Below the pieces are notes generated by a model. It saw nothing but the letters and a program-made list of their open reading frames with translations, made no database searches and had not been told where the DNA came from. From the NCBI GenBank assembly GCA_017554105.1, contig JAFZIY010000030.1, forward strand, positions 25,536 through 89,535: a DNA stretch of 64,000 bases, given 5' to 3'. A program made the position numbers and the translations under genes. Positions 1 through 64,000 of the stretch are shown here, in pieces; position 1 is the stretch's first letter; every line of letters begins with the position of its first letter. This DNA comes from Prevotella sp. (GTDB taxonomy: Bacteria > Bacteroidota > Bacteroidia > Bacteroidales > Bacteroidaceae).

Positions 1-899
1 GCGGTCCTGAGAATGTCAATCGTGCCATACACCGTGCAGGTGGAAGCAAGGATTACTGGACCATTTACCAGTATCTGCCACGTGAGACACGAGGCTACGT
101 GCCAGCATTCATCGCTGCCAGCTACGTGATGAACTACTACTGCGAGCACAACATCTGCCCTATGCGTTCAACACTTCCAGAGAAGGCAGATACCGTGATG
201 GTTGACCGCGACATTACATTCAAGACCATCTCTGATGTTTGCGGCATCTCAATAGAGCAACTGCGTGCCCTCAACCCCCAGTACCGTCGCGACGTGGTGA
301 ACGGCAGTAGCGAACCATCGGCTATCAGTCTGCCACCAGCAAAGGTGCTTACTTTCATTGACAACCAGCAGACTATCTACGCACAGTCGTCAAGCATCAC
401 CTTCACCGACTATGCCGACGCCACCAACTATACTGGATTCTCTGCATATCAGACACCAAGGTCGAGCAACACCTACACCGAGTCGTCATATACATACTCT
501 CCGCCACGACGCTCATATAGTGCTCCAAGACAGACATATACTGCACCACGACACTCTTACTCAAGCAAGAAGAGTCGCTCATACACAGCAGGAAAGAAGA
601 GTTACTACAGCGGAAGAGGCAGGGCTATCAAGAGCCGTCGCCAGGCAGTAAAACAACGTGGAAAGGCAGTGGCAGCAAAACAGCGCACACAGACGACAAA
701 GCGCCGCGGCGCATCAACTGCACGTTCCGCAAAGAGCACCAGTCGCCGTAAGCAGACAACTCAGAGCGTGACCATCAAGAAGGGAGAGACACTCTCAAGC
801 ATTGCACGCAAGCACGGAACCTCTGTGAAGAAACTGCAGCAGATTAATGGCATCAAGGGCTCGACAATCAGAGCAGGAAAGCAGATAAGAGTGAAGTAA
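1..899 (+). CDS. Membrane-bound lytic murein transglycosylase D-like protein, 5' truncated, C-terminal LysM
   Basis: The reading frame is open from base 3 to the stop at 897-899, so the gene starts left of the window. The visible part begins GPENVNRAIHRAGG and continues YLPRETRGYVPAFIAA, which is the end of the MltD-type lytic transglycosylase domain. A Ser/Tyr/Arg/Lys-rich linker of about 100 residues follows, and a C-terminal LysM module (VTIKKGETLSSIARKHGTS) ends the protein. The family cleaves peptidoglycan in the periplasm with formation of 1,6-anhydro ends; LysM binds the glycan. The basic, low-complexity linker is longer than usual. The catalytic Glu lies outside the window, so activity cannot be judged. 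rel starts 45 bp downstream on the same strand. Confidence 0.85.
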   Translation, partial: GPENVNRAIHRAGGSKDYWTIYQYLPRETRGYVPAFIAASYVMNYYCEHNICPMRSTLPEKADTVMVDRDITFKTISDVCGISIEQLRALNPQYRRDVVNGSSEPSAISLPPAKVLTFIDNQQTIYAQSSSITFTDYADATNYTGFSAYQTPRSSNTYTESSYTYSPPRRSYSAPRQTYTAPRHSYSSKKSRSYTAGKKSYYSGRGRAIKSRRQAVKQRGKAVAAKQRTQTTKRRGASTARSAKSTSRRKQTTQSVTIKKGETLSSIARKHGTSVKKLQQINGIKGSTIRAGKQIRVK

Positions 900-944
900 A
901 ACTCAACATTCTCTTCTCGAAACTGGTAGTCCGCTTAGAAAATA

Positions 945-3236
945 ATGACAATGGAAGAGCAGAACAATATTGACATTAACCGCGAAGAAGTGGAAGAGAA
1001 ACTGGTGAACGATGCGTTCCAGCACCTGCTGGACACCTACCTTGCATCGCGCCACCGGAAGAAAGTGGACATCATTACCAAAGCCTTCAACTTCGCAAGA
1101 CAAGCACACAAGGGAGTGAAACGACTCTCGGGTGAGCCTTATATCATGCACCCCATCGCCGTGGCACAGATAGCCTGCGAAGAGATGGGACTCGGCTCTA
1201 CCAGCATCTGCTCTTCTCTGCTCCATGATGTAGTGGAAGATACCGACTACACCGTGGAAGACATAGAGAACATCTTCGGAAAGAAGATTGCCCAAATCGT
1301 TGACGGACTGACGAAAATCTCTGGCGGTATATTCGGAGAACAGGCTTCCGCACAGGCAGAGAACTTTAAGAAGTTGCTGCTTACCATGAGTGATGACATC
1401 CGCGTCATCCTCATAAAAATATGCGACCGCCTCCATAACATGAGGACACTCGACAGTCAGCCGGCAAACAAACAGTATAAAATCGCCGGCGAGACCCTTT
1501 ATATCTATGCTCCTCTTGCCAACCGTCTCGGACTGAACAAGATAAAGACCGAACTCGAGAATCTCAGTTTTAAGTTTGAACATCCACAGGAATACCGTTC
1601 CATAGTCAGGAAACTCGAGTCGACCAGTGTCATGCGCGACGAGTTGTTCGAGAACTTTACGGAACCTATACGCGAACAACTCGATGCCATGGGCATCACA
1701 TACAGCATCAAGGCACGTGTGAAGAGTCCATACTCCATCTGGAACAAGATGCAGAGCAAGCATGTCACCTTCGATGAGATTTATGACATCCTTGCCGTAC
1801 GTATCATCTTCACGCCATCCATACGTGAGAACGAAATCAACGAGTGCTTTAATATCTATGTCGCCATAAGCAAGCTCTACAAGGCTCATCCGGGACGACT
1901 GCGTGACTGGCTCAGCCACCCAAAGGCTAACGGATATCAAGCACTCCACGTCACCCTGATGTCCAAGCAGGGACGGTGGATAGAGGTGCAGATACGAAGC
2001 GACCGCATGAACGAGATTGCCGAGCAGGGATTTGCCGCCCACTGGAAATACAAGGAGGGTGGAGAAGAATATACAGAAGACGAGAGCGACCTCAACGACT
2101 TGTTGCGCACGATAAAGGAAATCCTCGACGACCCACAGCCTAATGCCATGGACTTCCTCGACGCAATAAAGATGAACCTCTTCGCAACAGAGATTTTCGT
2201 CTTTACTCCAAAAGGGGAGATAAAAACAATGCCCGCAGGATGCACGGCACTCGACTTCGCTTTCCAGATACACACCTTCCTTGGAAGCCACTGCATAGGA
2301 GCAAAGGTAAATCATAAACTGGTGCCACTGAGCCATAAGTTGCAGAGTGGCGACCAGGTGGAGATACTCACCAGCAACTCACAACATGTCAGTCCTGAGT
2401 GGGTGAATTTCGTTGAGACGGCAAAGGCAAAGAACAAGATTCTAGCCATCCTACGTCGCGACGGGCGCGAGATACAGAAGCAGGGCGAGGCTGTGCTCAA
2501 GGAGTTCCTCAAGCGCTACGACATGGAACCCACGCTCTCTGTCCTTGACAAACTGTGTGAACTGCATGAGGTGCGCAAGCACGAGACATTCTTCCAGGAT
2601 CTCGGCAACAAGAAGATTATCCTCGGCGACCGCGATATCGACGAGTTGCGCGGAAAGAACAAGAAGCAGGGCAGCGGCGGATGGCGACGCTATGTTCCTT
2701 TCCTCAACAGCAAGGACAAGACCGTTGTGAAACCAGAGAAGGTGGAGCATGCTGGTGGACTCTTTGTGGTTCCTAAGGACATGAACCGGAAAAAAGCCAT
2801 CATCCTCACCGACGAGAACATCTCGCAATACATCTTCAAAGACTGCTGTCACGCCATCCCTGGCGACGACATACTCGGCTTCATCACCAATGATAACCAT
2901 ATCGAGATACACAAGAGGTCGTGCAATGTTGCCTCAAAACTGAAGTCCAGTTATGGCAACCGCATCCTTGACGCCAAGTGGCACATGGGCAAACGCCTCT
3001 TCTTTGCTGCCACCATACAAGTGCGAGGCATCGACCGCATCGGAATGCTCAGCGACATCTCTCAGGTTATCTCCGCACAGCATGGTATAAACATCCGCAA
3101 GATAGTAATCAGTTGCGATGAGAGTATTTTCGACGGCACCCTCGAGATGCGCATCCACGACCGCGATGACGTACAAACCGTAATCAAGGCCCTGAAGAAA
3201 ATCAACGGCATCTCAGACGTAAATGAAATAATCTGA
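945..3236 (+). CDS. rel: Bifunctional (p)ppGpp synthetase/hydrolase (RelA/SpoT homologue)
   Basis: At 763 aa this is a full-length long RSH protein. The N-terminal HD hydrolase domain has HDVVEDT at residues 94-100 (His94, Asp95, Glu98, Asp99). The synthetase domain follows (RVKSPYSIWNKM, DILAVRIIF, GYQALHVTL, EVQIRSDRMNEIAEQG), then a TGS domain (about 390-450, KTMPAGCTALDFAF) and a C-terminal ACT domain (RIGMLSDISQVIS). Both the HD and synthetase motifs look intact, so both synthesis and hydrolysis of (p)ppGpp are expected. The start ATG at 945 has an alternative ATG at 951. No promoter is evident in the 45-bp gap, so it may be transcribed with the upstream gene. Confidence 0.95.
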   Translation: MTMEEQNNIDINREEVEEKLVNDAFQHLLDTYLASRHRKKVDIITKAFNFARQAHKGVKRLSGEPYIMHPIAVAQIACEEMGLGSTSICSSLLHDVVEDTDYTVEDIENIFGKKIAQIVDGLTKISGGIFGEQASAQAENFKKLLLTMSDDIRVILIKICDRLHNMRTLDSQPANKQYKIAGETLYIYAPLANRLGLNKIKTELENLSFKFEHPQEYRSIVRKLESTSVMRDELFENFTEPIREQLDAMGITYSIKARVKSPYSIWNKMQSKHVTFDEIYDILAVRIIFTPSIRENEINECFNIYVAISKLYKAHPGRLRDWLSHPKANGYQALHVTLMSKQGRWIEVQIRSDRMNEIAEQGFAAHWKYKEGGEEYTEDESDLNDLLRTIKEILDDPQPNAMDFLDAIKMNLFATEIFVFTPKGEIKTMPAGCTALDFAFQIHTFLGSHCIGAKVNHKLVPLSHKLQSGDQVEILTSNSQHVSPEWVNFVETAKAKNKILAILRRDGREIQKQGEAVLKEFLKRYDMEPTLSVLDKLCELHEVRKHETFFQDLGNKKIILGDRDIDELRGKNKKQGSGGWRRYVPFLNSKDKTVVKPEKVEHAGGLFVVPKDMNRKKAIILTDENISQYIFKDCCHAIPGDDILGFITNDNHIEIHKRSCNVASKLKSSYGNRILDAKWHMGKRLFFAATIQVRGIDRIGMLSDISQVISAQHGINIRKIVISCDESIFDGTLEMRIHDRDDVQTVIKALKKINGISDVNEII

Positions 3237-3267
3237 CCTCATATAGGTGTGGAAAACTCATAATCAC

Positions 3268-4272
3268 ATGACTGCTACCACAAATATCGCTAACTCTTTT
3301 TCCCGCATTTCGCTCTGCGGAAGAGTATTCATAATAGTTCTTTTCTTCCTTCTACCCTCCCCTACTATTGCTGCCAACAAATACGACAACCCTGACACCA
3401 TAGTAGTGGCAAAGGACGGCACGGGAGAGTTCAGCACCATCAGCGAGGCGATAGAGGTGTGTCGCGCTTTTATGGACTACCATAAGGTAATCTACGTTAA
3501 ACGAGGAACGTACCATGAGAAAATCGTCGTTCCCACTCATCTGACCAATATCGAGATTTGTGGTGAGGATGCCCTTACCACCATCATCACACACGACGAC
3601 CACGCCAATCTGCTCATGCCCATTACCGACAACAAATCTGTTATCATTGGTACTTTCCGTACCTTCACACTCAAGGTGTGCGGTTCCGACATAACCATCA
3701 AGAACATCACGATAGAGAACAATGCTCCGCGTCTCGGTCAGGCTGTGGCTTTGCACACCGAGGGCGACCGTCTGCGCTTCATCGGCTGCCGTTTCCTTGG
3801 CAACCAAGATACCGTATATACGGGACGCAGTCATACCGTGCTCCTCTTCCTCGACTGTTACATCGAGGGCACAACCGACTTTATCTTCGGACCATCAACC
3901 GCATGGTTCGAGAACTGTACCATCAAGAGCAAGGCCGACTCCTATGTCACCGCGGCATCAACACCTGCTGACGTGAAGTATGGCTACGTTTTCAACCGTT
4001 GCCATCTCATTGCCGACGAAGGCGTCTCCAAGGTATATCTGGGCAGGCCATGGCGTTCGTATGCCTATACGGTATTCATGAACTGCACACTTGACGGCCA
4101 TATTGTTGCCGAAGGGTGGGACAACTGGAGCAATCCGGAAAATGAGAAGACAGCACGATATGCCGAATACCACAACAACGGTGCCGGTGCCACTACAACT
4201 CAACGTGTGCCCTGGAGTCGACAAATGACGGAAAGCGAAGTGAGTCAAATTCCCCTTTATTTCGGCCTCTAA
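3268..4272 (+). CDS. Secreted pectinesterase (carbohydrate esterase family 8)
   Basis: A right-handed beta-helix pectin methylesterase that removes methyl esters from homogalacturonan. Family motifs occur in order: GQAVAL, GNQDTVYTG, the catalytic-Asp block TTDFIFG, and YLGRPWR near the C terminus. A signal peptide with core VFIIVLFFLLPSPTIAA precedes the mature start at about residue 35, so the enzyme is exported. The frame also has a GTG at 3247, but the ATG at 3268 gives a better signal peptide and is preferred. It lies just after rel with no visible promoter, so it may be in the same transcript. It is the only pectin-specific gene in the window and no SusCD pair lies beside it. Confidence 0.9.
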   Translation: MTATTNIANSFSRISLCGRVFIIVLFFLLPSPTIAANKYDNPDTIVVAKDGTGEFSTISEAIEVCRAFMDYHKVIYVKRGTYHEKIVVPTHLTNIEICGEDALTTIITHDDHANLLMPITDNKSVIIGTFRTFTLKVCGSDITIKNITIENNAPRLGQAVALHTEGDRLRFIGCRFLGNQDTVYTGRSHTVLLFLDCYIEGTTDFIFGPSTAWFENCTIKSKADSYVTAASTPADVKYGYVFNRCHLIADEGVSKVYLGRPWRSYAYTVFMNCTLDGHIVAEGWDNWSNPENEKTARYAEYHNNGAGATTTQRVPWSRQMTESEVSQIPLYFGL

Positions 4273-4366
4273 CACTTCAAACATCCCATATCACGTACCT
4301 TTTTCGTCTGTTTTTCTGCTTCAACAGAGAAAATAATGCAACTTTCATAATTAAAAAACATCATAA

Positions 4367-4399
4367 TTGTTCGTTTAATTAAAAAAAGTTGTAACTTTG
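4367..4399 (+). promoter_or_regulatory. Bacteroidetes-type promoter for corA
   Basis: TTG at 4367-4369 and TAACTTTG at 4392-4399 fit the Bacteroidetes sigma pattern with a slightly long 22-bp spacer. Transcription would start near 4406 and leave a leader of about 180 nt before the CorA start. Confidence 0.55.
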
Positions 4400-4481
4400 C
4401 AACCGATAATTATGCATAATCATATATTAATATTAATAATGTATAGGGTTATGCAACAGTATTAACAAAATCATCTATAAT

Positions 4482-4523
4482 ATGGACGACTACCCGGCGG
4501 AAAACAACGAGAACTTATCGTAG
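4482..4523 (+). CDS. Possible leader peptide in the corA 5' UTR
   Basis: An ATG at 4482 opens a 13-codon frame reading MDDYPAENNENLS and ending in TAG at 4521-4523, 65 nt before the CorA start. Four of its first 11 residues are acidic and there is one proline. Leader peptides rich in acidic residues and proline control Mg2+ transporter genes in enterobacteria (mgtL). The similarity here is in composition and position only. It is far too short for any statistical coding test, and it may be chance. Confidence 0.3.
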   Translation: MDDYPAENNENLS

Positions 4524-4548
4524 GCAGAGGATTACCACTTCCGCAGGG

Positions 4549-4583
4549 CTAATCCTTCGCCAGAAGAATCTTAGAAGGATTAG
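4549..4583 (+). promoter_or_regulatory. Hairpin immediately before the corA start codon
   Basis: CTAATCCTTC at 4549-4558 and GAAGGATTAG at 4574-4583 are perfect 10-bp complements with a 15-nt loop. The 3' arm ends 5 nt before the ATG at 4589, so the stem would cover the ribosome landing zone. No U-tract follows, so a transcription terminator is unlikely. Translational control is inferred. Confidence 0.5.
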
Positions 4584-4588
4584 AAAGA

Positions 4589-5515
4589 ATGAAGAAATAC
4601 TGGAACACTACTGGTTGCCTCAAGCAATTGGCAGAATGGCAGCCAAACTGCTGGATACAAGTGACGTGTCCGACAGACGAAGACCAGCGAGAGCTGGAAG
4701 AGAGATTCGGAATACCCGACTATTTCATCAGTGACATCAGCGATACCGACGAGCGTGCCCGTTATGAGTACGACGACGGCTGGATGCTCATCATCTTGCG
4801 TATACCATACGTCAAGGAGGTGCGCTCACGCACGCCCTATACCACCGTACCTCTCGGTATCATTCACAAGCGTGACGTGACGATAACCGTGTGTTTCTAT
4901 GAGACGAACATGATGCTCGACTTTGTCAGTTTCCACCAAAAACGAGGAGAAGGATTCACCGACCATGTGGATATGATTTTCCGCTTGTTCCTTTCCTCGG
5001 CAGTATGGTACCTGAAGCGTCTGAAGCAGATAAATGCCATCATAGAGAAATCGAAACGCGACCTTGACAAGGGTGTGAACAACGAGTCGCTGATAGGTCT
5101 CAGCCGATTGCAAGACTCCTTGACATATTTCATCACCTCGATACGTGGCAACGAGAACCTGTTACAGAAACTGAAGTTCAAACTGCAGGTGGACGAACTC
5201 GACGCCGACCTTATCGAGGACGTGAACATTGAGATGAGCCAGGCACGCGAACTGACGAATATCTATTCCAACATCCTCGAGTCGACGATGGACACATACT
5301 CGAGCATCATCAACAACAACATGAACACCGTGATGCGTACGCTCACCGTGGTCACCATCGTGATGATGTTCCCAACTCTCGTGGCCTCGCTCTTCGGTAT
5401 GAACCTTGTCAATGGCATGGAGACCAGTCCTTTCGGATTCGGCATCGCACTCGTGATATCTGTGCTTGTTTCTTTCGGTTCGTGGGCAGTTTTAAGATGG
5501 AAAAGGCTCGTTTGA
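4589..5515 (+). CDS. corA: CorA-family divalent metal ion transporter
   Basis: This 308-aa protein has the CorA plan: a large N-terminal cytoplasmic alpha/beta domain, a long helix (about 140-250), then two C-terminal membrane segments (about 250-272 and 283-304). The selectivity signature GMN is at residues 270-272, followed by an acidic periplasmic loop (NGMETS). The family forms pentameric channels for Mg2+ or Co2+/Ni2+; the exact ion cannot be read from sequence. It has its own promoter and a 190-nt leader with a candidate leader ORF and a hairpin, so post-transcriptional regulation is plausible. Confidence 0.93.
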   Translation: MKKYWNTTGCLKQLAEWQPNCWIQVTCPTDEDQRELEERFGIPDYFISDISDTDERARYEYDDGWMLIILRIPYVKEVRSRTPYTTVPLGIIHKRDVTITVCFYETNMMLDFVSFHQKRGEGFTDHVDMIFRLFLSSAVWYLKRLKQINAIIEKSKRDLDKGVNNESLIGLSRLQDSLTYFITSIRGNENLLQKLKFKLQVDELDADLIEDVNIEMSQARELTNIYSNILESTMDTYSSIINNNMNTVMRTLTVVTIVMMFPTLVASLFGMNLVNGMETSPFGFGIALVISVLVSFGSWAVLRWKRLV

Positions 5516-5630
5516 CCCCCAAAAATGAAAAAAATGACACTTTTCTTAGGTTTTTCCAAATAAAATAAGTAATTTCGCACTTTGAATTGACAAAAAATAA
5601 AAACCTCGAATCATCAACTAAAAAAGTTAC

Positions 5631-7709
5631 ATGATGGACTCTCAAGAGAATGCCTTCGATAAGGCAAAAATGGAAGAAAAAGCAGCCGAGAATGCGGCTG
5701 AAGTAGTAAACAACGAGCCAAAGACTGAAAACGCAGAGACTCCTACTGAAACAACTGAGGCACCATCACAAGCAGCAGATGCTGTGGAAGAAGCAGCCGA
5801 GACCGTAGAAGAAACTGCCGAGGCAGCAGCCGAAGTAGTGGAAGAGGTCAAGGAAACTGCTGAGGAGATTGTGGAAGAAGCCAAAGAGGCAGAAGCAGTG
5901 GCAGAAGAAACCATAAAGGAAGCTGTAGAAGCAGAGCCGGAAGTTGAGAAAGAAGTGGCAGTGGAGACTGAAGTTAAGCAGAAAGAGCCCGCAACAAAAG
6001 CCTATGAAACGAAAAAAGAAGTTATTGACAGGCTGAAGGAACTGGCTCATGGCGAGGAAGTGCCCACCAAGGAAGAGGTGGAGGCACTGAAGACTGCATT
6101 CTACAAACTGCATATCGCTGAGCGCGAGGCTAATTTGAAGGAGTATCTCGATGCCGGCGGTGATCCTGAGAAGTACCAGATTGTACCCGATGAGGACGAG
6201 GAGGTTTATAAGAGTGAGATGGCTCTTATTAAGGAGAAACGCTCAAAGTTGTTCCTGCAGCAGGAAGAAGAAAAGCAAGAGAACCTCAAGAAGAAACTCG
6301 CAATAATAGAGAAGGTGAAGTCGATGGCGACATCGCCAGAGGAGGCAAACCGTTCTTATCAGCAATTCAAGCAACTGCAGCAGGAATGGAAGGAGATAAG
6401 GCTCGTGCCTGCAGACAAGGCTAACGAGTTATGGCGTAGTTACCAACTGTACGTTGAGCAGTTCTACGACCTTCTGAAACTCAATAGCGAAGCCCGCGAA
6501 TATGACTTCAAGAAGAATCTTGAGATAAAGACACGCCTGTGCGAGTCGGCTGAGAAACTTGCAGGCGAGGAAGACGTAATCAGTGCTTTCCACCAGTTGC
6601 AGAAACTGCATCAGGAATTCCGTGAGACGGGTCCTGTAGCCAAGGAACTGCGCGAGGAGGTATGGGCACGCTTCAAGGCTGCTTCCACCGTAATCAACAA
6701 GAAGCATCAGCAGCACTTCGACGACCTGCGTGCTAAGGAAGAGGAGAATCTCACTCGCAAGACTGCCCTATGCGAGAGGGTTGAGGAGATTGCAAAACGT
6801 GAGAACAAAGGTGCTTCAGACTGGGAGAAGAACACCAAGGAGATAATGGAAATCCAAAGCGAGTGGAAGACCATCGGTTTTGCACCACAGAAGATGAACG
6901 TTAAGATTTTCGAGCGTTTCCGTGCTGCATGCGACGACTTCTTCGGCAAGAAGGCACAGTACTTCAAGGACATCAAACAGCGTTTCAGCGAGAATGCTGA
7001 GAAGAAACGTGCATTGGTGGAGCAGGCTCAGGCACTTCAGGACAGCACCGACTGGAAGGCTACAAGCGACAAGCTTATTGCACTGCAGAAAGAGTGGAAG
7101 ACCATCGGTATGGTGCCAAAGAAACTGGGCGACCAGCTATGGAACGATTTCCTCGCAGCATGCAACAAGTTCTTCGAGGCACGCAATGCTGCCACTTCAG
7201 GCACACGTCATGCAGAGAAAGAGAACCTTGAGAAGAAACGTGGCATCATAGAGCAGCTAAAGGCTCTGCTCGAGGAGAAAGGTGACGATGTTCAGGAGAA
7301 GGTGCAGCAACTGACTGACGAGTACAATGGAATAGGTCATGTGCCATTCAAGGAGAAAGACAAGTTGTACAAAGAGTACCACGAGGTTCTCGACCGCATC
7401 TATAAAGAACTCAATATCAGCGTTAACCGCCGTCGTCTCGACAACTTCCGCAGTTCTCTGCGTAGCGTTGCAGAACGTGGTGCAGGAGCACTCGACAGCG
7501 AACGCTCACGACTGATGCGCCGCTATGAGAGTCTAAAGCAGGAGATTCAGACTTACGAGAACAACCTCGGGTTCCTGAATGCCTCCTCAAAAAAAGGAAG
7601 CTCACTCATCGACGAGATGAACCGCAAAGTGCAGAAGCTGAAAGACGATTGCGAACTGGTGCGCCAGAAGATCAAGGCAATCGACGCAGAGAACAGCGAA
7701 CAAGAGTAA
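5631..7709 (+). CDS. DUF349-repeat protein with acidic N-terminal tail
   Basis: The 692-aa product has an Ala/Glu/Val-rich low-complexity N-terminal region (about residues 10-125) followed by at least five DUF349 repeats. Each repeat shows a WK-x-IG/RLVP-like core: WKEIRLVPADK, FRETGPVAKE, WKTIGFAPQKM, WKTIGMVPKKL and YNGIGHVPFKE. The C terminus is a long coiled coil. There is no signal peptide, so it is probably cytoplasmic. The molecular role of DUF349 is not established to my knowledge. The ATG at 5631 is followed directly by another at 5634. A terminator follows at 7732, so this looks like a single-gene unit. Confidence 0.85.
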   Translation: MMDSQENAFDKAKMEEKAAENAAEVVNNEPKTENAETPTETTEAPSQAADAVEEAAETVEETAEAAAEVVEEVKETAEEIVEEAKEAEAVAEETIKEAVEAEPEVEKEVAVETEVKQKEPATKAYETKKEVIDRLKELAHGEEVPTKEEVEALKTAFYKLHIAEREANLKEYLDAGGDPEKYQIVPDEDEEVYKSEMALIKEKRSKLFLQQEEEKQENLKKKLAIIEKVKSMATSPEEANRSYQQFKQLQQEWKEIRLVPADKANELWRSYQLYVEQFYDLLKLNSEAREYDFKKNLEIKTRLCESAEKLAGEEDVISAFHQLQKLHQEFRETGPVAKELREEVWARFKAASTVINKKHQQHFDDLRAKEEENLTRKTALCERVEEIAKRENKGASDWEKNTKEIMEIQSEWKTIGFAPQKMNVKIFERFRAACDDFFGKKAQYFKDIKQRFSENAEKKRALVEQAQALQDSTDWKATSDKLIALQKEWKTIGMVPKKLGDQLWNDFLAACNKFFEARNAATSGTRHAEKENLEKKRGIIEQLKALLEEKGDDVQEKVQQLTDEYNGIGHVPFKEKDKLYKEYHEVLDRIYKELNISVNRRRLDNFRSSLRSVAERGAGALDSERSRLMRRYESLKQEIQTYENNLGFLNASSKKGSSLIDEMNRKVQKLKDDCELVRQKIKAIDAENSEQE

Positions 7710-7731
7710 TCTGCAATACCAAGAATATGAT

Positions 7732-7769
7732 AATCCCCGCAATCTATAACGTTTGTGGGGATTTTTTTC
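7732..7769 (+). terminator. Rho-independent terminator after the DUF349 gene
   Basis: AATCCCCGCAA (7732-7742) pairs with TTGTGGGGATT (7753-7763) through one G-U pair and is followed by a run of T. It separates the DUF349 gene from the clpS operon. Confidence 0.85.
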
Positions 7770-7791
7770 TTAAAACATAGTATTCGGGAAA

Positions 7792-8094
7792 ATGTCAAAA
7801 ACATCTACGGCTGTAAAACAGCACAGCACTATCGAACTGAAAGAACCGCACCTATACAAGGTGTTGCTCTTCAATGACGACGTCACGACGATGGAGTTTG
7901 TGGTACGTGTGCTGAGACAGGTGTTCCACAAAGACGAGAAAGAGGCAACGAAACTAATGCTGAAAGTGCACAATGAAGGTCAGGCGGTGGTGGGCACCTA
8001 CACCCTCGACGTGGCAATGACACGTGTGGAGAAGGTGAGAAGTATGGCAAAGGAGGAGAAATTCCCCCTGAGAATTGAATACGAAAAGGAATGA
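7792..8094 (+). CDS. clpS: ClpS, N-degron adaptor for ClpA
   Basis: A 100-aa ClpS-fold protein. The N-terminal extension leads into LYKVLLFNDDVTTMEFVV, the conserved region that contributes the binding pocket for destabilising N-terminal residues, and later the conserved H-N-G segment (VHNEGQAVVG). ClpS hands such substrates to ClpA. clpA begins 18 bp downstream and aat follows, so the three genes form one functional unit. A start at 7792 (ATG) fits the family length. Confidence 0.95.
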   Translation: MSKTSTAVKQHSTIELKEPHLYKVLLFNDDVTTMEFVVRVLRQVFHKDEKEATKLMLKVHNEGQAVVGTYTLDVAMTRVEKVRSMAKEEKFPLRIEYEKE

Positions 8095-8112
8095 AAGAAA
8101 GGAGTATGAAAG

Positions 8113-10347
8113 ATGGAAATAAAACTGAACACTGAAATAGAGATTGCCCTGAACGAGGCAATAAACATAGCGAAACGATGTCATCACGAGTATCTGACAC
8201 CCGAGCACCTGCTCCTGTCGATGCTTCGTACCACAATACTGCCGCAGGAGATTGCGCCATACGGCGACGAGAAACTGCTGGAAAAGGAACTGTGGTCATT
8301 CGTGGACAACATGGAGAAAACGGAGGGCGAGAGCGATGCCATTCCTGAGTTCTCCTCCCAGATGAACAAGGTCTTGGTATATGCCACGCGAATATACCAG
8401 GAAGACGACCGTCAGGACGTCGACATACCAATGATGCTGCGGGGTATCTTACAACTCGAGGACTCCTGGGCTGCATATCTCCTGAAGAAGACCATGGGCA
8501 ACTATCTTGACGAGATGCTATGGGAGATGGAGACGTTCATGAACGGCGAGCAATACGACATGTCCGGCAACGACACGGCATCCTCGACAAGTGCTGACGA
8601 GAAAAAGGAAGGCGACTGGCTGAAATATGTCACTTGCCTCAACGACATCGTGGACCGTCACAACCCACTCATCGGAAGGGAACGCGAACTGGAGCGCACC
8701 ATACAGGTGCTTTGCCGCAAAGACAAGAACAACCCTCTGCATGTGGGAGAGGCCGGAGTGGGCAAGACTGCCCTCGTCTATGGTCTCGCCGCCCGCATCA
8801 ACAGCGGTGACGTGCCTGAGAGGCTGAGCAAAAGCAAGATATACATGATGGACATGGGTACTATGGTCGCAGGAACGCAGTATCGCGGTGACTTCGAGAA
8901 AAGACTCAAGGACGTGATGGAAGGCGCCTCGAAGACCACTGCTCCCATCATATATATCGACGAGATACACAACATCGTGGGCGCAGGAAAGATAGAAGGC
9001 TCGCTCGATGCGTCAAACATCCTCAAACCCTATATGGAGAAAGGTGACATACGCTTCATCGGAAGCACCACATACGAAGAGTTCAACAAGTATTTCTCCA
9101 AGTCGCAGGGCATAATGCGGAGGTTCCAGCAGATAGATATCGACGAGCCGTCGGAAGAGGAGACAATGAAGATAATACGCGGACTGCTACCGCGATACGA
9201 GGCGTTCCATAACGTGACCTATACCGACGAGGCGGTGGAGTACACCGTGACGGCAAGTGCGAAATACATCAACGACCGTTTCCTGCCCGACAAGGCAATC
9301 GACGTTATTGACGAGGCGGGAGCCTATCGAGAACTGCATCCCGAGAAAGGCAGGAGCAAGAAACAGAAGGTGTCAAAGGATCTGGTGGCAGAAATCATAG
9401 CAAAGATGTGCAAGATAGACGCCATGGCAGTACAGAACAACGACGACAACGACCGCATGGCCACATTGCGCGAGCGCATTGAAAGCCAAATCTACGGACA
9501 GCAGGAGGCTGTGACACAGGTGGTGGAAGCGGTACAGATGGCACGCGCCGGACTACTCGACGACAACAAGCCGCTTGCCTCACTGCTCTTCGTGGGTCCT
9601 ACTGGCGTCGGCAAGACCGAGGTGTCACGTGTACTGGCAAAGGAGATGGGCATCGAACTGGTGCGCTTCGACATGAGCGAATACACCGAGAAGCACACCG
9701 TGGCGAAACTCATCGGCTCGCCTGCAGGATATGTGGGCTATGAGGATGGTGGACTGCTTACCGATGCCATACGCAAGAGTCCCAACTGCGTGCTGCTTCT
9801 CGATGAGATAGAGAAGGCGCATCCCGACATCTACAACATATTGTTGCAGGTGATGGACTATGCCAGACTTACGGACAACCGCGGACGCAAGGCCGACTTC
9901 CGCAACGTGGTGGTAATCATGACGAGCAATGCCGGAGCGCAGTACGCGGCACAGGCAGCCATAGGATTCGGAGGTGGCATCTCGGCAGGACAGGCGATGC
10001 TAAAACAGGTGAAGAAGACCTTCAAGCCAGAGTTCATCAACCGCCTCTCGGGCATCGTGGTATTCAACGAGATGGACCGCCACATGGCAGAACTCATCCT
10101 CGACAAGAAACTGCGGCAGTTGCAGGAGAAACTCACCGCGCGTAATGTCACGATGACTCTCAGCGACGAGGCACGTGACCTGTTGTTGCAGCAGGGCTTC
10201 ACCCGTGACCACGGCGCCCGCGAGATGGACCGCGTGATAGCCACAACCCTGAAGCCGCTCCTCAGCCGCGAGATTCTCTATGGCAAACTAAAGAACGGTG
10301 GCAATGTAAATGTGGAGGTAAGTGACGGTGGTTTTTCAATTAGATAA
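8113..10347 (+). CDS. clpA: ClpA, ATP-dependent unfoldase of the ClpAP protease
   Basis: The 744-aa product has the ClpA plan: N-domain (about 1-145), AAA+ domain D1 with Walker A GEAGVGKT (about 212-219) and Walker B IIYIDE, and AAA+ domain D2 with Walker A GPTGVGKT (about 495-502) and Walker B VLLLDE. An IGF tripeptide at about 617-619 matches the ClpP-docking loop (IGL/IGF). There is no middle coiled coil of the ClpB/ClpC kind, which supports ClpA. clpP is not in the window. The end overlaps the aat start by 26 bp, which suggests translational coupling. Confidence 0.95.
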   Translation: MEIKLNTEIEIALNEAINIAKRCHHEYLTPEHLLLSMLRTTILPQEIAPYGDEKLLEKELWSFVDNMEKTEGESDAIPEFSSQMNKVLVYATRIYQEDDRQDVDIPMMLRGILQLEDSWAAYLLKKTMGNYLDEMLWEMETFMNGEQYDMSGNDTASSTSADEKKEGDWLKYVTCLNDIVDRHNPLIGRERELERTIQVLCRKDKNNPLHVGEAGVGKTALVYGLAARINSGDVPERLSKSKIYMMDMGTMVAGTQYRGDFEKRLKDVMEGASKTTAPIIYIDEIHNIVGAGKIEGSLDASNILKPYMEKGDIRFIGSTTYEEFNKYFSKSQGIMRRFQQIDIDEPSEEETMKIIRGLLPRYEAFHNVTYTDEAVEYTVTASAKYINDRFLPDKAIDVIDEAGAYRELHPEKGRSKKQKVSKDLVAEIIAKMCKIDAMAVQNNDDNDRMATLRERIESQIYGQQEAVTQVVEAVQMARAGLLDDNKPLASLLFVGPTGVGKTEVSRVLAKEMGIELVRFDMSEYTEKHTVAKLIGSPAGYVGYEDGGLLTDAIRKSPNCVLLLDEIEKAHPDIYNILLQVMDYARLTDNRGRKADFRNVVVIMTSNAGAQYAAQAAIGFGGGISAGQAMLKQVKKTFKPEFINRLSGIVVFNEMDRHMAELILDKKLRQLQEKLTARNVTMTLSDEARDLLLQQGFTRDHGAREMDRVIATTLKPLLSREILYGKLKNGGNVNVEVSDGGFSIR

Positions 10348-10990
10348 CGACATCTGGTTTCCGCCACCCGAACTGGCAGAAGAGAGTGGACTTCTCGCCG
10401 TGGGTGGTGACCTGAGCATCCCGCGATTGCTCTTGGCCTATAGCCATGGCATTTTCCCGTGGTTCTCCTTCCGCGACAGCGAGGAGCCGAGGTGGTATTG
10501 TCCACACGAGCGTTTCGTCATCTTCCCCGACGAGATACACGTCTCCCACTCCATGCGTACCCTGTTGCGTAAGGACATCTTCAAAGTGACCTTCAATCAA
10601 GACTTCAACGGTGTGATAGAGAACTGCTCGAAGTTGCGCATCGAAGAGGAAGGAGCATGGCTCGGACCCGACATAATAAAGGCTTTCACGCGACTCCACG
10701 ACCTCGGCATTGCCTCCAGTGTCGAGGTATGGCAGAACAACAGTCTCGTGGGCGGACTCTACGGTGTCAACGTTGGACGTGTGTTTATCGGCGAGAGCAT
10801 GTTCTCGCTCGTTCCCAGTGCCAGCAAAGTGGCCCTCATCTCCCTTGCCCGGCGCATGAGCGAGAACGGCGGTACCATGATTGACTGCCAACTGGAGACT
10901 CCCCACCTTCTTTCAATGGGCGGGCGCTACATCAGTTACGATGAGTATATGCGTATAATGGAAGGCAGGGATGAGAACGAAGAGGAATAA
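10322..10990 (+). CDS. aat: Leucyl/phenylalanyl-tRNA--protein transferase
   Basis: The 222-aa protein carries the Aat family blocks WFPPPELAEESGLLAVGGDLS near the N terminus (quoted over two parts: WFPPPEL, GLLAVGGDLS), then YSHGIFPWF, and GGLYGVNVGRVFIGESMF split as GGLYGV and GESMFS, ending DCQLETPHLLSMGGR. It transfers Leu or Phe from tRNA to proteins with basic N termini and so makes primary N-degrons, which ClpS recognises. The start is GTG at 10322 (a second GTG is at 10328), inside the clpA reading frame. Together with clpS and clpA it gives a near-complete bacterial N-degron pathway. Confidence 0.95.
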   Translation: MTVVFQLDNDIWFPPPELAEESGLLAVGGDLSIPRLLLAYSHGIFPWFSFRDSEEPRWYCPHERFVIFPDEIHVSHSMRTLLRKDIFKVTFNQDFNGVIENCSKLRIEEEGAWLGPDIIKAFTRLHDLGIASSVEVWQNNSLVGGLYGVNVGRVFIGESMFSLVPSASKVALISLARRMSENGGTMIDCQLETPHLLSMGGRYISYDEYMRIMEGRDENEEE

Positions 10991-11125
10991 AAAAGCTTGA
11001 CCTTTTGAACAGCACGAAGGAAAGCGGAAAACAGGGAAAAGCATACTCCTTCATATACTTTTTTTATAAATTATGCGTTATTAAATTAGCATCAAGAAAG
11101 AATAAAGAACAGAGAGAAAGGCCGA

Positions 11126-12547
11126 ATGAGAGTAAAAATGATACTACCTGCATTGCAGGAGGCTGAAAGTCCTTATTGGCGGCCAATAAAGTATTCACTA
11201 TTTCCACCTCTGGGACTGGCAACACTCGCCGCATATTTCTCTGATGAGGACGATGTGGAGATTCAGGATCAGCATGTGGAGAAGCTAACCTTGGATGACA
11301 CGCCCGATTTGGTCTGTATTCAAGTGTATATTACCAATGCATATAGAGCCTATAAGATTGCTGATAGTTATCGTCAAAGAGGGGTGCATGTGGCAATGGG
11401 AGGTCTTCATGTCACCAGTCTTCCTGATGAAGCTGCACAACATGCTGATACCATACTGTTAGGTCCTGGTGAGGAAGCATTCCCTCGCTTTATCAAGGAT
11501 TTGCGTGAGGGTCATCCTCAAAAACGATATGTAGCCAGTTGGAGAAGTCTGGAGAATATCCCTCCTGTCCGCCGTGACCTCATAAAGCGGGAAAAGTATT
11601 TCGTTCCTAATTCACTTGTAGTATCACGAGGTTGTCCTCATCATTGTGATTTCTGCTATAAAGATGCATTCTACGGTGAGGGCAAATCGTTTTATACCCA
11701 GAAGGTGGACGAGGCTTTAACAGAGATTGACAGGCTTCCAGGCAGACATCTTTATTTCCTTGATGACCATTTATTGGGCAATCCTCGTTTCGCATCCGAG
11801 CTATTCGAAGGAATGCGTGGTATGGGCAGGGTGTTCCAAAGTGCAGCTACAGTTGCTTCTGTATTAAATGGGAACCTGATAGAGAAGGCAGCAGAGGCAG
11901 GCTTACGTAGCTTGTTCCTTGGTTTCGAGACGTTTTCTCCGGAGAACCTTCGCTCAAGTAACAAATTGCAGAATCTATCCAAAGATTATGTGGCAGCCGT
12001 GGAACGACTGCATAGTCTTGGCATCATGATTAATGGCAGTTTCGTTTTCGGTCTTGACCACGATGACAAAGATGTATTTCGCAGGACAGTTGACTGGGGT
12101 ATTGAACACAGTATAACAACTGCGACTTTCCATATTCTCACTCCCTATCCGGGTACCCGTCTTTTTCAACAAATGGAACGAGATGGACGTATTACATCCT
12201 ACAACTGGAGCAAGTACGATACCCGGACAGTTGTTTACAAAACAGTTGGACTGACTGCGGAAGAGTTAAAACATGGTTACGACTGGGCATATCGTGAATT
12301 CTATTCGTGGAATAATATCTTCAAGGCAAGTTTTGGTCATGACAACTTAAAACAGCAGTTGGCACATCTGTTCTATATGGGAGGATGGAAGAAGTTTGAG
12401 CCTTTCTGGAATTTTATGATTCAGTATGGCAACCTAAATCGCATGTTACCGGTATTGGAAAATCTGTTAGCCAACACCGGTGGCCATAGAAGTAAGAAGA
12501 AAGCTTCAAATCGTGGTATAGAACTCCTCAAAAAAGCCGCTTTATGA
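11126..12547 (+). CDS. B12-binding-domain radical SAM protein of unknown substrate
   Basis: At 473 aa, this has an N-terminal Rossmann-like cobalamin-binding domain (about 1-135; PPLGLATLAAYF, MGGLHVTSLPDEA, LLGPGEEAFP). A radical SAM domain follows with CPHHCDFC at residues 170-177 (Cys170, 174, 177 for the 4Fe-4S cluster). The C-terminal third is helical and of no recognised function. Relatives modify lipids, tetrapyrroles or methylate carbon, but the substrate cannot be called. Codon choice is visibly more A/T-ending than in aat or ftsH beside it, which hints at acquisition. It is isolated, with 135 bp of gap upstream and no partner genes. Confidence 0.85.
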   Translation: MRVKMILPALQEAESPYWRPIKYSLFPPLGLATLAAYFSDEDDVEIQDQHVEKLTLDDTPDLVCIQVYITNAYRAYKIADSYRQRGVHVAMGGLHVTSLPDEAAQHADTILLGPGEEAFPRFIKDLREGHPQKRYVASWRSLENIPPVRRDLIKREKYFVPNSLVVSRGCPHHCDFCYKDAFYGEGKSFYTQKVDEALTEIDRLPGRHLYFLDDHLLGNPRFASELFEGMRGMGRVFQSAATVASVLNGNLIEKAAEAGLRSLFLGFETFSPENLRSSNKLQNLSKDYVAAVERLHSLGIMINGSFVFGLDHDDKDVFRRTVDWGIEHSITTATFHILTPYPGTRLFQQMERDGRITSYNWSKYDTRTVVYKTVGLTAEELKHGYDWAYREFYSWNNIFKASFGHDNLKQQLAHLFYMGGWKKFEPFWNFMIQYGNLNRMLPVLENLLANTGGHRSKKKASNRGIELLKKAAL

Positions 12548-12663
12548 GGATCAAACTATAGGATGTTTCTTTTCTTGTATGATTATGCTGTGTTGTGCTT
12601 CTGTATTTGTTGCTTTTTATTCGGAGCATAAATAATAATCAGACAGCAAATATTTCGGTAATT

Positions 12664-12710
12664 TTTGGAAAAAGAAAAATCGCAAGCGCATTATCTTCAG
12701 CAACTTGCGA
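12664..12710 (-). terminator. Terminator of tRNA-Gln
   Basis: On the minus strand TCGCAAG and CTTGCGA (plus 12704-12710 and 12680-12686) form a 7-bp stem followed by a T-rich tract (plus A run 12664-12679). It begins just after the tRNA 3' end. Confidence 0.75.
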
Positions 12711-12720
12711 CTTTAACAGG

Positions 12721-12791
12721 TTGGGGTACTCGGACTCGAACCAAGAATGACAGGACCAGAATCTGTAGTGTTACCATTACACCATACCCCA
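12721..12791 (-). tRNA. tRNA-Gln (anticodon CTG)
   Basis: The minus strand folds as a 71-nt cloverleaf: acceptor TGGGGTA/TACCCCA, T arm containing GGTTCGAGTCC, and anticodon loop TTCTGGT. U1-A72 at the acceptor end is typical of tRNA-Gln. The discriminator is A and CCA is not encoded. It decodes CAG. The closing pair of the anticodon stem appears to be A-C. Confidence 0.92.
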
Positions 12792-12860
12792 AACATCGAA
12801 GGCAAAACGATGACGGCGAAGCCGCTTGCTCTCCCACGAGCTACATCTGAATTGCGGGTG

Positions 12861-12890
12861 CAAAGGTACTGTTTTTTTTTGAACTACAAA
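12861..12890 (-). promoter_or_regulatory. Promoter of tRNA-Gln
   Basis: On the minus strand TTTG (12890-12887) and TACCTTTG (12868-12861) are 18 bp apart. The transcript would begin about 60 nt before the mature tRNA. Confidence 0.65.
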
Positions 12891-12962
12891 CATTTTTGCC
12901 TACTTTTTTCTAAAAAATCTCAAATAAATGCACATTTTTAGCGGTTTTACGATTATTAGGTG

Positions 12963-12970
12963 TACCTTTG
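12963..12970 (+). promoter_or_regulatory. -7 element upstream of rsfS
   Basis: TACCTTTG matches the Bacteroidetes -7 consensus 52 bp before the rsfS start. I see no clear TTTG at the expected upstream spacing. Confidence 0.5.
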
Positions 12971-13022
12971 CATAACATATTGTGCGTGTTAGGAAACGCA
13001 TGTGAACAAACCCATTTTTTAG

Positions 13023-13382
13023 ATGACAAAGACAAAACAACTAGTAGAAGTTATTACAGAAGGAATTCAGGAAAAGAAAGGTCGCGACATCGTGATCGTT
13101 GACATGCAGGGCATCGACGGTGCCATTTGCAATTATTTCGTACTATGCTCGGGCAACTCGCCCACCCAGGTGTCTGCGATAATGGACTCTGTGGAGGAAC
13201 AGGCGCGTCTGAAGGCTGACGAGAAGCCGCTCCGCGTCATCGGAGAGCAGCAGTCGCAGTGGATAGCGATGGACTATGTCGATGTGATGGTACACATCTT
13301 CCTTCCCGAGACGCGTGAGTTCTATAACATAGAGAAACTCTGGGAGGATGCCAATGTAACAGTGGTGCCGAACCTTGATTAA
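13023..13382 (+). CDS. rsfS: Ribosomal silencing factor RsfS
   Basis: A 119-aa RsfS/Iojap protein. It contains KGRDIVIVDMQGIDGAICNYFVLC-type sequence (VIVDMQGI, FVLCSGNSPTQV) and the conserved end WIAMDYVDVMVHIFLPETREFYNIE, seen here as DYVDVMVHIF and REFYNIEKLW. The family binds ribosomal protein uL14 and blocks 30S-50S joining during starvation. The next gene, ftsH, starts 8 bp downstream, so these form an operon with cdsA. Confidence 0.95.
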   Translation: MTKTKQLVEVITEGIQEKKGRDIVIVDMQGIDGAICNYFVLCSGNSPTQVSAIMDSVEEQARLKADEKPLRVIGEQQSQWIAMDYVDVMVHIFLPETREFYNIEKLWEDANVTVVPNLD

Positions 13383-13390
13383 TTACGAAT

Positions 13391-15385
13391 ATGGAACAAA
13401 ACAATAACAACCGACCTAAGATGCCTAAATTCAACATGAGTTGGATTTACATCTTGGTATTGCTTGCCCTCATAGGATTCTATTTCTCCGGCGGCGACTC
13501 AATAGGAGGCAGCATGAAGAAAACCGCCTCCTACACCGAGTTCAAGGCCTACGTTGACAGTGGCTACGCTCAGAAGGTGGAGGTCAACAAGGGCGAGAAC
13601 GTACTCAAGATGTTCGTCAAGGGCGAGAACGTCCGTCAGATATTCAAGTCGGGAACCGACAAGGTGGGCAAGAACCCTTATGTCGAGGTGGAATATGGTA
13701 GCGTGGACAAGGTGGAGGAGTTCCTCGACACTGCCCGTGCCCATGGGAAGTTCACCGGTGATATAGACTACAAGAACCAGAATGGTTCCGACTTCTGGAA
13801 CGTCCTGTTCAGTTTCTCACCCCTCATCATCCTGATTGTCATATCCATCCTTCTCATGCGACGCATGGGAGGCGGTGCCGGTTCTTCGGGAGTGTTCTCC
13901 GTGGGCAAGAGCAAGGCCCGTATGTATGAGAACGGAGCAGAGATAAACGTTACCTTCAAGGACGTTGCCGGACAGGAGGGCGCCAAGCAGGAGGTGCAGG
14001 AGATTGTGGAGTTCCTCAAGAACCCGAAGAAATACACCGACCTCGGTGGTAAGATACCCAAGGGAGCATTGCTCGTGGGACCTCCGGGAACGGGAAAGAC
14101 CCTTCTTGCAAAGGCTGTGGCCGGCGAGGCTGGCGTACCATTCTTCTCGATGTCGGGTTCCGACTTCGTTGAGATGTTCGTGGGCGTCGGTGCCAGTCGT
14201 GTGCGCGACCTCTTCCGTCAGGCAAAGGAGAAAGCACCTTGCATCATATTCATCGATGAGATAGACGCCGTGGGACGCGCACGTTCCAAGAACCCCGCAA
14301 TGGGAGGAAACGACGAGCGCGAGAACACCCTTAACGCCCTGCTCACCGAGATGGACGGCTTCGGTACTAACAGCGGAGTGATTATCCTCGCTGCCACCAA
14401 CCGTGTCGATATGCTCGACTCTGCCCTGCTGCGCGCAGGTCGCTTCGACCGTCAAATAAACGTAGATCTCCCCGACCTCAACGAGCGCCGTGCCATCTTC
14501 ATGGTGCACCTCAAGCCCATCAAGATAGACAAGAGCCTTGACGTTGACCAGTTGGCACGTCAGACACCGGGATTCTCGGGTGCCGACATCGCCAATGTGT
14601 GCAACGAGGCAGCACTCATCGCCGCACGTCATGACAAGCAGACGGTGGAGAAGCAGGACTTCCTCGATGCCGTTGACCGCATCATCGGTGGACTGGAGAA
14701 AAAGACCAAGGTGCTCACCGCACAGGAGAAACGCTCCATTGCCATCCACGAGGCAGGCCACGCCACCATATCATGGTTCTGCGAGCATGCCAACCCACTG
14801 GTGAAGGTCACTATCGTACCGCGCGGACGGGCACTCGGAGCGGCATGGTACATGCCCGAGGAACGACAGATAACCACCAAGGAGCAGATGCTCGACGAGA
14901 TATGCGCCTTGCTGGGCGGACGTGCTGCCGAGGAACTCTTCATAGGACAGATCTCTACTGGTGCGATGAACGACCTCGAGCGCGTCACCAAGACATCCTA
15001 CTCCATGATTGCCTTTGCTGGAATGAGCGACAAACTCCCTAATGTGTGCTACTACAACAACCAGGAGTACAACTTCCAGAAGCCTTACTCCGAGACCACT
15101 GCCAAGGTGATGGACGAGGAGGTAATGAAACTCATCGCCGAGCAGTATGACCGCGCAAAGCAGATACTCACAGAGCACAAGGACGGACATAACCAGTTGG
15201 CACAACTCCTCATCGACCGCGAGGTGATATTCGCTGAGGACGTGGAGCGCATCTTCGGCAAACGTCCCTGGGCAAGCCGCTCTGCAGAGATAATGTCTGA
15301 CTCCCCAACACCCGATACCGAGGAGTCAACATCTGAGGCTTCCTCCACAGAGGAGGGAGAGTTGAGCGATGAGCGTAAACAGTAA
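13391..15385 (+). CDS. ftsH: FtsH, membrane-bound ATP-dependent zinc metalloprotease
   Basis: The 664-aa product has two N-terminal membrane segments (about 16-34 and 134-153) around a periplasmic domain, an AAA+ domain with Walker A GPPGTGKT (about 233-240), Walker [12 protein letters not shown] and SRH region, and an M41 protease domain with HEAGH at about 453-457. The tail is acidic and Ser/Thr-rich. FtsH degrades misfolded and regulatory membrane proteins as a hexamer. It lies between rsfS and cdsA, a common Bacteroidales order. The stop codon lies in the first unit of a heptamer array. Confidence 0.97.
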
Positions 15386-15410
15386 CCATAACCAATAAAC
15401 AATAACTCAA
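15383..15410 (+). repeat. Four degenerate heptamers starting at the ftsH stop codon
   Basis: The units TAACCAT, AACCAAT, AAACAAT, AACTCAA lie end to end, with the ftsH TAA as the first three bases. A G/C-rich hairpin repeat follows at 15412. Confidence 0.5.
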
Positions 15411-15411
15411 T

Positions 15412-15443
15412 CCCTCCCCTACGGGGAGAGGCCAGGAGGGGGC
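15412..15443 (+). repeat. G/C-rich hairpin repeat, intergenic copy
   Basis: The segment contains CTCCCC-TAC-GGGGAG, a 6-bp stem with a 3-nt loop, followed by a CCAGGAGGGGG tail. A closely similar sequence occurs inside queE at 41098-41132. It ends 7 bp before the cdsA start. Confidence 0.65.
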
Positions 15444-15450
15444 TTTAATC

Positions 15451-16302
15451 ATGAAGAATCTGATAGTAAGAGCCATCACAGGCATATTTTTCGTTGCAGC
15501 CATAGTGGTTAGTTTCCTCAACCCCATGGCAATGGTGTTTCTTTTCGCTATCGTGACAGGACTCACCATCTGGGAGTTCACGGGACTCGTCAATGACATC
15601 CCCGGCGTCACTGTCAACCGCTTCATAAACACCGTGGCAGGCGTCTATTTCTTCCTTGCCATGGCAGGCTATGTCAGTGGCTACGCCGCCACCAGCGCGC
15701 TCTTCGTGCCCTATCTCCTGACTATCATCTACCTCTTCATCAGTGAGTTGTACATGCGTGCCGAGGACCCTGTGCACAACTGGGCCTACTCGATGCTGTC
15801 GCAGATGTATATCGCACTACCCTTCTCCACCATCAATGCCCTTGCCTTCGTTCAGCGGGGTGACGGCACTGTCTCCTTCGTATCCCTGTTGCCACTCAGC
15901 ATCTTCATCTTCCTTTGGGTGAGCGATACCGGTGCATACTGCTGTGGCTCACTGTTGGGAAAACATAAACTCTTCCCACGGGTATCCCCAGGAAAGAGTT
16001 GGGAAGGCAGCATCGGCGGCGGGTTGTTCGTTCTTATAGCCGCTGCTGTGGTATGGTACCTCACTGGTGGCAACGCCGAGGGCAGCATCCTCTCGCTTCC
16101 CGCATGGCTTGGACTGGGACTTGTTGTAGTGGTGTTCGGCACTTGGGGCGACCTTGTGGAAAGCCTCTTCAAGCGCCATCTCGGCATCAAGGACAGCGGC
16201 AACATCCTGCCCGGTCACGGAGGCATGCTCGACCGTTTCGACTCCTCCCTCATGGCCTTCCCCGCCGCCCTTGTTTATATCTACTCCATCACGTTACTTT
16301 GA
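15451..16302 (+). CDS. cdsA: Phosphatidate cytidylyltransferase
   Basis: At 283 aa with about eight membrane segments, it makes CDP-diacylglycerol from phosphatidate and CTP, the precursor of phosphatidylethanolamine and cardiolipin (a cardiolipin synthase is at 41392). The C terminus carries the CdsA signature region: SDTGAYCCGSLLGKHK (as SDTGAYCCG), SPGKSWEGSIGG, and DLVESLFKRHLGIKDSG followed by PGHGGMLDRFDS. The ATG at 15451 gives the usual length. It is the last gene of the rsfS-ftsH-cdsA run. Confidence 0.95.
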   Translation: MKNLIVRAITGIFFVAAIVVSFLNPMAMVFLFAIVTGLTIWEFTGLVNDIPGVTVNRFINTVAGVYFFLAMAGYVSGYAATSALFVPYLLTIIYLFISELYMRAEDPVHNWAYSMLSQMYIALPFSTINALAFVQRGDGTVSFVSLLPLSIFIFLWVSDTGAYCCGSLLGKHKLFPRVSPGKSWEGSIGGGLFVLIAAAVVWYLTGGNAEGSILSLPAWLGLGLVVVVFGTWGDLVESLFKRHLGIKDSGNILPGHGGMLDRFDSSLMAFPAALVYIYSITLL

Positions 16303-16310
16303 ACAAATTG

Positions 16311-16418
16311 TTACCAGTGCCTTGTAACGTTCTTACCAGCCGTTGGTAACGTCCTTACCAGATACTGGTAACGCTCTTACCAGCCACATGTAATGACTTT
16401 ACCAGCCATCGGTAACAA
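16311..16418 (+). repeat. Five tandem 22-bp palindromic repeats
   Basis: Units begin at 16311, 16333, 16355, 16377 and 16399, exactly 22 bp apart. Each starts TTACCAG and most contain TGGTAA 10-11 bp later; unit 3 is a perfect palindrome, TTACCAG-ATA-CTGGTAA. The spacer and centre bases vary between units. It lies 8 bp after the cdsA stop and about 75 bp before the next promoter. There are no CRISPR-like spacers. Confidence 0.9.
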
Positions 16419-16483
16419 AAAGACAACGAATTACACGAATTAAGTTTTGCTTAATAGCGCCCTTTCAAAAAAGGTTTTAAAAT

Positions 16484-16515
16484 GTTGTGACATTTGACAT
16501 TATTGTGTATATTTG
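16484..16515 (+). promoter_or_regulatory. Promoter of the orphan secreted-protein gene
   Basis: TTG at 16484-16486 and TATATTTG at 16508-16515 are 21 bp apart. The predicted transcript starts near 16522, which places the true start codon at 16539 rather than further upstream. Confidence 0.7.
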
Positions 16516-16538
16516 CATCGGTAAATAACACTATCAAA

Positions 16539-17120
16539 ATGAAGAAATCGATAATGATATATCTACGTTTTATTATTTTTGTTTTCACATTCTTTTTTTG
16601 CTCATGTTCGTTATATGGGCAGAATACAATAGTTGCTAATGATTTACCTTCATTAATGCAAAGTATTGATAAATTACATCCACCACACCATAGGAAAAGA
16701 AAAGTGTATAAGAGTCGATATGAACGAAGGCAGAAATACTTGACAAGTGAAATTTCTGATCTGTTTTTCAATTCCGATACGTTATATGTGATGGTTATTC
16801 CTGACCCGTCAGGCATGTATGCTAATGCAGGTGAGGAATGTCTTTATTGTGATAATAATTTTCTTCGAATAGATCATGACGTTGACTATAGTGTTACCAA
16901 TTCTGAATGGGATGCTTTCCTTCGTGCAGAGATGGATGCAATACTACAAGGTAAGTACAAAATAATGACTCCAGACGATACCAATCTTTGGGAGAAAGGT
17001 TATTTTCTAAATTATTTCATAAAATTGATTCGCACAACAGGAAATAAGTATTCATATCAGATGGACATATATTACATTTATCATTTCAATAATGACATAA
17101 GAATATATAAGAAGAAGTAA
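16539..17120 (+). CDS. Uncharacterised secreted protein
   Basis: The 193-aa product has a signal peptide (MKKSIMIYLRFIIFVFTFFF, then CSCSLYGQN); Cys residues in this region allow a lipoprotein reading, but cleavage after LYG is also possible. The mature part is Tyr- and Asp-rich with no family I recognise. A start at 16494 would fall upstream of the predicted transcription start, so 16539 was chosen. The gene is much more A/T-rich than cdsA or alaS and stands alone between two repeat clusters, which suggests a recent or lineage-specific gene. Confidence 0.65.
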   Translation: MKKSIMIYLRFIIFVFTFFFCSCSLYGQNTIVANDLPSLMQSIDKLHPPHHRKRKVYKSRYERRQKYLTSEISDLFFNSDTLYVMVIPDPSGMYANAGEECLYCDNNFLRIDHDVDYSVTNSEWDAFLRAEMDAILQGKYKIMTPDDTNLWEKGYFLNYFIKLIRTTGNKYSYQMDIYYIYHFNNDIRIYKKK

Positions 17121-17176
17121 GATATGGGAACGAAAGAGCCGTTAGATTTCAACATTAGCCTTTTTCGGGAAATAAT

Positions 17177-17263
17177 AACTTTGAACATTGAACTTTGGGC
17201 GACAACATAGTTCTTCACTTTTCGCAAACAAAGTTCAATGTTCAAAGTTCAAACATCAAAGTC
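17177..17263 (+). repeat. Opposed heptamer arrays forming a 21-bp perfect inverted repeat
   Basis: Units AACTTTG, AACATTG, AACTTTG (17177-17197) are the exact reverse complement of CAAAGTT, CAATGTT, CAAAGTT (17229-17249). Two more heptamers, CAAACAT and CAAAGTC, extend the right array to 17263, 1 bp from the end of the convergent gene at 17265. The 31-nt loop and long stem could act as a bidirectional terminator. Confidence 0.85.
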
Positions 17264-17264
17264 T

Positions 17265-17786
17265 TCACGCCCACGGATCTTCTGAAACTGGCACTCTGAT
17301 GTCGGCCAGGAAGCCGAACTGCGTCACGAACCACTGGCCGGTGCTTGGTTTCTTGCGCATGCTGATGGGGCGCGGGCTGTCTGCACCACCCGACTTGATA
17401 TAAAGTGTCGCGAGTGTCTCGACATATGAGTGTGGGTTGCTCGTCACTGTGATGGTAAGCGGAGCCGACGGCTGATAACCGTTCTGTGGCGTGGCATCGG
17501 CAAAGAAAGAACGTGGCTTGTAGGTCTTGCCGACCAGACGGTCGCGCAGGAACTGCACGTCCATAGTACTAACAGGACTCGGTCCCTTCAGGTAGTTTAT
17601 CATCTCCAGCGCATCGTCAACGCTCTCCTCATAACGGCACAGTGCCGCAACCACCAGTGCCGCAGCCTCAAATTCATCGGTAAGGGCAGCCTGTGGCATT
17701 GCCTTCAGTTCCTCAATATTATTCGGCAATGTCGCAAAGGTGATGGTTTTCGACTTGTTGCCATTAAGAAAATCTAAGAATCCCAT
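17265..17786 (-). CDS. Conserved Bacteroidales protein, DUF6935-like
   Basis: A 173-aa protein starting MGFLDFLNGNKSKTITFATLP and ending DIRVPVSEDPWA. I recall this pattern (short helical start, LKGPSPVS, SGGADSPRPI, terminal DPWA) from a Bacteroidales family of unknown function, probably DUF6935. No signal peptide or catalytic motif is visible. It lies 49 bp downstream of the MerR gene on the same strand, so the two may be co-transcribed. Confidence 0.7.
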   Translation of the reverse strand: MGFLDFLNGNKSKTITFATLPNNIEELKAMPQAALTDEFEAAALVVAALCRYEESVDDALEMINYLKGPSPVSTMDVQFLRDRLVGKTYKPRSFFADATPQNGYQPSAPLTITVTSNPHSYVETLATLYIKSGGADSPRPISMRKKPSTGQWFVTQFGFLADIRVPVSEDPWA

Positions 17787-17835
17787 AGTTTGATTAGTTT
17801 TATTGTTATTGGTTATAGAAGCATTACCCTCCTCG

Positions 17836-18183
17836 TCAGGTAAGGTAATCGAGTTGTCGCTTCAGGGTCTTTAGGTCGTCACGCACACGGATAAGGCTTT
17901 CCAACGCCTGTGTCTTGCTGTCCACGTTCTTCTTGCTGTGATGCAGCATCTTGCGGGCGGCAGCAATTTTAAAACCACGAACCTTCACGAGGTTATATAC
18001 GTTGCGTATCTCCTCGATGTCGTTCTCGGTGTATTGTCTCACGCGGTTTCCCGTGGTCTTAGGCTTTATCTGCGGGAACTCCGTCTCCCAATACCTCAGA
18101 AGGCTCTCGGTAACATCGAACATCTGGGCCACTTCCTTTATCGAGTAATACAATTTCTTTGGTTTTTCAGTCCTTAACGCCAT
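17836..18183 (-). CDS. MerR-family transcriptional regulator
   Basis: At 115 aa, it has an N-terminal winged helix with YYSIKEVAQMFDVTESLLRYWE (recognisable as the MerR helix-turn-helix SIKEVAQMF...LLRYWE) followed by TENDIEEIRNVYNLV and a coiled-coil dimerisation helix. There is no C-terminal effector domain, so the inducer cannot be inferred; short MerR proteins like this occur widely in Bacteroidales. It is divergent from alaS with about 217 bp between the start codons. Confidence 0.88.
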   Translation of the reverse strand: MALRTEKPKKLYYSIKEVAQMFDVTESLLRYWETEFPQIKPKTTGNRVRQYTENDIEEIRNVYNLVKVRGFKIAAARKMLHHSKKNVDSKTQALESLIRVRDDLKTLKRQLDYLT

Positions 18184-18327
18184 ATCGTAACTTCTTGTTT
18201 TATTGATTATTTCTGCAAAAATACAAAATAATTCGGAATAAGAAATGAATACCGCGATTTTTTTATTAATTTTGCTGATTATTCAGCGAACTTACTACGT
18301 CTCGTCATAAAAAATAATCAAGTTTCT

Positions 18328-18358
18328 TTTGTTCTGCGCTCGACTTTTCGTAACTTTG
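18328..18358 (+). promoter_or_regulatory. Promoter of alaS
   Basis: TTTG (18328-18331), 19-bp spacer, TAACTTTG (18351-18358) is a near-ideal Bacteroidetes promoter. It rules out a translation start at 18329. Confidence 0.85.
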
Positions 18359-18400
18359 CACGCAAAATTCAAGAAACAAAGAATAAAACAGAAAAAAGAA

Positions 18401-21079
18401 ATGATGACAGCAAACGAAATCCGCGACTCATTCAAGAGATTCTTCGAGTCGAAAGGTCACGCCATCGTTGCGTCGGCTCCTATGGTTATCAAGGACGACC
18501 CAACGCTGATGTTCACTAACGCAGGAATGAACCAGTGGAAGGACATTATCCTCGGCACACGCGAACCGGAACCACGCCGCCGAGCGAACTCACAGAAATG
18601 TCTGCGCGTGAGCGGAAAGCACAACGACCTGGAGGAAGTTGGTCACGACACATATCATCACACCATGTTCGAGATGCTTGGCAACTGGTCGTTCGGCGAC
18701 TACTTCAAGGAGGGCGCCATAGACATGGCATGGGAGTATCTCGTGGATGTGCTGCATCTTGACCCGAAGGACCTTTACGTCACGGTATTCGAGGGCTCGC
18801 CGGAGGAGAATATCCCGCGCGACGACGAGGCTGCAGCATTCTGGGCAAAGCATGTGCCTGCCGACCATATCATCAACGGCAACAAGCACGATAACTTCTG
18901 GGAGATGGGCGACACGGGTCCATGCGGTCCGTGCTCGGAGATACACCTCGACTCCAGAACAGAGGAGGAGAAGGCTCAGGTGGCTGGCCGCGACCTCGTG
19001 AACAAAGACAACCCACAGGTGATAGAGATATGGAACCTCGTGTTCATGCAGTTCAACCGCAAGGCCGATGGTTCGCTTGAGAAACTCTCGATGAATGTAA
19101 TAGACACCGGCATGGGCTTCGAGCGTCTGGTGCGTGCTTTGCAAGGCAAGCACTCCAACTACGACACCGACGTGTTCCAGCCGATGATCAAGGAGATAGA
19201 GAAGTTCACAGGACTGAAATATGAGAACCCCACCCTCAACCCCTCCCAAGGGGATGGGAATTCAGATAAGTCTGACATGGTATCCATTGCAATGCGCGTC
19301 ATTGCCGACCATATCCGTGCCGTCAGTTTCTCCATCGCCGACGGACAGTTGCCAGGAAATGCGAAGGCGGGCTATGTGATACGTCGTATCCTGCGCCGTG
19401 CCGTGCGATATGCCTACACCTTCCTGGGACAGAAAGAGGCGTTCCTCTTCAAACTTGTTCCCATGCTGGTACACGAGATGGGCGACGCATATCCCGAACT
19501 GAAGGCACAGCGCGAACTCATCACCCGCGTCATAAAGGAGGAGGAAGACTCATTCCTGCGTACTCTCGACCGCGGTATCCGTATGCTCGATGGCAGTATG
19601 GCTGCGCTGAAGGCTGAGGGAAAGACTCAACTCGACGGCTCTGACGCCTTCAAACTGTTCGACACCTACGGCTTCCCGCTCGACCTTACAGAACTTATCT
19701 GTCGCGAGAACGGCTTCACTGTAGATGAGGAAGGTTTCAACACCGAGATGCAGAAGCAGAAGGAACGTGCCCGTAATGCCGCAGTCGTGGAGAATGGTGA
19801 CTGGATTGTAGTCGGTCAGTCTGATGACACCTCTGCAGAGCAACAATTTGTGGGTTACGACTACACCGAATATGAATGTCACATTCTGCGCTATCGTCAG
19901 GTAACACAGAAGAAGAGTTCTTTCTACGAACTAGTACTCGACTACACTCCGTTCTACGGCGAGATGGGTGGTCAGGTAGGTGACCAGGGAGTGCTTGTAA
20001 GTGAGGATGAGACAGTGGAAATCATCGACACCAAGCGTGAGAACGGCCAGAGCATACACATCGTGAAACAACTGCCTAAGAACATTGAGGCTGATTTCAT
20101 GGCATGCGTTGACACCGACAAGCGCGAGGCATGTGCCGCAAACCACACCGCCACTCACCTTCTCGACTATGCTCTGAAGCAGGTACTTGGCGACCATGTG
20201 GAGCAGAAGGGTTCTTTCGTAAGCCCTGACACACTGCGCTTCGACTTCTCTCACTTCCAGAAAATGACCGATGAGGAGATCAGGAACGTAGAACGAATGG
20301 TGAACGACATGATACGTCAGGACATCTGCCTGCAGGAGTTCCGTGAGACACCGATAGAAGAAGCACGCAAACTGGGAGCCATAGCACTCTTCGGAGAGAA
20401 GTATGGCGACAAGGTGCGCGTGGTGAAGTTCGGTCCAAGTGTTGAATTCTGCGGTGGTATCCATGCTCACAGCACAGGCCACATCGGTATGTTCAAGATT
20501 GTCAACGAGGCAAGTATTGCCGCCGGAATACGCCGTATCGAGGCTAAGACAGGCAAGGAAAGCGAGGAACTGATGTATAACATGGAGGACGGCATCCGTG
20601 CATTGAAGGCTCTGTTCAACAACGCAAAAGACCTTGAAGGAACCATCCAAAAATACATCGTCGAGCATGACGAACTGAGAAAACAGGTGGAGAAGTTCAC
20701 TTCCGAGAGCGTTGAGCGCTTCAAAGAAAAACTGCTTGCTAACCCACGCATAATAAACGGCGTGAAGGTTTATTCCGCTGTATTGCCCGTCAAGCCGGAA
20801 ACGGCAAAGGACATTGTGTTCAAGGTGCGCGCCGCAGAACCCGAGAGTTCTATTTGCGTGATAGGAAGCACATCAGACAACCGTCCGATGCTCAATGTGA
20901 TAATCAGTGAAGACCTCGTGAAGGACCACGGTCTGAATGCAGGACAACTGGTGCGCGAGGCGGCAAGACTGATACAAGGCGGTGGCGGCGGACAACCCCA
21001 CTTTGCCTCAGCAGGCGGAAAAGACCCTGACGGCATCAGTGCTGCAGTGGATAAAGTGATTGAACTGGCTAACCTGTAA
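18401..21079 (+). CDS. alaS: Alanine--tRNA ligase
   Basis: About 892 aa, a full-length class II AlaRS. It has the aminoacylation core near the N terminus ([25 protein letters not shown]), the editing domain with HTATH and [13 protein letters not shown], and the C-terminal oligomerisation/C-Ala domain ending [16 protein letters not shown]. The start is ATG at 18401 or the adjacent ATG at 18404. Residues about 275-290 ([16 protein letters not shown]) look like an insertion relative to the usual direct link between GLKY and the [11 protein letters not shown] block; its DNA resembles the G/C-rich hairpin repeat. Confidence 0.96.
19240..19258 (+). repeat. Hairpin-repeat-like insertion inside alaS
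   Basis: CCCCTCCCAAGGGGATGGG reads CCCCT...AGGGG around a short loop and resembles the dispersed G/C-rich repeat seen at 15412 and 41098. It is in frame and encodes the poorly conserved NPSQGDG stretch. The match is weaker than between the other two copies. Confidence 0.4.
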
Positions 21080-21096
21080 AGTCAGGACGTATATAA

Positions 21097-21140
21097 AAAG
21101 ACTACGCGCTTGTCTCCTTGGAGCCGAGCGCGTAGTCTTT
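21097..21140. terminator. Bidirectional terminator between alaS and the convergent gene
   Basis: AAAGACTACGCGCT (21097-21110) and AGCGCGTAGTCTTT (21127-21140) are perfect 14-bp complements with a 16-nt loop, flanked by A on the left and T on the right. Confidence 0.9.
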
Positions 21141-21165
21141 ATTTGTAGTATTTTAAGAGGAAGAC

Positions 21166-21978
21166 TTATCTCACCATGTCAACCTCGTCCTCAAGAAGTT
21201 CCACACTCTTGACAAGTTTGCCTGTGGCAGTGTAGATGTGAAGGACAGGTGTAAGATACTGCTTGGTGAATATTGTGAAATCTTCAGTTCCATTCAATGG
21301 CACATCCTCGGTACGCACATTGGTGCTTGTGGTGAGGATATAGTCCTGAGCCTTGTCTTGCTCCGCCGTCATCAGCATGTTGGTCTTGGTGTGCATGATG
21401 CTTACGAACTGCTCTCCGTCGATGCGATTCACCTCCTTGGTGTCAGGCAGGATGATGAGAGTGACACGCGGCGCATGGCTAAAGCCATTGTACTCCTCGC
21501 TGCCAAGCACTATGACAGGGGCATCGGTATATTCCTGAACGTTCATTGTACTATGTGTGTCGGAAGTGACATGCTTCTTGAACGACGGTTTCTTGTCTAA
21601 CATCATGCCTATGGCTGATACCAGAAGTCCTTCATACTCGCTGTCGCGCTGGTCGAATACCATGCTCACCTTATTTGTCTTCTCGCTAAACATCCACACC
21701 TGGATTCTCACGAAATCGTTATCCATCCTAGACGTTACGGGCTTTACGAAAAAAGCATATTCGCCATCTATTCCCCAAATGGAACTGACGTTGATGTCGT
21801 CTTGGTCATAGGTACCCGCATTATTCGCCCCAACATCCACCATGTTGGTGGTTTCAAAAAAATACTTTGCGGGCACTGCGTCCTGAGGCAGTCCCATCTT
21901 TACTAACTCCTTTTTGTCTATGGCATTGGCGGCAACAACGACCGACATCACAAACAACAATAATGCGAATCTTTTCAT
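21166..21978 (-). CDS. Uncharacterised exported protein
   Basis: The 270-aa product starts with a clear signal peptide (MKRFALLLFVMSVVVAANA). The rest is predicted mostly beta, with a C-terminal segment LTPVLHIYTATGKLVKSVEL resembling the strand-turn pattern of secreted Bacteroidetes proteins. I do not recognise a family. It is 34 bp downstream of recA on the same strand and may be read through from recA. Confidence 0.7.
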   Translation of the reverse strand: MKRFALLLFVMSVVVAANAIDKKELVKMGLPQDAVPAKYFFETTNMVDVGANNAGTYDQDDINVSSIWGIDGEYAFFVKPVTSRMDNDFVRIQVWMFSEKTNKVSMVFDQRDSEYEGLLVSAIGMMLDKKPSFKKHVTSDTHSTMNVQEYTDAPVIVLGSEEYNGFSHAPRVTLIILPDTKEVNRIDGEQFVSIMHTKTNMLMTAEQDKAQDYILTTSTNVRTEDVPLNGTEDFTIFTKQYLTPVLHIYTATGKLVKSVELLEDEVDMVR

Positions 21979-22012
21979 TTGTTTTTTTCTTTCTTAGTTT
22001 ATTATTGTAAAA

Positions 22013-23035
22013 TCATTTTTCTGCCAATTCCGCCATTATCTTTGCCTCCAGTTGTTCACAAAGTTCAGGATTGTCTTTCAGCAGTTTCTTCACTGCATCA
22101 CGACCCTGTGCGAGTTTCGTGCCATCGTAGGAGAACCAACTGCCGCTCTTCTGGATGATGCCGTACTCCACTCCGAGGTCCACAATCTCGCCAACCTTGG
22201 AGATTCCATCACCGAAAGTAATCTCGAATTCTGCCTTGCGGAAAGGAGGTGCTACCTTATTCTTCACCACCTTCACACGTACTTGGTTGCCGATTACCTC
22301 ATCACCGTCCTTGATGCTCGTCACACGACGGATGTCAAGGCGTACCGAAGCATAGAACTTCAGTGCATTACCACCTGTCGTGGTCTCGGGGTTACCGAAC
22401 ATAACGCCAATTTTCTCACGCAACTGGTTGATGAAGATACATGTGGTGTTTGTCTTTGAGATGGTGCTCGTCAACTTACGCAGCGCCTGGCTCATCAGTC
22501 GTGCCTGCAATCCAACAACATTGTCGCCCATATCTCCCTCTATCTCCTTCTTCGGGGTGAGGGCAGCCACAGAGTCTATCACCACGATATCAACGGCTGC
22601 CGATGATATGAGCTGGTCTGCAATCTGCAGTGCCTGCTCGCCATTGTCGGGCTGAGAAATCCAAAGGTTATCAACATCAACGCCCAGTTTCTGAGCATAG
22701 AAACGGTCGAAGGCATGCTCTGCGTCGATGAATGCAGCGATACCACCCTGCTTCTGCGCCTCTGCGATGGCATGAATGGCCAGTGTGGTCTTACCGGACG
22801 ACTCCGGACCAAAAATCTCGATGATACGTCCACGCGGATAACCACCCACGCCAAGTGCCGCGTTCAGTGAGATACTTCCTGTCGGAATTACCTCCACATT
22901 CTCTATATGCTCGTCACCGAGTTTCATTATCGAGCCTTTACCGAAATCCTTCTCTATCTTTGACATCGCCGCCTGCAATGCCTTCAGTTTCTCACTCTGC
23001 GGATTGGCAGCAGGAGTTTCTTTTTCTTTTGCCAT
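22013..23035 (-). CDS. recA: Recombinase RecA
   Basis: 340 aa from [12 protein letters not shown]. It has Walker [10 protein letters not shown], the L1/L2 regions (including [20 protein letters not shown], seen here as [13 protein letters not shown]) and the C-terminal domain. RecA drives homologous recombination and LexA-type self-cleavage. An upstream in-frame start at 23101 would add 22 residues with no RecA similarity and would read through a heptamer array, so 23035 is preferred. Confidence 0.97.
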
Positions 23036-23049
23036 AGTTACTACTTTTT

Positions 23050-23084
23050 GAGGTAAGAGGTATGAAGCAAGAAGCATGAGAACA
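23050..23084 (+). repeat. Five heptamers upstream of recA
   Basis: GAGGTAA, GAGGTAT, GAAGCAA, GAAGCAT and GAGAACA run end to end (plus strand). The same unit family in the opposite orientation lies on the other side of the small gene at 23121. Confidence 0.8.
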
Positions 23085-23120
23085 CCTTTTGTTCCATACA
23101 CTTTTACCTGTTGTTAATAA

Positions 23121-23486
23121 TTATTGTTTTTCTTCAAATACTTTTCTTAATCCGATTAGCATTCTTGCTATATCCCTGATTTCAGAGTCTTGGGCTTGAA
23201 GTTCTTCAGAAGTGATATACCCTAAACTTTCCGCAAGTTCCAACTGACACATCACTTCCATGAGTGAGCCGAAAGAAATTTCTATAAAATGGATTCTTTC
23301 CTTCATCGAAAAACGTCCCATACCTTCCGCTATATTAGAAGGAACAGAGATTGCGGCACGTTGCAACTGACTCCCAAGGACGAATTGCTCATTATTGGGA
23401 AATGATTTCACAAATCCATAGACATCGCCCACAAGTTTCTTTGCCTTGTGATATACCTGTAGTTTGCGAAAATAGAAATCATCCAT
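23121..23486 (-). CDS. Four-helix-bundle protein of the 23S rRNA intervening-sequence (IVP) family
   Basis: At 121 aa and all alpha, it carries the family signature: FRKLQVYHKAKKLV, then LGSQLQRAAISVPSNIAEGMGR (as QLQRAAISVPSNIAEG), then FIEISFGSLMEVMCQLELA. The family is named after ORFs in 23S rRNA intervening sequences and also occurs scattered in genomes; its function is unknown. Here it sits between recA and carboxynorspermidine synthase and is bracketed by oppositely oriented heptamer arrays, which suggests insertion as a cassette. Base composition is A/T-richer than both neighbours. Confidence 0.9.
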   Translation of the reverse strand: MDDFYFRKLQVYHKAKKLVGDVYGFVKSFPNNEQFVLGSQLQRAAISVPSNIAEGMGRFSMKERIHFIEISFGSLMEVMCQLELAESLGYITSEELQAQDSEIRDIARMLIGLRKVFEEKQ

Positions 23487-23487
23487 A

Positions 23488-23536
23488 ACATTTCTTGTTT
23501 CTTATCTCATGCTTCTTACCTCTTGCCCCATGCCTC
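23488..23536 (-). repeat. Seven heptamers filling the gap before the IVP-family gene
   Basis: Read on the minus strand from 23536: GAGGCAT, GGGGCAA, GAGGTAA, GAAGCAT, GAGATAA, GAAACAA, GAAATGT. The first unit starts inside the stop codon of the upstream gene and the last ends 1 bp before the ATG at 23486. Confidence 0.85.
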
Positions 23537-24770
23537 ACAATTCGATATCGATATCGAATTGTTCATGCCACGGCAGACCTTGTTTGTTGAGCTGCTCGAG
23601 GAATGGGTCCGGGTCGAACTCCTCAACGTTGAACACGCCGGGCTTGCGCCAGATGCCTTTGCAGAACATCATGGCTCCTATCATGGCGGGAACACCTGTG
23701 GTGTAGCTGACGCCCTGCATGCCAGTCTCCTCGTAGGCGGCGCGGTGCGAGCAGTTATTATATATATAATATGTGTGCTCCTTGCCGTCCTTCAGTCCAC
23801 GGATGCGGCAGCCAATGGATGTCTCACCCTCGTAGTTCTCACCAAGATCCTGCGGGTTGGGTAATACGGCCTTGAGGAACTGCAGAGGAACAATCTTGAC
23901 GCGGGCAGTGCCAGTACCGTCTGCCAGCGGAGCCTCGTATTCCACCTCGTCGATACGGCTCATGCCGATGTTCTGAATCACTTCAAGGTGCTTCAGGTAC
24001 TGCTGTCCGAAGGTCATCCAGAAACGTGCGCGCTTAATTGTAGGATAGTTGATGACGAGCGACTCTATCTCCTCATGGTGTAGTAGATAACTGTCGCGTG
24101 GTCCGATGCCGGGATACGTCAGGTCCTTATGTATCTCCAACGGTTCGGTCTCCACCCACTTGCCGTCTTCCCAATAGAGTCCCTTCTGTGTTATCTCACG
24201 GATATTAATCTCGGGGTTGAAGTTAGTGGCAAATGCCTTATGGTGATCGCCGGCGTTACAGTCCACGATGTCAAGATACTGAATCTCGTCGAAATGATGC
24301 TTTGCAGCATATGCGGTGAAAATGCTCGTCACGCCCGGGTCGAAGCCACAGCCGAGGATGGCTGTCAGTCCTGCCTCACGAAAGCGGTCGCGATAAGCCC
24401 ACTGCCAAGAATACTCGAAATGAGCCTCATCCTTCGGCTCGTAGTTTGCCGTGTCGAGATAATTGCAACCACATGCCAGACAAGCATCCATGATTGTAAG
24501 GTCCTGATATGGCAGCGCGAGGTTAATGACAAGTTCTGGCTTATAATCGCTGAACAATGCTTTCAACTGCTCAACATCATCCGCATCCACCTGTGCGGTA
24601 CGTATGGGCATGTCATAGCCCTTTTGATGAATAGCCTCTACCAGTTTGTCACATTTCTCCTTGCGGCGGCTGGCAATCATGAACTCGGTGAACACATCTG
24701 CGTTCTGCACAATCTTATACGCGGCAACAGTGGCAACGCCACCTGCACCAATCATTAATACTCTACTCAT
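23535..24770 (-). CDS. Carboxynorspermidine synthase (saccharopine dehydrogenase family)
   Basis: The 411-aa enzyme starts with a Rossmann fold (VLMIGAGGVATVAAYKI) and continues through the saccharopine dehydrogenase domain (NLALPYQDLTIMDACL, ANYEPKDEAHFEY, GCGFDPGVTSIFTAYA). This subgroup makes carboxynorspermidine or carboxyspermidine by reductive condensation, a step in the alternative spermidine pathway of many gut Bacteroidales. The decarboxylase partner is not in the window. The last residues FDIDIEL are encoded by a 26-bp palindrome. Confidence 0.9.
   Translation of the reverse strand: MSRVLMIGAGGVATVAAYKIVQNADVFTEFMIASRRKEKCDKLVEAIHQKGYDMPIRTAQVDADDVEQLKALFSDYKPELVINLALPYQDLTIMDACLACGCNYLDTANYEPKDEAHFEYSWQWAYRDRFREAGLTAILGCGFDPGVTSIFTAYAAKHHFDEIQYLDIVDCNAGDHHKAFATNFNPEINIREITQKGLYWEDGKWVETEPLEIHKDLTYPGIGPRDSYLLHHEEIESLVINYPTIKRARFWMTFGQQYLKHLEVIQNIGMSRIDEVEYEAPLADGTGTARVKIVPLQFLKAVLPNPQDLGENYEGETSIGCRIRGLKDGKEHTYYIYNNCSHRAAYEETGMQGVSYTTGVPAMIGAMMFCKGIWRKPGVFNVEEFDPDPFLEQLNKQGLPWHEQFDIDIEL
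23537..23562. repeat. 26-bp perfect palindrome at the end of carboxynorspermidine synthase
   Basis: The two 13-base halves, ACAATTCGATATC and GATATCGAATTGT, are exact reverse complements with no loop. It encodes the C-terminal FDIDIEL of the gene and abuts the heptamer array. Confidence 0.9.
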
Positions 24771-24818
24771 TTTTAGTTATTAATTTGTTTTTCAATCGTC
24801 AATTAAATATGTCTTCTG

Positions 24819-24849
24819 CAAAGTTATTACAAATCAACGAAAACACAAA
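24819..24849 (-). promoter_or_regulatory. Promoter of carboxynorspermidine synthase
   Basis: On the minus strand TTTG (24849-24846), 19-bp spacer, TAACTTTG (24826-24819), about 49 bp before the start codon. Confidence 0.8.
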
Positions 24850-24866
24850 AGAAAATTATTTATTTT

Positions 24867-25460
24867 TTAGCCAAGTTCATCGCCTTTTATACCCAAGGCA
24901 CTCATCAGCGAATAGCCAAGTATCTCCTGACGGAACTTTCCTCCTGGCATGGGTTGCATGGCAAACAGTGTTACAACCTTCTCGTCATCGCAGTTTGCAA
25001 GGGCTCGGCGCATGCGGGCATACAGGTCGCTGTCCTCAGCATTAGGCACAACCATGATGCGCTTCACCTCAGGCTGGCTTACCGCTATTTGCAATATCTC
25101 GAGCATCAGACTGTCTTTGTCTGTCAGTTCCGACACCTCAAGCGCACTTATTGCGAACTCCCCGAGGTTGTCCTTGAAGGCCTTGCCGTTGATTTCGTCA
25201 AAGGCAGAGGGGACAAAATTCTCCATCTCTCCTTTCTTACCGTCATGGACCATGATAACATGTGTCTCATGCTCACCCTCACGCAGTCCTCCGTCAAGGG
25301 CAATACAGTCTATCCATCGTGCAAGGTCGGCACGCGGTACGCGCCGCATCAGCATACGCTCGAAATTTACACTCAGGTCAAATGTCACATGGTCAACATA
25401 ATCGGCATCGGCAATGATTATGTTCTCGCTCCTTTTCCCCTGTTTTAAATCCATGTTCAT
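24867..25460 (-). CDS. Conserved hypothetical protein
   Basis: A 197-aa cytoplasmic protein starting MNMDLKQGKRSENIII (a second ATG is two codons later). It has an alpha/beta look with VTFDLSVNFERMLMRRV and RIMVVPNAED. I believe it belongs to a Bacteroidales-specific family of unknown function; I see no catalytic motif. It has its own promoter, divergent from the esterase gene to the right. Confidence 0.7.
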   Translation of the reverse strand: MNMDLKQGKRSENIIIADADYVDHVTFDLSVNFERMLMRRVPRADLARWIDCIALDGGLREGEHETHVIMVHDGKKGEMENFVPSAFDEINGKAFKDNLGEFAISALEVSELTDKDSLMLEILQIAVSQPEVKRIMVVPNAEDSDLYARMRRALANCDDEKVVTLFAMQPMPGGKFRQEILGYSLMSALGIKGDELG

Positions 25461-25465
25461 AACTG

Positions 25466-25496
25466 CAAAGGTAATTTTTTTGTTTCAAACAACAAA
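25466..25496 (-). promoter_or_regulatory. Promoter of the conserved hypothetical gene
   Basis: On the minus strand TTTG (25496-25493), 19-bp spacer, TACCTTTG (25473-25466). The -7 element ends 6 bp before the ATG, so the transcript would have almost no 5' leader or a start just downstream (the second ATG) would be used. Confidence 0.75.
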
Positions 25497-25514
25497 ATAT
25501 TCATTCATAATTCG

Positions 25515-25522
25515 TACCTTTG
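25515..25522 (+). promoter_or_regulatory. -7 element of the alpha/beta hydrolase gene
   Basis: TACCTTTG lies 7 bp before the ATG at 25530, implying a nearly leaderless message or use of the second ATG at 25539. No clear -33 TTTG is seen. Confidence 0.5.
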
Positions 25523-25529
25523 CATCAAA

Positions 25530-26369
25530 ATGAACAAAATGAATCTTATACTAAGAAATCTGGTCATTCTCGCGTTTGTCCTATTGTCTACAACTGAGGC
25601 ATTGGCACAGAAAGGACAGTTGGCGGCAATAAAAAACGAAGTGGAAGACGGATACAACTTCTGGCTCTATGTACCATACGACTATGCCGAGACGCTCGAG
25701 CAAACTCCAGTGGTAATCTTCCTACACGGTGCCAGCCTATGTGGCAGCGACATGAACCGCTCCAGACGCTATGGTCCATTGCATGCGCTTAGCCTGGGAC
25801 GAGAGATTCCAGCAATGATAATAACGCCACAAAACCCCGGAGGGTCGTGGAAGCCAAGCAAGATAAACAACATTCTTGAGTGGGTGCTCGACCACTACCC
25901 CTGTGACCCCAGCCGTGTCTATGTCTTAGGCATGAGTCTTGGCGGTTATGGCACAATGGACTTCTGTGGCACCTATCCCGAGAAGATTGCCGCGGGCATG
26001 GCACTCTGCGGGGGGTGTACCCTGAAAGACGTGCAAGGACTAGGCGAGTTGCCTTTCTGGATCCTCCACGGTACCGGTGACCGTGCTGTGGGCATCGAGC
26101 AGTCGAAGAAAGTGGTGCGTGCCTTACAGGAAGCAGACCATGACAGACTGTTACGTTTCGACTGGCTTCCCGGTGCCAGTCATGGTGCACTCGCCCGTAT
26201 CTTCTATCTCGAGAAAACATACCAGTGGCTCTTCTCTCATAGCCTGAGAGACAAACGCCGCCGACCGAATATGGCAATAGACATCAACAATGGTGACCTG
26301 AAGAATGCCTACAGCGACATGAGACGTGGGCAGACAGGATACGAGGAGGTTGATGAAATCATCTATTGA
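25530..26369 (+). CDS. Exported alpha/beta hydrolase (esterase/PHB depolymerase-like)
   Basis: 279 aa with a signal peptide (VILAFVLLSTTEALAQ). The catalytic pattern of alpha/beta hydrolases is present: oxyanion strand VVIFLHGAS, nucleophile elbow GMSLGGYG (Ser), acid near HGTGDRAV and His in PGASHGAL. Relatives include feruloyl or acetyl xylan esterases and dienelactone hydrolase-like proteins; the substrate is not known. The C-terminal tail after about residue 240 is basic and unlike the family. A LolA-like gene follows 25 bp later. Confidence 0.85.
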   Translation: MNKMNLILRNLVILAFVLLSTTEALAQKGQLAAIKNEVEDGYNFWLYVPYDYAETLEQTPVVIFLHGASLCGSDMNRSRRYGPLHALSLGREIPAMIITPQNPGGSWKPSKINNILEWVLDHYPCDPSRVYVLGMSLGGYGTMDFCGTYPEKIAAGMALCGGCTLKDVQGLGELPFWILHGTGDRAVGIEQSKKVVRALQEADHDRLLRFDWLPGASHGALARIFYLEKTYQWLFSHSLRDKRRRPNMAIDINNGDLKNAYSDMRRGQTGYEEVDEIIY

Positions 26370-26394
26370 CCATCGGAAGAAGAAAACAAATAAT

Positions 26395-27036
26395 ATGACT
26401 AGAGAACTCGTAATAAAGTCAAGATATGTTCTGACACTTCTGTGTATCACACTTTGCCTTTCCACTATATCGGCTCAAGAAAGCGCCAATTCACGACAGG
26501 CACGACAGATATTCGACAAGACATATAACATGGTGTTCGGTCCTCAGGGCTGCACACTGAAATACTCTGTCAACATTGTTCATCTCTATAGTACTGAGGG
26601 AACCATCTGGTATAAGGGAAAGAAGCAGAAGTTCGTCGAAGAGAGATACACTGCATGGTGCGACGGTAAAACATTCTACCGTGCCGACAAAAAGAAAAAG
26701 ACAGTAGAGATACACGACCCCAACTCTCCCAACAAAGACAAGTACGCATCGAAGTTCAAGTTCAAGCCCAATGACTACACCTATCACATCGCAGAGAAAG
26801 GCAACGACTACATCATCACCTTGGAAGCGAAGAAAGGAGTCGATGGAGTGAAGCATGTCAAGGCTATTATCGACAAGAAGACAAGAGCACCGAAAAGCCT
26901 GAAGGTAAAAGTAATGCTTTTCTGGGCAACTATAAATATATCCAATTTCCATAGCGGCATAACCGACGACTCCATCTTTAACTTTCCACGCAAACAGTTC
27001 GGAAGCTACAAGTTCATAGACAAACGCAATGAGTAG
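26395..27036 (+). CDS. LolA-like outer-membrane lipoprotein carrier family protein
   Basis: 213 aa from MTRELVIKSRYVLTLL, with a signal peptide (LLCITLCLSTISAQ). The mature part shows the LolA-like beta pattern: GTIWYKGKKQKFV, DGKTFYRADKKKK, and YIITLEAKKGVDGVKHVKAI (as ITLEAKKGV). A hydrophobic-cavity fold is inferred. LolA proteins carry lipoproteins across the periplasm, but Bacteroidetes have several paralogues, so the role is uncertain. An upstream in-frame start at 26326 overlaps the preceding gene and lacks a signal peptide. Confidence 0.75.
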   Translation: MTRELVIKSRYVLTLLCITLCLSTISAQESANSRQARQIFDKTYNMVFGPQGCTLKYSVNIVHLYSTEGTIWYKGKKQKFVEERYTAWCDGKTFYRADKKKKTVEIHDPNSPNKDKYASKFKFKPNDYTYHIAEKGNDYIITLEAKKGVDGVKHVKAIIDKKTRAPKSLKVKVMLFWATINISNFHSGITDDSIFNFPRKQFGSYKFIDKRNE

Positions 27037-27097
27037 TCCTATTGTCACCTGAGAGACATGCGACAATGAAATCAATGTCTAAAAAAGATAAAACGAG

Positions 27098-27128
27098 TTG
27101 GAGGTTATAGCGTTTTTTAGTACCTTTG
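27098..27128 (+). promoter_or_regulatory. Promoter of nhaD
   Basis: TTG (27098-27100), 20-bp spacer, TACCTTTG (27121-27128), 38 bp before the start codon. Confidence 0.8.
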
Positions 27129-27166
27129 CACCCATTAATGATTAATTTCGTAACAAGAGAACAATT

Positions 27167-28513
27167 ATGTCAACCTTAACCTTAGCAATTGTCATCGTCT
27201 TTATTATCGGCTATTTCTTTATCGCCATTGAAAGCGTGACGAAAGTGAACAAGGCAGCAATTGCACTGCTGATGTTCGTGGCGTGCTGGACGCTTTTCAT
27301 GATCAACCCCTCTTTATATCTGCCACAAGCCATTGGCGAACAGATAGGCAACGTGGTGGGAAGCACCATAGAGCATCACCTTGGAAGCACCGCCACAACA
27401 CTGTTCTTCCTCATGGGAGCAATGACCATCGTGGAACTCGTTGACCAGAACGGAGGCTTCAACTTCGTGCGCGACTGGGTGAAGACACGTCACAAGAAAA
27501 AGTTGCTCTGGCGTGTGGCGTTCCTCACCTTCTTACTCTCGGCAATCCTCGACAACCTCACCACGAGTATCGTGATGATTATGATACTGAGGAAACTCAT
27601 ACCCGACAAAATCGACCGCTTCAAGTATGCCTCGCTGGTAGTAATCTCAGCAAACTCGGGAGGAGCGTTCTCACCCATCGGTGACGTTACCACCATCATG
27701 CTTTGGAACAAGGGAGTGATTACCGCACTTGGTGTGATAATGGAACTTATCTTACCATCTATCGTCTCCATGGTAGTGCCGGCATACATCATCTCGCTCT
27801 CGCTGAAGGGAACGATGGACATCACTGAGATACGCAAAGAGAACACCGATGTCGAAGACCTTACCAATGGACAACGCAAGACGGTATTCATTCTTGGTGT
27901 GGGCGGACTGATTTTCGTACCTATCTTCAAGACGCTTACCCACCTGCCGCCGTTCGTGGGCATACTCCTGGTACTCGGCGTACTTTGGACTGTCACTGAG
28001 GTGTTCTATGGTCAGTTGCCCGATACCAACGTTAACAAGAAAGGAACATTGAAACGTGTCACCAACATGCTCACCCGCATCGACATGTCAACAATCCTCT
28101 TCTTCCTCGGTATTCTCATGGCAGTGGCCTGTCTGGAAACCATCGGAGTGCTGACACAACTGGGACAAGGTCTTAACGAGACATTCAACAGCAACCACTA
28201 CCTCGTGACAGGCATCATCGGAGTACTCTCGTCAATAGTCGATAACGTGCCTTTGGTAGCAGGATGTATGGGAATGTATCCCGTAGAGGCTGCTGGCGAC
28301 ATGGCTGTTGACGGCATATTCTGGCAACTCCTCGCCTATTGTGCCGGTGTAGGCGGTTCGATACTCATCATCGGAAGTGCCGCAGGCGTTGTGGTAATGG
28401 GACTTACAAAAATCTCTTTTGGGTGGTACATGAAGCACATCTCGTGGATTGCCCTTGTAGGATACCTTGCCGGAATGTTGTGCTATTGGGTTGAGCGAGC
28501 ACTATTTTTCTAA
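27167..28513 (+). CDS. nhaD: NhaD-type sodium:proton antiporter
   Basis: 448 aa with about 12 membrane segments. The central block LSAILDNLTTSIVMIMIL followed by SANSGGAFSPIGDVTTIMLW (as ILDNLTTSIV and GGAFSPIGDVTT) and the later DNVPLVAGCMGMY are characteristic of NhaD in the ion transporter superfamily. It exports Na+ or Li+ in exchange for H+. It has its own promoter and terminator, so it is a single-gene unit. Confidence 0.92.
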   Translation: MSTLTLAIVIVFIIGYFFIAIESVTKVNKAAIALLMFVACWTLFMINPSLYLPQAIGEQIGNVVGSTIEHHLGSTATTLFFLMGAMTIVELVDQNGGFNFVRDWVKTRHKKKLLWRVAFLTFLLSAILDNLTTSIVMIMILRKLIPDKIDRFKYASLVVISANSGGAFSPIGDVTTIMLWNKGVITALGVIMELILPSIVSMVVPAYIISLSLKGTMDITEIRKENTDVEDLTNGQRKTVFILGVGGLIFVPIFKTLTHLPPFVGILLVLGVLWTVTEVFYGQLPDTNVNKKGTLKRVTNMLTRIDMSTILFFLGILMAVACLETIGVLTQLGQGLNETFNSNHYLVTGIIGVLSSIVDNVPLVAGCMGMYPVEAAGDMAVDGIFWQLLAYCAGVGGSILIIGSAAGVVVMGLTKISFGWYMKHISWIALVGYLAGMLCYWVERALFF

Positions 28514-28524
28514 AAAACAACAAG

Positions 28525-28554
28525 AAAAACTTGTCTTATCGGCAAGTTTTTCTT
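28525..28554 (+). terminator. nhaD terminator, overlapping the next promoter
   Basis: AAAAACTTG (28525-28533) and CAAGTTTTT (28543-28551) form a perfect 9-bp stem with a T-rich end. The left arm contains the TTG used as the -33 element of the downstream gene. Confidence 0.75.
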
Positions 28555-28561
28555 ATTTTTG
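28531..28561 (+). promoter_or_regulatory. Promoter of the GH3 gene
   Basis: TTG (28531-28533), 20-bp spacer, TATTTTTG (28554-28561), 26 bp before the ATG at 28588. Confidence 0.75.
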
Positions 28562-28587
28562 CAAACCTAATCATAACACTAAAGATA

Positions 28588-30909
28588 ATGAGAAACCTTA
28601 AATTATTATTAGTTGCAATCATGACATTAATTGCCGACTCCACCATGGCACAGCCAAAACTGACATCCAATAACATCGATGAGGTGCTTAAAGCAATGAC
28701 TATCGATGAGAAAGCAGAACTCTTAGTTGGCTACACTTTCGGAAATTCTTATTTCGGACTGCCCACAAATCCTGACCCCAATGCGGGTGCTATAGTATTG
28801 GGTGCCGCAGGAAACACTGCCAAGATTGATCGTCTCGGCATTCCACATACAGTGCTTACCGACGGTCCTGCGGGAGTGCATATCGAGGCAAAGCGCCCCA
28901 ACGACCCCAACACATACTATTGTACGGGATTCCCTATCGGCACTCTGCTCGCCTCAACATGGAACACACAACTTGTGGAAGAGGTGGGACGTGCCATGGG
29001 TAACGAGGCTCTCGAATACGGATGCGACGTCATACTCGGTCCTGGAATGAACATTATGCGCTCACCATTATGCGGACGCAACTTCGAATACTACTCTGAA
29101 GACCCATTCGTGACAGGTCTTATAGGTGCTGCTATGATAAATGGTATTCAGAGCCAGGGCGTCGGTGTATCGGCAAAGCACTTCGCAGGAAACAACCAAG
29201 AGACCAACCGCCTTTACAACAACTCGGTGATTGACCAGCGCACTCTGCGCGAGATATATCTCAAAGGCTTTGAAATTGCTGTGAAGAAGTCTCAGCCATG
29301 GACGATAATGAGTTCCTATAACTACCTCAACGGACCATGGACACAGGAAAACTACGAACTGCTTACTACTATCCTGCGCGACGAATGGGGATTCAAAGGC
29401 ATCGTGATGACCGACTGGACCAACACCCGTCACACCGACCGACAAGTGCAAGCAGGTAACGACTTGCTTACTCCCGGTAACGCTGAGCAGATAGAAAACA
29501 TTAAGAAAGGCATTGCCGACGGCACTATAAAGATTGAAGACGTTGACCGTAACGTAAAACGCATATTGGAGTATATCGTCAAGACCCCTCACTTCAAAGG
29601 TTATAAGTTCAGCAATAAGCCAGACATCATGGCACATGCCGCACTGACACGCACGGCAGCACCCGAGGGAATGGTGCTACTGAAGAACAGCGACATCTTG
29701 CCTCTCGATAAGAACATCAAGAGGATTGCTCTCTTCGGACATACATCATATAGTCTGTATGCTGGCGGCACAGGCTCGGGCGATGTCAACAAACCATATA
29801 TCATTGACCTGGTTGAGGGACTCAAGAACGCAGGACTGCAACCTGATGACACGCTGAGTTCGGTTTACTCAAAGTACAAGGCTTTCGCAGAAGAGGAGGT
29901 GGAGGCTGAGATGGGCTATCTCTCGCCAAACAAGTTCTTCCCACGTCCACGTGTCCGTGAACCACTGTTGGGCGAGAACACCTATATGTTCGCCGCAAGA
30001 AGCAACGATGCGGCAATAGTAACCGTAGGACGTTCGTCAGGAGAAGGCGGCGACCGCCTGTTCAGCGACTTCAATATCAATGCCGACGAGCAGGAGATGC
30101 TACAACGCGTTTACGACAACTTCCATAAGGCAGGAAAACCGGTGGTAGTGATTCTCAATGTGGGAGGAGCGGTGAATACCGAGTCAGTGAAGCCCTATGC
30201 CGACGCCATTCTACTCACATGGCAGCCAGGAATGGAGGCAGGCAATGCCATCGCTGATGTTCTCACGGGCAAATCATATCCTTCGGGCAAATTAACCATG
30301 ACATTCCCGAAAGACCTCAATGACGTTCCATCAACGAAGAACTTCCCCAAGGACTATACTTTCTGGGATGACATGAAACTCAACAACGAGCAGAAGAAGG
30401 CATGGCCACATGTGGCGGAAACACGATATGAGGAGGGCATGAACGTTGGATACCGCTATTTCCAGACAGAGAACAAGGAAGTGAGTTATCCGTTCGGCTT
30501 CGGATTGTCTTACACCAAGTTCGAATATAGCAACCCGAAGTTACAGCGAAAGGGCGATGGCTACGTTGCTTCAGTCACAGTAAAGAATGTTGGTGACAAA
30601 GCTGGAAAGGAAGTAGTTCAGTTATACGTATCAGCACCTGAGGACAGCAGCATGCCGAAACCTGCTATCGAACTGCGCGCCTTTGGTAAGACACGCGAAC
30701 TTAAGCCAGGTGAGAGCGAGCGCGTAGAGATGACATTCTCCAACTATGACATCGCTTCATACGATGTTTCACAGCAGGCATACATTACCGACGCAGGCAG
30801 TTATACCGTTCATTTCGCAGCGTCAGCAACAGACATCCGCCAAAGTGCCAAATTCAAGTCGGACAAGTTCAAGTGGCAGTGCCACGATGTGATGCGTCCA
30901 AATAAATAG
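28588..30909 (+). CDS. Exported glycoside hydrolase family 3 enzyme (beta-glucosidase-like)
   Basis: 773 aa with a signal peptide (LLLVAIMTLIADSTMAQ). The N-terminal GH3 barrel includes DGPAGVH, KHFAGNNQETNR and GFKGIVMTDWTNT, in which the Asp of TDW (about residue 275) is the expected nucleophile. The alpha/beta sandwich domain has GGTGSGDV, and a C-terminal fibronectin-III-like domain ends the protein (VKNVGDKAGKEVVQLYV). This order fits beta-glucosidase/xylosidase types; substrate is not assignable. The start at 28588 follows the promoter; an earlier in-frame TTG is inside the promoter. Confidence 0.92.
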   Translation: MRNLKLLLVAIMTLIADSTMAQPKLTSNNIDEVLKAMTIDEKAELLVGYTFGNSYFGLPTNPDPNAGAIVLGAAGNTAKIDRLGIPHTVLTDGPAGVHIEAKRPNDPNTYYCTGFPIGTLLASTWNTQLVEEVGRAMGNEALEYGCDVILGPGMNIMRSPLCGRNFEYYSEDPFVTGLIGAAMINGIQSQGVGVSAKHFAGNNQETNRLYNNSVIDQRTLREIYLKGFEIAVKKSQPWTIMSSYNYLNGPWTQENYELLTTILRDEWGFKGIVMTDWTNTRHTDRQVQAGNDLLTPGNAEQIENIKKGIADGTIKIEDVDRNVKRILEYIVKTPHFKGYKFSNKPDIMAHAALTRTAAPEGMVLLKNSDILPLDKNIKRIALFGHTSYSLYAGGTGSGDVNKPYIIDLVEGLKNAGLQPDDTLSSVYSKYKAFAEEEVEAEMGYLSPNKFFPRPRVREPLLGENTYMFAARSNDAAIVTVGRSSGEGGDRLFSDFNINADEQEMLQRVYDNFHKAGKPVVVILNVGGAVNTESVKPYADAILLTWQPGMEAGNAIADVLTGKSYPSGKLTMTFPKDLNDVPSTKNFPKDYTFWDDMKLNNEQKKAWPHVAETRYEEGMNVGYRYFQTENKEVSYPFGFGLSYTKFEYSNPKLQRKGDGYVASVTVKNVGDKAGKEVVQLYVSAPEDSSMPKPAIELRAFGKTRELKPGESERVEMTFSNYDIASYDVSQQAYITDAGSYTVHFAASATDIRQSAKFKSDKFKWQCHDVMRPNK

Positions 30910-30940
30910 CATATTACTTAAAAAACAAAAACATATTAAG

Positions 30941-31852
30941 ATGAAACCAACTTTATTACTCCTCGCAGCAGGAATGGGAAGCCGCTATGGTGGCTTGAAA
31001 CAACTTGACGGTCTGGGTCCAAACGGCGAGACCATTATGGACTACAGCATCTATGATGCCATCAAGGCAGGATTCGGAAAAATTGTATTCGTAATCCGCA
31101 AGGACTTCGAACAGGAGTTCCGCGACAAGGTTCTGAGCAAGTACGAAGGACATATACCGGCAGAACTGGTGTTCCAGGGTCTCGACTCACTGCCCGAGGG
31201 ATTCAGCGTTCCTGAAGGAAGACAGAAGCCATGGGGAACAAACCACGCTGTGCTCATGGCGAAGGATGCCATCAAGGAACCGTTCTGCGTAATCAACTGC
31301 GACGACTTCTACAATCGTGATGCATTCATGGTGATTGGCAAGTTCCTAAGCGAACTCCCCGAAGGATCAAGGAACACCTATGCTATGGTGGGATTCCGCG
31401 TTGGCAACACCCTGTCTGAGAACGGCACCGTGGCACGTGGTATATGCTCAAAAGACGACAACGAGAACCTTACTACCGTCGTTGAGCGCACTGAGATAAT
31501 GCGCGTTGACGGGCGAGTTTGCTACAAGGATGAGCAGGGCGAGTGGGTTGCCGTTGATGACAACACACCTGTTTCGATGAACATGTGGGGCTTCACACCC
31601 GACTATTTCGAATATAGCGAGGAGTATTTCAAGGAGTTCCTCAGCGACCCAAAGAACATGGAGAACCTCAAGGCAGAGTTCTTCATTCCACTGATGGTGA
31701 ACAAACTCATAGTTGAAGGTACTGCATCGGTACGTGTCCTTGACACTACCTCAAAATGGTTCGGCGTTACCTATGCTGCCGACCGTCAAGGAACAGTTGA
31801 CCGCATACAGCAACTCGTCAACGAGAACGTTTATCCAGAGAAACTGTTCTGA
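30941..31852 (+). CDS. Sugar-phosphate nucleotidyltransferase-like protein
   Basis: 303 aa, cytoplasmic. The N terminus is LLLAAGMGSRYGGLKQLDGLGP, a nucleotidyltransferase G-x-G-x-R signature (AAGMGSRYGG) with the catalytic Lys nearby, and VINCDDFYNRDAF provides the metal-binding Asp. The family transfers nucleotidyl groups to sugar phosphates; the specific substrate is unknown. It starts 31 bp after the GH3 gene and ends at a strong terminator, so the two are probably co-transcribed. Confidence 0.8.
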   Translation: MKPTLLLLAAGMGSRYGGLKQLDGLGPNGETIMDYSIYDAIKAGFGKIVFVIRKDFEQEFRDKVLSKYEGHIPAELVFQGLDSLPEGFSVPEGRQKPWGTNHAVLMAKDAIKEPFCVINCDDFYNRDAFMVIGKFLSELPEGSRNTYAMVGFRVGNTLSENGTVARGICSKDDNENLTTVVERTEIMRVDGRVCYKDEQGEWVAVDDNTPVSMNMWGFTPDYFEYSEEYFKEFLSDPKNMENLKAEFFIPLMVNKLIVEGTASVRVLDTTSKWFGVTYAADRQGTVDRIQQLVNENVYPEKLF

Positions 31853-31868
31853 AAAATCAGTATCACTA

Positions 31869-31905
31869 AACAATAATCCGGCTCAAAAGCCGGATTATTG
31901 TTTTT
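31869..31905 (+). terminator. Strong terminator after the nucleotidyltransferase gene
   Basis: AACAATAATCCGGCT (31869-31883) and AGCCGGATTATTGTT (31888-31902) are perfect 15-bp complements with a CAAA loop and a T run. It can serve the convergent rsmD as well. Confidence 0.92.
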
Positions 31906-31940
31906 CTAGAACCTCTAGATTATCTAGAAAATCTAGAAAA
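31905..31940. repeat. Four tandem nonamers with TCTAGA core
   Basis: TCTAGAACC, TCTAGATTA, TCTAGAAAA, TCTAGAAAA lie end to end between the terminator and the rsmD stop codon (31943). TCTAGA is itself palindromic. Confidence 0.85.
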
Positions 31941-31942
31941 AT

Positions 31943-32473
31943 CTATTTAAATAGTGAGAAGTTGACGCTGCCGTATGCACGGTGCTCAAGGAAACGAGGA
32001 TGGTCAGAGAAGTCGTTCTTCTCTCCATGCTCGAAGACGAAAATACCATCTTCTTTCAACAATCCCTTAGATAGAACAATATCGGGAATCTCCGGCAGAC
32101 GTTCGAGGGTGTAAGGAGGGTCGGCGAATATGAAGTCGAACTGCTGTCGGCAAGTCTTCAAAAACCGGAACACATCACCACGAAGCGCTATGCAATTCTC
32201 ATCGCCCAGTTTCTTAAGACACTGGCTTATGAAAGCATGGTGGTCGCGGTCGAGTTCCACGCTTACCACCTGACTGCACCCTCGTGAGAGCAGTTCGAGC
32301 GAGATGCTCCCCGTTCCCGAGAAGAGGTCGAGTGCCGTAGCACCCTCAAAGTCTATCTTCCCCGTGAGTACATTGAAGATATTCTCCTTGGCAAAGTCGG
32401 TAGTCGGCCTCGCCTTGAATGTGCGCGGAACATCAAAATGCCTTCCTTTGTATTTCCCTGTTATTATTCGCAT
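31943..32473 (-). CDS. rsmD: 16S rRNA (guanine(966)-N(2))-methyltransferase
   Basis: 176 aa. It has the RsmD start MRIITGKYKGRHFDVP, SAM motif I ALDLFSGTGSISLELLSRG (as LDLFSGTGSISL) and the catalytic motif IV FIFADPPY. It methylates G966 of 16S rRNA. It is 20 bp downstream of the DUF3822 gene and forms an operon with it, as is common in Bacteroidales. Confidence 0.93.
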   Translation of the reverse strand: MRIITGKYKGRHFDVPRTFKARPTTDFAKENIFNVLTGKIDFEGATALDLFSGTGSISLELLSRGCSQVVSVELDRDHHAFISQCLKKLGDENCIALRGDVFRFLKTCRQQFDFIFADPPYTLERLPEIPDIVLSKGLLKEDGIFVFEHGEKNDFSDHPRFLEHRAYGSVNFSLFK

Positions 32474-32493
32474 AGTCTAATTACAACACTTCG

Positions 32494-33300
32494 TCATCCT
32501 CTTCCTTTCAGATAAAGTGCCATGAGATCGTATGGCAGACCTTTTATCTGTGTTATTGGAGCACGGTTGAAATCGCCCGACGGGTTTATTCGGTAAACGT
32601 TCTGCAGGAACTTGTGCAGTTGTTCTATCATCTCGTCACGTTCAGGTATATTACCCACAAGATGCACCTCGTCACGTCGCTGGTCCAGTCCCAACTGCTG
32701 CCACACCGACAGAATGAAGAACACACTGTCGTGGGAATTGGTTCCATCAAAAGTATTCACGAAGCGGAAACGATTCTCTGTGAAACTGAAAAGTGACAGA
32801 TGTTTATCATAGAAGTAGGCATATAGTTTTCGGCGCATGCCAGAGTAACTACGCTGGTGCATGTAGTTCCACACAGGCTGGCACACAGGACACCATTTAG
32901 CATCAGTGAAATGGTCGTCGATGACAGTCTTTAGGTCTTTGTTCACAGCGAAAAGGGCGACAGCATTCAATTGCGTCATTACTGAGAACATCACTAGGTC
33001 GTTCTCATGTTCTGTGACGGCGTGGTTGTAGATGTCTGTTTCCGTGCCTATGCGGAACTGGTCGGTAGGTACCATCACCACCGGAGTGCTCACCATCACA
33101 AGAACCTTAGTGAATCCTTTTTGCAGAATCGGTTCAGTAAGGAAAGCCTCACGAAGGTTGGCTGCAGGTGCTATGCCGCTCTTCATGGGATAAGGCACAT
33201 ACTCGATTTGCGATTCCGCCTCGGCATCAGCTACCGAGAACGACATCGCATAACGGCTGAGCCGTATTGTAAGTCTTTGTTTCTGTTCCATAATTCTCAT
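32494..33300 (-). CDS. DUF3822 family protein
   Basis: 268 aa. The start MRIMEQKQRLTIRLSRYAMSFSV and later segments ENRFRFVNTFDGTN and DSVFFILSVWQQLGLD match the DUF3822 family, which has an actin-like (ASKHA) look but no known function. It starts with an ATGA overlap (33297-33300) on the stop codon of the preceding gene, so translation is probably coupled. It is linked to rsmD, as commonly seen. Confidence 0.85.
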   Translation of the reverse strand: MRIMEQKQRLTIRLSRYAMSFSVADAEAESQIEYVPYPMKSGIAPAANLREAFLTEPILQKGFTKVLVMVSTPVVMVPTDQFRIGTETDIYNHAVTEHENDLVMFSVMTQLNAVALFAVNKDLKTVIDDHFTDAKWCPVCQPVWNYMHQRSYSGMRRKLYAYFYDKHLSLFSFTENRFRFVNTFDGTNSHDSVFFILSVWQQLGLDQRRDEVHLVGNIPERDEMIEQLHKFLQNVYRINPSGDFNRAPITQIKGLPYDLMALYLKGRG

Positions 33301-33788
33301 TCCCAGTTTCCCTTGTTGTCGTTGGGTGAAGTAAGGTCTCCTATCTTCAGTCCTGGATATCGTGCCTCAGCATCAGCACTCTCTATACGCTCCGCTATCT
33401 CATGCACGTCAAGACCTGCAAGGTATTCATCGTAACGAGCACCACACTCCATTATCGGTACCGTACGCCCCGATGGCATCTCCACGGTATTCACTGCCGC
33501 CTGAAAGGGCAGTCCCTTACTGCCGGGTATTATCTGATGTCCCTCTTTCAGCAGTCCGAGAGTCACAAGGGTGTCAAGATTGGCGGTGTAAAGCCCCGTA
33601 ATTCTGCGATAGTTCTCCTCCGCCGTGCGTATCTCCACTAGTCGTTGCTTCACTTCCTTCTCCCTTTCAGCCATCTTATTTGCGAAAGATACCGGACGAC
33701 CAATGCTTAGGAATACGGCAACAGCAAGCAGCACCACAATTGCCGCAAGTGCGAAATTATTATTAAGAAAGGCGAACCTTTTTCCCAT
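33297..33788 (-). CDS. Single-pass membrane protein of unknown function
   Basis: 163 aa from MGKRFAFLNNNFALAAI. One membrane helix (about 10-30), a coiled coil (about 35-65; MAEREKEVKQRLVEIRTAEENYRR) and a small periplasmic domain with GARYDEYL follow. The plan resembles a pilin-like or periplasmic accessory protein, but I do not recognise a family. An upstream ATG at 33830 lies at or before the predicted transcription start, so 33788 is chosen. It is the first gene of the operon with DUF3822 and rsmD. Confidence 0.7.
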   Translation of the reverse strand: MGKRFAFLNNNFALAAIVVLLAVAVFLSIGRPVSFANKMAEREKEVKQRLVEIRTAEENYRRITGLYTANLDTLVTLGLLKEGHQIIPGSKGLPFQAAVNTVEMPSGRTVPIMECGARYDEYLAGLDVHEIAERIESADAEARYPGLKIGDLTSPNDNKGNWE

Positions 33789-33796
33789 TTTTTTGT

Positions 33797-33804
33797 TACT
33801 TTTG
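33797..33804 (+). promoter_or_regulatory. -7 element facing right, toward the helicase gene
   Basis: TACTTTTG is the expected -7 sequence for the gene at 33868. No good -33 is seen at the usual spacing. Together with the opposite element at 33818 it forms a 9-bp inverted repeat. Confidence 0.5.
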
Positions 33805-33817
33805 CACTCGTGTGATG

Positions 33818-33847
33818 CAAAAGTACTCATTTAATTTGATTTGGCAA
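33818..33847 (-). promoter_or_regulatory. Promoter facing left, toward the membrane-protein operon
   Basis: On the minus strand TTG (33847-33845), 19-bp spacer, TACTTTTG (33825-33818). Confidence 0.75.
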
Positions 33848-33867
33848 CGTTTTCTGATGAAAAACTG

Positions 33868-35352
33868 ATGATTGAGGATATTTTTTCGGGCGAGATACGC
33901 CGTGCCTTTGGCTTCACTCCCACTGCCGAGCAGTCGGCAGCAATAGAGGAGTTCAGTCGTTTTGCCGCCTGTCGCGATGGTCAAAGCCTGATGATTCTCA
34001 CTGGTTCGGCTGGAACGGGCAAGACCTCCCTTGCGGGTGCCATAGTGCGTGCCATGCAAAACATGAAGCAGCGCGTGGTACTGATGGCCCCCACCGGTCG
34101 TGCCGCCAAGGTGTTTTCGCTGAATGCCGGAAGTGAGGCTTTTACAATACACCGCCGCATCTACCGTCAGAAGACCTACACAGGTGAGGACACCGGCTTC
34201 TCACTGAACTACAACAAGCATCAGCACACCCTTTTCATTGTCGACGAAGCCTCTATGATTCCGTCAGGAACATCGTCACAGAGTATTTTCGGTAGCGGTC
34301 ATCTCCTTGACGACCTCATGCAATATGTCTATGGCGGACAGCACTGCCGACTGATGCTCATAGGTGACAAGGCACAGTTGCCGCCTGTAGGTGAGGAAGA
34401 GTCGCCAGCATTGTCACCGCAGGTGATGGAACATTATGGCGTCCGCGTTTTCCGTGCCGACCTCAACGAGGTGCTCCGACAAAGCGCTGAGTCGGGCATA
34501 CTGTGGAACGCCACGATGATTCGTCAGATGATAACACACGACGAGATGACACAACTGCCACGCATCGTATTCAACTGCTTCGCTGATATCCTCCGCGTAC
34601 CAGGGGACGAACTGATAGAACAACTAAGCTCATCATACAGTCATGTGGGAATGGACGAGACGATGGTGGTGGTGAGAAGCAACAAGAGAGCGAATATCTA
34701 TAACAACGGCATACGTGCGATGGTACTCGGGCGCGAGGAGCCTCTGACGTCTGGCGACCTGCTGATGGTGGTGAAGAACAACTATTACTGGATTCAGGAG
34801 AAGAATCAAGAAGAGAGAATAAAAAGGACCGAGACAGAGGGCGAAGAGGGGAAAGAGGAAGAACTGTCGTTCCTTGCCAATGGCGACCGCATGAAGGTGC
34901 AGCGCGTGCGCAACCAACAAGAACTCTATGGATTTACCTTCGCCGATGCCACGCTGGTGTTCCCCGACTACAACGACTACGAGGTGGAGGCTACCATCCT
35001 GCTCGACACCCTACAGTCGGAGGCTCCTGCACTGACACACGAACAAGGTGAGCAACTGTTCAGTGCTGTCATGGAAGACTATGCCGACGTGCCGCTTAAG
35101 AGCGAGCGTCTGAAAAAACTGCGCAGCGACCGTTTCTTCAATGCCCTGCAAATAAAATATGCTTATGCCGTGACATGTCATAAGGCACAGGGTGGACAAT
35201 GGGCACACGTGTATGTTGACCAAGGATACATGACCGACGACATGCTCACGCCCGAATATATCCACTGGCTGTACACTGCCTTTACGCGTGCCACGGAGCA
35301 ACTGTTCCTCATTAACTGGCCTAAGACACAGATACAAGAAACCAATCTTTGA
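33868..35352 (+). CDS. RecD/Dda-like SF1 DNA helicase
   Basis: About 494 aa. Helicase motifs in order: Walker A LTGSAGTGKTSLAGAI (as GSAGTGKTS), motif Ia APTGRAAKVF, motif II FIVDEASMI, motif III LIGDKAQLPPVGEEE (as GDKAQLPPVG), motif V/VI YAVTCHKAQGGQWAHVYVD (as VTCHKAQGGQW) and YTAFTRATEQLFL. This is superfamily 1B, AAA-like RecD/Dda. There is no RecB or RecC beside it, so it is a stand-alone 5'-3' helicase by family inference. An in-frame TTG at 33841 is possible but the ATG at 33868 is preferred. Confidence 0.88.
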   Translation: MIEDIFSGEIRRAFGFTPTAEQSAAIEEFSRFAACRDGQSLMILTGSAGTGKTSLAGAIVRAMQNMKQRVVLMAPTGRAAKVFSLNAGSEAFTIHRRIYRQKTYTGEDTGFSLNYNKHQHTLFIVDEASMIPSGTSSQSIFGSGHLLDDLMQYVYGGQHCRLMLIGDKAQLPPVGEEESPALSPQVMEHYGVRVFRADLNEVLRQSAESGILWNATMIRQMITHDEMTQLPRIVFNCFADILRVPGDELIEQLSSSYSHVGMDETMVVVRSNKRANIYNNGIRAMVLGREEPLTSGDLLMVVKNNYYWIQEKNQEERIKRTETEGEEGKEEELSFLANGDRMKVQRVRNQQELYGFTFADATLVFPDYNDYEVEATILLDTLQSEAPALTHEQGEQLFSAVMEDYADVPLKSERLKKLRSDRFFNALQIKYAYAVTCHKAQGGQWAHVYVDQGYMTDDMLTPEYIHWLYTAFTRATEQLFLINWPKTQIQETNL

Positions 35353-35395
35353 CCTCAAACAAAAAACTTCTGGTCGAAGTTTCTCAAGATTTTTT

Positions 35396-35427
35396 TTTGG
35401 TTTTTCGCTCACTAAATCGTATCTTTG
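35396..35427 (+). promoter_or_regulatory. Promoter of nrnA-dnaG
   Basis: TTTG (35396-35399), 20-bp spacer, TATCTTTG (35420-35427), 8 bp before the ATG at 35436. It excludes the longer in-frame start at 35349. Confidence 0.82.
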
Positions 35428-35435
35428 CAAACACT

Positions 35436-36482
35436 ATGCAGATAGAATTACTGAAAGAAGAAGAGGTCGCACTATTAAGAAACCTCATAGGCGAGTCGGA
35501 AAAGATAGTATTATGTTGCCATCAGAATCCTGATGGCGATGCTATTGGCTCGTGCCTTGCCTTAGGAGAGTATCTGAAACAGCAAGGTAAGACACCGTTG
35601 ATTGCCGTACCCGATGCTTATCCTGACTTCCTGCAATGGATGCCTGAATCACAGACGATTGTGAGATACGACAAGCACAAGGAGATTGTTGAGGACGCGA
35701 TGACTAATGCCGAACTGGTGTTCTGTCTCGACTTCAACAATGCCGACCGTCTGGGCAACGACATGAGCGCCCTGCTGACGGCATCGGCAGCGAAGAAAGT
35801 GATGATAGACCATCACCCAGAGCCTAATATCGACACCGTTCTGTGCATATCTCATCCCGATATGAGCAGCACATGTGAACTGCTGTTCCGTGTGATATGG
35901 CAACTGGGCGGATTCGAGGCAATGACGAAGAAAGAGGCGATACAGATATACTGTGGCATGATGACCGACACTGGAGGATTCACGTTCAACTCCTCGCGCC
36001 CTGAGATTTTCTTCATCATCAGCCAACTGCTGACGAAAGGTTTCGACAAGGACAAGATATACCGCAACGTGTTCAACAACTATAGCGACTGGCGAATGCG
36101 CCTTATGGGATATGTGCTCTATCAGAAGTTGCGCGTGTTCCACGACTATCACGCATCCTATTTCACCATCTCGCGACAGGACATCAAGCGGTTCCACTTT
36201 ATCAAGGGCGATGCCGAGGGACTGGTTAACCTGCCACTGCAAATAAAGGGCATGCGCTTGTCCATATCACTCCGTGAGGACACCGAGAAGGAGAACCTCA
36301 TCTGGGTGAGTCTTCGCTCGGTGGGCAACTTCCCCTGCAACACCATAGCAGAGAAGTATTTCAATGGTGGAGGACATATGAATGCCTCTGGCGGACGTCT
36401 CTACTGCTCCCTTGAAGAGGCAGAGAAGATTGTGATGAAAGCCATCACCCAACAGCCAACAGCCAATAGCCAACAACAATGA
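35436..36482 (+). CDS. nrnA: DHH/DHHA1 phosphoesterase, NrnA-like
   Basis: 348 aa. The DHH domain has HQNPDGDAIGS, the Asp of FCLDFNNADR and IDHHPEP; the DHHA1 domain ends with GGGHMNASGG. The family degrades short oligoribonucleotides and 3'-phosphoadenosine 5'-phosphate. The last residues TQQPTANSQQQ are encoded by an AGCCAAC-type heptamer array, a tail the family does not need. The stop overlaps the dnaG start as ATGA at 36479-36482. Confidence 0.88.
   Translation: MQIELLKEEEVALLRNLIGESEKIVLCCHQNPDGDAIGSCLALGEYLKQQGKTPLIAVPDAYPDFLQWMPESQTIVRYDKHKEIVEDAMTNAELVFCLDFNNADRLGNDMSALLTASAAKKVMIDHHPEPNIDTVLCISHPDMSSTCELLFRVIWQLGGFEAMTKKEAIQIYCGMMTDTGGFTFNSSRPEIFFIISQLLTKGFDKDKIYRNVFNNYSDWRMRLMGYVLYQKLRVFHDYHASYFTISRQDIKRFHFIKGDAEGLVNLPLQIKGMRLSISLREDTEKENLIWVSLRSVGNFPCNTIAEKYFNGGGHMNASGGRLYCSLEEAEKIVMKAITQQPTANSQQQ
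36447..36474 (+). repeat. Four heptamers within the nrnA 3' end
   Basis: ACCCAAC, AGCCAAC, AGCCAAT, AGCCAAC run end to end, encoding the Q/P/T/N-rich C terminus, 4 bp before the dnaG ATG. Confidence 0.75.
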
Positions 36483-38416
36483 TAGACAGACAGACGGTTG
36501 ACAGAATTATGGAGGCGGCGAACATCGTGGAAGTGGTTTCCGATTTCGTTTCGCTGAGGAAGTCAGGGGCAAACTACAAAGGCCTCTGTCCATTCCATAA
36601 TGAGCGTACTCCGTCATTCTACGTCTCGCCCTCACGAGGCATCTGTAAGTGTTTCTCATGCGGCAAAGGCGGTAATCCCGTGGGCTTCATCATGGAGCAT
36701 GAGCAGATGACTTATCCTGAGGCGCTGCGATGGCTGGCAAAGAAATACAACATCGAGATAAAGGAACGCGAACTCTCTGACGAGGAAAAGAAACAGGAGA
36801 GCGACCGCGAGTCGATGTTCATCGTCAACGAGTGGGTGGCCGACTACTTCGAGGATATGCTTCACAATAATGTCGATGGTGTAGCCATTGGCATGCAGTA
36901 TTTCCGCAGCCGTGGCTTCCGCGACGATACGATACGTAAGTTCCGACTCGGCTTCTCGCTGGCCGACCGTGAGGCATTGCCGAAGACAGCACTCCATAAA
37001 GGATACAAGGAGGAGTTTCTTACGAAAACAGGCATCTGCTACAAGCGCGAGAATGACGGCAAACTGATTGACCGCTTTGCGGGCAGGGTTATATTCCCGT
37101 GGATAGGCATCAGCGGAAAGGTGGTGGCTTTCGGCGGTAGGAAACTCGACCAGGCAACGAAAGGAGTACAGCAGAAATACGTAAACTCACCCGACAGCGA
37201 GATTTATCATAAGGAAATGCAACTCTACGGCATCTATCAGGCGAAGAAAGCCATTGCCAAAGAGAACTGCGTATATATGGTGGAAGGCTACACCGACGTC
37301 ATCTCCATGCACCAAAGCGGCATCGAGAACGTGGTGGCCAACTCCGGTACGGCACTCTCGGTGCATCAGATACGCACGCTGAGACGTTTCACGCCAAACG
37401 TGGTGCTGCTATACGACGGCGACGAGGCGGGAATACATGCCGCCATGCGAGGCACCGACATGATGCTCTCCGAGGGAATGAACATCAAGGTTCTGCTGCT
37501 CCCCGACGGCGACGACCCCGACAGTTTTGCACGTAAGCACACCGCAAAGGACTTCCGCGAGTATGTCGAGAAGCATCAGCAGGACTTCATCGATTTCAAG
37601 ATTGACGTGATGCTGAAAGGTGTCACCGACCCGATAAAGCGTGCAGAGGCCGTGAACTCCATCATAAAGAGCATCAGTATGATAAACGACCAGATAGTGC
37701 GTGCCACATACATAAACCTCTGCGTGCAGCGACTGGGCATTAACGAGGCAACGATAATATCAACCCTCAATAAGTTCATACGCAGCAACATAGAGAGCGA
37801 AGGGAAGCGGGTACAGGCAATCGCGCCCAACACCCCCGCACGGCCCATAGACCAGCCCCTGTCACCTGCCACACCACAGGAACAGAGCAGTCGCGTGGAG
37901 AAACTGATAGCACAGATGGTGGTGCGCCACGGGGGCGACATCATCTATCACGATGTGGAGACGGAAGACGGCAGTAAGATAAACCTCAGCGTGGCACAGT
38001 ACATCAGTTACGACCTCAGCATCGATGACCTGAAACTGAAGAACCCAGTCTTCTCACGCATCCTGGAGGAGGCGACGGAGCATAGCAAAGACGCAGGATT
38101 CAACTCGGAGCAATACTTCACGCATCACCCGGACGTGGAACTGAGCAACATCGCCTCGAAGATGGTGATGGACGTTCCGTTGGCCGAGAGTCTGCGGATA
38201 AAGAATGAGGAAGAGTCGCTGCGCAACGAGACTGAGCATCTGGTGCTCGACTTCCGTAAGGACTTCATCGAGGCGCGTCTTGCCACACTTAAGGCGGAAA
38301 TCTCCAAGTCGATGGGCGACAACGAGAAGTTGCGCTCCCTGATGCAGGAGTATGCCGAGGCCCAGAGAATACGCAATGAACTGGCACGACGGTTAGGAAA
38401 CGACATTGTGAGTTAG
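36479..38416 (+). CDS. dnaG: DNA primase
   Basis: 645 aa. The CHC2 zinc finger uses Cys37, His40, Cys58 and Cys61 (CPFH...CFSC). The catalytic core has the TOPRIM signature VYMVEGYTDVISMHQ and LLYDGDEAGIHAAM. The C-terminal part is the DnaB-interacting helicase-binding region. It synthesises RNA primers for replication. Its ATG overlaps the nrnA stop, so coupling is likely. The stop TAG forms part of the first of eleven heptamers. Confidence 0.96.
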   Translation: MIDRQTVDRIMEAANIVEVVSDFVSLRKSGANYKGLCPFHNERTPSFYVSPSRGICKCFSCGKGGNPVGFIMEHEQMTYPEALRWLAKKYNIEIKERELSDEEKKQESDRESMFIVNEWVADYFEDMLHNNVDGVAIGMQYFRSRGFRDDTIRKFRLGFSLADREALPKTALHKGYKEEFLTKTGICYKRENDGKLIDRFAGRVIFPWIGISGKVVAFGGRKLDQATKGVQQKYVNSPDSEIYHKEMQLYGIYQAKKAIAKENCVYMVEGYTDVISMHQSGIENVVANSGTALSVHQIRTLRRFTPNVVLLYDGDEAGIHAAMRGTDMMLSEGMNIKVLLLPDGDDPDSFARKHTAKDFREYVEKHQQDFIDFKIDVMLKGVTDPIKRAEAVNSIIKSISMINDQIVRATYINLCVQRLGINEATIISTLNKFIRSNIESEGKRVQAIAPNTPARPIDQPLSPATPQEQSSRVEKLIAQMVVRHGGDIIYHDVETEDGSKINLSVAQYISYDLSIDDLKLKNPVFSRILEEATEHSKDAGFNSEQYFTHHPDVELSNIASKMVMDVPLAESLRIKNEEESLRNETEHLVLDFRKDFIEARLATLKAEISKSMGDNEKLRSLMQEYAEAQRIRNELARRLGNDIVS

Positions 38417-38486
38417 GAGTTAGGAGTTACGAGTTAGGAGTTTGGAATTAGGAGTTTGGAATTAGGAGTTTGGAATTAGGAGTTAA
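38410..38486 (+). repeat. Eleven heptamers filling the dnaG to TPR-gene gap
   Basis: The 77 bp divide exactly into GAGTTAG, GAGTTAG, GAGTTAC, GAGTTAG, GAGTTTG, GAATTAG, GAGTTTG, GAATTAG, GAGTTTG, GAATTAG, GAGTTAA. The first unit contains the dnaG stop codon and the ATG of the next gene follows the last unit directly. Confidence 0.95.
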
Positions 38487-40217
38487 ATGGAAATATATAT
38501 TGTCATATTGGTAGTTGCTATGGCGGCATCCGTGCTGTTCACATATCTCTACGACAGGAAAAAGATGGGAGTCGCAGGCAAGGACTCTCTGAACATTTCT
38601 GTGAAGGAAAAGGAGAAGATTGTGGACAACGCTCTTCGTATGCTCAACTGCGAAGGCAAGTGGAGCACCGCGAATACGGGGCGCGTAGTGCTATATGACT
38701 ATCAGAACGGGCATTTCCGCATACGCATAGAAAACGACAAGCCATACGTGGAACTGGGCTATTTCTTCTGCTTCACCGCCAAGATGGAGTATCTGCAGAT
38801 GGTGAGACATCTATGCAACATGTGTAACATGAGCACCGAGACATGCCGTTTCTACTACACCATAGCGGAAGAGAAGAACGTAATAGACGTGCATCTCTCC
38901 GCCAACCTCCTGCCCGACAAGAGGAACATGAAGGAAATCCTCGTACGGGCAATGTCCGAGATATTCCATTGGCAGACGGCATTCGGACGCGGCTTCGACA
39001 ACCAGAAAGAGGCAAGCCAGAAGGCTGAGATGCGTGACATCGAGGCAGACCACAGCCAGTGGCAACGTATCATGTTCCTGCTGCGCGAACAGGAGTTGCA
39101 GCACCAGCAGGTGTCACCGGCGGAAAGACTCGGCGTGGGCGTGCCCCTGAGCATCGGCGAACTTCTGGACACGCTGTTTGCCATTAACAGGATAGAGGCG
39201 AAGAGACTGACCATCGCCACCGACACCGTGAGCGAGATAACCGACGAGGAAGCCATCACGGGATATAACGTCGCCGATGCCATCATCGAGGACGACAAGT
39301 TCCTGCACCGTGAAGCGACGCTGTCACTGCAGTTCACCGACCTCAGACATCCCGACAGCACACGCGACATGATAATCCACCTCAAGGAGGAGCAGGGAAC
39401 CGAGAACACCCTCTACTTCCGCATCACCGCGACGCTGCTGCCAATGAACATAAGCCGTGACATACAGCCGATGTCGTCAGACAACAGTACGCTGAGCCGC
39501 TCGATGATCGTGGCATACGACCTGATGTCCACCGAACAGTTGCTCAGTGAGTTCCATTACATGAGGAAAGAGGCGGAGGCAATGCACGACAAGGGCGACG
39601 ACGAGAAGATGACCGACGAGCAACGGCTGCTGATAGAATGTACCGACGACAACCTCGGCTACCACCTCTATCACGGCAAGCGTCTGTTCCTCTCGAAGCG
39701 GTTCCTTGAGGCAGAGCCACACCTGAAGGTGGCGTTCGACATACTGATGCCCGCGTTCCCGCAACTGAAGGCATCGCTGCAGGAGGCGTTCTACGACTCA
39801 TGCTACATGCTGGGGTTCTGCTACAACGAGATGCAGCAGTACCAGCGCGCATTCTACTACCTCGAGATGCTGTTCCCGCTGAAGAGAATAACCTACACCG
39901 AGGAATACATCAACTGCCTTGTCAACCAACGCGACTTCCGTGTCATGCAGGTGATAGAGACAGTGCAGGAGATGGTGGAGAACATACTGCAACCTGATGA
40001 GAACAGCGATGACGACGGCGAGAGCCCAAAGACCGACAGCAACACCGCGATAAGGGCATTCAGCAGTTTCCTCAAGCGTCGTAAGTCGTATGTGCTCATC
40101 GAGTCGGGAAGGTACGACGAGGCACGTGACATTCTCAACGAACTGCTCAACGACCCCGACAGCAGCGACTTCGCAATGAACGAATTGGCATATTTGCAAA
40201 AGGTAACAGGGGAATGA
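38487..40217 (+). CDS. Membrane-anchored TPR protein of unknown function
   Basis: 576 aa. An N-terminal membrane helix (YIVILVVAMAASVLFTYLY) is followed by a 100-residue domain of unknown type (FCFTAKMEYLQMVRHLCNM), a middle helical region and TPR-like repeats at about 400-560 (LGFCYNEMQQYQRAFYYLEMLFPL, and SGRYDEARDILNELLND). Such repeats mediate protein contacts. I do not recognise the N-terminal domain. The start lies directly after a heptamer array, so no ordinary leader or promoter is visible; it is probably co-transcribed with dnaG. Confidence 0.75.
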   Translation: MEIYIVILVVAMAASVLFTYLYDRKKMGVAGKDSLNISVKEKEKIVDNALRMLNCEGKWSTANTGRVVLYDYQNGHFRIRIENDKPYVELGYFFCFTAKMEYLQMVRHLCNMCNMSTETCRFYYTIAEEKNVIDVHLSANLLPDKRNMKEILVRAMSEIFHWQTAFGRGFDNQKEASQKAEMRDIEADHSQWQRIMFLLREQELQHQQVSPAERLGVGVPLSIGELLDTLFAINRIEAKRLTIATDTVSEITDEEAITGYNVADAIIEDDKFLHREATLSLQFTDLRHPDSTRDMIIHLKEEQGTENTLYFRITATLLPMNISRDIQPMSSDNSTLSRSMIVAYDLMSTEQLLSEFHYMRKEAEAMHDKGDDEKMTDEQRLLIECTDDNLGYHLYHGKRLFLSKRFLEAEPHLKVAFDILMPAFPQLKASLQEAFYDSCYMLGFCYNEMQQYQRAFYYLEMLFPLKRITYTEEYINCLVNQRDFRVMQVIETVQEMVENILQPDENSDDDGESPKTDSNTAIRAFSSFLKRRKSYVLIESGRYDEARDILNELLNDPDSSDFAMNELAYLQKVTGE

Positions 40218-40219
40218 TA

Positions 40220-40331
40220 GGTTATAGGTTATGGGTTATTGGTTATAGAACCGAGTTCTGTTAGCAAACACCCATCACCTATCACCCATATCCCCTATAA
40301 CCTATAACCTTTAACCCATAACCTATAACCT
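40220..40331 (+). repeat. Opposed heptamer arrays with a 19-bp perfect inverted repeat
   Basis: Left units: GGTTATA, GGTTATG, GGTTATT, GGTTATA (40220-40247). Right array of nine units at 40269-40331, mostly ATAACCT. Bases 40220-40238 are the exact reverse complement of 40312-40330. The arrays fill most of the gap between the TPR gene stop (40215-40217) and the queD ATG (40339). Confidence 0.93.
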
Positions 40332-40338
40332 TTAGTAT

Positions 40339-40668
40339 ATGTACTACGTAAAGAAAACAATAGAAATATCCGGCGCCCACCGCCTTACACTCGACTACGA
40401 GAGCAAGTGCACCGCGCTGCACGGGCACAACTGGATAATCACCGTCTATTGCCGTTCCGAGGAACTCGACAGCAACGGCATGGTGGTGGACTTCTCGCTC
40501 ATCAAGAGCAAGGTGAAGAGCGTGCTCGACCACCAGATACTCAACGACGTGCTGCCGTTCAACCCCACGGCAGAGAACCTGGCACGATGGATATGCGAGC
40601 AGATACCGCACTGCTATCGTGTGGAGGTGCAGGAGAGCAAGGGCAACGTGGCAGCCTATGAGATTTAG
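40339..40668 (+). CDS. queD: 6-carboxy-5,6,7,8-tetrahydropterin synthase
   Basis: 109 aa of the PTPS/QueD family. Zinc ligands His14, His28 and His30 (GAHRL, HGHNW) and catalytic Cys24 (SKCTALHGH) are present; the C-terminal part has DHQILNDVLPF and NPTAENLARW. It makes carboxytetrahydropterin, the first committed queuosine/7-deazapurine intermediate. The next step, QueE, overlaps its 3' end by 11 bp. Confidence 0.95.
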   Translation: MYYVKKTIEISGAHRLTLDYESKCTALHGHNWIITVYCRSEELDSNGMVVDFSLIKSKVKSVLDHQILNDVLPFNPTAENLARWICEQIPHCYRVEVQESKGNVAAYEI

Positions 40669-41275
40669 AGTTAACGACATCTTCTCGTCACTGCAGGGCG
40701 AAGGACATAACACCGGACGGGCGGCAACATTCGTGAGATTTGCCGGCTGCAACCTAAGATGCCCGTTCTGCGACACCGACTTCTCCGAATACCGTGAGAT
40801 GTCGGCAGTGGATATCGTTGAGACCATCAAGGTGTTCCCCACCCGCTTCGTCGTACTGACAGGCGGTGAGCCGTCGCTACAGGTAGATGACGCACTGGTA
40901 AGTGCCCTTCACGATGCAGGATTCACCATCGCGGTGGAGACCAACGGCACGCGACTGCTGCCCGAAGGCATCGACTGGGTGACGGTGTCACCGAAACAAC
41001 CGCTCGACAAGGCACCATTGCCACAGATAGACTCCGGGCGCGTGGATGAGATAAAGGTGGTGTTCGACGGAAACGTATCACCCGAAAAATACATCCCTTC
41101 TCCCCCTACGGGGGGGAGCCAGAGGGGGACCTCTCCACTCCTCTTCCTCCAGCCCTGCGACGTGGGCGACACCCAACAGAACGCGGAGATAACGAGGCAA
41201 TGCATAGAATACATCATGCAACACCCCTGGTGGCGCCTCTCACTACAAACCCATAAAATAGCAAACTTCAAGTAA
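40658..41275 (+). CDS. queE: 7-carboxy-7-deazaguanine synthase (radical SAM)
   Basis: 205 aa from MRFRVNDIFSSLQGEGHNTG (as MRFRVNDIF, SLQGEG). The radical SAM motif is FAGCNLRCPFCDTDF, with Cys spacing C-x3-C-x2-C, then TGGEPSLQ. It converts carboxytetrahydropterin to CDG in the queuosine pathway. Residues about 146-160 (IPSPPTGGSQRGTSP) do not belong to the family and are encoded by the G/C-rich hairpin repeat at 41098-41132. An in-frame ATG at 40619 would overlap queD more and adds no conserved residues. Confidence 0.93.
   Translation: MRFRVNDIFSSLQGEGHNTGRAATFVRFAGCNLRCPFCDTDFSEYREMSAVDIVETIKVFPTRFVVLTGGEPSLQVDDALVSALHDAGFTIAVETNGTRLLPEGIDWVTVSPKQPLDKAPLPQIDSGRVDEIKVVFDGNVSPEKYIPSPPTGGSQRGTSPLLFLQPCDVGDTQQNAEITRQCIEYIMQHPWWRLSLQTHKIANFK
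41098..41132 (+). repeat. G/C-rich hairpin repeat inside queE
   Basis: The core CTCCCCCTACGGGGGGGAG is followed by CCAGAGGGGG and closely matches the intergenic copy at 15412-15443. The stem is CTCCCC/GGGGAG-like around a TAC-type loop. It is in frame with queE. Confidence 0.8.
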
Positions 41276-41341
41276 TCCCCAAAACCATAAACATTTAAAA
41301 ATTAAAACATTAAAAAATTAAAACAAGCGCAACTCAAACAC

Positions 41342-41390
41342 AATTAACTTGTCAACTCGTCAACTTGTCAACTCGTCAACTAAGTTAATT
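41342..41390 (+). repeat. Octamer array with inverted 9-bp ends before cls
   Basis: AACTTGTC, AACTCGTC, AACTTGTC, AACTCGTC run from 41346 to 41377. AATTAACTT (41342-41350) and AAGTTAATT (41382-41390) are exact complements at the two ends. The cls ATG follows 2 bp later. Weak 7-8 bp A-rich repetition also precedes this at 41288-41325. Confidence 0.85.
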
Positions 41391-41391
41391 C

Positions 41392-42801
41392 ATGTCCAAC
41401 CTCGGCATCATATTCCTCATCTACTATGGCATCTTCGTCCTGCCCACGATATTTGCCATACTGCTCGACAACCGTCAGCCGGCAAAGGCGGTGTCGTGGA
41501 TACTGGTGCTCGTATTCCTGCCCTTCATCGGTCTGCTGCTCTATTTCTTCTTCGGACAGAACATCCGCAAGGAACGCCTCATCAACCAGAAGAGCCTCGA
41601 CCAACTCACGAAGCGCACCATGGTGGAGTTCGTGGCACAGCGCGACCTGCGGCTTCCCGAACAATACTCCCCGCTCATCAAACAGTTCATCGAGAGCAAC
41701 TCCTCCCTACCCTTCAAGGACAACACCGCGGAGATATTCACCCAAGGCTACGACTTCTTCCTCTCGTTGCTCTATAACATCGGGAAAGCGAAGCACCACA
41801 TACACATCGACACATACATCATAGAGGACGATGCCATCGGCAACCTCATTGCCGACGCACTCATAGACAGCGTGGGCAGAGGTGTCGAGGTGAGACTGAT
41901 ATACGATGATGTGGGCAGTTGGAAAGTGCCACGACGCTTCTTTAAGCGTATGACAGAGGCCGGAGTGGAGATTTATCCCTTCCTTCCAGTATATTTCCCT
42001 GTGCTCACCAGTCGCGTCAACTACCGCAACCACCGCAAACTGATAGTCATCGACGGCGAGACGGCATACATAGGAGGCATGAACATCGCAATGCGCTATG
42101 CCAAGAAATGGCGCGACACCCACCTCCTTGTGCGCGGCGGTGTGGTGAATGCCATTCAGAGAGCCTTCCTCATCGACTGGTATTTCGTGTCGCAGACACT
42201 CATCACAGGACGCAAGTACTACCCCGAGCCAAAGATAAAGATAAGCAACGACTGCATTGCGCAACTCGTCACAAGCAGTCCTGTCGGCGGCGACCCCGAC
42301 ATGATGCATGGATACGTGCGCATCATCGTCGAGGCACGGCGGTACGTCTATATGGAGACACCCTATTTCCTCCCCACCGAGACCATCATGTTCGCCCTGC
42401 GCACCGCCGCCATAGCAGGAGTAGATGTGAAACTCATGGTGCCCCTGAAGAGCGATGCAAAGGTAGTGGAATGGGCAAGCCGCTCATACGTCCTGCAGGC
42501 AATAGATGCCGGGGTGAAGGTGTTCGCATACCAGAGGGAGTTCAACCACAGCAAACTCCTCGTCGCCGACGATGCCCTGTGCACCTGCGGCTCCACCAAC
42601 ATCGACTTCCGCTCCTTCGAGAACAACTTCGAGGCCAACATCTTCTTCTACGATGCCGACATGGCGAAGCGCATGAAGCAAGTATTCCTCTACGACCTGC
42701 AGCACTGCATCTCAACAACAGAACTGAAATACACCCACCGCCCCTCCTACGTACAGCGCCTGTGGGAGTCTGTGGTGCGCCTCCTCTCCCCGTTGCTTTA
42801 A
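41392..42801 (+). CDS. cls: Cardiolipin synthase
   Basis: 469 aa. Two N-terminal membrane helices are followed by two phospholipase D (HKD) motifs: NYRNHRKLIVIDGETAYIGG (HRK...D) and FNHSKLLVADDALCTCGSTN (HSK...D). It joins two phosphatidylglycerol molecules (or PG with another lipid) to make cardiolipin at the inner membrane. cdsA at 15451 supplies CDP-diacylglycerol upstream in the pathway. Confidence 0.95.
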   Translation: MSNLGIIFLIYYGIFVLPTIFAILLDNRQPAKAVSWILVLVFLPFIGLLLYFFFGQNIRKERLINQKSLDQLTKRTMVEFVAQRDLRLPEQYSPLIKQFIESNSSLPFKDNTAEIFTQGYDFFLSLLYNIGKAKHHIHIDTYIIEDDAIGNLIADALIDSVGRGVEVRLIYDDVGSWKVPRRFFKRMTEAGVEIYPFLPVYFPVLTSRVNYRNHRKLIVIDGETAYIGGMNIAMRYAKKWRDTHLLVRGGVVNAIQRAFLIDWYFVSQTLITGRKYYPEPKIKISNDCIAQLVTSSPVGGDPDMMHGYVRIIVEARRYVYMETPYFLPTETIMFALRTAAIAGVDVKLMVPLKSDAKVVEWASRSYVLQAIDAGVKVFAYQREFNHSKLLVADDALCTCGSTNIDFRSFENNFEANIFFYDADMAKRMKQVFLYDLQHCISTTELKYTHRPSYVQRLWESVVRLLSPLL

Positions 42802-42826
42802 TTCAGTGATAGAGAAAAGGGCATTT

Positions 42827-42858
42827 GATGAATTGATGAATTGATGAATTGATGACTT
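42827..42858 (+). repeat. Four octamers after cls
   Basis: GATGAATT three times and GATGACTT lie end to end 25 bp after the cls stop. Confidence 0.85.
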
Positions 42859-42890
42859 TTCCATAGAAAACATCATCCCATGGTAAAATA

Positions 42891-43034
42891 TCAACCGTGC
42901 TTTTTCCGTTTACCCACGATATAGCCGATAACGAAAGCGAATGCCATGAGCAGTAACACGCTCAATAAAACATACCATCTTCCTTCAGGAATAAACCATG
43001 CGGCAGGAAGATACTCATACCAGTGTTCTATCAT
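42891..43034 (-). CDS. Small membrane protein (47 aa) behind res
   Basis: The ATG at 43034 begins 2 bp after the res stop codon and the frame ends in TGA at 42891-42893. The product reads MIEHWYEYLPAAWF, then a hydrophobic helix YVLLSVLLLMAFAFVIGYIV and a basic end GKRKKHG, the plan of a single-span membrane protein with the basic end inside. The tight spacing suggests co-translation with res. I recognise no family. Its short length makes chance possible, but the membrane helix and charge pattern are clear. Confidence 0.55.
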   Translation of the reverse strand: MIEHWYEYLPAAWFIPEGRWYVLLSVLLLMAFAFVIGYIVGKRKKHG

Positions 43035-43036
43035 AA

Positions 43037-45103
43037 TTACTTTTCAGAAAATGATGCCTTAAACATCTGTTTTGTCATTGTCATTTCATTTCCATTGGCG
43101 TATCTGTAGATTTGCCATTTATCACCATCTTTAATAGGAATGTAAAAAATATGATTCTTTAGTTTCGCAGAAGCCGCCTTATAACAATCTTTCAAAACTT
43201 GTATTTTAGCTTTATATTCTTCTGGGTCAAAACCTGCATCTCCATTACCATTTACACTCTTCACTTCAAAGATGTGTATCTTACCTCGCTTATCCTTCAT
43301 GATGAAGTCAGGATAAGATTTATGGATGCCATCACTATAATATTCATATTTTATTTCCGAATTATATGGGAAATTTTTACCCCATAGATAACGTTCGTCT
43401 TCATCACCAAGTTGTGCCACTTCAGCTGCTTCTCTTGCGGCAATTTTGGAAAGATAGTTTGCCCATTCCCTTTCTGCATCGCTGTCAAAAGCAAATGTCG
43501 TGCTTTCAGATTCCTTCCTGCACCAAACCCATTCTTCTATTTCAGTTCGATTATCACTGTCCATATAAGTAGAATTAATAGGAAATGAAACCTCTTTATC
43601 TTCTACCATACTCTTATCATAATCGTTTATATAGGTATCGTATTTATGCTTCACTTTATCATAATGCTGCATGAAATCCCACCATTTTACATAATCACCA
43701 TTTGCATATTCGAATGACATTTCTCTCAAAGCATTATCACCCTGCTTCATTTTATTGAAAAGACTGAAAATGTCTTGATGTGTGGTAGAAGAAGGTTGGC
43801 TAGACATAAATGCAACGATGTCAAAATCTGCTCGTTCCGTCAGCCCAACCAATTTCGTTGTCTTTACCCTTATCTGTTCTTGCACATCTACAGTTCCCAT
43901 TTTCCACAGTTTAACGGGCATTATCTTATTCATGTTATCAGGCTTAATACCCCATACCCATGCTGTAGAAGCCAATTCCTGAGCCTCTTCTGACAGCATT
44001 TCATAATCTAGTAATCTGGGGTTGCGGCGAACTCTGCCCATAACTTGTTCATCCAGTTGTCTGCTTTGCGTATCGCGCACCTGAAATAGCATGCAAGCAC
44101 GTGGTATATCCCAACCCTCAGAGATAACCATCTTAAACACAATCACATCAATAGTAGAATGATTTCCCTTTGCATAGTCTTTCCATTTCGCTACAGGCAG
44201 TTTCTTTTTAACATCATCATTAGTATCGCAAAGTAATTCTTTAGACGTGTCTTTTGCGCCTGTTGTTTTGTAAGTGTTGACAATCACCATCCACTTTAAG
44301 GCTTGGTGTTTGTCTAAGGCGGGTTTTATTTTATTCTGCCATTCTTCTTCCGCCTTATCCTTATTAGAAATCTGAATGATAAGGCAAGGATGCACCCCAA
44401 TCAGATTGTTGTATTGCGTTTTAATTTCCAAGAATTTATCTATTGCATCATCAACGGTTGCGTTCTCATCTTCTATCAATTCCACTCTTTTTATCAACTT
44501 TGCCGCAACAGCCTCTTCATCACTGATTTGAACATCGGGCACTTGTCCTCTTGACAGTTTGGGTGTTGCTGAAAAATTAAATGTACGTGCAAAAAACTTT
44601 TCAGAGATTTCATCCAAGTTATTTGTAGCCTGATGACACTCGTCTTTTATGAGATATATTTTCTTTCCTAATCCCATACCAAAATCGCCAATGGTCATAG
44701 TTCGAAGAAAATGATCCATAGCACCACGCATCAAAATACCTCCAGCCTTAAATAAGTCACGGGGCAACACATAAACGTTATAATCCGTAGGAATAAACAA
44801 TTCTTCCTCTCCGCTTATTTCAGTATTAATGAGATAGGGTTTCAATTCCGGGTATGTTCCATCCTGAGAACACCTTAGAAAAGAGTCGTAGTTCTGCTGT
44901 GCTAGATTACCCTTAGAGAGTGTAGACACAAGGAAGATGATATCTTTTTGCTCCGCAAGTAGACGATTCATGAAATCTCCCATCATGTGTGTTTTCCCGC
45001 TACCTGTTGGGGCACGGAAAGTAAGCTCTTTTTTCTGGCCGTGCGCCTTGCTGAAGAGTTCAACAACAGCTCTATTTTGCAAATCCTTAGCTTCCTGTAG
45101 CAT
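43037..45103 (-). CDS. res: Type III restriction endonuclease subunit Res (DEAD/DEAH helicase plus PD-ExK nuclease)
   Basis: 688 aa, shorter than the roughly 970 aa of EcoP15I Res. Walker A TGSGKTHM is at residues 33-40 and DECH at 154-157. A C-terminal nuclease motif has YPDFIMKDKRGKIHIFEVKS (Asp, then EVK). It translocates or diffuses on DNA and cuts when two unmethylated sites are found. It lies 4 bp after mod. A/T-rich codon use differs from cls and tamL, so horizontal acquisition is likely. The Walker A box is unusually near the N terminus. Confidence 0.85.
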   Translation of the reverse strand: MLQEAKDLQNRAVVELFSKAHGQKKELTFRAPTGSGKTHMMGDFMNRLLAEQKDIIFLVSTLSKGNLAQQNYDSFLRCSQDGTYPELKPYLINTEISGEEELFIPTDYNVYVLPRDLFKAGGILMRGAMDHFLRTMTIGDFGMGLGKKIYLIKDECHQATNNLDEISEKFFARTFNFSATPKLSRGQVPDVQISDEEAVAAKLIKRVELIEDENATVDDAIDKFLEIKTQYNNLIGVHPCLIIQISNKDKAEEEWQNKIKPALDKHQALKWMVIVNTYKTTGAKDTSKELLCDTNDDVKKKLPVAKWKDYAKGNHSTIDVIVFKMVISEGWDIPRACMLFQVRDTQSRQLDEQVMGRVRRNPRLLDYEMLSEEAQELASTAWVWGIKPDNMNKIMPVKLWKMGTVDVQEQIRVKTTKLVGLTERADFDIVAFMSSQPSSTTHQDIFSLFNKMKQGDNALREMSFEYANGDYVKWWDFMQHYDKVKHKYDTYINDYDKSMVEDKEVSFPINSTYMDSDNRTEIEEWVWCRKESESTTFAFDSDAEREWANYLSKIAAREAAEVAQLGDEDERYLWGKNFPYNSEIKYEYYSDGIHKSYPDFIMKDKRGKIHIFEVKSVNGNGDAGFDPEEYKAKIQVLKDCYKAASAKLKNHIFYIPIKDGDKWQIYRYANGNEMTMTKQMFKASFSEK

Positions 45104-45107
45104 AATT

Positions 45108-46727
45108 TCAATCTTCCTTATTTACTGTCATTTGTGTTTGGGAGAAGTTATTACATACCCATTCTATTTTCTCGCGAGCTGTCTTGAATTTATCAATACC
45201 ATACAACGTTTCGTCAATAACATCAAATGGAGTCTGCCCAGGAGAGGCACTGGCATTTGAAACCTCGGCAATTTCGTACACTTCCAACTTGCCTCCGTAA
45301 GGCTCATTATCTTCTATCCATTTGAAATCCTTGCTGCCATCATAGCATTCGCCGGTCATAATACGTTTTAAACGCTTACTTGTTACATCGTATGCGATAC
45401 CATTAGGAGTTGTTTCTGTAATTTCATTTTGTTGACATATAATAAATGTTCTATGTCCACCATCTATGTTATTCAAATCCAAAATTGCATGGCCTGTTGT
45501 ACCAGATCCTGCAAAGAAATCAAGAATAACAGCATCTTTATTGGCTGTTGACATGTTAATGATACGCTCAATATAATCAACCGCTTTAGGATATTTAAAT
45601 TGTTCTGGTGGTATAATTGTTTTAAATAGAGTTTTTCCTGTAGATGTATCAATATCATCTATCCAACTTGTATATAATTTACTTGAGCTTACATCTGGTT
45701 CTTCATATACTTTTTCATAAGGAATATATTCAGACCTCTTAACCTTCACAACAACTAAACCTTCTTTGAACGCTTCACCCATTGTCGTTTTTCCCCATCT
45801 CCAACAGCCTTCATTATTAGCATCTAACATGGGGTATATTTCAACATCTTCATCATTCTCCCTTTTTACCGACAAACTATTATCATTGGGGTTGAAATAT
45901 ATCGGATAAAACAAATTTGGTCTATCCTCACGACGACTGTTGTCGCCCCATTTGCGTAGCAACTGTTCATTATAATTTAAATTCTTTTCTTCATCATAAT
46001 AACGATATTCCTTATTAACAAGTATTTTTCCTGATTCGTAATTGTCTATTGACTTAGCGTAACAAAGGAGGTATTCATGTACTATCGCAAAATGCTTACT
46101 ATCCTGTCTTCCCCCAGAACCTTTTTTAGGTATAGTTGTGATATAGTTTTTTTCTCTAAAAACTTCATCAAATAAGCATTTCACATACGCTTGATTCTTA
46201 TCATCAATACTACAAAATATCACTCCCCTTTCAGATAACAGTTGTTTTGCTAATTGTAAACGGAAATATAGCATTGATAACAAATTATCTCTACTGATGG
46301 CATTTTTGTAGTTGGTTTTTGCAAATTCCCCCATACTATCTTTACCATATGGAGGGTCAATATAGATGACGTCGATACTATTTCTATACTGAATTAGCAA
46401 ATTTTGCAAGGCATCATAATTTTCGCCTATGATGAGTTTGTGAATAGGTTCACCTTCGGCTGCCTCGCCAAAACTTAGTGCTTCATTCTTTTTAAAGTAC
46501 TTGATAGTATCTGACATCCTCGGCTCTTCCATTCGTTTGTCGAAATGGAAACCTGTGCGTTTGTATGTTGTACCAAGTGCGGCTATTGCCAGCGCTTCAT
46601 CATCGCTTTCTGCATTGGTGATTAGCTTACTTAAGAGAGCTGCGTTACTTGGCTCAAGAATTTTGTCTTCAACACGTGCTTGTAACTCAGAAAGAAGACT
46701 CTGTTTGGTTTCACTAATAACGCTCAT
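45108..46727 (-). CDS. mod: Type III DNA methyltransferase Mod
   Basis: 539 aa. The N6-adenine methyltransferase signature DPPYG is at residues 124-128 (IDVIYIDPPYG) and the SAM-binding motif FFAGSGTTGHAIL is near residue 400, the order of beta-class methyltransferases such as EcoP15I Mod. Between them lies the variable target-recognition region. There is no simple-sequence tract in the coding region of the kind that causes phase variation. Its start codon may be paired within the leader structure described separately. Confidence 0.9.
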   Translation of the reverse strand: MSVISETKQSLLSELQARVEDKILEPSNAALLSKLITNAESDDEALAIAALGTTYKRTGFHFDKRMEEPRMSDTIKYFKKNEALSFGEAAEGEPIHKLIIGENYDALQNLLIQYRNSIDVIYIDPPYGKDSMGEFAKTNYKNAISRDNLLSMLYFRLQLAKQLLSERGVIFCSIDDKNQAYVKCLFDEVFREKNYITTIPKKGSGGRQDSKHFAIVHEYLLCYAKSIDNYESGKILVNKEYRYYDEEKNLNYNEQLLRKWGDNSRREDRPNLFYPIYFNPNDNSLSVKRENDEDVEIYPMLDANNEGCWRWGKTTMGEAFKEGLVVVKVKRSEYIPYEKVYEEPDVSSSKLYTSWIDDIDTSTGKTLFKTIIPPEQFKYPKAVDYIERIINMSTANKDAVILDFFAGSGTTGHAILDLNNIDGGHRTFIICQQNEITETTPNGIAYDVTSKRLKRIMTGECYDGSKDFKWIEDNEPYGGKLEVYEIAEVSNASASPGQTPFDVIDETLYGIDKFKTAREKIEWVCNNFSQTQMTVNKED

Positions 46728-47090
46728 TTGGGGTTAATTCTATTTCTCTAAATCTGACTGATACCCAAATGCCAGAAAGTTATCAGATTTAAGTAACCAC
46801 ATACAAAAAGCGGGGTATCCTCATCTGCCCATCCTGCTATCTGAGGCCTTCCACAGCCCGACCAGTGAACGAACAGAGTTTGAATACCCACGCCAGTTAG
46901 TATATAATACATCCAAAAGTGTGCGTGAGGGCATTTTTGCCCTCGGCACACTCCGGGAGTACATACTACACCCGTAGCATTCACCTCCGCTATGCTCTTG
47001 ACTGGTCTATCATTGTGGAAGTTTCAGATAGCCAAAAACAAAGCATCAATGACGCTTTTCAATATGTGATTGTCCTGCCATAAGACATGA
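46725..47090 (-). ncRNA. Candidate structured leader RNA of mod
   Basis: About 365 nt lie between the predicted promoter and the mod start. Visible stems include AGTGTGC/GCACACT enclosing GAGGGCA/TGCCCTC (plus 46918-46952), and TCAGATTT/AAATCTGA (46750-46757 with 46783-46790). The loop of the latter holds CATTTGGG (46764-46771), which is complementary to CCCAAATG at the mod start (46725-46732), and the same GGG also fits GATACCC (46813-46819). These pairings are mutually exclusive. It is not tmRNA, RNase P RNA or SRP RNA by inspection. Function is inferred. Confidence 0.5.
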
Positions 47091-47096
47091 ACGATG

Positions 47097-47127
47097 CAAA
47101 TATACATAATTATATCATAAGAAGCAA
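47097..47127 (-). promoter_or_regulatory. Promoter of the mod leader
   Basis: On the minus strand TTG (47127-47125), 20-bp spacer, TATATTTG (47104-47097). The start of transcription would be near 47090. Confidence 0.65.
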
Positions 47128-47434
47128 CAATTTGAGCTTTTTTTGAAGGTGTTCGCTTAAAGATTTCGATTAGAGTTGAATTTTCATTCGACCTTTTCTC
47201 GCCAAGGCATAACTCAAATATCTTTGGTTCTGCTCTTATGGCTTAACGAAAACGTTGGTATTTCGCACTGCGTTTGATATATCTTCGGCTTTGTTGTTTG
47301 TATATGTTTTGTCGTGCGAAAGATAGCAAAATAGCGAATGGCAGCGCATCACTGCGCCGCCATTTGAATAACAAACATTAGTCGGCCCCCTCCAAACCTC
47401 CCCCACTGCTTTAATTAAATTTCTCCGCTAATTA
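47128..47434. other. A/T-rich gap without recognised genes
   Basis: I see no credible ORF here. It contains a CCCCCTCCAAACCTCCCCC stretch near 47387, reminiscent of the G/C-rich repeat, and several T-rich runs. Confidence 0.5.
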
Positions 47435-47470
47435 CCGCTCACTCGGCTTTGCCACTTGCCAGAGCAAGAG
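47435..47470 (-). repeat. Inverted copy of a 36-bp repeat
   Basis: Read on the minus strand it is CTCTTGCTCTGGCAAGTGG followed by CAAAGCCGAGTGAGCGG. It matches two plus-strand copies at 47801-47878 with few differences. Confidence 0.8.
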
Positions 47471-47537
47471 TGACACGCTAATAGTATTATTAGGTAGTTA
47501 AATGTAATTTGTCCCTTAATTGAGTAGTAGTTTGTAG

Positions 47538-47654
47538 GGAACGTGAGAGTAAACCTGCCAGGATTGCTGAGCAAATCAGGCAGGATTGCTTTGTAATTTC
47601 GGCGGAATTGGTAAGTAATTTCGCCGAAATTGCTGAGTAAAATCGCCGAAATTG
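47538..47654 (+). repeat. Tandem 22-bp array with palindromic junctions
   Basis: Units begin at 47538, 47560, 47582, 47604 and 47626, 22 bp each, plus a 7-bp partial unit. Consensus is roughly RAATTGCTGAGTAAWWTCGCCG. The junction AATTTCG-C-CGAAATT between units 3 and 4 is a perfect palindrome, and others are imperfect. Period and symmetry are the same as in the array at 16311, but the sequence is different. Confidence 0.85.
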
Positions 47655-47800
47655 CAATGCCAGATGGTGTCACTCATTGTATCAGTGATACGCTTTCATT
47701 CACTATTTTGCCACCTTTCGCAGGACAATACATATATAAATAGAAGTACAAAAAGCCTCCGCTAATTAACGCGAATCATACGCAAATATTATTATCGTGT

Positions 47801-47878
47801 AATTTCTTGCTCTGGCAAGCGGCAAAGCCGAGCGGCGGCAATTTCTTGCTCTGGCAAGCGGCATAGCCGAGCGGCGGA
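47801..47878 (+). repeat. Two direct copies of a 39-bp repeat
   Basis: Copies at 47801-47839 and 47840-47878 share AATTTCTTGCTCTGGCAAGC and GCCGAGCGGCGG with one internal difference. CTTGC/GCAAG can form a small hairpin. With the inverted copy at 47435 they bracket the 22-bp array. Confidence 0.88.
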
Positions 47879-47919
47879 GTAAGCAATTTGCGGAGTAAGA
47901 GATACGCGGAGGATTATAT

Positions 47920-50292
47920 TTAGAACGGATAACCGACGGCGAAGTTGATGGTCTGTATCTCGCTGAACTTGCGCATATTGAAATAGCCGGTGTGTGACGT
48001 CTCGTAGGGTGCGTGGAGGGCGAATCCCCAGTCGATGCGCAGCACGAGGAACTCCAGGTCGTAGCGCAGACCGAAACCAGTGCCGAGGGCAAGGTCCTTG
48101 GGCAGTCGCTTGAACTTGAACTTCGCCTCGTCGGCATAGTTCTTCCCCACGTTCCATACGTTACCCGCATCGAGGAACAGGGCTCCGTTAAGGCTTCCCA
48201 CGATGTTGAAACGGTACTCGAGGTTGGTAAGCAACTTGAGGTCGCCCGTCTGCAGGAGATACTTGTAACTGCCTGTCTCGGGCAGCATACGTCCCGGTCC
48301 GAGGCTCCTGACGGAGAAGGCACGGATGCTGCTCGCTCCTCCCACGTAGAACTGCTCGCTGAAGGGACTGAAGTCGCTGTTGCCGTAGTTCCATATCAGT
48401 CCGGCGTTGACGTGTGCCACGAGTGATGTCTTCTCGGTCATCTGCCACCGCTTGACGAAGTCGGTGTTTATCTTCACGAACTGTGCGTATGGGTTGTTGA
48501 ACAGCGTCTTGTCCTTCTCGTTCCATTTCTTTCCCGCCGCCATGAATCCCAGCGAGAGGAGGTTGCCCGCCTCTGACACCGTGGTCTCCCATGCTATGGG
48601 GTTGCGCGTGCCCTTGGGACTGGCATACCTGTATGTGTAACTCATCTTGGTGATGAACTGGTCGGCAAGTGCCTTGATGAGGAACGGCGTCTCGACGTAT
48701 ATGGAGTCGAAGAGGTCGGTGGTGTGGTTCTTGAACTGATAGACCACGCTGATGGGTGAGAACTCATGCGACGATGTCGCAGTACGCTGCCAACGGTATG
48801 TTAGTTCGCCCGATGCCGTGTGCATGCGGAAATAGTTGGAGCGGCTCTCCACGTCGAAGCCCAGTCGGAGTGTGGTGGTAGGTGTGGAGAAGTACTGACG
48901 GCGCTTCAGGTTAAGGCGCTGGCGTCGCTGCCGCAATGCTCGTCGCTGGCTGTTGAAGAGGTTCAGCGGTGTTACCAGACGGGGGAACTTGAGCGAGGCG
49001 TCAAGTCCTACGGTGTAGGTCTCGAGTTTCTCTGACGCGAATATCTTCTTCGTTCCCACGCGCCACTCGTATGACCCGTGGAGATTGATGTCGAAGGTCT
49101 CTCCACCGCGCAGGGCATTGCGCTTGGTAAGACCGAGAATCACCTCGGGTCCCATTCGACCTGTGGTGCGTCCCTTGATGTTGGTCTCTATGTAGAAGTC
49201 GTATTTCTTATCGAAGACGCATGAGATGTTCATGTCGAGGGTGTCGCACGTAAGGGTGCTGTCGCGTGGCGTGAAACGGAAGTTGACCGAACTGTAGAGG
49301 CCCGACGAGAGGATGTTGTTCTCCGTCTCCATAAGGTCGTCGTAGCAGAACAACTGTCCACGGCGCAACTTGATATCGCGCATGAGTACTCCGGCACGCA
49401 CGGCAGGACGACGGCCACTGAAGCGCAGCGTGAAACGACGGCGTGATATGGAGTCGGTGAGACGTTCCATCCTCGACTTGCGGAGATCGACCGTGGTGCG
49501 TCCGATGTACCACTTGTGGTTTGCCTGCTCGGGGATGCCGTCGGCAAGTTGGAAACGCAACTGCACCTTGCCGGGCACCATGATGGTATCGGCGAGATAG
49601 GAGGCGAATGACGGCTGGTAATAATAGTATCCGTTGTTACGGAACAACTGTGTTATGCGGTTGCGCTCGGCATCAAGTGTGGCCACGCTGAAGGGGTCGC
49701 CACGGTGTATGAGGGCATCGTCGAGTGTCGCCTTTATCAATGTGTCGCCGACGGCGGGGAAGCCCACGTAGGCTATTGAGTCGAGCGTGAAGAGATGATT
49801 CAGTTGTACGTCATATCTTATCTTGCCTTTCTTGGGATTGCGCATCGTCAGTTCCTCATAGCCTACCTTTCCACGGAAATAGCCGTGATTGCGCAGCACG
49901 CTCTGTGCCACCGAGGCATGGAGGGCGGGATTGACGGAACTCATCAGCACCGGTGTCTTGCCAATGTTGTTTGTCATCCACTTGCCGAACTTGGACTCCG
50001 ACTTTGAGAATGCGTTCCACACCCACAGTCCGACGGGGAACGGAGAGCGTATCCTGGAACTGCCGAAGAGTGCGCCGTTGGGCTCGCATGCCAGTGCCGC
50101 CTCCACCTCCTCCTGTGTTGTCACGAAGTGGTCGCTGTTCTCATGCTCGCTATAGGTTATCTTGTCTATTCCTATATACAACTGCTCCCCCTCGGGCAGC
50201 GCGCTTGTGGTGGAGCACGATACCACGACGGCCGCACTGCAGAGCACTGCAGCCCATAGCAATAACGACAATCTGTTATTCTTTCTTCTCAT
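47920..50292 (-). CDS. tamL: TamL, TamA-like outer-membrane BamA-family lipoprotein
   Basis: 790 aa. The N terminus is a lipoprotein signal with lipobox VVSC (Cys near residue 26), the mark of the Bacteroidetes TamA variant TamL. POTRA-like domains (about 40-330) and a 16-strand Omp85 barrel follow; the C-terminal part has FYVGGASSIRAFSVRSLGPG and ends YPF. With TamB it inserts proteins or moves lipids at the outer membrane. It overlaps tamB by 17 bp and is translated with it. Confidence 0.88.
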   Translation of the reverse strand: MRRKNNRLSLLLWAAVLCSAAVVVSCSTTSALPEGEQLYIGIDKITYSEHENSDHFVTTQEEVEAALACEPNGALFGSSRIRSPFPVGLWVWNAFSKSESKFGKWMTNNIGKTPVLMSSVNPALHASVAQSVLRNHGYFRGKVGYEELTMRNPKKGKIRYDVQLNHLFTLDSIAYVGFPAVGDTLIKATLDDALIHRGDPFSVATLDAERNRITQLFRNNGYYYYQPSFASYLADTIMVPGKVQLRFQLADGIPEQANHKWYIGRTTVDLRKSRMERLTDSISRRRFTLRFSGRRPAVRAGVLMRDIKLRRGQLFCYDDLMETENNILSSGLYSSVNFRFTPRDSTLTCDTLDMNISCVFDKKYDFYIETNIKGRTTGRMGPEVILGLTKRNALRGGETFDINLHGSYEWRVGTKKIFASEKLETYTVGLDASLKFPRLVTPLNLFNSQRRALRQRRQRLNLKRRQYFSTPTTTLRLGFDVESRSNYFRMHTASGELTYRWQRTATSSHEFSPISVVYQFKNHTTDLFDSIYVETPFLIKALADQFITKMSYTYRYASPKGTRNPIAWETTVSEAGNLLSLGFMAAGKKWNEKDKTLFNNPYAQFVKINTDFVKRWQMTEKTSLVAHVNAGLIWNYGNSDFSPFSEQFYVGGASSIRAFSVRSLGPGRMLPETGSYKYLLQTGDLKLLTNLEYRFNIVGSLNGALFLDAGNVWNVGKNYADEAKFKFKRLPKDLALGTGFGLRYDLEFLVLRIDWGFALHAPYETSHTGYFNMRKFSEIQTINFAVGYPF

Positions 50293-53200
50293 TTTCAGTG
50301 TTGTTTGTTTTCTCTCCGATGCTCACGCTGTCAGTATGGACACGTGTGGTGTCTCTGCGTGAACGCATCCTGCTGAGGTCAAGGACATCGTCGTCCTCGT
50401 TCTTGAAATGGAAGAGGTCGGAGAAGTGATTCACCTTGCGCCGCCACATGAAGCCTGCGCCATACTCACTGTTCTGTCCCTCGAGCCAGTCGTATGCGTC
50501 GTGGCTGTAGAAGAGTTTCAGGTATTTATTGGATGTCTGGCTCAGACGGTATTCCAGCGCCACATTGTCGAAGAACGCCTGGTTGTGGTTAGGCATATTG
50601 GAGCCCGTGGATATCGTTCCACCGACAACCACACGCAGACGGTTGTTCCAGAATCGCTTGGCGAAGCGGAAACTATAGTCGGTGTGCATCGCACCGCTGG
50701 CATCGAAGGAGTTGTCGAGACCGAAACTGAAGTCGAGGGTGCGCAGCGCATTGCCCGCGATGTTGTTTATCTCGCTCTGTATGAATGAACTGAGGGCATT
50801 GCCCATCGACGCCTCGGCAGAGGAGTTGCCCGACATATACATTCCCGTGGTGAGCATAGCCACCGCCAGTTTGCCGCGTTCTTCCTCGCTCATGGTGTTC
50901 AGTTCGTTCTGCACCGTCATGTCGGTAGGTGCCGAGATGATGAACTGCAGTCCCATGTCCTGCAACGTCTTGCTGATTACCACACCGCAGTCGAAATCTA
51001 CGCTGCGGCTCTGGTCGCCCGTGGAGACGCTCGACTTGGTGCGCTCCGTGGCGGTGATGTTAAGCCTCGGGTTCATCGGGTCGCCCGTGAACTCCAGGTA
51101 ACTGCCGTCCTGTATGGTGAACGTCTTCAGCGGAATGATAGGCATGGAGTACTTCATCTCGCCGTTGTTCAGGGTGTACTTGCCCCTTATGCGGAAGTTG
51201 TCGGCAGGTGTGTACTGCAGTCTGAGCGAGCCGTCGCCCATCAGGTCGATGTAGTTTGAATGGTCGGGCTTCAGGTAACATACTATTCTTGCAGCGCGGT
51301 CGATGTTCACCGTCATGTCCATATCGAATCCCATGCCCTCGGCACGCTTCACAACGGTCTGCGTGGTGTCGGTGAAGTCGGTGAAGCGCACCAGTTCCTC
51401 CATCTGGTAGTCGAGGGTGAGCGGTGAGTCGCGCAGTATGTACGACATGTCGGTGGCGCCCAGCACATCCATGCGTCCGCGCAGTCTGAGATAGTCGAGC
51501 GAGCCTCTGAGGAAGCCTACGAAGTCGACGTATGCCTTGCCGTATGCCTCGCTGCGGCTCTGTTCCTTCGAGTTGATGAGCAGGAAGTTCTGTGCCGCGA
51601 GACGAATGTTGAGCGTTATGTTGTCGAGGTCGGCAAAGTTGACGTCGCCATTGATTGTCATCGGGTGGTCCTTCGTGGAGTAAAGGTTGAAGTCCTTGAA
51701 AGTAACCTTGCTTCCCTTCACCTGCACCGGTGTGGTGTCGAAGCGCATGCGCATGCCGTAAGGCTCGCTTACGAGATATGCGGTGTCGAGAGTCAGCGAA
51801 CCATCGACCTGAGGCTTGCTTAACTGTCCACGTATGTCAAGGTTGCCGTCGGCCACTCCTTCGAAGCCCACTATCTGGTCTGGGATGAGACCGTTGAGCA
51901 CTTTCATAGGCATCTTCTCCATCTCAAGTTTGGCATCGAGATATCCCGCACCCTCGGAACGGTAGGTGCCGATCACCGTTGCCACCTGTTCGTCGTCGCT
52001 GAAGATGATGGCATCGACATAATGGGAACCGTCGTCCTTAGGCATATACACGAACTCGGTACCGAGATTGCCCATATTGCTGCCCTCGTAGGTCATGTTC
52101 TTCACGTTCATTGTGGAGCCCACGGTGATGTTCTCGGAAGTCTGGATGAAGTGGTAGTCGCCGTCGAGTGTTCCGGACATTCGCGGCATGTAAGGTATCA
52201 CGGCCACGATGTCCTCTATCTTCAGTTTGCTGAGCGACAGCGTGAGGTCCTGCAGGGCGTCGGTATTGTCGTCGTCGGAATATACCTGCACGTCAACGCC
52301 ATCGTCAGACCGCATCCTCAGCCGTGCCGAGACGCGTTTGTCATCGCCCAGGAAGACGTAGTTGTCCTTGTTGATGTTGAATTTCTTGTACCCTATGATG
52401 GGGTCGTCGGTGAGCAGACGCATCTTGATGCCGTGCTCCTGCATCTCGGCGACAGCACCAAGACGTATGCCGAGCACGTCCTTCTGGTCGTAGTAGCGCA
52501 GGTTGAGTGTCGCTCCGCTCTCCTGGAGATAGCCGTTGAAGAGGGTGTTGAACACATATTGCGGGTTCTTCTGGTTGTTGCGCACCTGACCGTTGAAGCG
52601 CAACTGACTGTCGTCGGAGAAGAGCGTAAGCCTTACGGTGTCGAGTTGCATGCTGTCGACAAGGAGTTTATGCACCTCGATGTCACCGTTCAGTCCTGTC
52701 TCCGGCGACGAGGTGAGGTCCATCTTTGCCGAATCGAATGAATAGCCATAGCGCTGCAGTATGCGTCTCACGAAGTTGTCATCGCCCGAATTAAGTTTGA
52801 TGCGTGCCGTGGGGAGTTCCTCGCGCAGTCCCATCTGGTCTATCTTCCTAACCTTAAGGTCGGTCTTGGCCTTTGTCAACAACTTGTCCATCTGCTTCAG
52901 CAGCACCTTGTAGCCGCCCTTGGCATCCATGTCGATGTAGAAATCACCGTTGCTTGCCACGAGGTGTGTGGTGTCGCGGCGCGTCAGCAGGTCGATGTTT
53001 ACATCATCGGGGAAATAACCCATCTCGCCATCCTGCACCACGAGGTCGCCCACGGTACCCACGACACGGTAGTACTCGTCCCTGTCGGTGGTGATGTCGA
53101 GGTGTGTGCAGAAGGATGCCGACAGCGGAGTGTCAGACAGTTTCAGTTTATAGAAGTCGATATGTGACAGGTCGGCGCCTATGGTTGCCTTCACCATCTT

Positions 53201-54955
53201 GCTTCCGAGCAGTGCATCGAGGTTGATATCTCCCTTTATCAGAGGGTTGTTGCTCTTGATATTGGCAATGCCGTGACCGTTGGCAACACGCACCTTACCA
53301 CCCATTCCACTGAGGTCGTAACCACCATATGCGAACTGCTTGATGTCCACATCGGCGTCAATCCTGGTCTTCGGAGAGTATATGTCGGTGCCGTTGCCCT
53401 TCAGGTTCACCTTGCCTGTGAAGGTGCCAAGTTCCTGCTTGGGAAGGAAGTGGTCGAGGTTTAGGTTGTTGGCAACGAGGTCGGCGGTGTAACTCAGCGC
53501 GCCGGCGGTGTTGATGTCGGCTGTTCCCGCAAGCGTTCCCTTACCCTCTGTGGCGCTGAACTTTGCCTTGTAGCGGCTTCCATCGACGCCGAACTTACCC
53601 TTGATGCCTATACCTCGCGGTATGTTCACGCCGTCGAGTGTTCCCTTGGGCAGTGCCGAGGTGAGGAAATCGAGGTTGTATGTGGTGGCGTTGGCATCGA
53701 TGTTGGCGCGCAGGTTGTCGATATCGTCAAGATTCTCTATCGTTCCACGACCATTGATATGGAACGCCGTGGGGAGGTCGGCGACAAGTCCCGTCAACTC
53801 GACGTGCCTCATATTACCCGCAAGGACGGTGTTCACCTTCAGCGGCTGGGCAGGCCACTTGGCCTTCATTGCCGCCGGCATGTCGGGGAAGAACTGCATC
53901 AGGTCTTGCTTTCCGACATAACCGTCTGCCGTGAGGTGCATCTTTCCGGGCAGCGTCTCGCTGAAAGTGTTCTGGTCCATCACGAAATGGGCCTTCAGTT
54001 TCGACTCCGACGTGACGAGGTCGGCATCGGGAAGATATATCTTATTGGCGTCAAGCGAGAAGTGGGAGGTGAAGTTGCGGACGTCTATTCCACTCTTCTC
54101 ACGGAACGAAGACTTACGAATGGCGACGTCGAGTTTCGGCGAACAGAAGTCGAAGGAGTCGGCTTCGAGCACCACGTCGGAAAGCGCCAGATGACTGAAG
54201 TCGATGCCTGCCGACGGCGGGTCGTAGTTATAGTCGAGGTTGAATCCCCCACCCTTCCATTTCAGGTTGCCTACCTTGATATGGGTGCGGTAAAGGTCCA
54301 TATAGTAGTTGCTGGCAACGGCATCGTCCATTGCTATCTTTATGGACATCGTGTCGCCGGGCATGTGCAGTGCCACCTTGCTGCGCTCGAACCTCACCTT
54401 GTCGGCATTCACCTTCCAGCGGTTGTCGCTTGCCGAGGTGTCCTCAGGCACGGTGTCGGCCAGTTCAATGTTTATGTTGCCTCCGGCGAGCATCGCACTG
54501 TCCACGCGTATCGTCTTTGCTTTGAGGTCTATGCCGTGACTCTCAAGGTTAAGTTGCTCGAAATTGCCGCTGATGCGTGTGGAGTGGATAAGTCCGTCGG
54601 TGTTGAGTTTCACGTCCTTGAAGCGCAATGCGTCAATCTCAACTTGCTTCTTGAACAACGGAAGCAACTTGACATCGACCACAAGTTCACGGGCGTCGGC
54701 GATGGTGTCGCGAAGGTTAGGGATTGAATCGTTGGGCTTCTCAATGTGAAGTCCCTTGATGCTGAGGTCGAGAGGGAAACTAATACCCACGCTCTCAATC
54801 TTGATGTCCATTCCTGTCTCCTTCGATGCATACTCTGCAACCTTCCCTGCAGCCCAGTTCTGGAACGGAGGGAAATATAGAAGACCTACCAGTGCGGCAA
54901 CCGCCAGCACCAGCGCAAGCAACGAAATGCCCAGCCACTTGAGGAACTTCTTCAT
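50276..54955 (-). CDS. tamB: TamB, translocation and assembly module protein
   Basis: 1559 aa. An N-terminal membrane anchor (LGISLLALVLAVAALVGLLY) precedes a very long beta-rich region typical of TamB/AsmA-like proteins, which form a periplasm-spanning hydrophobic groove. The C-terminal TamB domain (DUF490) is in the last 350 residues (GEMKYSMPIIPLKTFTI, LKPDHSNYIDLMGDGSL). It contacts TamL and bridges the inner and outer membranes. No clear promoter is visible in the 186 bp upstream, only a weak TTAATTTG on the minus strand. Confidence 0.9.
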   Translation of the reverse strand: MKKFLKWLGISLLALVLAVAALVGLLYFPPFQNWAAGKVAEYASKETGMDIKIESVGISFPLDLSIKGLHIEKPNDSIPNLRDTIADARELVVDVKLLPLFKKQVEIDALRFKDVKLNTDGLIHSTRISGNFEQLNLESHGIDLKAKTIRVDSAMLAGGNINIELADTVPEDTSASDNRWKVNADKVRFERSKVALHMPGDTMSIKIAMDDAVASNYYMDLYRTHIKVGNLKWKGGGFNLDYNYDPPSAGIDFSHLALSDVVLEADSFDFCSPKLDVAIRKSSFREKSGIDVRNFTSHFSLDANKIYLPDADLVTSESKLKAHFVMDQNTFSETLPGKMHLTADGYVGKQDLMQFFPDMPAAMKAKWPAQPLKVNTVLAGNMRHVELTGLVADLPTAFHINGRGTIENLDDIDNLRANIDANATTYNLDFLTSALPKGTLDGVNIPRGIGIKGKFGVDGSRYKAKFSATEGKGTLAGTADINTAGALSYTADLVANNLNLDHFLPKQELGTFTGKVNLKGNGTDIYSPKTRIDADVDIKQFAYGGYDLSGMGGKVRVANGHGIANIKSNNPLIKGDINLDALLGSKMVKATIGADLSHIDFYKLKLSDTPLSASFCTHLDITTDRDEYYRVVGTVGDLVVQDGEMGYFPDDVNIDLLTRRDTTHLVASNGDFYIDMDAKGGYKVLLKQMDKLLTKAKTDLKVRKIDQMGLREELPTARIKLNSGDDNFVRRILQRYGYSFDSAKMDLTSSPETGLNGDIEVHKLLVDSMQLDTVRLTLFSDDSQLRFNGQVRNNQKNPQYVFNTLFNGYLQESGATLNLRYYDQKDVLGIRLGAVAEMQEHGIKMRLLTDDPIIGYKKFNINKDNYVFLGDDKRVSARLRMRSDDGVDVQVYSDDDNTDALQDLTLSLSKLKIEDIVAVIPYMPRMSGTLDGDYHFIQTSENITVGSTMNVKNMTYEGSNMGNLGTEFVYMPKDDGSHYVDAIIFSDDEQVATVIGTYRSEGAGYLDAKLEMEKMPMKVLNGLIPDQIVGFEGVADGNLDIRGQLSKPQVDGSLTLDTAYLVSEPYGMRMRFDTTPVQVKGSKVTFKDFNLYSTKDHPMTINGDVNFADLDNITLNIRLAAQNFLLINSKEQSRSEAYGKAYVDFVGFLRGSLDYLRLRGRMDVLGATDMSYILRDSPLTLDYQMEELVRFTDFTDTTQTVVKRAEGMGFDMDMTVNIDRAARIVCYLKPDHSNYIDLMGDGSLRLQYTPADNFRIRGKYTLNNGEMKYSMPIIPLKTFTIQDGSYLEFTGDPMNPRLNITATERTKSSVSTGDQSRSVDFDCGVVISKTLQDMGLQFIISAPTDMTVQNELNTMSEEERGKLAVAMLTTGMYMSGNSSAEASMGNALSSFIQSEINNIAGNALRTLDFSFGLDNSFDASGAMHTDYSFRFAKRFWNNRLRVVVGGTISTGSNMPNHNQAFFDNVALEYRLSQTSNKYLKLFYSHDAYDWLEGQNSEYGAGFMWRRKVNHFSDLFHFKNEDDDVLDLSRMRSRRDTTRVHTDSVSIGEKTNNTENEKKE

Positions 54956-55141
54956 CTGCTAATGTCATAAAGCACCGCATTGCCACTCAGCAAATGACAA
55001 CCTTAGGTGCATAAAACGACTGCAAATTAATAAAAAATAATCGAGATAAACGAATAAAAACAACAAAAAATGTCCCTATTCGTAAGTTATTGAAGAACAA
55101 GAGGCACGTAATGGGGAGCCGACAGGCATCTGGAGATGATG

Positions 55142-55813
55142 TCAAAGACCGGCGAAACTCTGCCAGAGATTATCCTCTGGCAAGGGCGCATCGAGTGAGA
55201 TGAGTTGCTTGGAGACGGGATGGACGAACTCGATGTGACGTGCGAGCAACGAGATACTGCCGTCGGGGTTGCTGCGGCGGGCACCATACTTGAGGTCGCC
55301 CTTGATGGGACAGCCGATGGCTGCCAACTGACAGCGTATCTGATGGTGACGGCCGGTAAGAAGATTCACCTCCACAAGGGTGTAATTGTCTGAAGAGCCG
55401 ATGACACGGTAGCGCAGGATGGCTTTCTTGGCCGCATATTCCTCATGGTCGAGGGCATAACTCTTGTTCTGCTGTTCGTTGCGGTATATCCAATGCACCA
55501 GTTCGCCTTCCTCCTCTTTAGGACGGTTCTGCACTATTGCCCAGTATGTCTTATGCACCTCGCCGCGACGGAACATATCGTTGAGTCGCGTCAGTGCCTT
55601 CGACGTCCGGGCAAAAACAACGAGTCCGAAGACAGGACGGTCGAGACGATGAACAACTCCGAGAAACACCGCACCAGGCTTGGCATACGCCTCCTTGATG
55701 TATTGCTTCACCATCTCAGACAAGGGCATGTCGCCAGTCTTGTCTGCCTGAACTATCTCTCCGCTCTTCTTGCTTACGACAATCACGTGATTGTCCTCAT
55801 ATATTACTTGCAT
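55142..55813 (-). CDS. RluA-family pseudouridine synthase
   Basis: 223 aa, catalytic domain only, without an S4 domain. The catalytic Asp is in VVHRLDRPVFGLVVFA, and GRHHQIRCQLAAIG is the other family block. It isomerises uridine in rRNA or tRNA; target not assignable. It lies 88 bp after fabG, with a terminator-like hairpin between. Confidence 0.9.
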   Translation of the reverse strand: MQVIYEDNHVIVVSKKSGEIVQADKTGDMPLSEMVKQYIKEAYAKPGAVFLGVVHRLDRPVFGLVVFARTSKALTRLNDMFRRGEVHKTYWAIVQNRPKEEEGELVHWIYRNEQQNKSYALDHEEYAAKKAILRYRVIGSSDNYTLVEVNLLTGRHHQIRCQLAAIGCPIKGDLKYGARRSNPDGSISLLARHIEFVHPVSKQLISLDAPLPEDNLWQSFAGL

Positions 55814-55862
55814 AACCTCTCGCTTTCTTTCCGTCCAGTCCGATTACTCTATTGAAAACAGT

Positions 55863-55897
55863 AAGCCCCGTACCGTAGTTGATGTGGCACGGGGCTT
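55863..55897 (-). terminator. Hairpin after fabG
   Basis: AAGCCCCGT (55863-55871) and ACGGGGCTT (55889-55897) form a perfect 9-bp stem. The T-tract after it on the minus strand is weak. Confidence 0.6.
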
Positions 55898-55901
55898 GTG
55901 A

Positions 55902-56639
55902 TTACATGTTCATACCGCCATCAACCTGGATGACCTGACCGCTGACATAGCTTGAAAGGTCACTGGCAAGATAGAGTGCGGTGTTGGCGATGTCTTCCAC
56001 CTGACCACCACGACGAAGAGGAATCTTGCTAATCCACTCCTTGCGGATGTCATCTGGAAGTGCCTGTGTCATGGCTGTGTCGATGAAGCCCGGAGCAATG
56101 GCGTTGGCACGGATGCCCTTCGGTCCCATCTCCTGACCTACACTCTTTGCAAGTGCAATGAGTCCTGCCTTTGATGCGGCATAGTTCGACTGACCAGCAT
56201 TACCATGAACACCAACAACTGATGCCATGTTAATGATTGAACCGCCACGCTGGCGCATCATGATAGGAACACATGCGTGGATGAAGTTGAAAGCCGACTT
56301 GAGGTTAACGGCAATCACAGCATCCCACTGCTGCTCTGTCATGCGAAGCATCAGGCCGTCCTTGGTGATTCCGGCATTGTTTACGAGGATATCGATGCTG
56401 CCGAACTCCTCCTTAACAGCCTTTACCACCTCTTCTGTCTGCTGGAAATCGGCAGCATTGCTTGCGTAACTCTTAGCCTTAACGCCAAGAGCAGCGATCT
56501 CTGCCTCTGTCTCCTCGTTCACAGCAAGGTCGGTGAATGCTATGTTTGCTCCTTCTTCCGCGAATTTCAGCGCTATTGCCTTACCAATACCGCGCGCTGC
56601 GCCAGTGATGAGCGCAGTCTTACCTTCTAATAATCCCAT
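55902..56639 (-). CDS. fabG: 3-oxoacyl-ACP reductase FabG
   Basis: 245 aa, short-chain dehydrogenase. The NADPH motif TGAARGIG is near residue 15, NNAG at about 87-90, and the catalytic Ser-Tyr-Lys is in INMASVVGVHGNAGQSNYAASK (Tyr and Lys in NYAASK). It reduces 3-oxoacyl-ACP in fatty-acid elongation. It is 55 bp downstream of the TetR gene and probably in its operon. Confidence 0.93.
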   Translation of the reverse strand: MGLLEGKTALITGAARGIGKAIALKFAEEGANIAFTDLAVNEETEAEIAALGVKAKSYASNAADFQQTEEVVKAVKEEFGSIDILVNNAGITKDGLMLRMTEQQWDAVIAVNLKSAFNFIHACVPIMMRQRGGSIINMASVVGVHGNAGQSNYAASKAGLIALAKSVGQEMGPKGIRANAIAPGFIDTAMTQALPDDIRKEWISKIPLRRGGQVEDIANTALYLASDLSSYVSGQVIQVDGGMNM

Positions 56640-56694
56640 TTCTCTTTTAATTTGTTTGTTATATAAATTCTATTTCTGATTTCTACGTTTCACA

Positions 56695-57306
56695 CTAACC
56701 GTTTATGCGCACTCCGGAGGCATTGGTGCGTCCCAACGCTCCATAGACCACCTTTGCTACCAACGGCTTGCTGGTCTCTGGGGTCATGCCATGACCGAGA
56801 CGGCCATAGATGAACGGCACCTCAAGACCTTTAATGCAATAGTGGGTGATGTCGGCAACCAGTTCCACGCTTTCGATGTCGAACTCTCCGTCTGCCTTTC
56901 CCTCTGCATAGACCTTTCGGAAGAGTTCTATCTCGTCCTCATCGAAGTTCTTGCGCACCTTCTCCACCATCCATATATTACGGAAGAAGGCAGCACGCAG
57001 GTTTCCGTTGCGCATCACCGTCTCCTTGATGGTAGTAAGATGGGTGTAAATGAGTTCGATAATCTTGTCCTGAGGCTTTATCTTCTTTGCAGCCACCTCG
57101 TCCATACGGTCGGAGAGGCGCTCCAACTCGCTCTCGATAACAGCATAATAGACATCCTCCTTACTCTTGAAATAAGTGTAAAGAGTGCGACGCCCCTTGC
57201 CCGAGGCCATTGCAATGTCATTCATCGTGGTGTTCTCAAGGCCGTTCTTTGCAAACAACTGGCGCGCCACGTCAACGAGTAGTTGCCTTGTCTTAGATAT
57301 TGACAT
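56695..57306 (-). CDS. TetR/AcrR-family transcriptional regulator
   Basis: 203 aa. The N-terminal helix-turn-helix reads ARQLFAKNGLENTTMNDIAMASGKGRRTLYTYFKSKEDV (as TTMNDIAMASGKGRRTLYTYF). The C-terminal domain is helical and may bind an acyl effector, given its link to fabG, but this is inference. A perfect inverted repeat just upstream of the gene is a candidate operator. Confidence 0.88.
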   Translation of the reverse strand: MSISKTRQLLVDVARQLFAKNGLENTTMNDIAMASGKGRRTLYTYFKSKEDVYYAVIESELERLSDRMDEVAAKKIKPQDKIIELIYTHLTTIKETVMRNGNLRAAFFRNIWMVEKVRKNFDEDEIELFRKVYAEGKADGEFDIESVELVADITHYCIKGLEVPFIYGRLGHGMTPETSKPLVAKVVYGALGRTNASGVRING

Positions 57307-57333
57307 CTGTTCCCCTCCTCATTTTTTAATTAA

Positions 57334-57388
57334 TTGCACATTAGCATTATCGTGTGCAAAAGTAGGTATTTATTTTTACAACTCCAAA
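57334..57388 (-). promoter_or_regulatory. tetR-fabG promoter with candidate operator
   Basis: On the minus strand TTTG (57388-57385), 20-bp spacer, TACTTTTG (57364-57357). TTGCACA (57334-57340) and TGTGCAA (57353-57359) are perfect complements 12 bp apart and overlap the -7 element, the expected place for an autoregulatory TetR site. Confidence 0.65.
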
Positions 57389-57532
57389 TTTTTTCTTATA
57401 TAAAGTGCGATAAATAACCATAAATAGTGATATGATACAAGAAAAAGGGATGGAAAAATGCATCGTAAATGGACTGTTTTTGTTGCTTTACATCAATCGG
57501 CAAGGGAGAAAAAGCAAAAAATAACATATTTA

Positions 57533-57564
57533 TTTGGTAATTTAGCAAAAAAGCAGTACCTTTG
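57533..57564 (+). promoter_or_regulatory. Promoter of the initiator tRNA
   Basis: TTTG (57533-57536), 20-bp spacer, TACCTTTG (57557-57564), 53 bp before the tRNA. Confidence 0.82.
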
Positions 57565-57617
57565 CACTCGCAAAAAAGGAAACGGCTATTTTGCCATGAT
57601 TTCCTAATGGTTAACAT

Positions 57618-57690
57618 CGCGGAGTGGAGCAGTTGGTAGCTCGCCAGGCTCATAACCTGGAGGTCGCATGTTCGAGTCCTGCCTCCGCAA
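57618..57690 (+). tRNA. Initiator tRNA-fMet (anticodon CAT)
   Basis: 73-nt cloverleaf with anticodon loop CTCATAA flanked by CCAGG/CCTGG. The first base pair is a C1-A72 mismatch, the mark of initiator tRNA. CCA is not encoded. It has its own promoter and terminator. Confidence 0.92.
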
Positions 57691-57695
57691 CTACA

Positions 57696-57724
57696 AAAGC
57701 CCGAGTTTTTCTCGGGCTTTATTC
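57696..57724 (+). terminator. Terminator of the initiator tRNA
   Basis: AAAGCCCGAG (57696-57705) and CTCGGGCTTT (57711-57720) are perfect complements with a TTTTT loop. Confidence 0.9.
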
Positions 57725-57738
57725 GTTAGGGGAGCGCA

Positions 57739-57754
57739 AGTCCTGCCTCCGCAA
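57739..57754 (+). repeat. Duplicate of the tRNA-fMet 3' end
   Basis: AGTCCTGCCTCCGCAA is an exact copy of bases 57675-57690, the T-arm/acceptor end of the tRNA, 64 bp downstream. Confidence 0.9.
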
Positions 57755-57790
57755 ACAATAAAGCCAGTCGATGTGACTGGCTTTATTGTT
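57754..57790. terminator. Bidirectional terminator
   Basis: AACAATAAAGCCAGTC (57754-57769) and GACTGGCTTTATTGTT (57775-57790) are perfect 16-bp complements with a 5-nt loop. It can serve the minus-strand gene ending at 57808. Confidence 0.92.
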
Positions 57791-57807
57791 TAGAGGTAGG
57801 TTAATTA

Positions 57808-58308
57808 TCAATATCTTGGACGTCCGTATTTCTTTGGAATATAATAATAACTGCCATTATATCTTACCTTATAATAACCAGAAGTCTGTCCAACACATTG
57901 CAACACATCGCCTGTGTTCACATGATCATATCTGCTGCCTACAAGTTTTGTACTTTCATCAGGACGGGTTCGGAAACATACATTGTCACCTGCAATGATG
58001 ATGTAATCGAAACTTGTTGACTGGGTCTTTGTCGAGCTTGAAGAACCGGATCCACGTGGACGAGCATACTGCTTGGGGACATAATAGTATTCGCCATCGT
58101 AAACAACTTTGTAGTAATTTCCAACAACTCCTGCACATGACAGTTTCTGACCTGTGAAGAAATGTGGTGCACTACTGCCTGTCCATTTAGAACTCTCGTT
58201 TGGTCTTAATCGCAGGCAAACATTATCACCAGCGAAAATAATCTGGCTCTGTGCCATGATGTTCATGGTAAAGAGCATGAACGCAAAGATAAATAATACT
58301 TTTTTCAT
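57808..58308 (-). CDS. Exported protein with two SH3b-like domains
   Basis: 166 aa from MKKVLFIFAFMLFTMNIMAQ, a signal peptide. Two repeats follow, each with IIFAGDNVCLRLRPNES or IIIAGDNVCFRTRPDES and ending YYKVxYxGxYYYVPKxYxRPR. Bacterial SH3 repeats usually bind cell-wall components. An in-frame start at 58365 would overlap the upstream gene's end and has no signal peptide. It follows the M14 gene at 43 bp on the same strand. Confidence 0.82.
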   Translation of the reverse strand: MKKVLFIFAFMLFTMNIMAQSQIIFAGDNVCLRLRPNESSKWTGSSAPHFFTGQKLSCAGVVGNYYKVVYDGEYYYVPKQYARPRGSGSSSSTKTQSTSFDYIIIAGDNVCFRTRPDESTKLVGSRYDHVNTGDVLQCVGQTSGYYKVRYNGSYYYIPKKYGRPRY

Positions 58309-58351
58309 AAGGATTTGAATTAAAATTAGTAATTGATATTTGTTTGTGATT

Positions 58352-59443
58352 TTATAATTCTCCATTCATTATAGCCAATGCCACATCTGCCCAAATCCAT
58401 TGGTTCTTCTTGAACAGTCCCGGGAACTCAGCAATAGGAACGGGGTTCTTGGTTCCCAACTCAATGGTTGTGCTTGGCCGCTTGTAAACTACTTCCACCT
58501 CATCTGCCCACGAACCACATTCAGGTGATGTCTGAGGACCATAAAGAGGATAGCGTGTATGTCGCTTAATGATATTCGACAGCTTCAGTGCGTAATCGTT
58601 CACACTCGCAGGGGCATTTTTACATCCGTAATATACAAGATTGCCTGACGTATGGTAATTCAGGAAAAGCGAGTAATCATGCATTTGGGACACTTCCAAA
58701 ACAAATTTTGACTCCACTTCGGAATAGGGTTCTGGTCCAGGATAATGTGAGTAGTTCTTTGACGGTTTGCGACGACGGTCTTTTCCAAAACCGTTTCTGA
58801 AATTTCGGTTAAGGTCCACTCCGCGGGCATTCGATTTTATTTGGTCATAACTTGTCCCTGCTTTCGTGTTTTGGCGAACCCATTGCTTCACATCAGCAGT
58901 AAGTGCACCATTTTCGCCTTTCTGCGCAATCTCCACGCCATCGGGATTTACCATCGGAATGATTATGAAGCAGACATTCTGGAATAGTTCTTTGATGGGA
59001 ATGTCGTTAAACTTACCATTATCATAATTGCTTGCATAATGCTCTATCATAGCCATGACCATCTGAGCAGACATGTATTCGCGTGCGTGAATGGCAGACT
59101 GCACCATAACAAAATTGTCTGCTTCGGGATTACCTAACGTGACAAGTGGAATCTGCCGCCCTTGATAGGTCTTTGTCTTCAGTTCGTACTTGATGACCTC
59201 CGGGTATTTCTCTTGAAGCAAGTCTAAGTCCTCAAGCAATTCACTGTAAGAATATAATTGCTTGGTAACATTAACGATAGGACCTTGTTGTACGACTTCT
59301 GTGCGTGACTTATTATTAACCTCGTTTCCTGAAACATTCTCGGCAGCTGCTTTTTGTGAGTCTCCTTTAGGACTGCTGCATCCAAACAAGAAGCAAAAAA
59401 GTCCTATTCTCATTATGATGGAAGAAATATGTCTCATAAGCAT
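58352..59443 (-). CDS. M14-family zinc carboxypeptidase lipoprotein
   Basis: 363 aa. Lipobox LFGC places the lipidated Cys at residue 22. Zinc ligands are His119 and Glu122 (HARE) and a later His (NYHTSG); Asn/Arg substrate pocket RGVDLNRNF and the catalytic Glu in STTIELGTK are present. It removes C-terminal residues from peptides, perhaps peptidoglycan-derived, at the outer membrane. A second ATG is at 59437. Confidence 0.9.
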   Translation of the reverse strand: MLMRHISSIIMRIGLFCFLFGCSSPKGDSQKAAAENVSGNEVNNKSRTEVVQQGPIVNVTKQLYSYSELLEDLDLLQEKYPEVIKYELKTKTYQGRQIPLVTLGNPEADNFVMVQSAIHAREYMSAQMVMAMIEHYASNYDNGKFNDIPIKELFQNVCFIIIPMVNPDGVEIAQKGENGALTADVKQWVRQNTKAGTSYDQIKSNARGVDLNRNFRNGFGKDRRRKPSKNYSHYPGPEPYSEVESKFVLEVSQMHDYSLFLNYHTSGNLVYYGCKNAPASVNDYALKLSNIIKRHTRYPLYGPQTSPECGSWADEVEVVYKRPSTTIELGTKNPVPIAEFPGLFKKNQWIWADVALAIMNGEL

Positions 59444-59459
59444 TTGTAGTATGGTTTTG

Positions 59460-59467
59460 CAAAAGTA
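59460..59467 (-). promoter_or_regulatory. -7 element of the M14 gene
   Basis: TACTTTTG on the minus strand. A TTG at 59493-59491 is 23 bp away, longer than usual. Confidence 0.5.
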
Positions 59468-59489
59468 GTAAGATAAAATAAAAACTATT

Positions 59490-60185
59490 TCAATCCCTGT
59501 CCTCTTCCATCAGTTCACGGATATACGGACGCAACTCATAGCCCCAGATACGGTAGCCTGCAGGTGACAGATGAAGTCCGTCGCGCGTCAGTTCCTTGCG
59601 CAACTGGTCGGTACCCTGACTGAGGAAACGTGGGTAGAGATTGATGAACTCAACGTCATGGTGCTTGCAGTAGTCGCTGACGAGACGGTTGATGTCACGA
59701 ATGGCATCGCCCCTGCCCCACAGGGTCTTCCACTTGCCGAAACTCTCATTGATGGGGAGACAACTCTCTACATACAACTGTGTGTCGGGAGCCTCGTCGC
59801 AGATGCGCTTCACAAGACGGGTTATGCGGTTGGCCACCTGCTGTGCAGTGAGGTTATGGCTCAGGTCATTGATACCTATCATCAGGAATATTGCCTTGGG
59901 ATGACCTGCAAGCACCTTGTCGAGACGGTATTGCACTCCTTCGGCGGTGTCGCTCATAATACCACGATTCACTATGTTGGCACCATCAAGACGGTCATTC
60001 CAGTCGAGTCCGAACTCTGTCATACTATCGCCGAGCATGACTATTGTCTCGCGAGATATGGGTTTCTCGCGAGCAAACTCTGCCATGCGGTCATTGTAAT
60101 GCGGGAACGGCTTGAAACCTGAGTGCTGCGCATCAACAGGCACCAGTGCCATCAGTAGCAAAATCGATAGTATCTTTAACTTCAT
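59490..60185 (-). CDS. Exported SGNH/GDSL hydrolase
   Basis: 231 aa with a signal peptide (LSILLLMALVPVDA). Block I is MLGDSMTEFG (Ser54), block III is IGINDL and block V is DGLHLSPAGY (Asp and His of the triad). It is a serine esterase or acetylhydrolase; the substrate is not known. It lies 16 bp after the M48 gene on the same strand. Confidence 0.9.
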   Translation of the reverse strand: MKLKILSILLLMALVPVDAQHSGFKPFPHYNDRMAEFAREKPISRETIVMLGDSMTEFGLDWNDRLDGANIVNRGIMSDTAEGVQYRLDKVLAGHPKAIFLMIGINDLSHNLTAQQVANRITRLVKRICDEAPDTQLYVESCLPINESFGKWKTLWGRGDAIRDINRLVSDYCKHHDVEFINLYPRFLSQGTDQLRKELTRDGLHLSPAGYRIWGYELRPYIRELMEEDRD

Positions 60186-60200
60186 CTGCGCGAATGACTT

Positions 60201-61190
60201 TTAGAATTGCTCCAGAATCTCTATGCGCTTCCTCGTGTCGGGATGGGTGCTGAACAGGGAATTGAAGAAACTCATTATTCCTTCCTGCATATCCTTGGGA
60301 TGGATGATAAACAACTGTGCCACGTCTTCGCGCTCACAGTCGGCAAGACCTGGGGCGTTGGAAATCTTGCGCAAGGCTGATGCAAGAGCCATAGGGTCGC
60401 CACTAAGTTCGGCACCACCGGCATCTGCCATGTACTCACGCTTGCGAGAGATGGCAAAGCGGGTGACGAGGGTGAAGAAATAGGCGATGGCGGCACACAC
60501 AAGTCCTACGAGCATCACCACAATGATTGATACTCCGTTCTTGTTTCGACCGCGACCTCCATATATACCCACACGCCATATCATTCGGAACACCAGGCTG
60601 ACGATGGTGGAAATGATGCCTACAAAGACTATGCTGGTGATGAGCAGACGGGTGTCGTTGTTACGGATATGAGTCAGTTCATGACCCAATACTCCCGCAA
60701 GCTCGGCATCGTTGAGACGCTCGCACAAGCCAGTAGTTACCGTTACGGTATAGGTCTTCTTGTTTATGCCACTGGCAAAGGCATTCAGTTGTGGGTCGTC
60801 AACGACATTTATCATAGGCATGTCCATGCCACATGCTATGCAAAGGTTCTCCACAATATTATATACACGTGGATTCTCCTTGCGCGTCAACGGACGAGAA
60901 CCTACTGCCTTGCTTACAATCCATGTGTTGTACTTATAGGCAATCAAGAACCATACGCCAACGATAAGTATCACCCAAGGGATAATGGTGATGAACTCAT
61001 GGTTAACCTCGTCGATGTCGAAAGAACTAATCCAGTTGCCGTACGCGTCATAATAGCCACCGCCCAGCATGCCGAGGATGAAAAAGAACATGTAAACCGT
61101 AGCCAATATGATTATTGGGAACATCAGCAGCAACAACACGCTCATGCGGTTGTTGCGCTGAATCTGGGTTTGCATGCCAACATATCTCAT
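60201..61190 (-). CDS. htpX: M48-family zinc metalloprotease (HtpX-like)
   Basis: 329 aa with four predicted membrane segments. The zinc site is GHELTHIRNND (His170, Glu171, His174), and the later Glu is expected in KREYMADAGG. HtpX-like proteases degrade abnormal membrane proteins. It is 12 bp after lemA; this pairing is common in bacteria and suggests joint function. Confidence 0.9.
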   Translation of the reverse strand: MRYVGMQTQIQRNNRMSVLLLLMFPIIILATVYMFFFILGMLGGGYYDAYGNWISSFDIDEVNHEFITIIPWVILIVGVWFLIAYKYNTWIVSKAVGSRPLTRKENPRVYNIVENLCIACGMDMPMINVVDDPQLNAFASGINKKTYTVTVTTGLCERLNDAELAGVLGHELTHIRNNDTRLLITSIVFVGIISTIVSLVFRMIWRVGIYGGRGRNKNGVSIIVVMLVGLVCAAIAYFFTLVTRFAISRKREYMADAGGAELSGDPMALASALRKISNAPGLADCEREDVAQLFIIHPKDMQEGIMSFFNSLFSTHPDTRKRIEILEQF

Positions 61191-61202
61191 GCCTTATTGC
61201 TT

Positions 61203-61766
61203 TTAGAATTGTATTTCGGGTGCCTTCTCTATTGTCGCACGGTCTTCCTGCGGAATCTCGAACATAGGCTCCTTGGTAAAGTGGAACATGCTTGCAATGA
61301 TGCTCGATGGGAACACCTGCACGGCATTGTTCAGCTCGCGAGTGGCGGAGTTGAAGAAACGACGTGATGCGGCAAGTTTGTTCTCGATGTCTGAAATCTC
61401 ACCCTGCAACTGCAGGAAGTTGGTGTTTGCCTTGAGCTCAGGATATGCCTCAAGCTGAATGCGCAGGCCGGAAAGGGCTGACGTGAGGGCATTGTCTGCC
61501 TGAATCTTCTCGTTGATGGTAGTGGCATTGGCAAGACCTGCGCGGGCTTCGGTCACCTTCTGCAATGTCTCACTCTCATGCTTAGCATAACCCTTCACAA
61601 CAGACACGAGCTGCGGTATAAGGTCGGCACGCTGCTTCAGCTGAACATCGATATTCGCAAAAGCATTCTCACGATTGTTGCGCAGACGTACAAGACCGTT
61701 GTACAGTGATACAAGCCATATCACCAGCAGCACAACAATTACTAAAATAATGATTCCTATTACCAT
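61203..61766 (-). CDS. lemA: LemA family protein
   Basis: 187 aa. One N-terminal membrane helix (IGIIILVIVVLLVIWLV) is followed by the LemA block YNGLVRLRNNRENAFANIDVQLKQRADLIPQLV (as NRENAFANIDVQLKQR) and a helical bundle. Exact function is unknown. It is the first gene of the lemA-htpX operon. Confidence 0.92.
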   Translation of the reverse strand: MVIGIIILVIVVLLVIWLVSLYNGLVRLRNNRENAFANIDVQLKQRADLIPQLVSVVKGYAKHESETLQKVTEARAGLANATTINEKIQADNALTSALSGLRIQLEAYPELKANTNFLQLQGEISDIENKLAASRRFFNSATRELNNAVQVFPSSIIASMFHFTKEPMFEIPQEDRATIEKAPEIQF

Positions 61767-61842
61767 AATACTTAGAGTTTAGGTGTTTATAAAGTCTTTA
61801 AAATTCATATCACATGTAGCAAACAATGTTGCTACTATGATG

Positions 61843-61850
61843 CAAATATA
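61843..61850 (-). promoter_or_regulatory. -7 element of lemA-htpX
   Basis: TATATTTG on the minus strand about 75 bp before the ATG; a GTAGCAA/TTGCTAC hairpin lies in the leader (plus 61817-61836). I see no -33 TTTG at 19-21 bp. Confidence 0.45.
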
Positions 61851-61912
61851 ATGCAAAAGTGTAAAATAACGAATTATTTTAAGAATTATTTATAACTTTA
61901 AATGCTTTAAAA

Positions 61913-61953
61913 AAGAATCCGGCCATCCTCTTTTAAAGAATGGCCGGATTCTT
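61913..61953. terminator. Terminator after the SLT-domain gene
   Basis: AAGAATCCGGCCAT (61913-61926) and ATGGCCGGATTCTT (61940-61953) are perfect 14-bp complements. T-rich sequence lies on both sides. Confidence 0.9.
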
Positions 61954-61964
61954 ATTCTTACATC

Positions 61965-62402
61965 TTACTGTTTCTTCAGATGTCTCATCACCTTCTCATA
62001 ATAACGCTGGGTCTTCTGAACACTGTAGCGAGGCCCACCGTTCCATGCCCTGATTGCCTGCTCCACATTGTTTGTGGGGTTGTGGTACGACTGAATCAAA
62101 ACGAACATCTCCTTAGACTTCTCAATACTGAACCTGTCTGCCAAGGTGTAACGCTTTGAACTGTTTCGCAGCTTCAGGATCTTGTTACATTCAGCAACCG
62201 CAATCGGAGTAATTTGCATCGCGCCAACCTGGTTGCCGTTCTTAGCCATGCGGTTCCCACCGCTCTCTACCTGAATGATGGCTTCCATCACTGGATTCCA
62301 ATCAAACTCATTAGTGCGCTCTGCCTCTTTATTTCCTGCAAATGCTGAAAACGAGAATGTCAAAAATGCGCACAAGGTTACAAATCTCAAAATTCCCTTC
62401 AT
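61965..62402 (-). CDS. Exported SLT-domain (lysozyme-like) lytic transglycosylase
   Basis: 145 aa with a signal peptide (LCAFLTFSFSAFA). The catalytic Glu46 is in AIIQVESGGN, followed by GAMQITP and AWNGGPRY, as in the SLT fold. It is short and lacks LysM. The message has a leader of about 170 nt with a GGTGCA/TGCACC stem. Confidence 0.85.
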   Translation of the reverse strand: MKGILRFVTLCAFLTFSFSAFAGNKEAERTNEFDWNPVMEAIIQVESGGNRMAKNGNQVGAMQITPIAVAECNKILKLRNSSKRYTLADRFSIEKSKEMFVLIQSYHNPTNNVEQAIRAWNGGPRYSVQKTQRYYEKVMRHLKKQ

Positions 62403-62577
62403 AATAATAATTATTTAAGAGCCAGAACAAGATATAGGAAGATGTTCAAGGTGCAACGGTATGTGAGAATGAGTATTGATGCACCGTGGCTCTGTTAGAC
62501 TTAGTATAAGATGACCAGCACATCGCAAAAATGTGAGAGATGCCGTCTGACTCATACGTTTGCGGTGCAAAAGTACT

Positions 62578-62608
62578 CAATATCAACATTTTATACAAGC
62601 ATTCCGTA
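62578..62608 (-). promoter_or_regulatory. Promoter of the SLT-domain gene
   Basis: On the minus strand TTG (62608-62606), 20-bp spacer, TACTTTTG (62585-62578). Confidence 0.75.
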
Positions 62609-62699
62609 TAATTATTGTGTTATTTTAAGGGTTTTCTTGATTTACGTCATAATGATTATCAATATTTTGCAATTGTTAAAACAATATCATAACAAACAA

Positions 62700-62724
62700 A
62701 AAAGGGGGGCGTCTACCCCCTTTT
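62700..62724. terminator. Terminator after the exported hypothetical gene
   Basis: AAAAGGGGG (62700-62708) and CCCCCTTTT (62716-62724) form a 9-bp stem around a 7-nt loop. The rest of the 62403-62761 gap holds only the promoter and leader of the SLT gene. Confidence 0.75.
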
Positions 62725-62761
62725 ATGCATCAATCTTCACCGCAAAATTGCATGAAATATG

Positions 62762-63382
62762 TTATTCTTCCTTATACAGAACGATGTATTCCATGATTAT
62801 GTCGATGGCACTCTGGCGCATGTCACGTTTCAGAGTGGTATCATTAACAACCTCTGCAACAGTGGGATATATCTTCGACCAACTACCGTCAAAATGCACC
62901 TGCGCTTCTATTAAGGCACATGCCATGGCAACACTGAAACTATGCTCTTTGTCTTTATCCACTGCCTCGTGAGCTAAACGGTTGGACTCATAAAGGTCAT
63001 ACCGGTTGTTCATCGCCATGGCATAGGCATAAACGGCAAGAGTCTTGGCATCAAGTTTCCCAGCCATTTCAAATTGGTCTTTCGCCTTGTAACGCCTTAT
63101 AAGAGCCTCAGTAAACTGACCAAATCCGTCATTTCCTTCCGAACTCCATTTCAGTTCGTTGACCACTGCCAGTCGCACATCGACCGGTGATTTCTTGTTA
63201 GTCAAGAATTTAAGCAGTTTCTCTGGTATCGGATCGCCTAAAGGGTCATACTCAGCAGCCATTGCAACCATAGGATGCTCAGAATACGCATAAGAAAAGT
63301 TCGTACTCGTCAGCGGCGAGTCTGCCCATGATGCCATGCACCATGACATCATCATTAAATATAAAACAACAAGCCTCTTCAT
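62762..63382 (-). CDS. Exported protein of unknown function
   Basis: 206 aa with a signal peptide (LYLMMMSWCMASWA). The remainder is helical with short repeats resembling TPR or Sel1 arrangements (LAVVNELKWSSEGN, LDAKTLAVYAYAMAMNN). No family recognised. It is the gene next to the 5S rRNA. Confidence 0.7.
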   Translation of the reverse strand: MKRLVVLYLMMMSWCMASWADSPLTSTNFSYAYSEHPMVAMAAEYDPLGDPIPEKLLKFLTNKKSPVDVRLAVVNELKWSSEGNDGFGQFTEALIRRYKAKDQFEMAGKLDAKTLAVYAYAMAMNNRYDLYESNRLAHEAVDKDKEHSFSVAMACALIEAQVHFDGSWSKIYPTVAEVVNDTTLKRDMRQSAIDIIMEYIVLYKEE

Positions 63383-63423
63383 AATCGTATTTTGATATAA
63401 ATAGTTATTATACTTATTGAGTG

Positions 63424-63431
63424 CAAAGATA
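63424..63431 (-). promoter_or_regulatory. -7 element of the exported hypothetical gene
   Basis: TATCTTTG on the minus strand, 42 bp before the ATG. No good -33 is seen. Confidence 0.45.
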
Positions 63432-63550
63432 ATAAAAAGAAAAACAAAAAAAAATTATACACAAGAAAAAAGTACTTTGCTGACAGATATAAATCGTTAC
63501 CGATTAAAAGACAATGAATTGAAAAGACATCCAAAAAGGACAGAAAGAAA

Positions 63551-63591
63551 TACAAAAAGGGCCCTGGCTCCATTGAAAGGAACCAGGGCCC
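63551..63591 (-). terminator. Terminator of the rRNA operon
   Basis: GGGCCCTGG (63559-63567) pairs with CCAGGGCCC (63583-63591) plus a TCC/GGA extension, and the minus strand continues with TTTTTGTA. Confidence 0.88.
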
Positions 63592-63599
63592 AACGTAAA

Positions 63600-63711
<112 letters not shown>

Positions 63712-63864
63712 TATTCGTCCCGTCAACGCGACGCACAGGACATGTCCTGTCCTTGGGCGCGCGGACGTATGGTAAGACATCAAGCGCAGGGCAAGACCGT
63801 GAGACAGTCCGAGCGCACAAGGCGCACGGCACACAAAACGGCGGAAAGAACGAATCGTACACGA

Positions 63865-64000
63865 AAGCCTCGGGCTATTAGTAAGGCTCGGCTTTGGCGT
63901 CGCCGCCTTTACACCTGCCTCCTATCGACGTCCTCGTCTCGGACGACCCTCAACGGAGTCCTAATCTCGCGGCCGGCTTCGCACTTAGATGCTTTCAGCG
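63865..64000 (-). rRNA. rrl: 23S ribosomal RNA, 3' end only
   Basis: The minus strand ends with the conserved TACTAATAGCCCGAGGC, and the stretch includes AAGCATCTAAGTGCGAAGCC at the right edge. The gene runs off the window. The 150-bp spacer to 5S contains the perfect palindrome ACAGGACATGTCCTGT at 63735-63750 and no tRNA. Confidence 0.92.

Follow-up and report, generated by a model that had tools for sequence, protein, structure and literature searches.

Is the expression of a type III modification gene in Prevotella gated by the RNA in front of it? The question is raised by a locus in the stretch of Prevotella DNA analysed here (64,000 nucleotides, referred to as the window), in which mod and res form a type III restriction-modification pair. 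Restriction and modification need to be in balance, otherwise the host is harmed. According to the accessible parts of PMC3874152 and PMC12707154, control is known to act through regulatory proteins, promoter methylation, antisense RNA and simple hairpins. For mod, an earlier note had proposed a translational ON/OFF switch made of competing pairings just before the gene, which might time Mod before Res. Since mod and res share one orientation with a gap of 4 bp, such a leader would act on both. The genes, the leader and its promoter are arranged as follows:

43037..45103, minus strand: res gene, 688 aa, ResIII (PF04851)
45108..46727, minus strand: mod gene, 539 aa, N6_N4_Mtase (PF01555)
46753..47090, minus strand: whole leader RNA (RNA1 plus c hairpin), about 350 nt, with a putative 5' end
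46794..47070, minus strand: match to covariance model R1, 239.6 bits (the window copy is one of the 15 copies used to build the model)
47097..47104, minus strand: promoter -7 box TATATTTG, by sequence match to the type TAnnTTTG

We take the TAnnTTTG box to be a Bacteroidales-type promoter, and we infer that the transcript of the window starts near 47090. The leader thus lies on the same strand as mod, shortly before the gene, with its own promoter by sequence match. When 311 nt of the leader were folded, the energy was far below that of its shuffles (z = -5.3). A terminator consensus scan of the window returned two terminator-like hairpins against 1.1 expected, at 47337-47364 (minus strand) and 47040-47058 (minus strand); the second is the conserved P2 hairpin described below.

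The three pairings of the earlier note are all present on the minus (mRNA) strand. CATTTGGG at 46771-46764 is complementary to CCCAAATG at 46732-46725, which contains the mod ATG (46727-46725). GGGTATC at 46766-46760 is complementary to GATACCC at 46819-46813, and an outer stem pairs AAATCTGA (46790-46783) with TCAGATTT (46757-46750). Taken singly in the window, the three are close to chance level. A repeat scan found 14 inverted pairs of at least 8 bases within 851 bases, and the 76-nt segment that holds the outer stem and the start-codon pairing folded just like its shuffles (z = -0.02). For the 8-base start-codon pairing, p was 0.017 with mononucleotide shuffles of two 33-nt stretches, and 0.42 when duplex energy was compared with dinucleotide shuffles. 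The reading in the note was right in kind but covers just the last 100 nt or so of a leader of about 350 nt.

Relatives of the leader and its conserved helices

We searched the own genome with 373 leader bases and obtained 15 matches at E<=10. Four were strong, namely the window copy and three others at 68-73% identity. Among 40 genomes (own included), 11 matched the leader at E<=0.001, all in the same genus. Model R1 was then built from 15 oriented and aligned copies and has 283 positions. At E<=1e-4 (E-values of R1, and of model R2 below, are rough owing to a short calibration), R1 matched 282 of 398 genomes of the genus, 121 of the 175 better assemblies, 79 of 121 genomes of the family in 23 of 30 genera, and 15 of 119 genomes of the order. 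These counts take in two score classes, a strong one roughly above about 130 bits and a weak one mostly at 50-100 bits. The search of the 398 genomes scored 4 candidates per genome, so that copy numbers are lower bounds. At E<=0.001, 12 of 15 genomes matched (the own genome and 14 assemblies of 1-10 contigs).

Named genomes contained at least 119 stretches with the pattern of the P2 hairpin, 80 of which were turned into loci. Their titles read Prevotella, Prevotellaceae, Alloprevotella, Bacteroidaceae, Bacteroidales or Bacteroidia, and many refer to the ruminant gut; going by title, Prevotella communis E15-14 and Prevotella sp. ne3005 and tc2-28 are among the carriers of full-length copies. 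R1 reached at least 98 bits in 75 of these 80 loci; as they stem from one exact P2 pattern, the set leans to that subtype. The P2 pattern was absent from the viral contigs searched. blastn found no match of the L097 leader in plasmids or phages and none of the window leader in phages. Some copies are shortened (L054, L119, L123, L125 and L106) and were removed before counting; L123, which is the same as L013, lacks the central hairpin domain and keeps helices A and B as well as strands a, b and c.

We rejected a described RNA family as an explanation, with no Rfam 15 match over the element. For the window leader no family reached its curated gathering threshold, and a permissive E-value gave five weak matches, all far under threshold. 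Across 16 loci, the gathering threshold yielded four matches, none over the leader element. Elsewhere, an abiF RNA (RF03085, 58.5 bits) lies at L178:117-153 (minus strand), about 1.35 kb from a weak-class copy, and a SAM-I/IV riboswitch (RF01725) lies at L124:2703-2816 (plus strand), on the opposite strand beyond the methyltransferase and probably unrelated. Apparently, the leader belongs to a large, uncatalogued RNA family that is common in Prevotella and its relatives.

Of 93 strong copies, 92 have the TAnnTTTG box at most 150 nt before the model start, mostly at a distance of 45-72 nt; random windows from the same loci have it in 184 of 1960 cases. Of the weak copies, 28 of 32 carried the box, compared with 64 of 640 random windows from the same loci. 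The helices of the conserved part are the following:

47063..47070, minus strand: P1 5' strand ATCACATA, pairs with 46803-46796
46796..46803, minus strand: P1 3' strand TATGTGGT, pairs with 47063..47070
47040..47058, minus strand: P2 hairpin AAAGCGTCATTGATGCTTT, then GTTTTTGG; also a match to the terminator-like consensus
47026..47032, minus strand: helix A 5' strand GCTATCT, pairs with 46842-46836
46836..46842, minus strand: helix A 3' strand AGATAGC, from covariation and mutual information
47022..47025, minus strand: 5' side of the core internal loop, GAAA, from the core descriptor
46843..46847, minus strand: 3' side of the core internal loop, GCCTC, from the core descriptor
47014..47021, minus strand: helix B 5' strand CTTCCACA, pairs with 46855-46848
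46848..46855, minus strand: helix B 3' strand TGTGGAAG, within a hairpin loop closed by GGC/GCC, from mutual information and covariation
47001..47006, minus strand: helix C 5' strand ACCAGT, pairs with 46866-46861
46861..46866, minus strand: helix C 3' strand ACTGGT, from mutual information and covariation
46919..46951, minus strand: P8/P9 hairpin GTGTGC-GAGGGC ... GCCCTC-GCACAC, from pairing counts

We calculated corrected mutual information for an alignment of 92 copies, with an effective number of 74. Among the highest-ranking column pairs, many were antiparallel and complementary, such as 47001-47006 with 46861-46866, 47017-47019 with 46850-46852 and 47025-47031 with 46836-46843, some of them one base off the register of the window. 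Other high scores were non-complementary and mirrored the split into subtypes. Helix C held the top-scoring column pair overall, and helix A ranks 4 and 16.

We then counted pairs in alignment A8, made from 38 of the 90 usable copies. Over the 62 proposed pairs, 87.3% of cells were paired and 34 pairs showed two-sided changes. None of 500 shuffles scored as high on any of five measures, and slid partners gave 37-49%; since the aligned copies are kin, the counts are not independent. Two-sided changes affected all seven pairs of helix A (72.1% of cells paired), all six of helix C (76.8%) and all seven in the main run of helix B (92.1%). The eighth pair of helix B was paired in 86.8% without two-sided changes, and the GGC/GCC stem around the helix B 3' strand in 95.6%. 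P1 was paired in 84.9% of cells, with two-sided changes at 2 of 8 pairs. The five pairs counted in P2 were 100% paired and four were invariant, hence P2 is without covariation. P8 was likewise 100% paired and almost invariant, while P9 reached 62.7%. That is, the leader has a conserved secondary structure with compensatory changes.

An internal loop separates helices A and B; in the window, GAAA faces GCCTC there. We turned this core into a descriptor (helix, [GA]AAN, helix ... helix, linker with RCC, helix). It fitted 73 of 98 strong and 28 of 32 weak copies, whereas the controls gave no fit in 650 shuffled windows and 2 in 1357 real ones.

Strands a, b, c and d

Four further strands, on either side of the end of the conserved part, can pair in alternative ways:

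46883..46893, minus strand: strand a, GCGTGGGTATT, pairs with b
46810..46819, minus strand: strand b, GATACCCCGC, pairs with a or c
46805..46809, minus strand: U-run behind b, a putative termination site
46753..46776, minus strand: c hairpin TCTGGC ... GTCAGA, its loop holding GGGTATC (46766-46760), from the stem and the b:c pairing
46725..46732, minus strand: strand d, CCCAAATG, which holds the start codon of mod; its partner is 46771-46764, from the c:d test on the set of loci

Strand b contains GATACCC in the window and AAGCACCC in many other copies. The earlier note had paired GATACCC with the loop downstream and missed its second partner, strand a, which lies upstream. A switch is plausible precisely because GATACCC has this partner, which closes a hairpin followed by the U-run. 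The a:b pairing was possible in 97.7% of cells, with two-sided changes at 3 of 7 pairs, and the 89-nt hairpin that it closes has an energy of -38.5 kcal/mol (z = -3.96). Together with the U-run it resembles an intrinsic terminator with a large loop, at which transcription may end; the terminator consensus scan, covering loops of 3-8 only, does not report it. Because helices A, B and C cross the a:b hairpin, the fold of the leader is pseudoknotted.

Strand c lies downstream of b, mostly at a single distance, and is complementary to it. The pairing of GGGTATC with GATACCC is kept in relatives, with 92.8% of cells paired and two-sided changes at 4 of 7 pairs. Counted together, b:c and the c stem beat all of 500 shuffles in cells paired, cells with two-sided changes and covariation score; of the 500, however, 187 had at least as many pairs with two-sided changes, and 466 at least as many pair types. 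The mean b:c energy was -12.3 kcal/mol versus -7.1 kcal/mol in shuffles; of the 92 loci, 68 reached p<=0.05 and 45 reached p<=0.01. Under a stricter control, in which regions of other loci were used (mean -9.3), 16 of 92 loci passed the 5% level; few pass because b and c fall into a small number of shared types. The outer stem of the earlier note is not conserved (41.0% paired versus 37.8% in shuffles). Instead, the inner stem TCTGGC/GTCAGA recurs, with 68.1% of cells paired. A stem of at least 6 bp surrounded c in 67 of 85 loci, as compared to 124 of 425 controls; the other 7 of the 92 loci had no good c and were not counted.

We analysed burial of the start codon in the 32 loci whose gene begins shortly after c. 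Duplexes between c and its own start region had a mean energy of -10.2 kcal/mol versus -8.1 kcal/mol for permuted regions, and none of 5000 permutations was as good. Singly, only 7 of the 32 loci reached p<=0.05. The proposed burial is thus supported across the set, while the window by itself gives weak evidence (p = 0.42). In the window, the duplex energies of a:b, b:c and c:d are of similar size (-13.9, -11.7 and -11.9 kcal/mol; c:d is -8.7 kcal/mol with a shorter window for c). The comparison of relatives supports a structured leader with the pairings a:b, b:c and, as a set, c:d, which would be mutually exclusive.

Genes behind the leader

Among 116 strong forward copies, 98 were unique (18 duplicates were dropped) and 94 had a usable ORF, four having none; the counts exclude loci whose downstream sequence was too short. 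As the downstream gene we took the longest ORF, rather than the nearest, among those that begin within 700 nt. Pfam counts, given per family with overlaps possible, were 53 for DNA_methylase, 10 for MethyltransfD12, 5 each for N6_N4_Mtase, Eco57I and N6_Mtase, and 3 for the TdeIII restriction enzyme. In this set, which is biased by the pattern and leans to top model scores, 70 of 94 downstream genes carried methyltransferase motifs. Among the 24 others, L035 seems to encode a truncated C5 enzyme, and L031, L086 and, by similarity, L088 encode TdeIII enzymes.

A less selected sample comprised 13 copies of at least 170 bits in 15 genomes (the own genome and 14 others). Six preceded a methyltransferase (the window mod, L172, L173, L175, L184 and L185) and seven did not (three in the own genome, L174, L176, L177 and L192). 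The own-genome strong copies L002, L003 and L004 precede genes without methyltransferase motifs, and the gene of L002 is without a Pfam family. Restriction enzymes and an abortive-infection protein also lie behind related leaders, as do, judged by eye, secreted proteins. A leader specific to mod was rejected, because genes of other kinds follow further copies.

In the weak class, 31 proteins (L186, with 63 aa, was left out of the 32 loci) matched 13 Pfam families, none of them a methyltransferase; leucine-rich repeats, NusG-like and VWA proteins were among them. PADLOC matched five defence models in this class, TerY in two members. NusG-like proteins lie downstream in two weak-class loci according to Pfam and in L015 by eye, a possible link to antitermination. 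In 24 of the 32 weak loci the longest ORF begins 35-65 nt behind the element.

Conversely, R1 was found at 1 of the 30 best C5-methyltransferase loci of the genus, and therefore the RNA marks a subset of these genes. At least five further C5-methyltransferase matches lie downstream of R1 places (two in G065, one each in G048, G018 and G135). The leader family is strongly associated with modification genes, and one branch of this broad family has become attached to them.

Matches to mod at E<=1e-60 occurred in 13 of the 398 genus genomes, own included. R1 at E<=0.1 was found in 1 of 12 related mod loci (L288, 50 bits). When the leaders of these relatives were checked for the helix core, it was present upstream of 5 of 8 (L288, L289, L290, L291 and L294, of which L290 and L291 are nearly identical), but absent from L286 and L287, the closest full-length relatives. 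The refuting condition set by the note, lack of conservation in related mod genes, thus receives a mixed answer. The core descriptor did not match upstream of the L292 mod gene either, where long complementary strands were seen by eye.

In 34 of the 98 strong copies, a second conserved RNA (RNA2) lies between RNA1 and the gene, its terminator just before the methyltransferase start. RNA2 was extracted with a pattern of a terminator followed by ATG or GTG within 8 nt, which favours such a layout. Over 22 pairs in its helices, 99.8% of cells were paired and 8 pairs showed two-sided changes; 0 of 500 shuffles reached the real value on four measures and 1 of 500 on the fifth. The last four bases of its pseudoknot strand, CCACGCCC, also belong to the 5' arm of the terminator hairpin, which reads GCCCCCTTTTC ... 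GAAGAGAGGGC before a T-run (-14.2 kcal/mol and z = -4.03 in L117). As the pseudoknot strand overlaps a terminator at or near the start codon, this layout points to transcription attenuation. Pseudoknot and terminator are almost invariant, and covariation is uninformative for both. The core descriptor fitted 32 of the 34 RNA2 copies. A third type, RNA3, was found at 11 loci and likewise ends in a terminator-like hairpin; the common core descriptor fitted none of the 11.

Model R2 matched 39 of 249 genus genomes at E<=1e-5. In the 30 R2 loci fetched, an ORF starts at the model end in 20 and 10-57 nt beyond it in 10. Twelve of the 30 were without R1 above 25 bits in the available flank (L245, L253-L261, L263 and L264); the flanks of L241 and L252 were too short to judge. 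The gene scan covered nine of these twelve and showed C5 methyltransferases (L245, L256 and L257), an AIPR abortive-infection protein (L254), the restriction enzymes RE_Alw26IDE (L259) and RE_BstXI (L263), and a TPR protein (L255), while no Pfam family matched the downstream proteins of L253 and L260.

Four loci encode TPR proteins that look like one family, two of them following RNA1 and two following RNA2 (L009, L011, L255 and L261; L011 and L261 were assigned by similarity of the protein starts). RNA1 and RNA2 seem to share a target, because alike TPR proteins lie behind both. Some loci also carry a conserved ORF of about 90-100 aa (MAKY...) between RNA1 and RNA2, as at L131:2603-2872 (minus strand), with similar short ORFs in L092, L122, L091, L121 and L084; the L131 copy matched no Pfam family.

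A possible switch, its rivals and its meaning

Judged from sequence comparison, we consider it probable that RNA1 and the c hairpin form a cis-acting structured leader, one of a large Bacteroidales family, that gates expression of the gene immediately behind it, in the window that of the type III modification enzyme. Two states can be envisaged. In an OFF state, a:b and c:d would form, burying the start codon and perhaps ending transcription at the U-run. In an ON state, c would bind b and leave d free. Since c lies behind the U-run, b:c cannot block termination there during transcription. Folding of the core upon binding of a ligand, a protein or an RNA could tip the balance, because the energies of the three duplexes are similar. 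In many relatives, RNA2 would add attenuation at the methyltransferase start.

RNA1 might instead be a stand-alone non-coding RNA that ends at the U-run, the gene being reached by read-through or merely co-located through defence islands. Such an RNA would account for the promoter box, for the strong hairpin and U-run at the 3' end of the conserved part and for downstream genes of no single kind, but not for a strand c that lies beyond the U-run at a near-constant distance, varies with b and matches its own start region. The short gap of 35-65 nt to the longest ORF in 24 of 32 weak-class loci also argues against it, and we consider a stand-alone RNA unlikely.

A constitutive fold, in which leader and c hairpin are fixed and serve, for example, mRNA stability or as a protein platform without switching, appears improbable to us. 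It would explain why a:b and b:c are nearly always possible, as a three-strand or transient interaction would give the same counts. However, pairing with a occupies the very seven bases of b that c needs, and c in turn also matches d.

Several copies per genome could also indicate a dispersed mobile or repeat DNA element without RNA function. We rejected this very remote alternative, as covariation disfavours it; compensatory base changes and a promoter box at near-constant distance are at odds with it, as are the absence of the P2 pattern from the viral contigs and the negative blastn searches of plasmids and phages (L097) and of phages (window). A chance fold of one leader, suggested by the near-chance level of the three original helices taken singly, is refuted by the relatives (R1 matches, mutual information and covariation); the folding z of -5.3 speaks against it too, and it deserves practically no credence.

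The cis-acting leader invites comparison with known systems. Riboswitches and other cis-regulatory leaders likewise have a structured 5' leader; their exclusive helices and their output by terminator or start-codon burial would correspond to the switch proposed here. The present leader differs in having no known ligand or Rfam 15 match, in its large pseudoknotted core and in that one branch of its family is rich in restriction-modification genes. An attenuator of the trp type has four strands, of which 1:2 with 3:4 stands against 2:3. Strands a, b, c and d have the same layout, but the output of c:d is a start codon and not a terminator. The abiF RNA (RF03085) is a structured RNA tied to phage defence; its model has 37 positions, unlike our leader, over which it has no match.

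Control of restriction-modification at the RNA level is also found in Cfr9I and other systems, where hairpins or antisense RNA limit access to the start of the restriction enzyme gene (accessible text of PMC12707154). The words 'riboswitch' and 'attenuation' do not occur in the accessible text of PMC12707154 and PMC3874152. The smtA motif, a candidate structured RNA upstream of a SAM-dependent methyltransferase gene according to the part of PMC11109978 at hand, resembles our leader in its position but is tied to smtA; 'Bacteroid', 'Prevotella' and 'restriction' are absent from the main text of that source as available. The available portion of PMC8040213 has one Prevotella passage, about uvrC, and contains neither 'methyltransferase' nor 'restriction', although a prior prediction could be among the thousands of candidates in its supplement. 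The searched terms were also absent from the accessible portion of PMC2864571. In the literature searched, as far as its text was accessible, no paper was recognised as describing the leader. We claim the leader as new only relative to Rfam 15 and this literature.

More tentatively, the leaders could make up a Bacteroidales superfamily of large pseudoknotted RNAs, whose RNA1-strong and RNA2 branches largely serve restriction-modification and phage defence. These would be sensors, possibly riboswitches, through which a cellular or infection signal turns DNA modification and restriction on or off, in many cases by two tandem attenuators on a single message. The leader would represent a new orphan RNA class common in Prevotella. 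Located before unrelated methyltransferases (cytosine-5, D12, N6/N4 and Eco57I types), it would amount to a general layer of RNA control.
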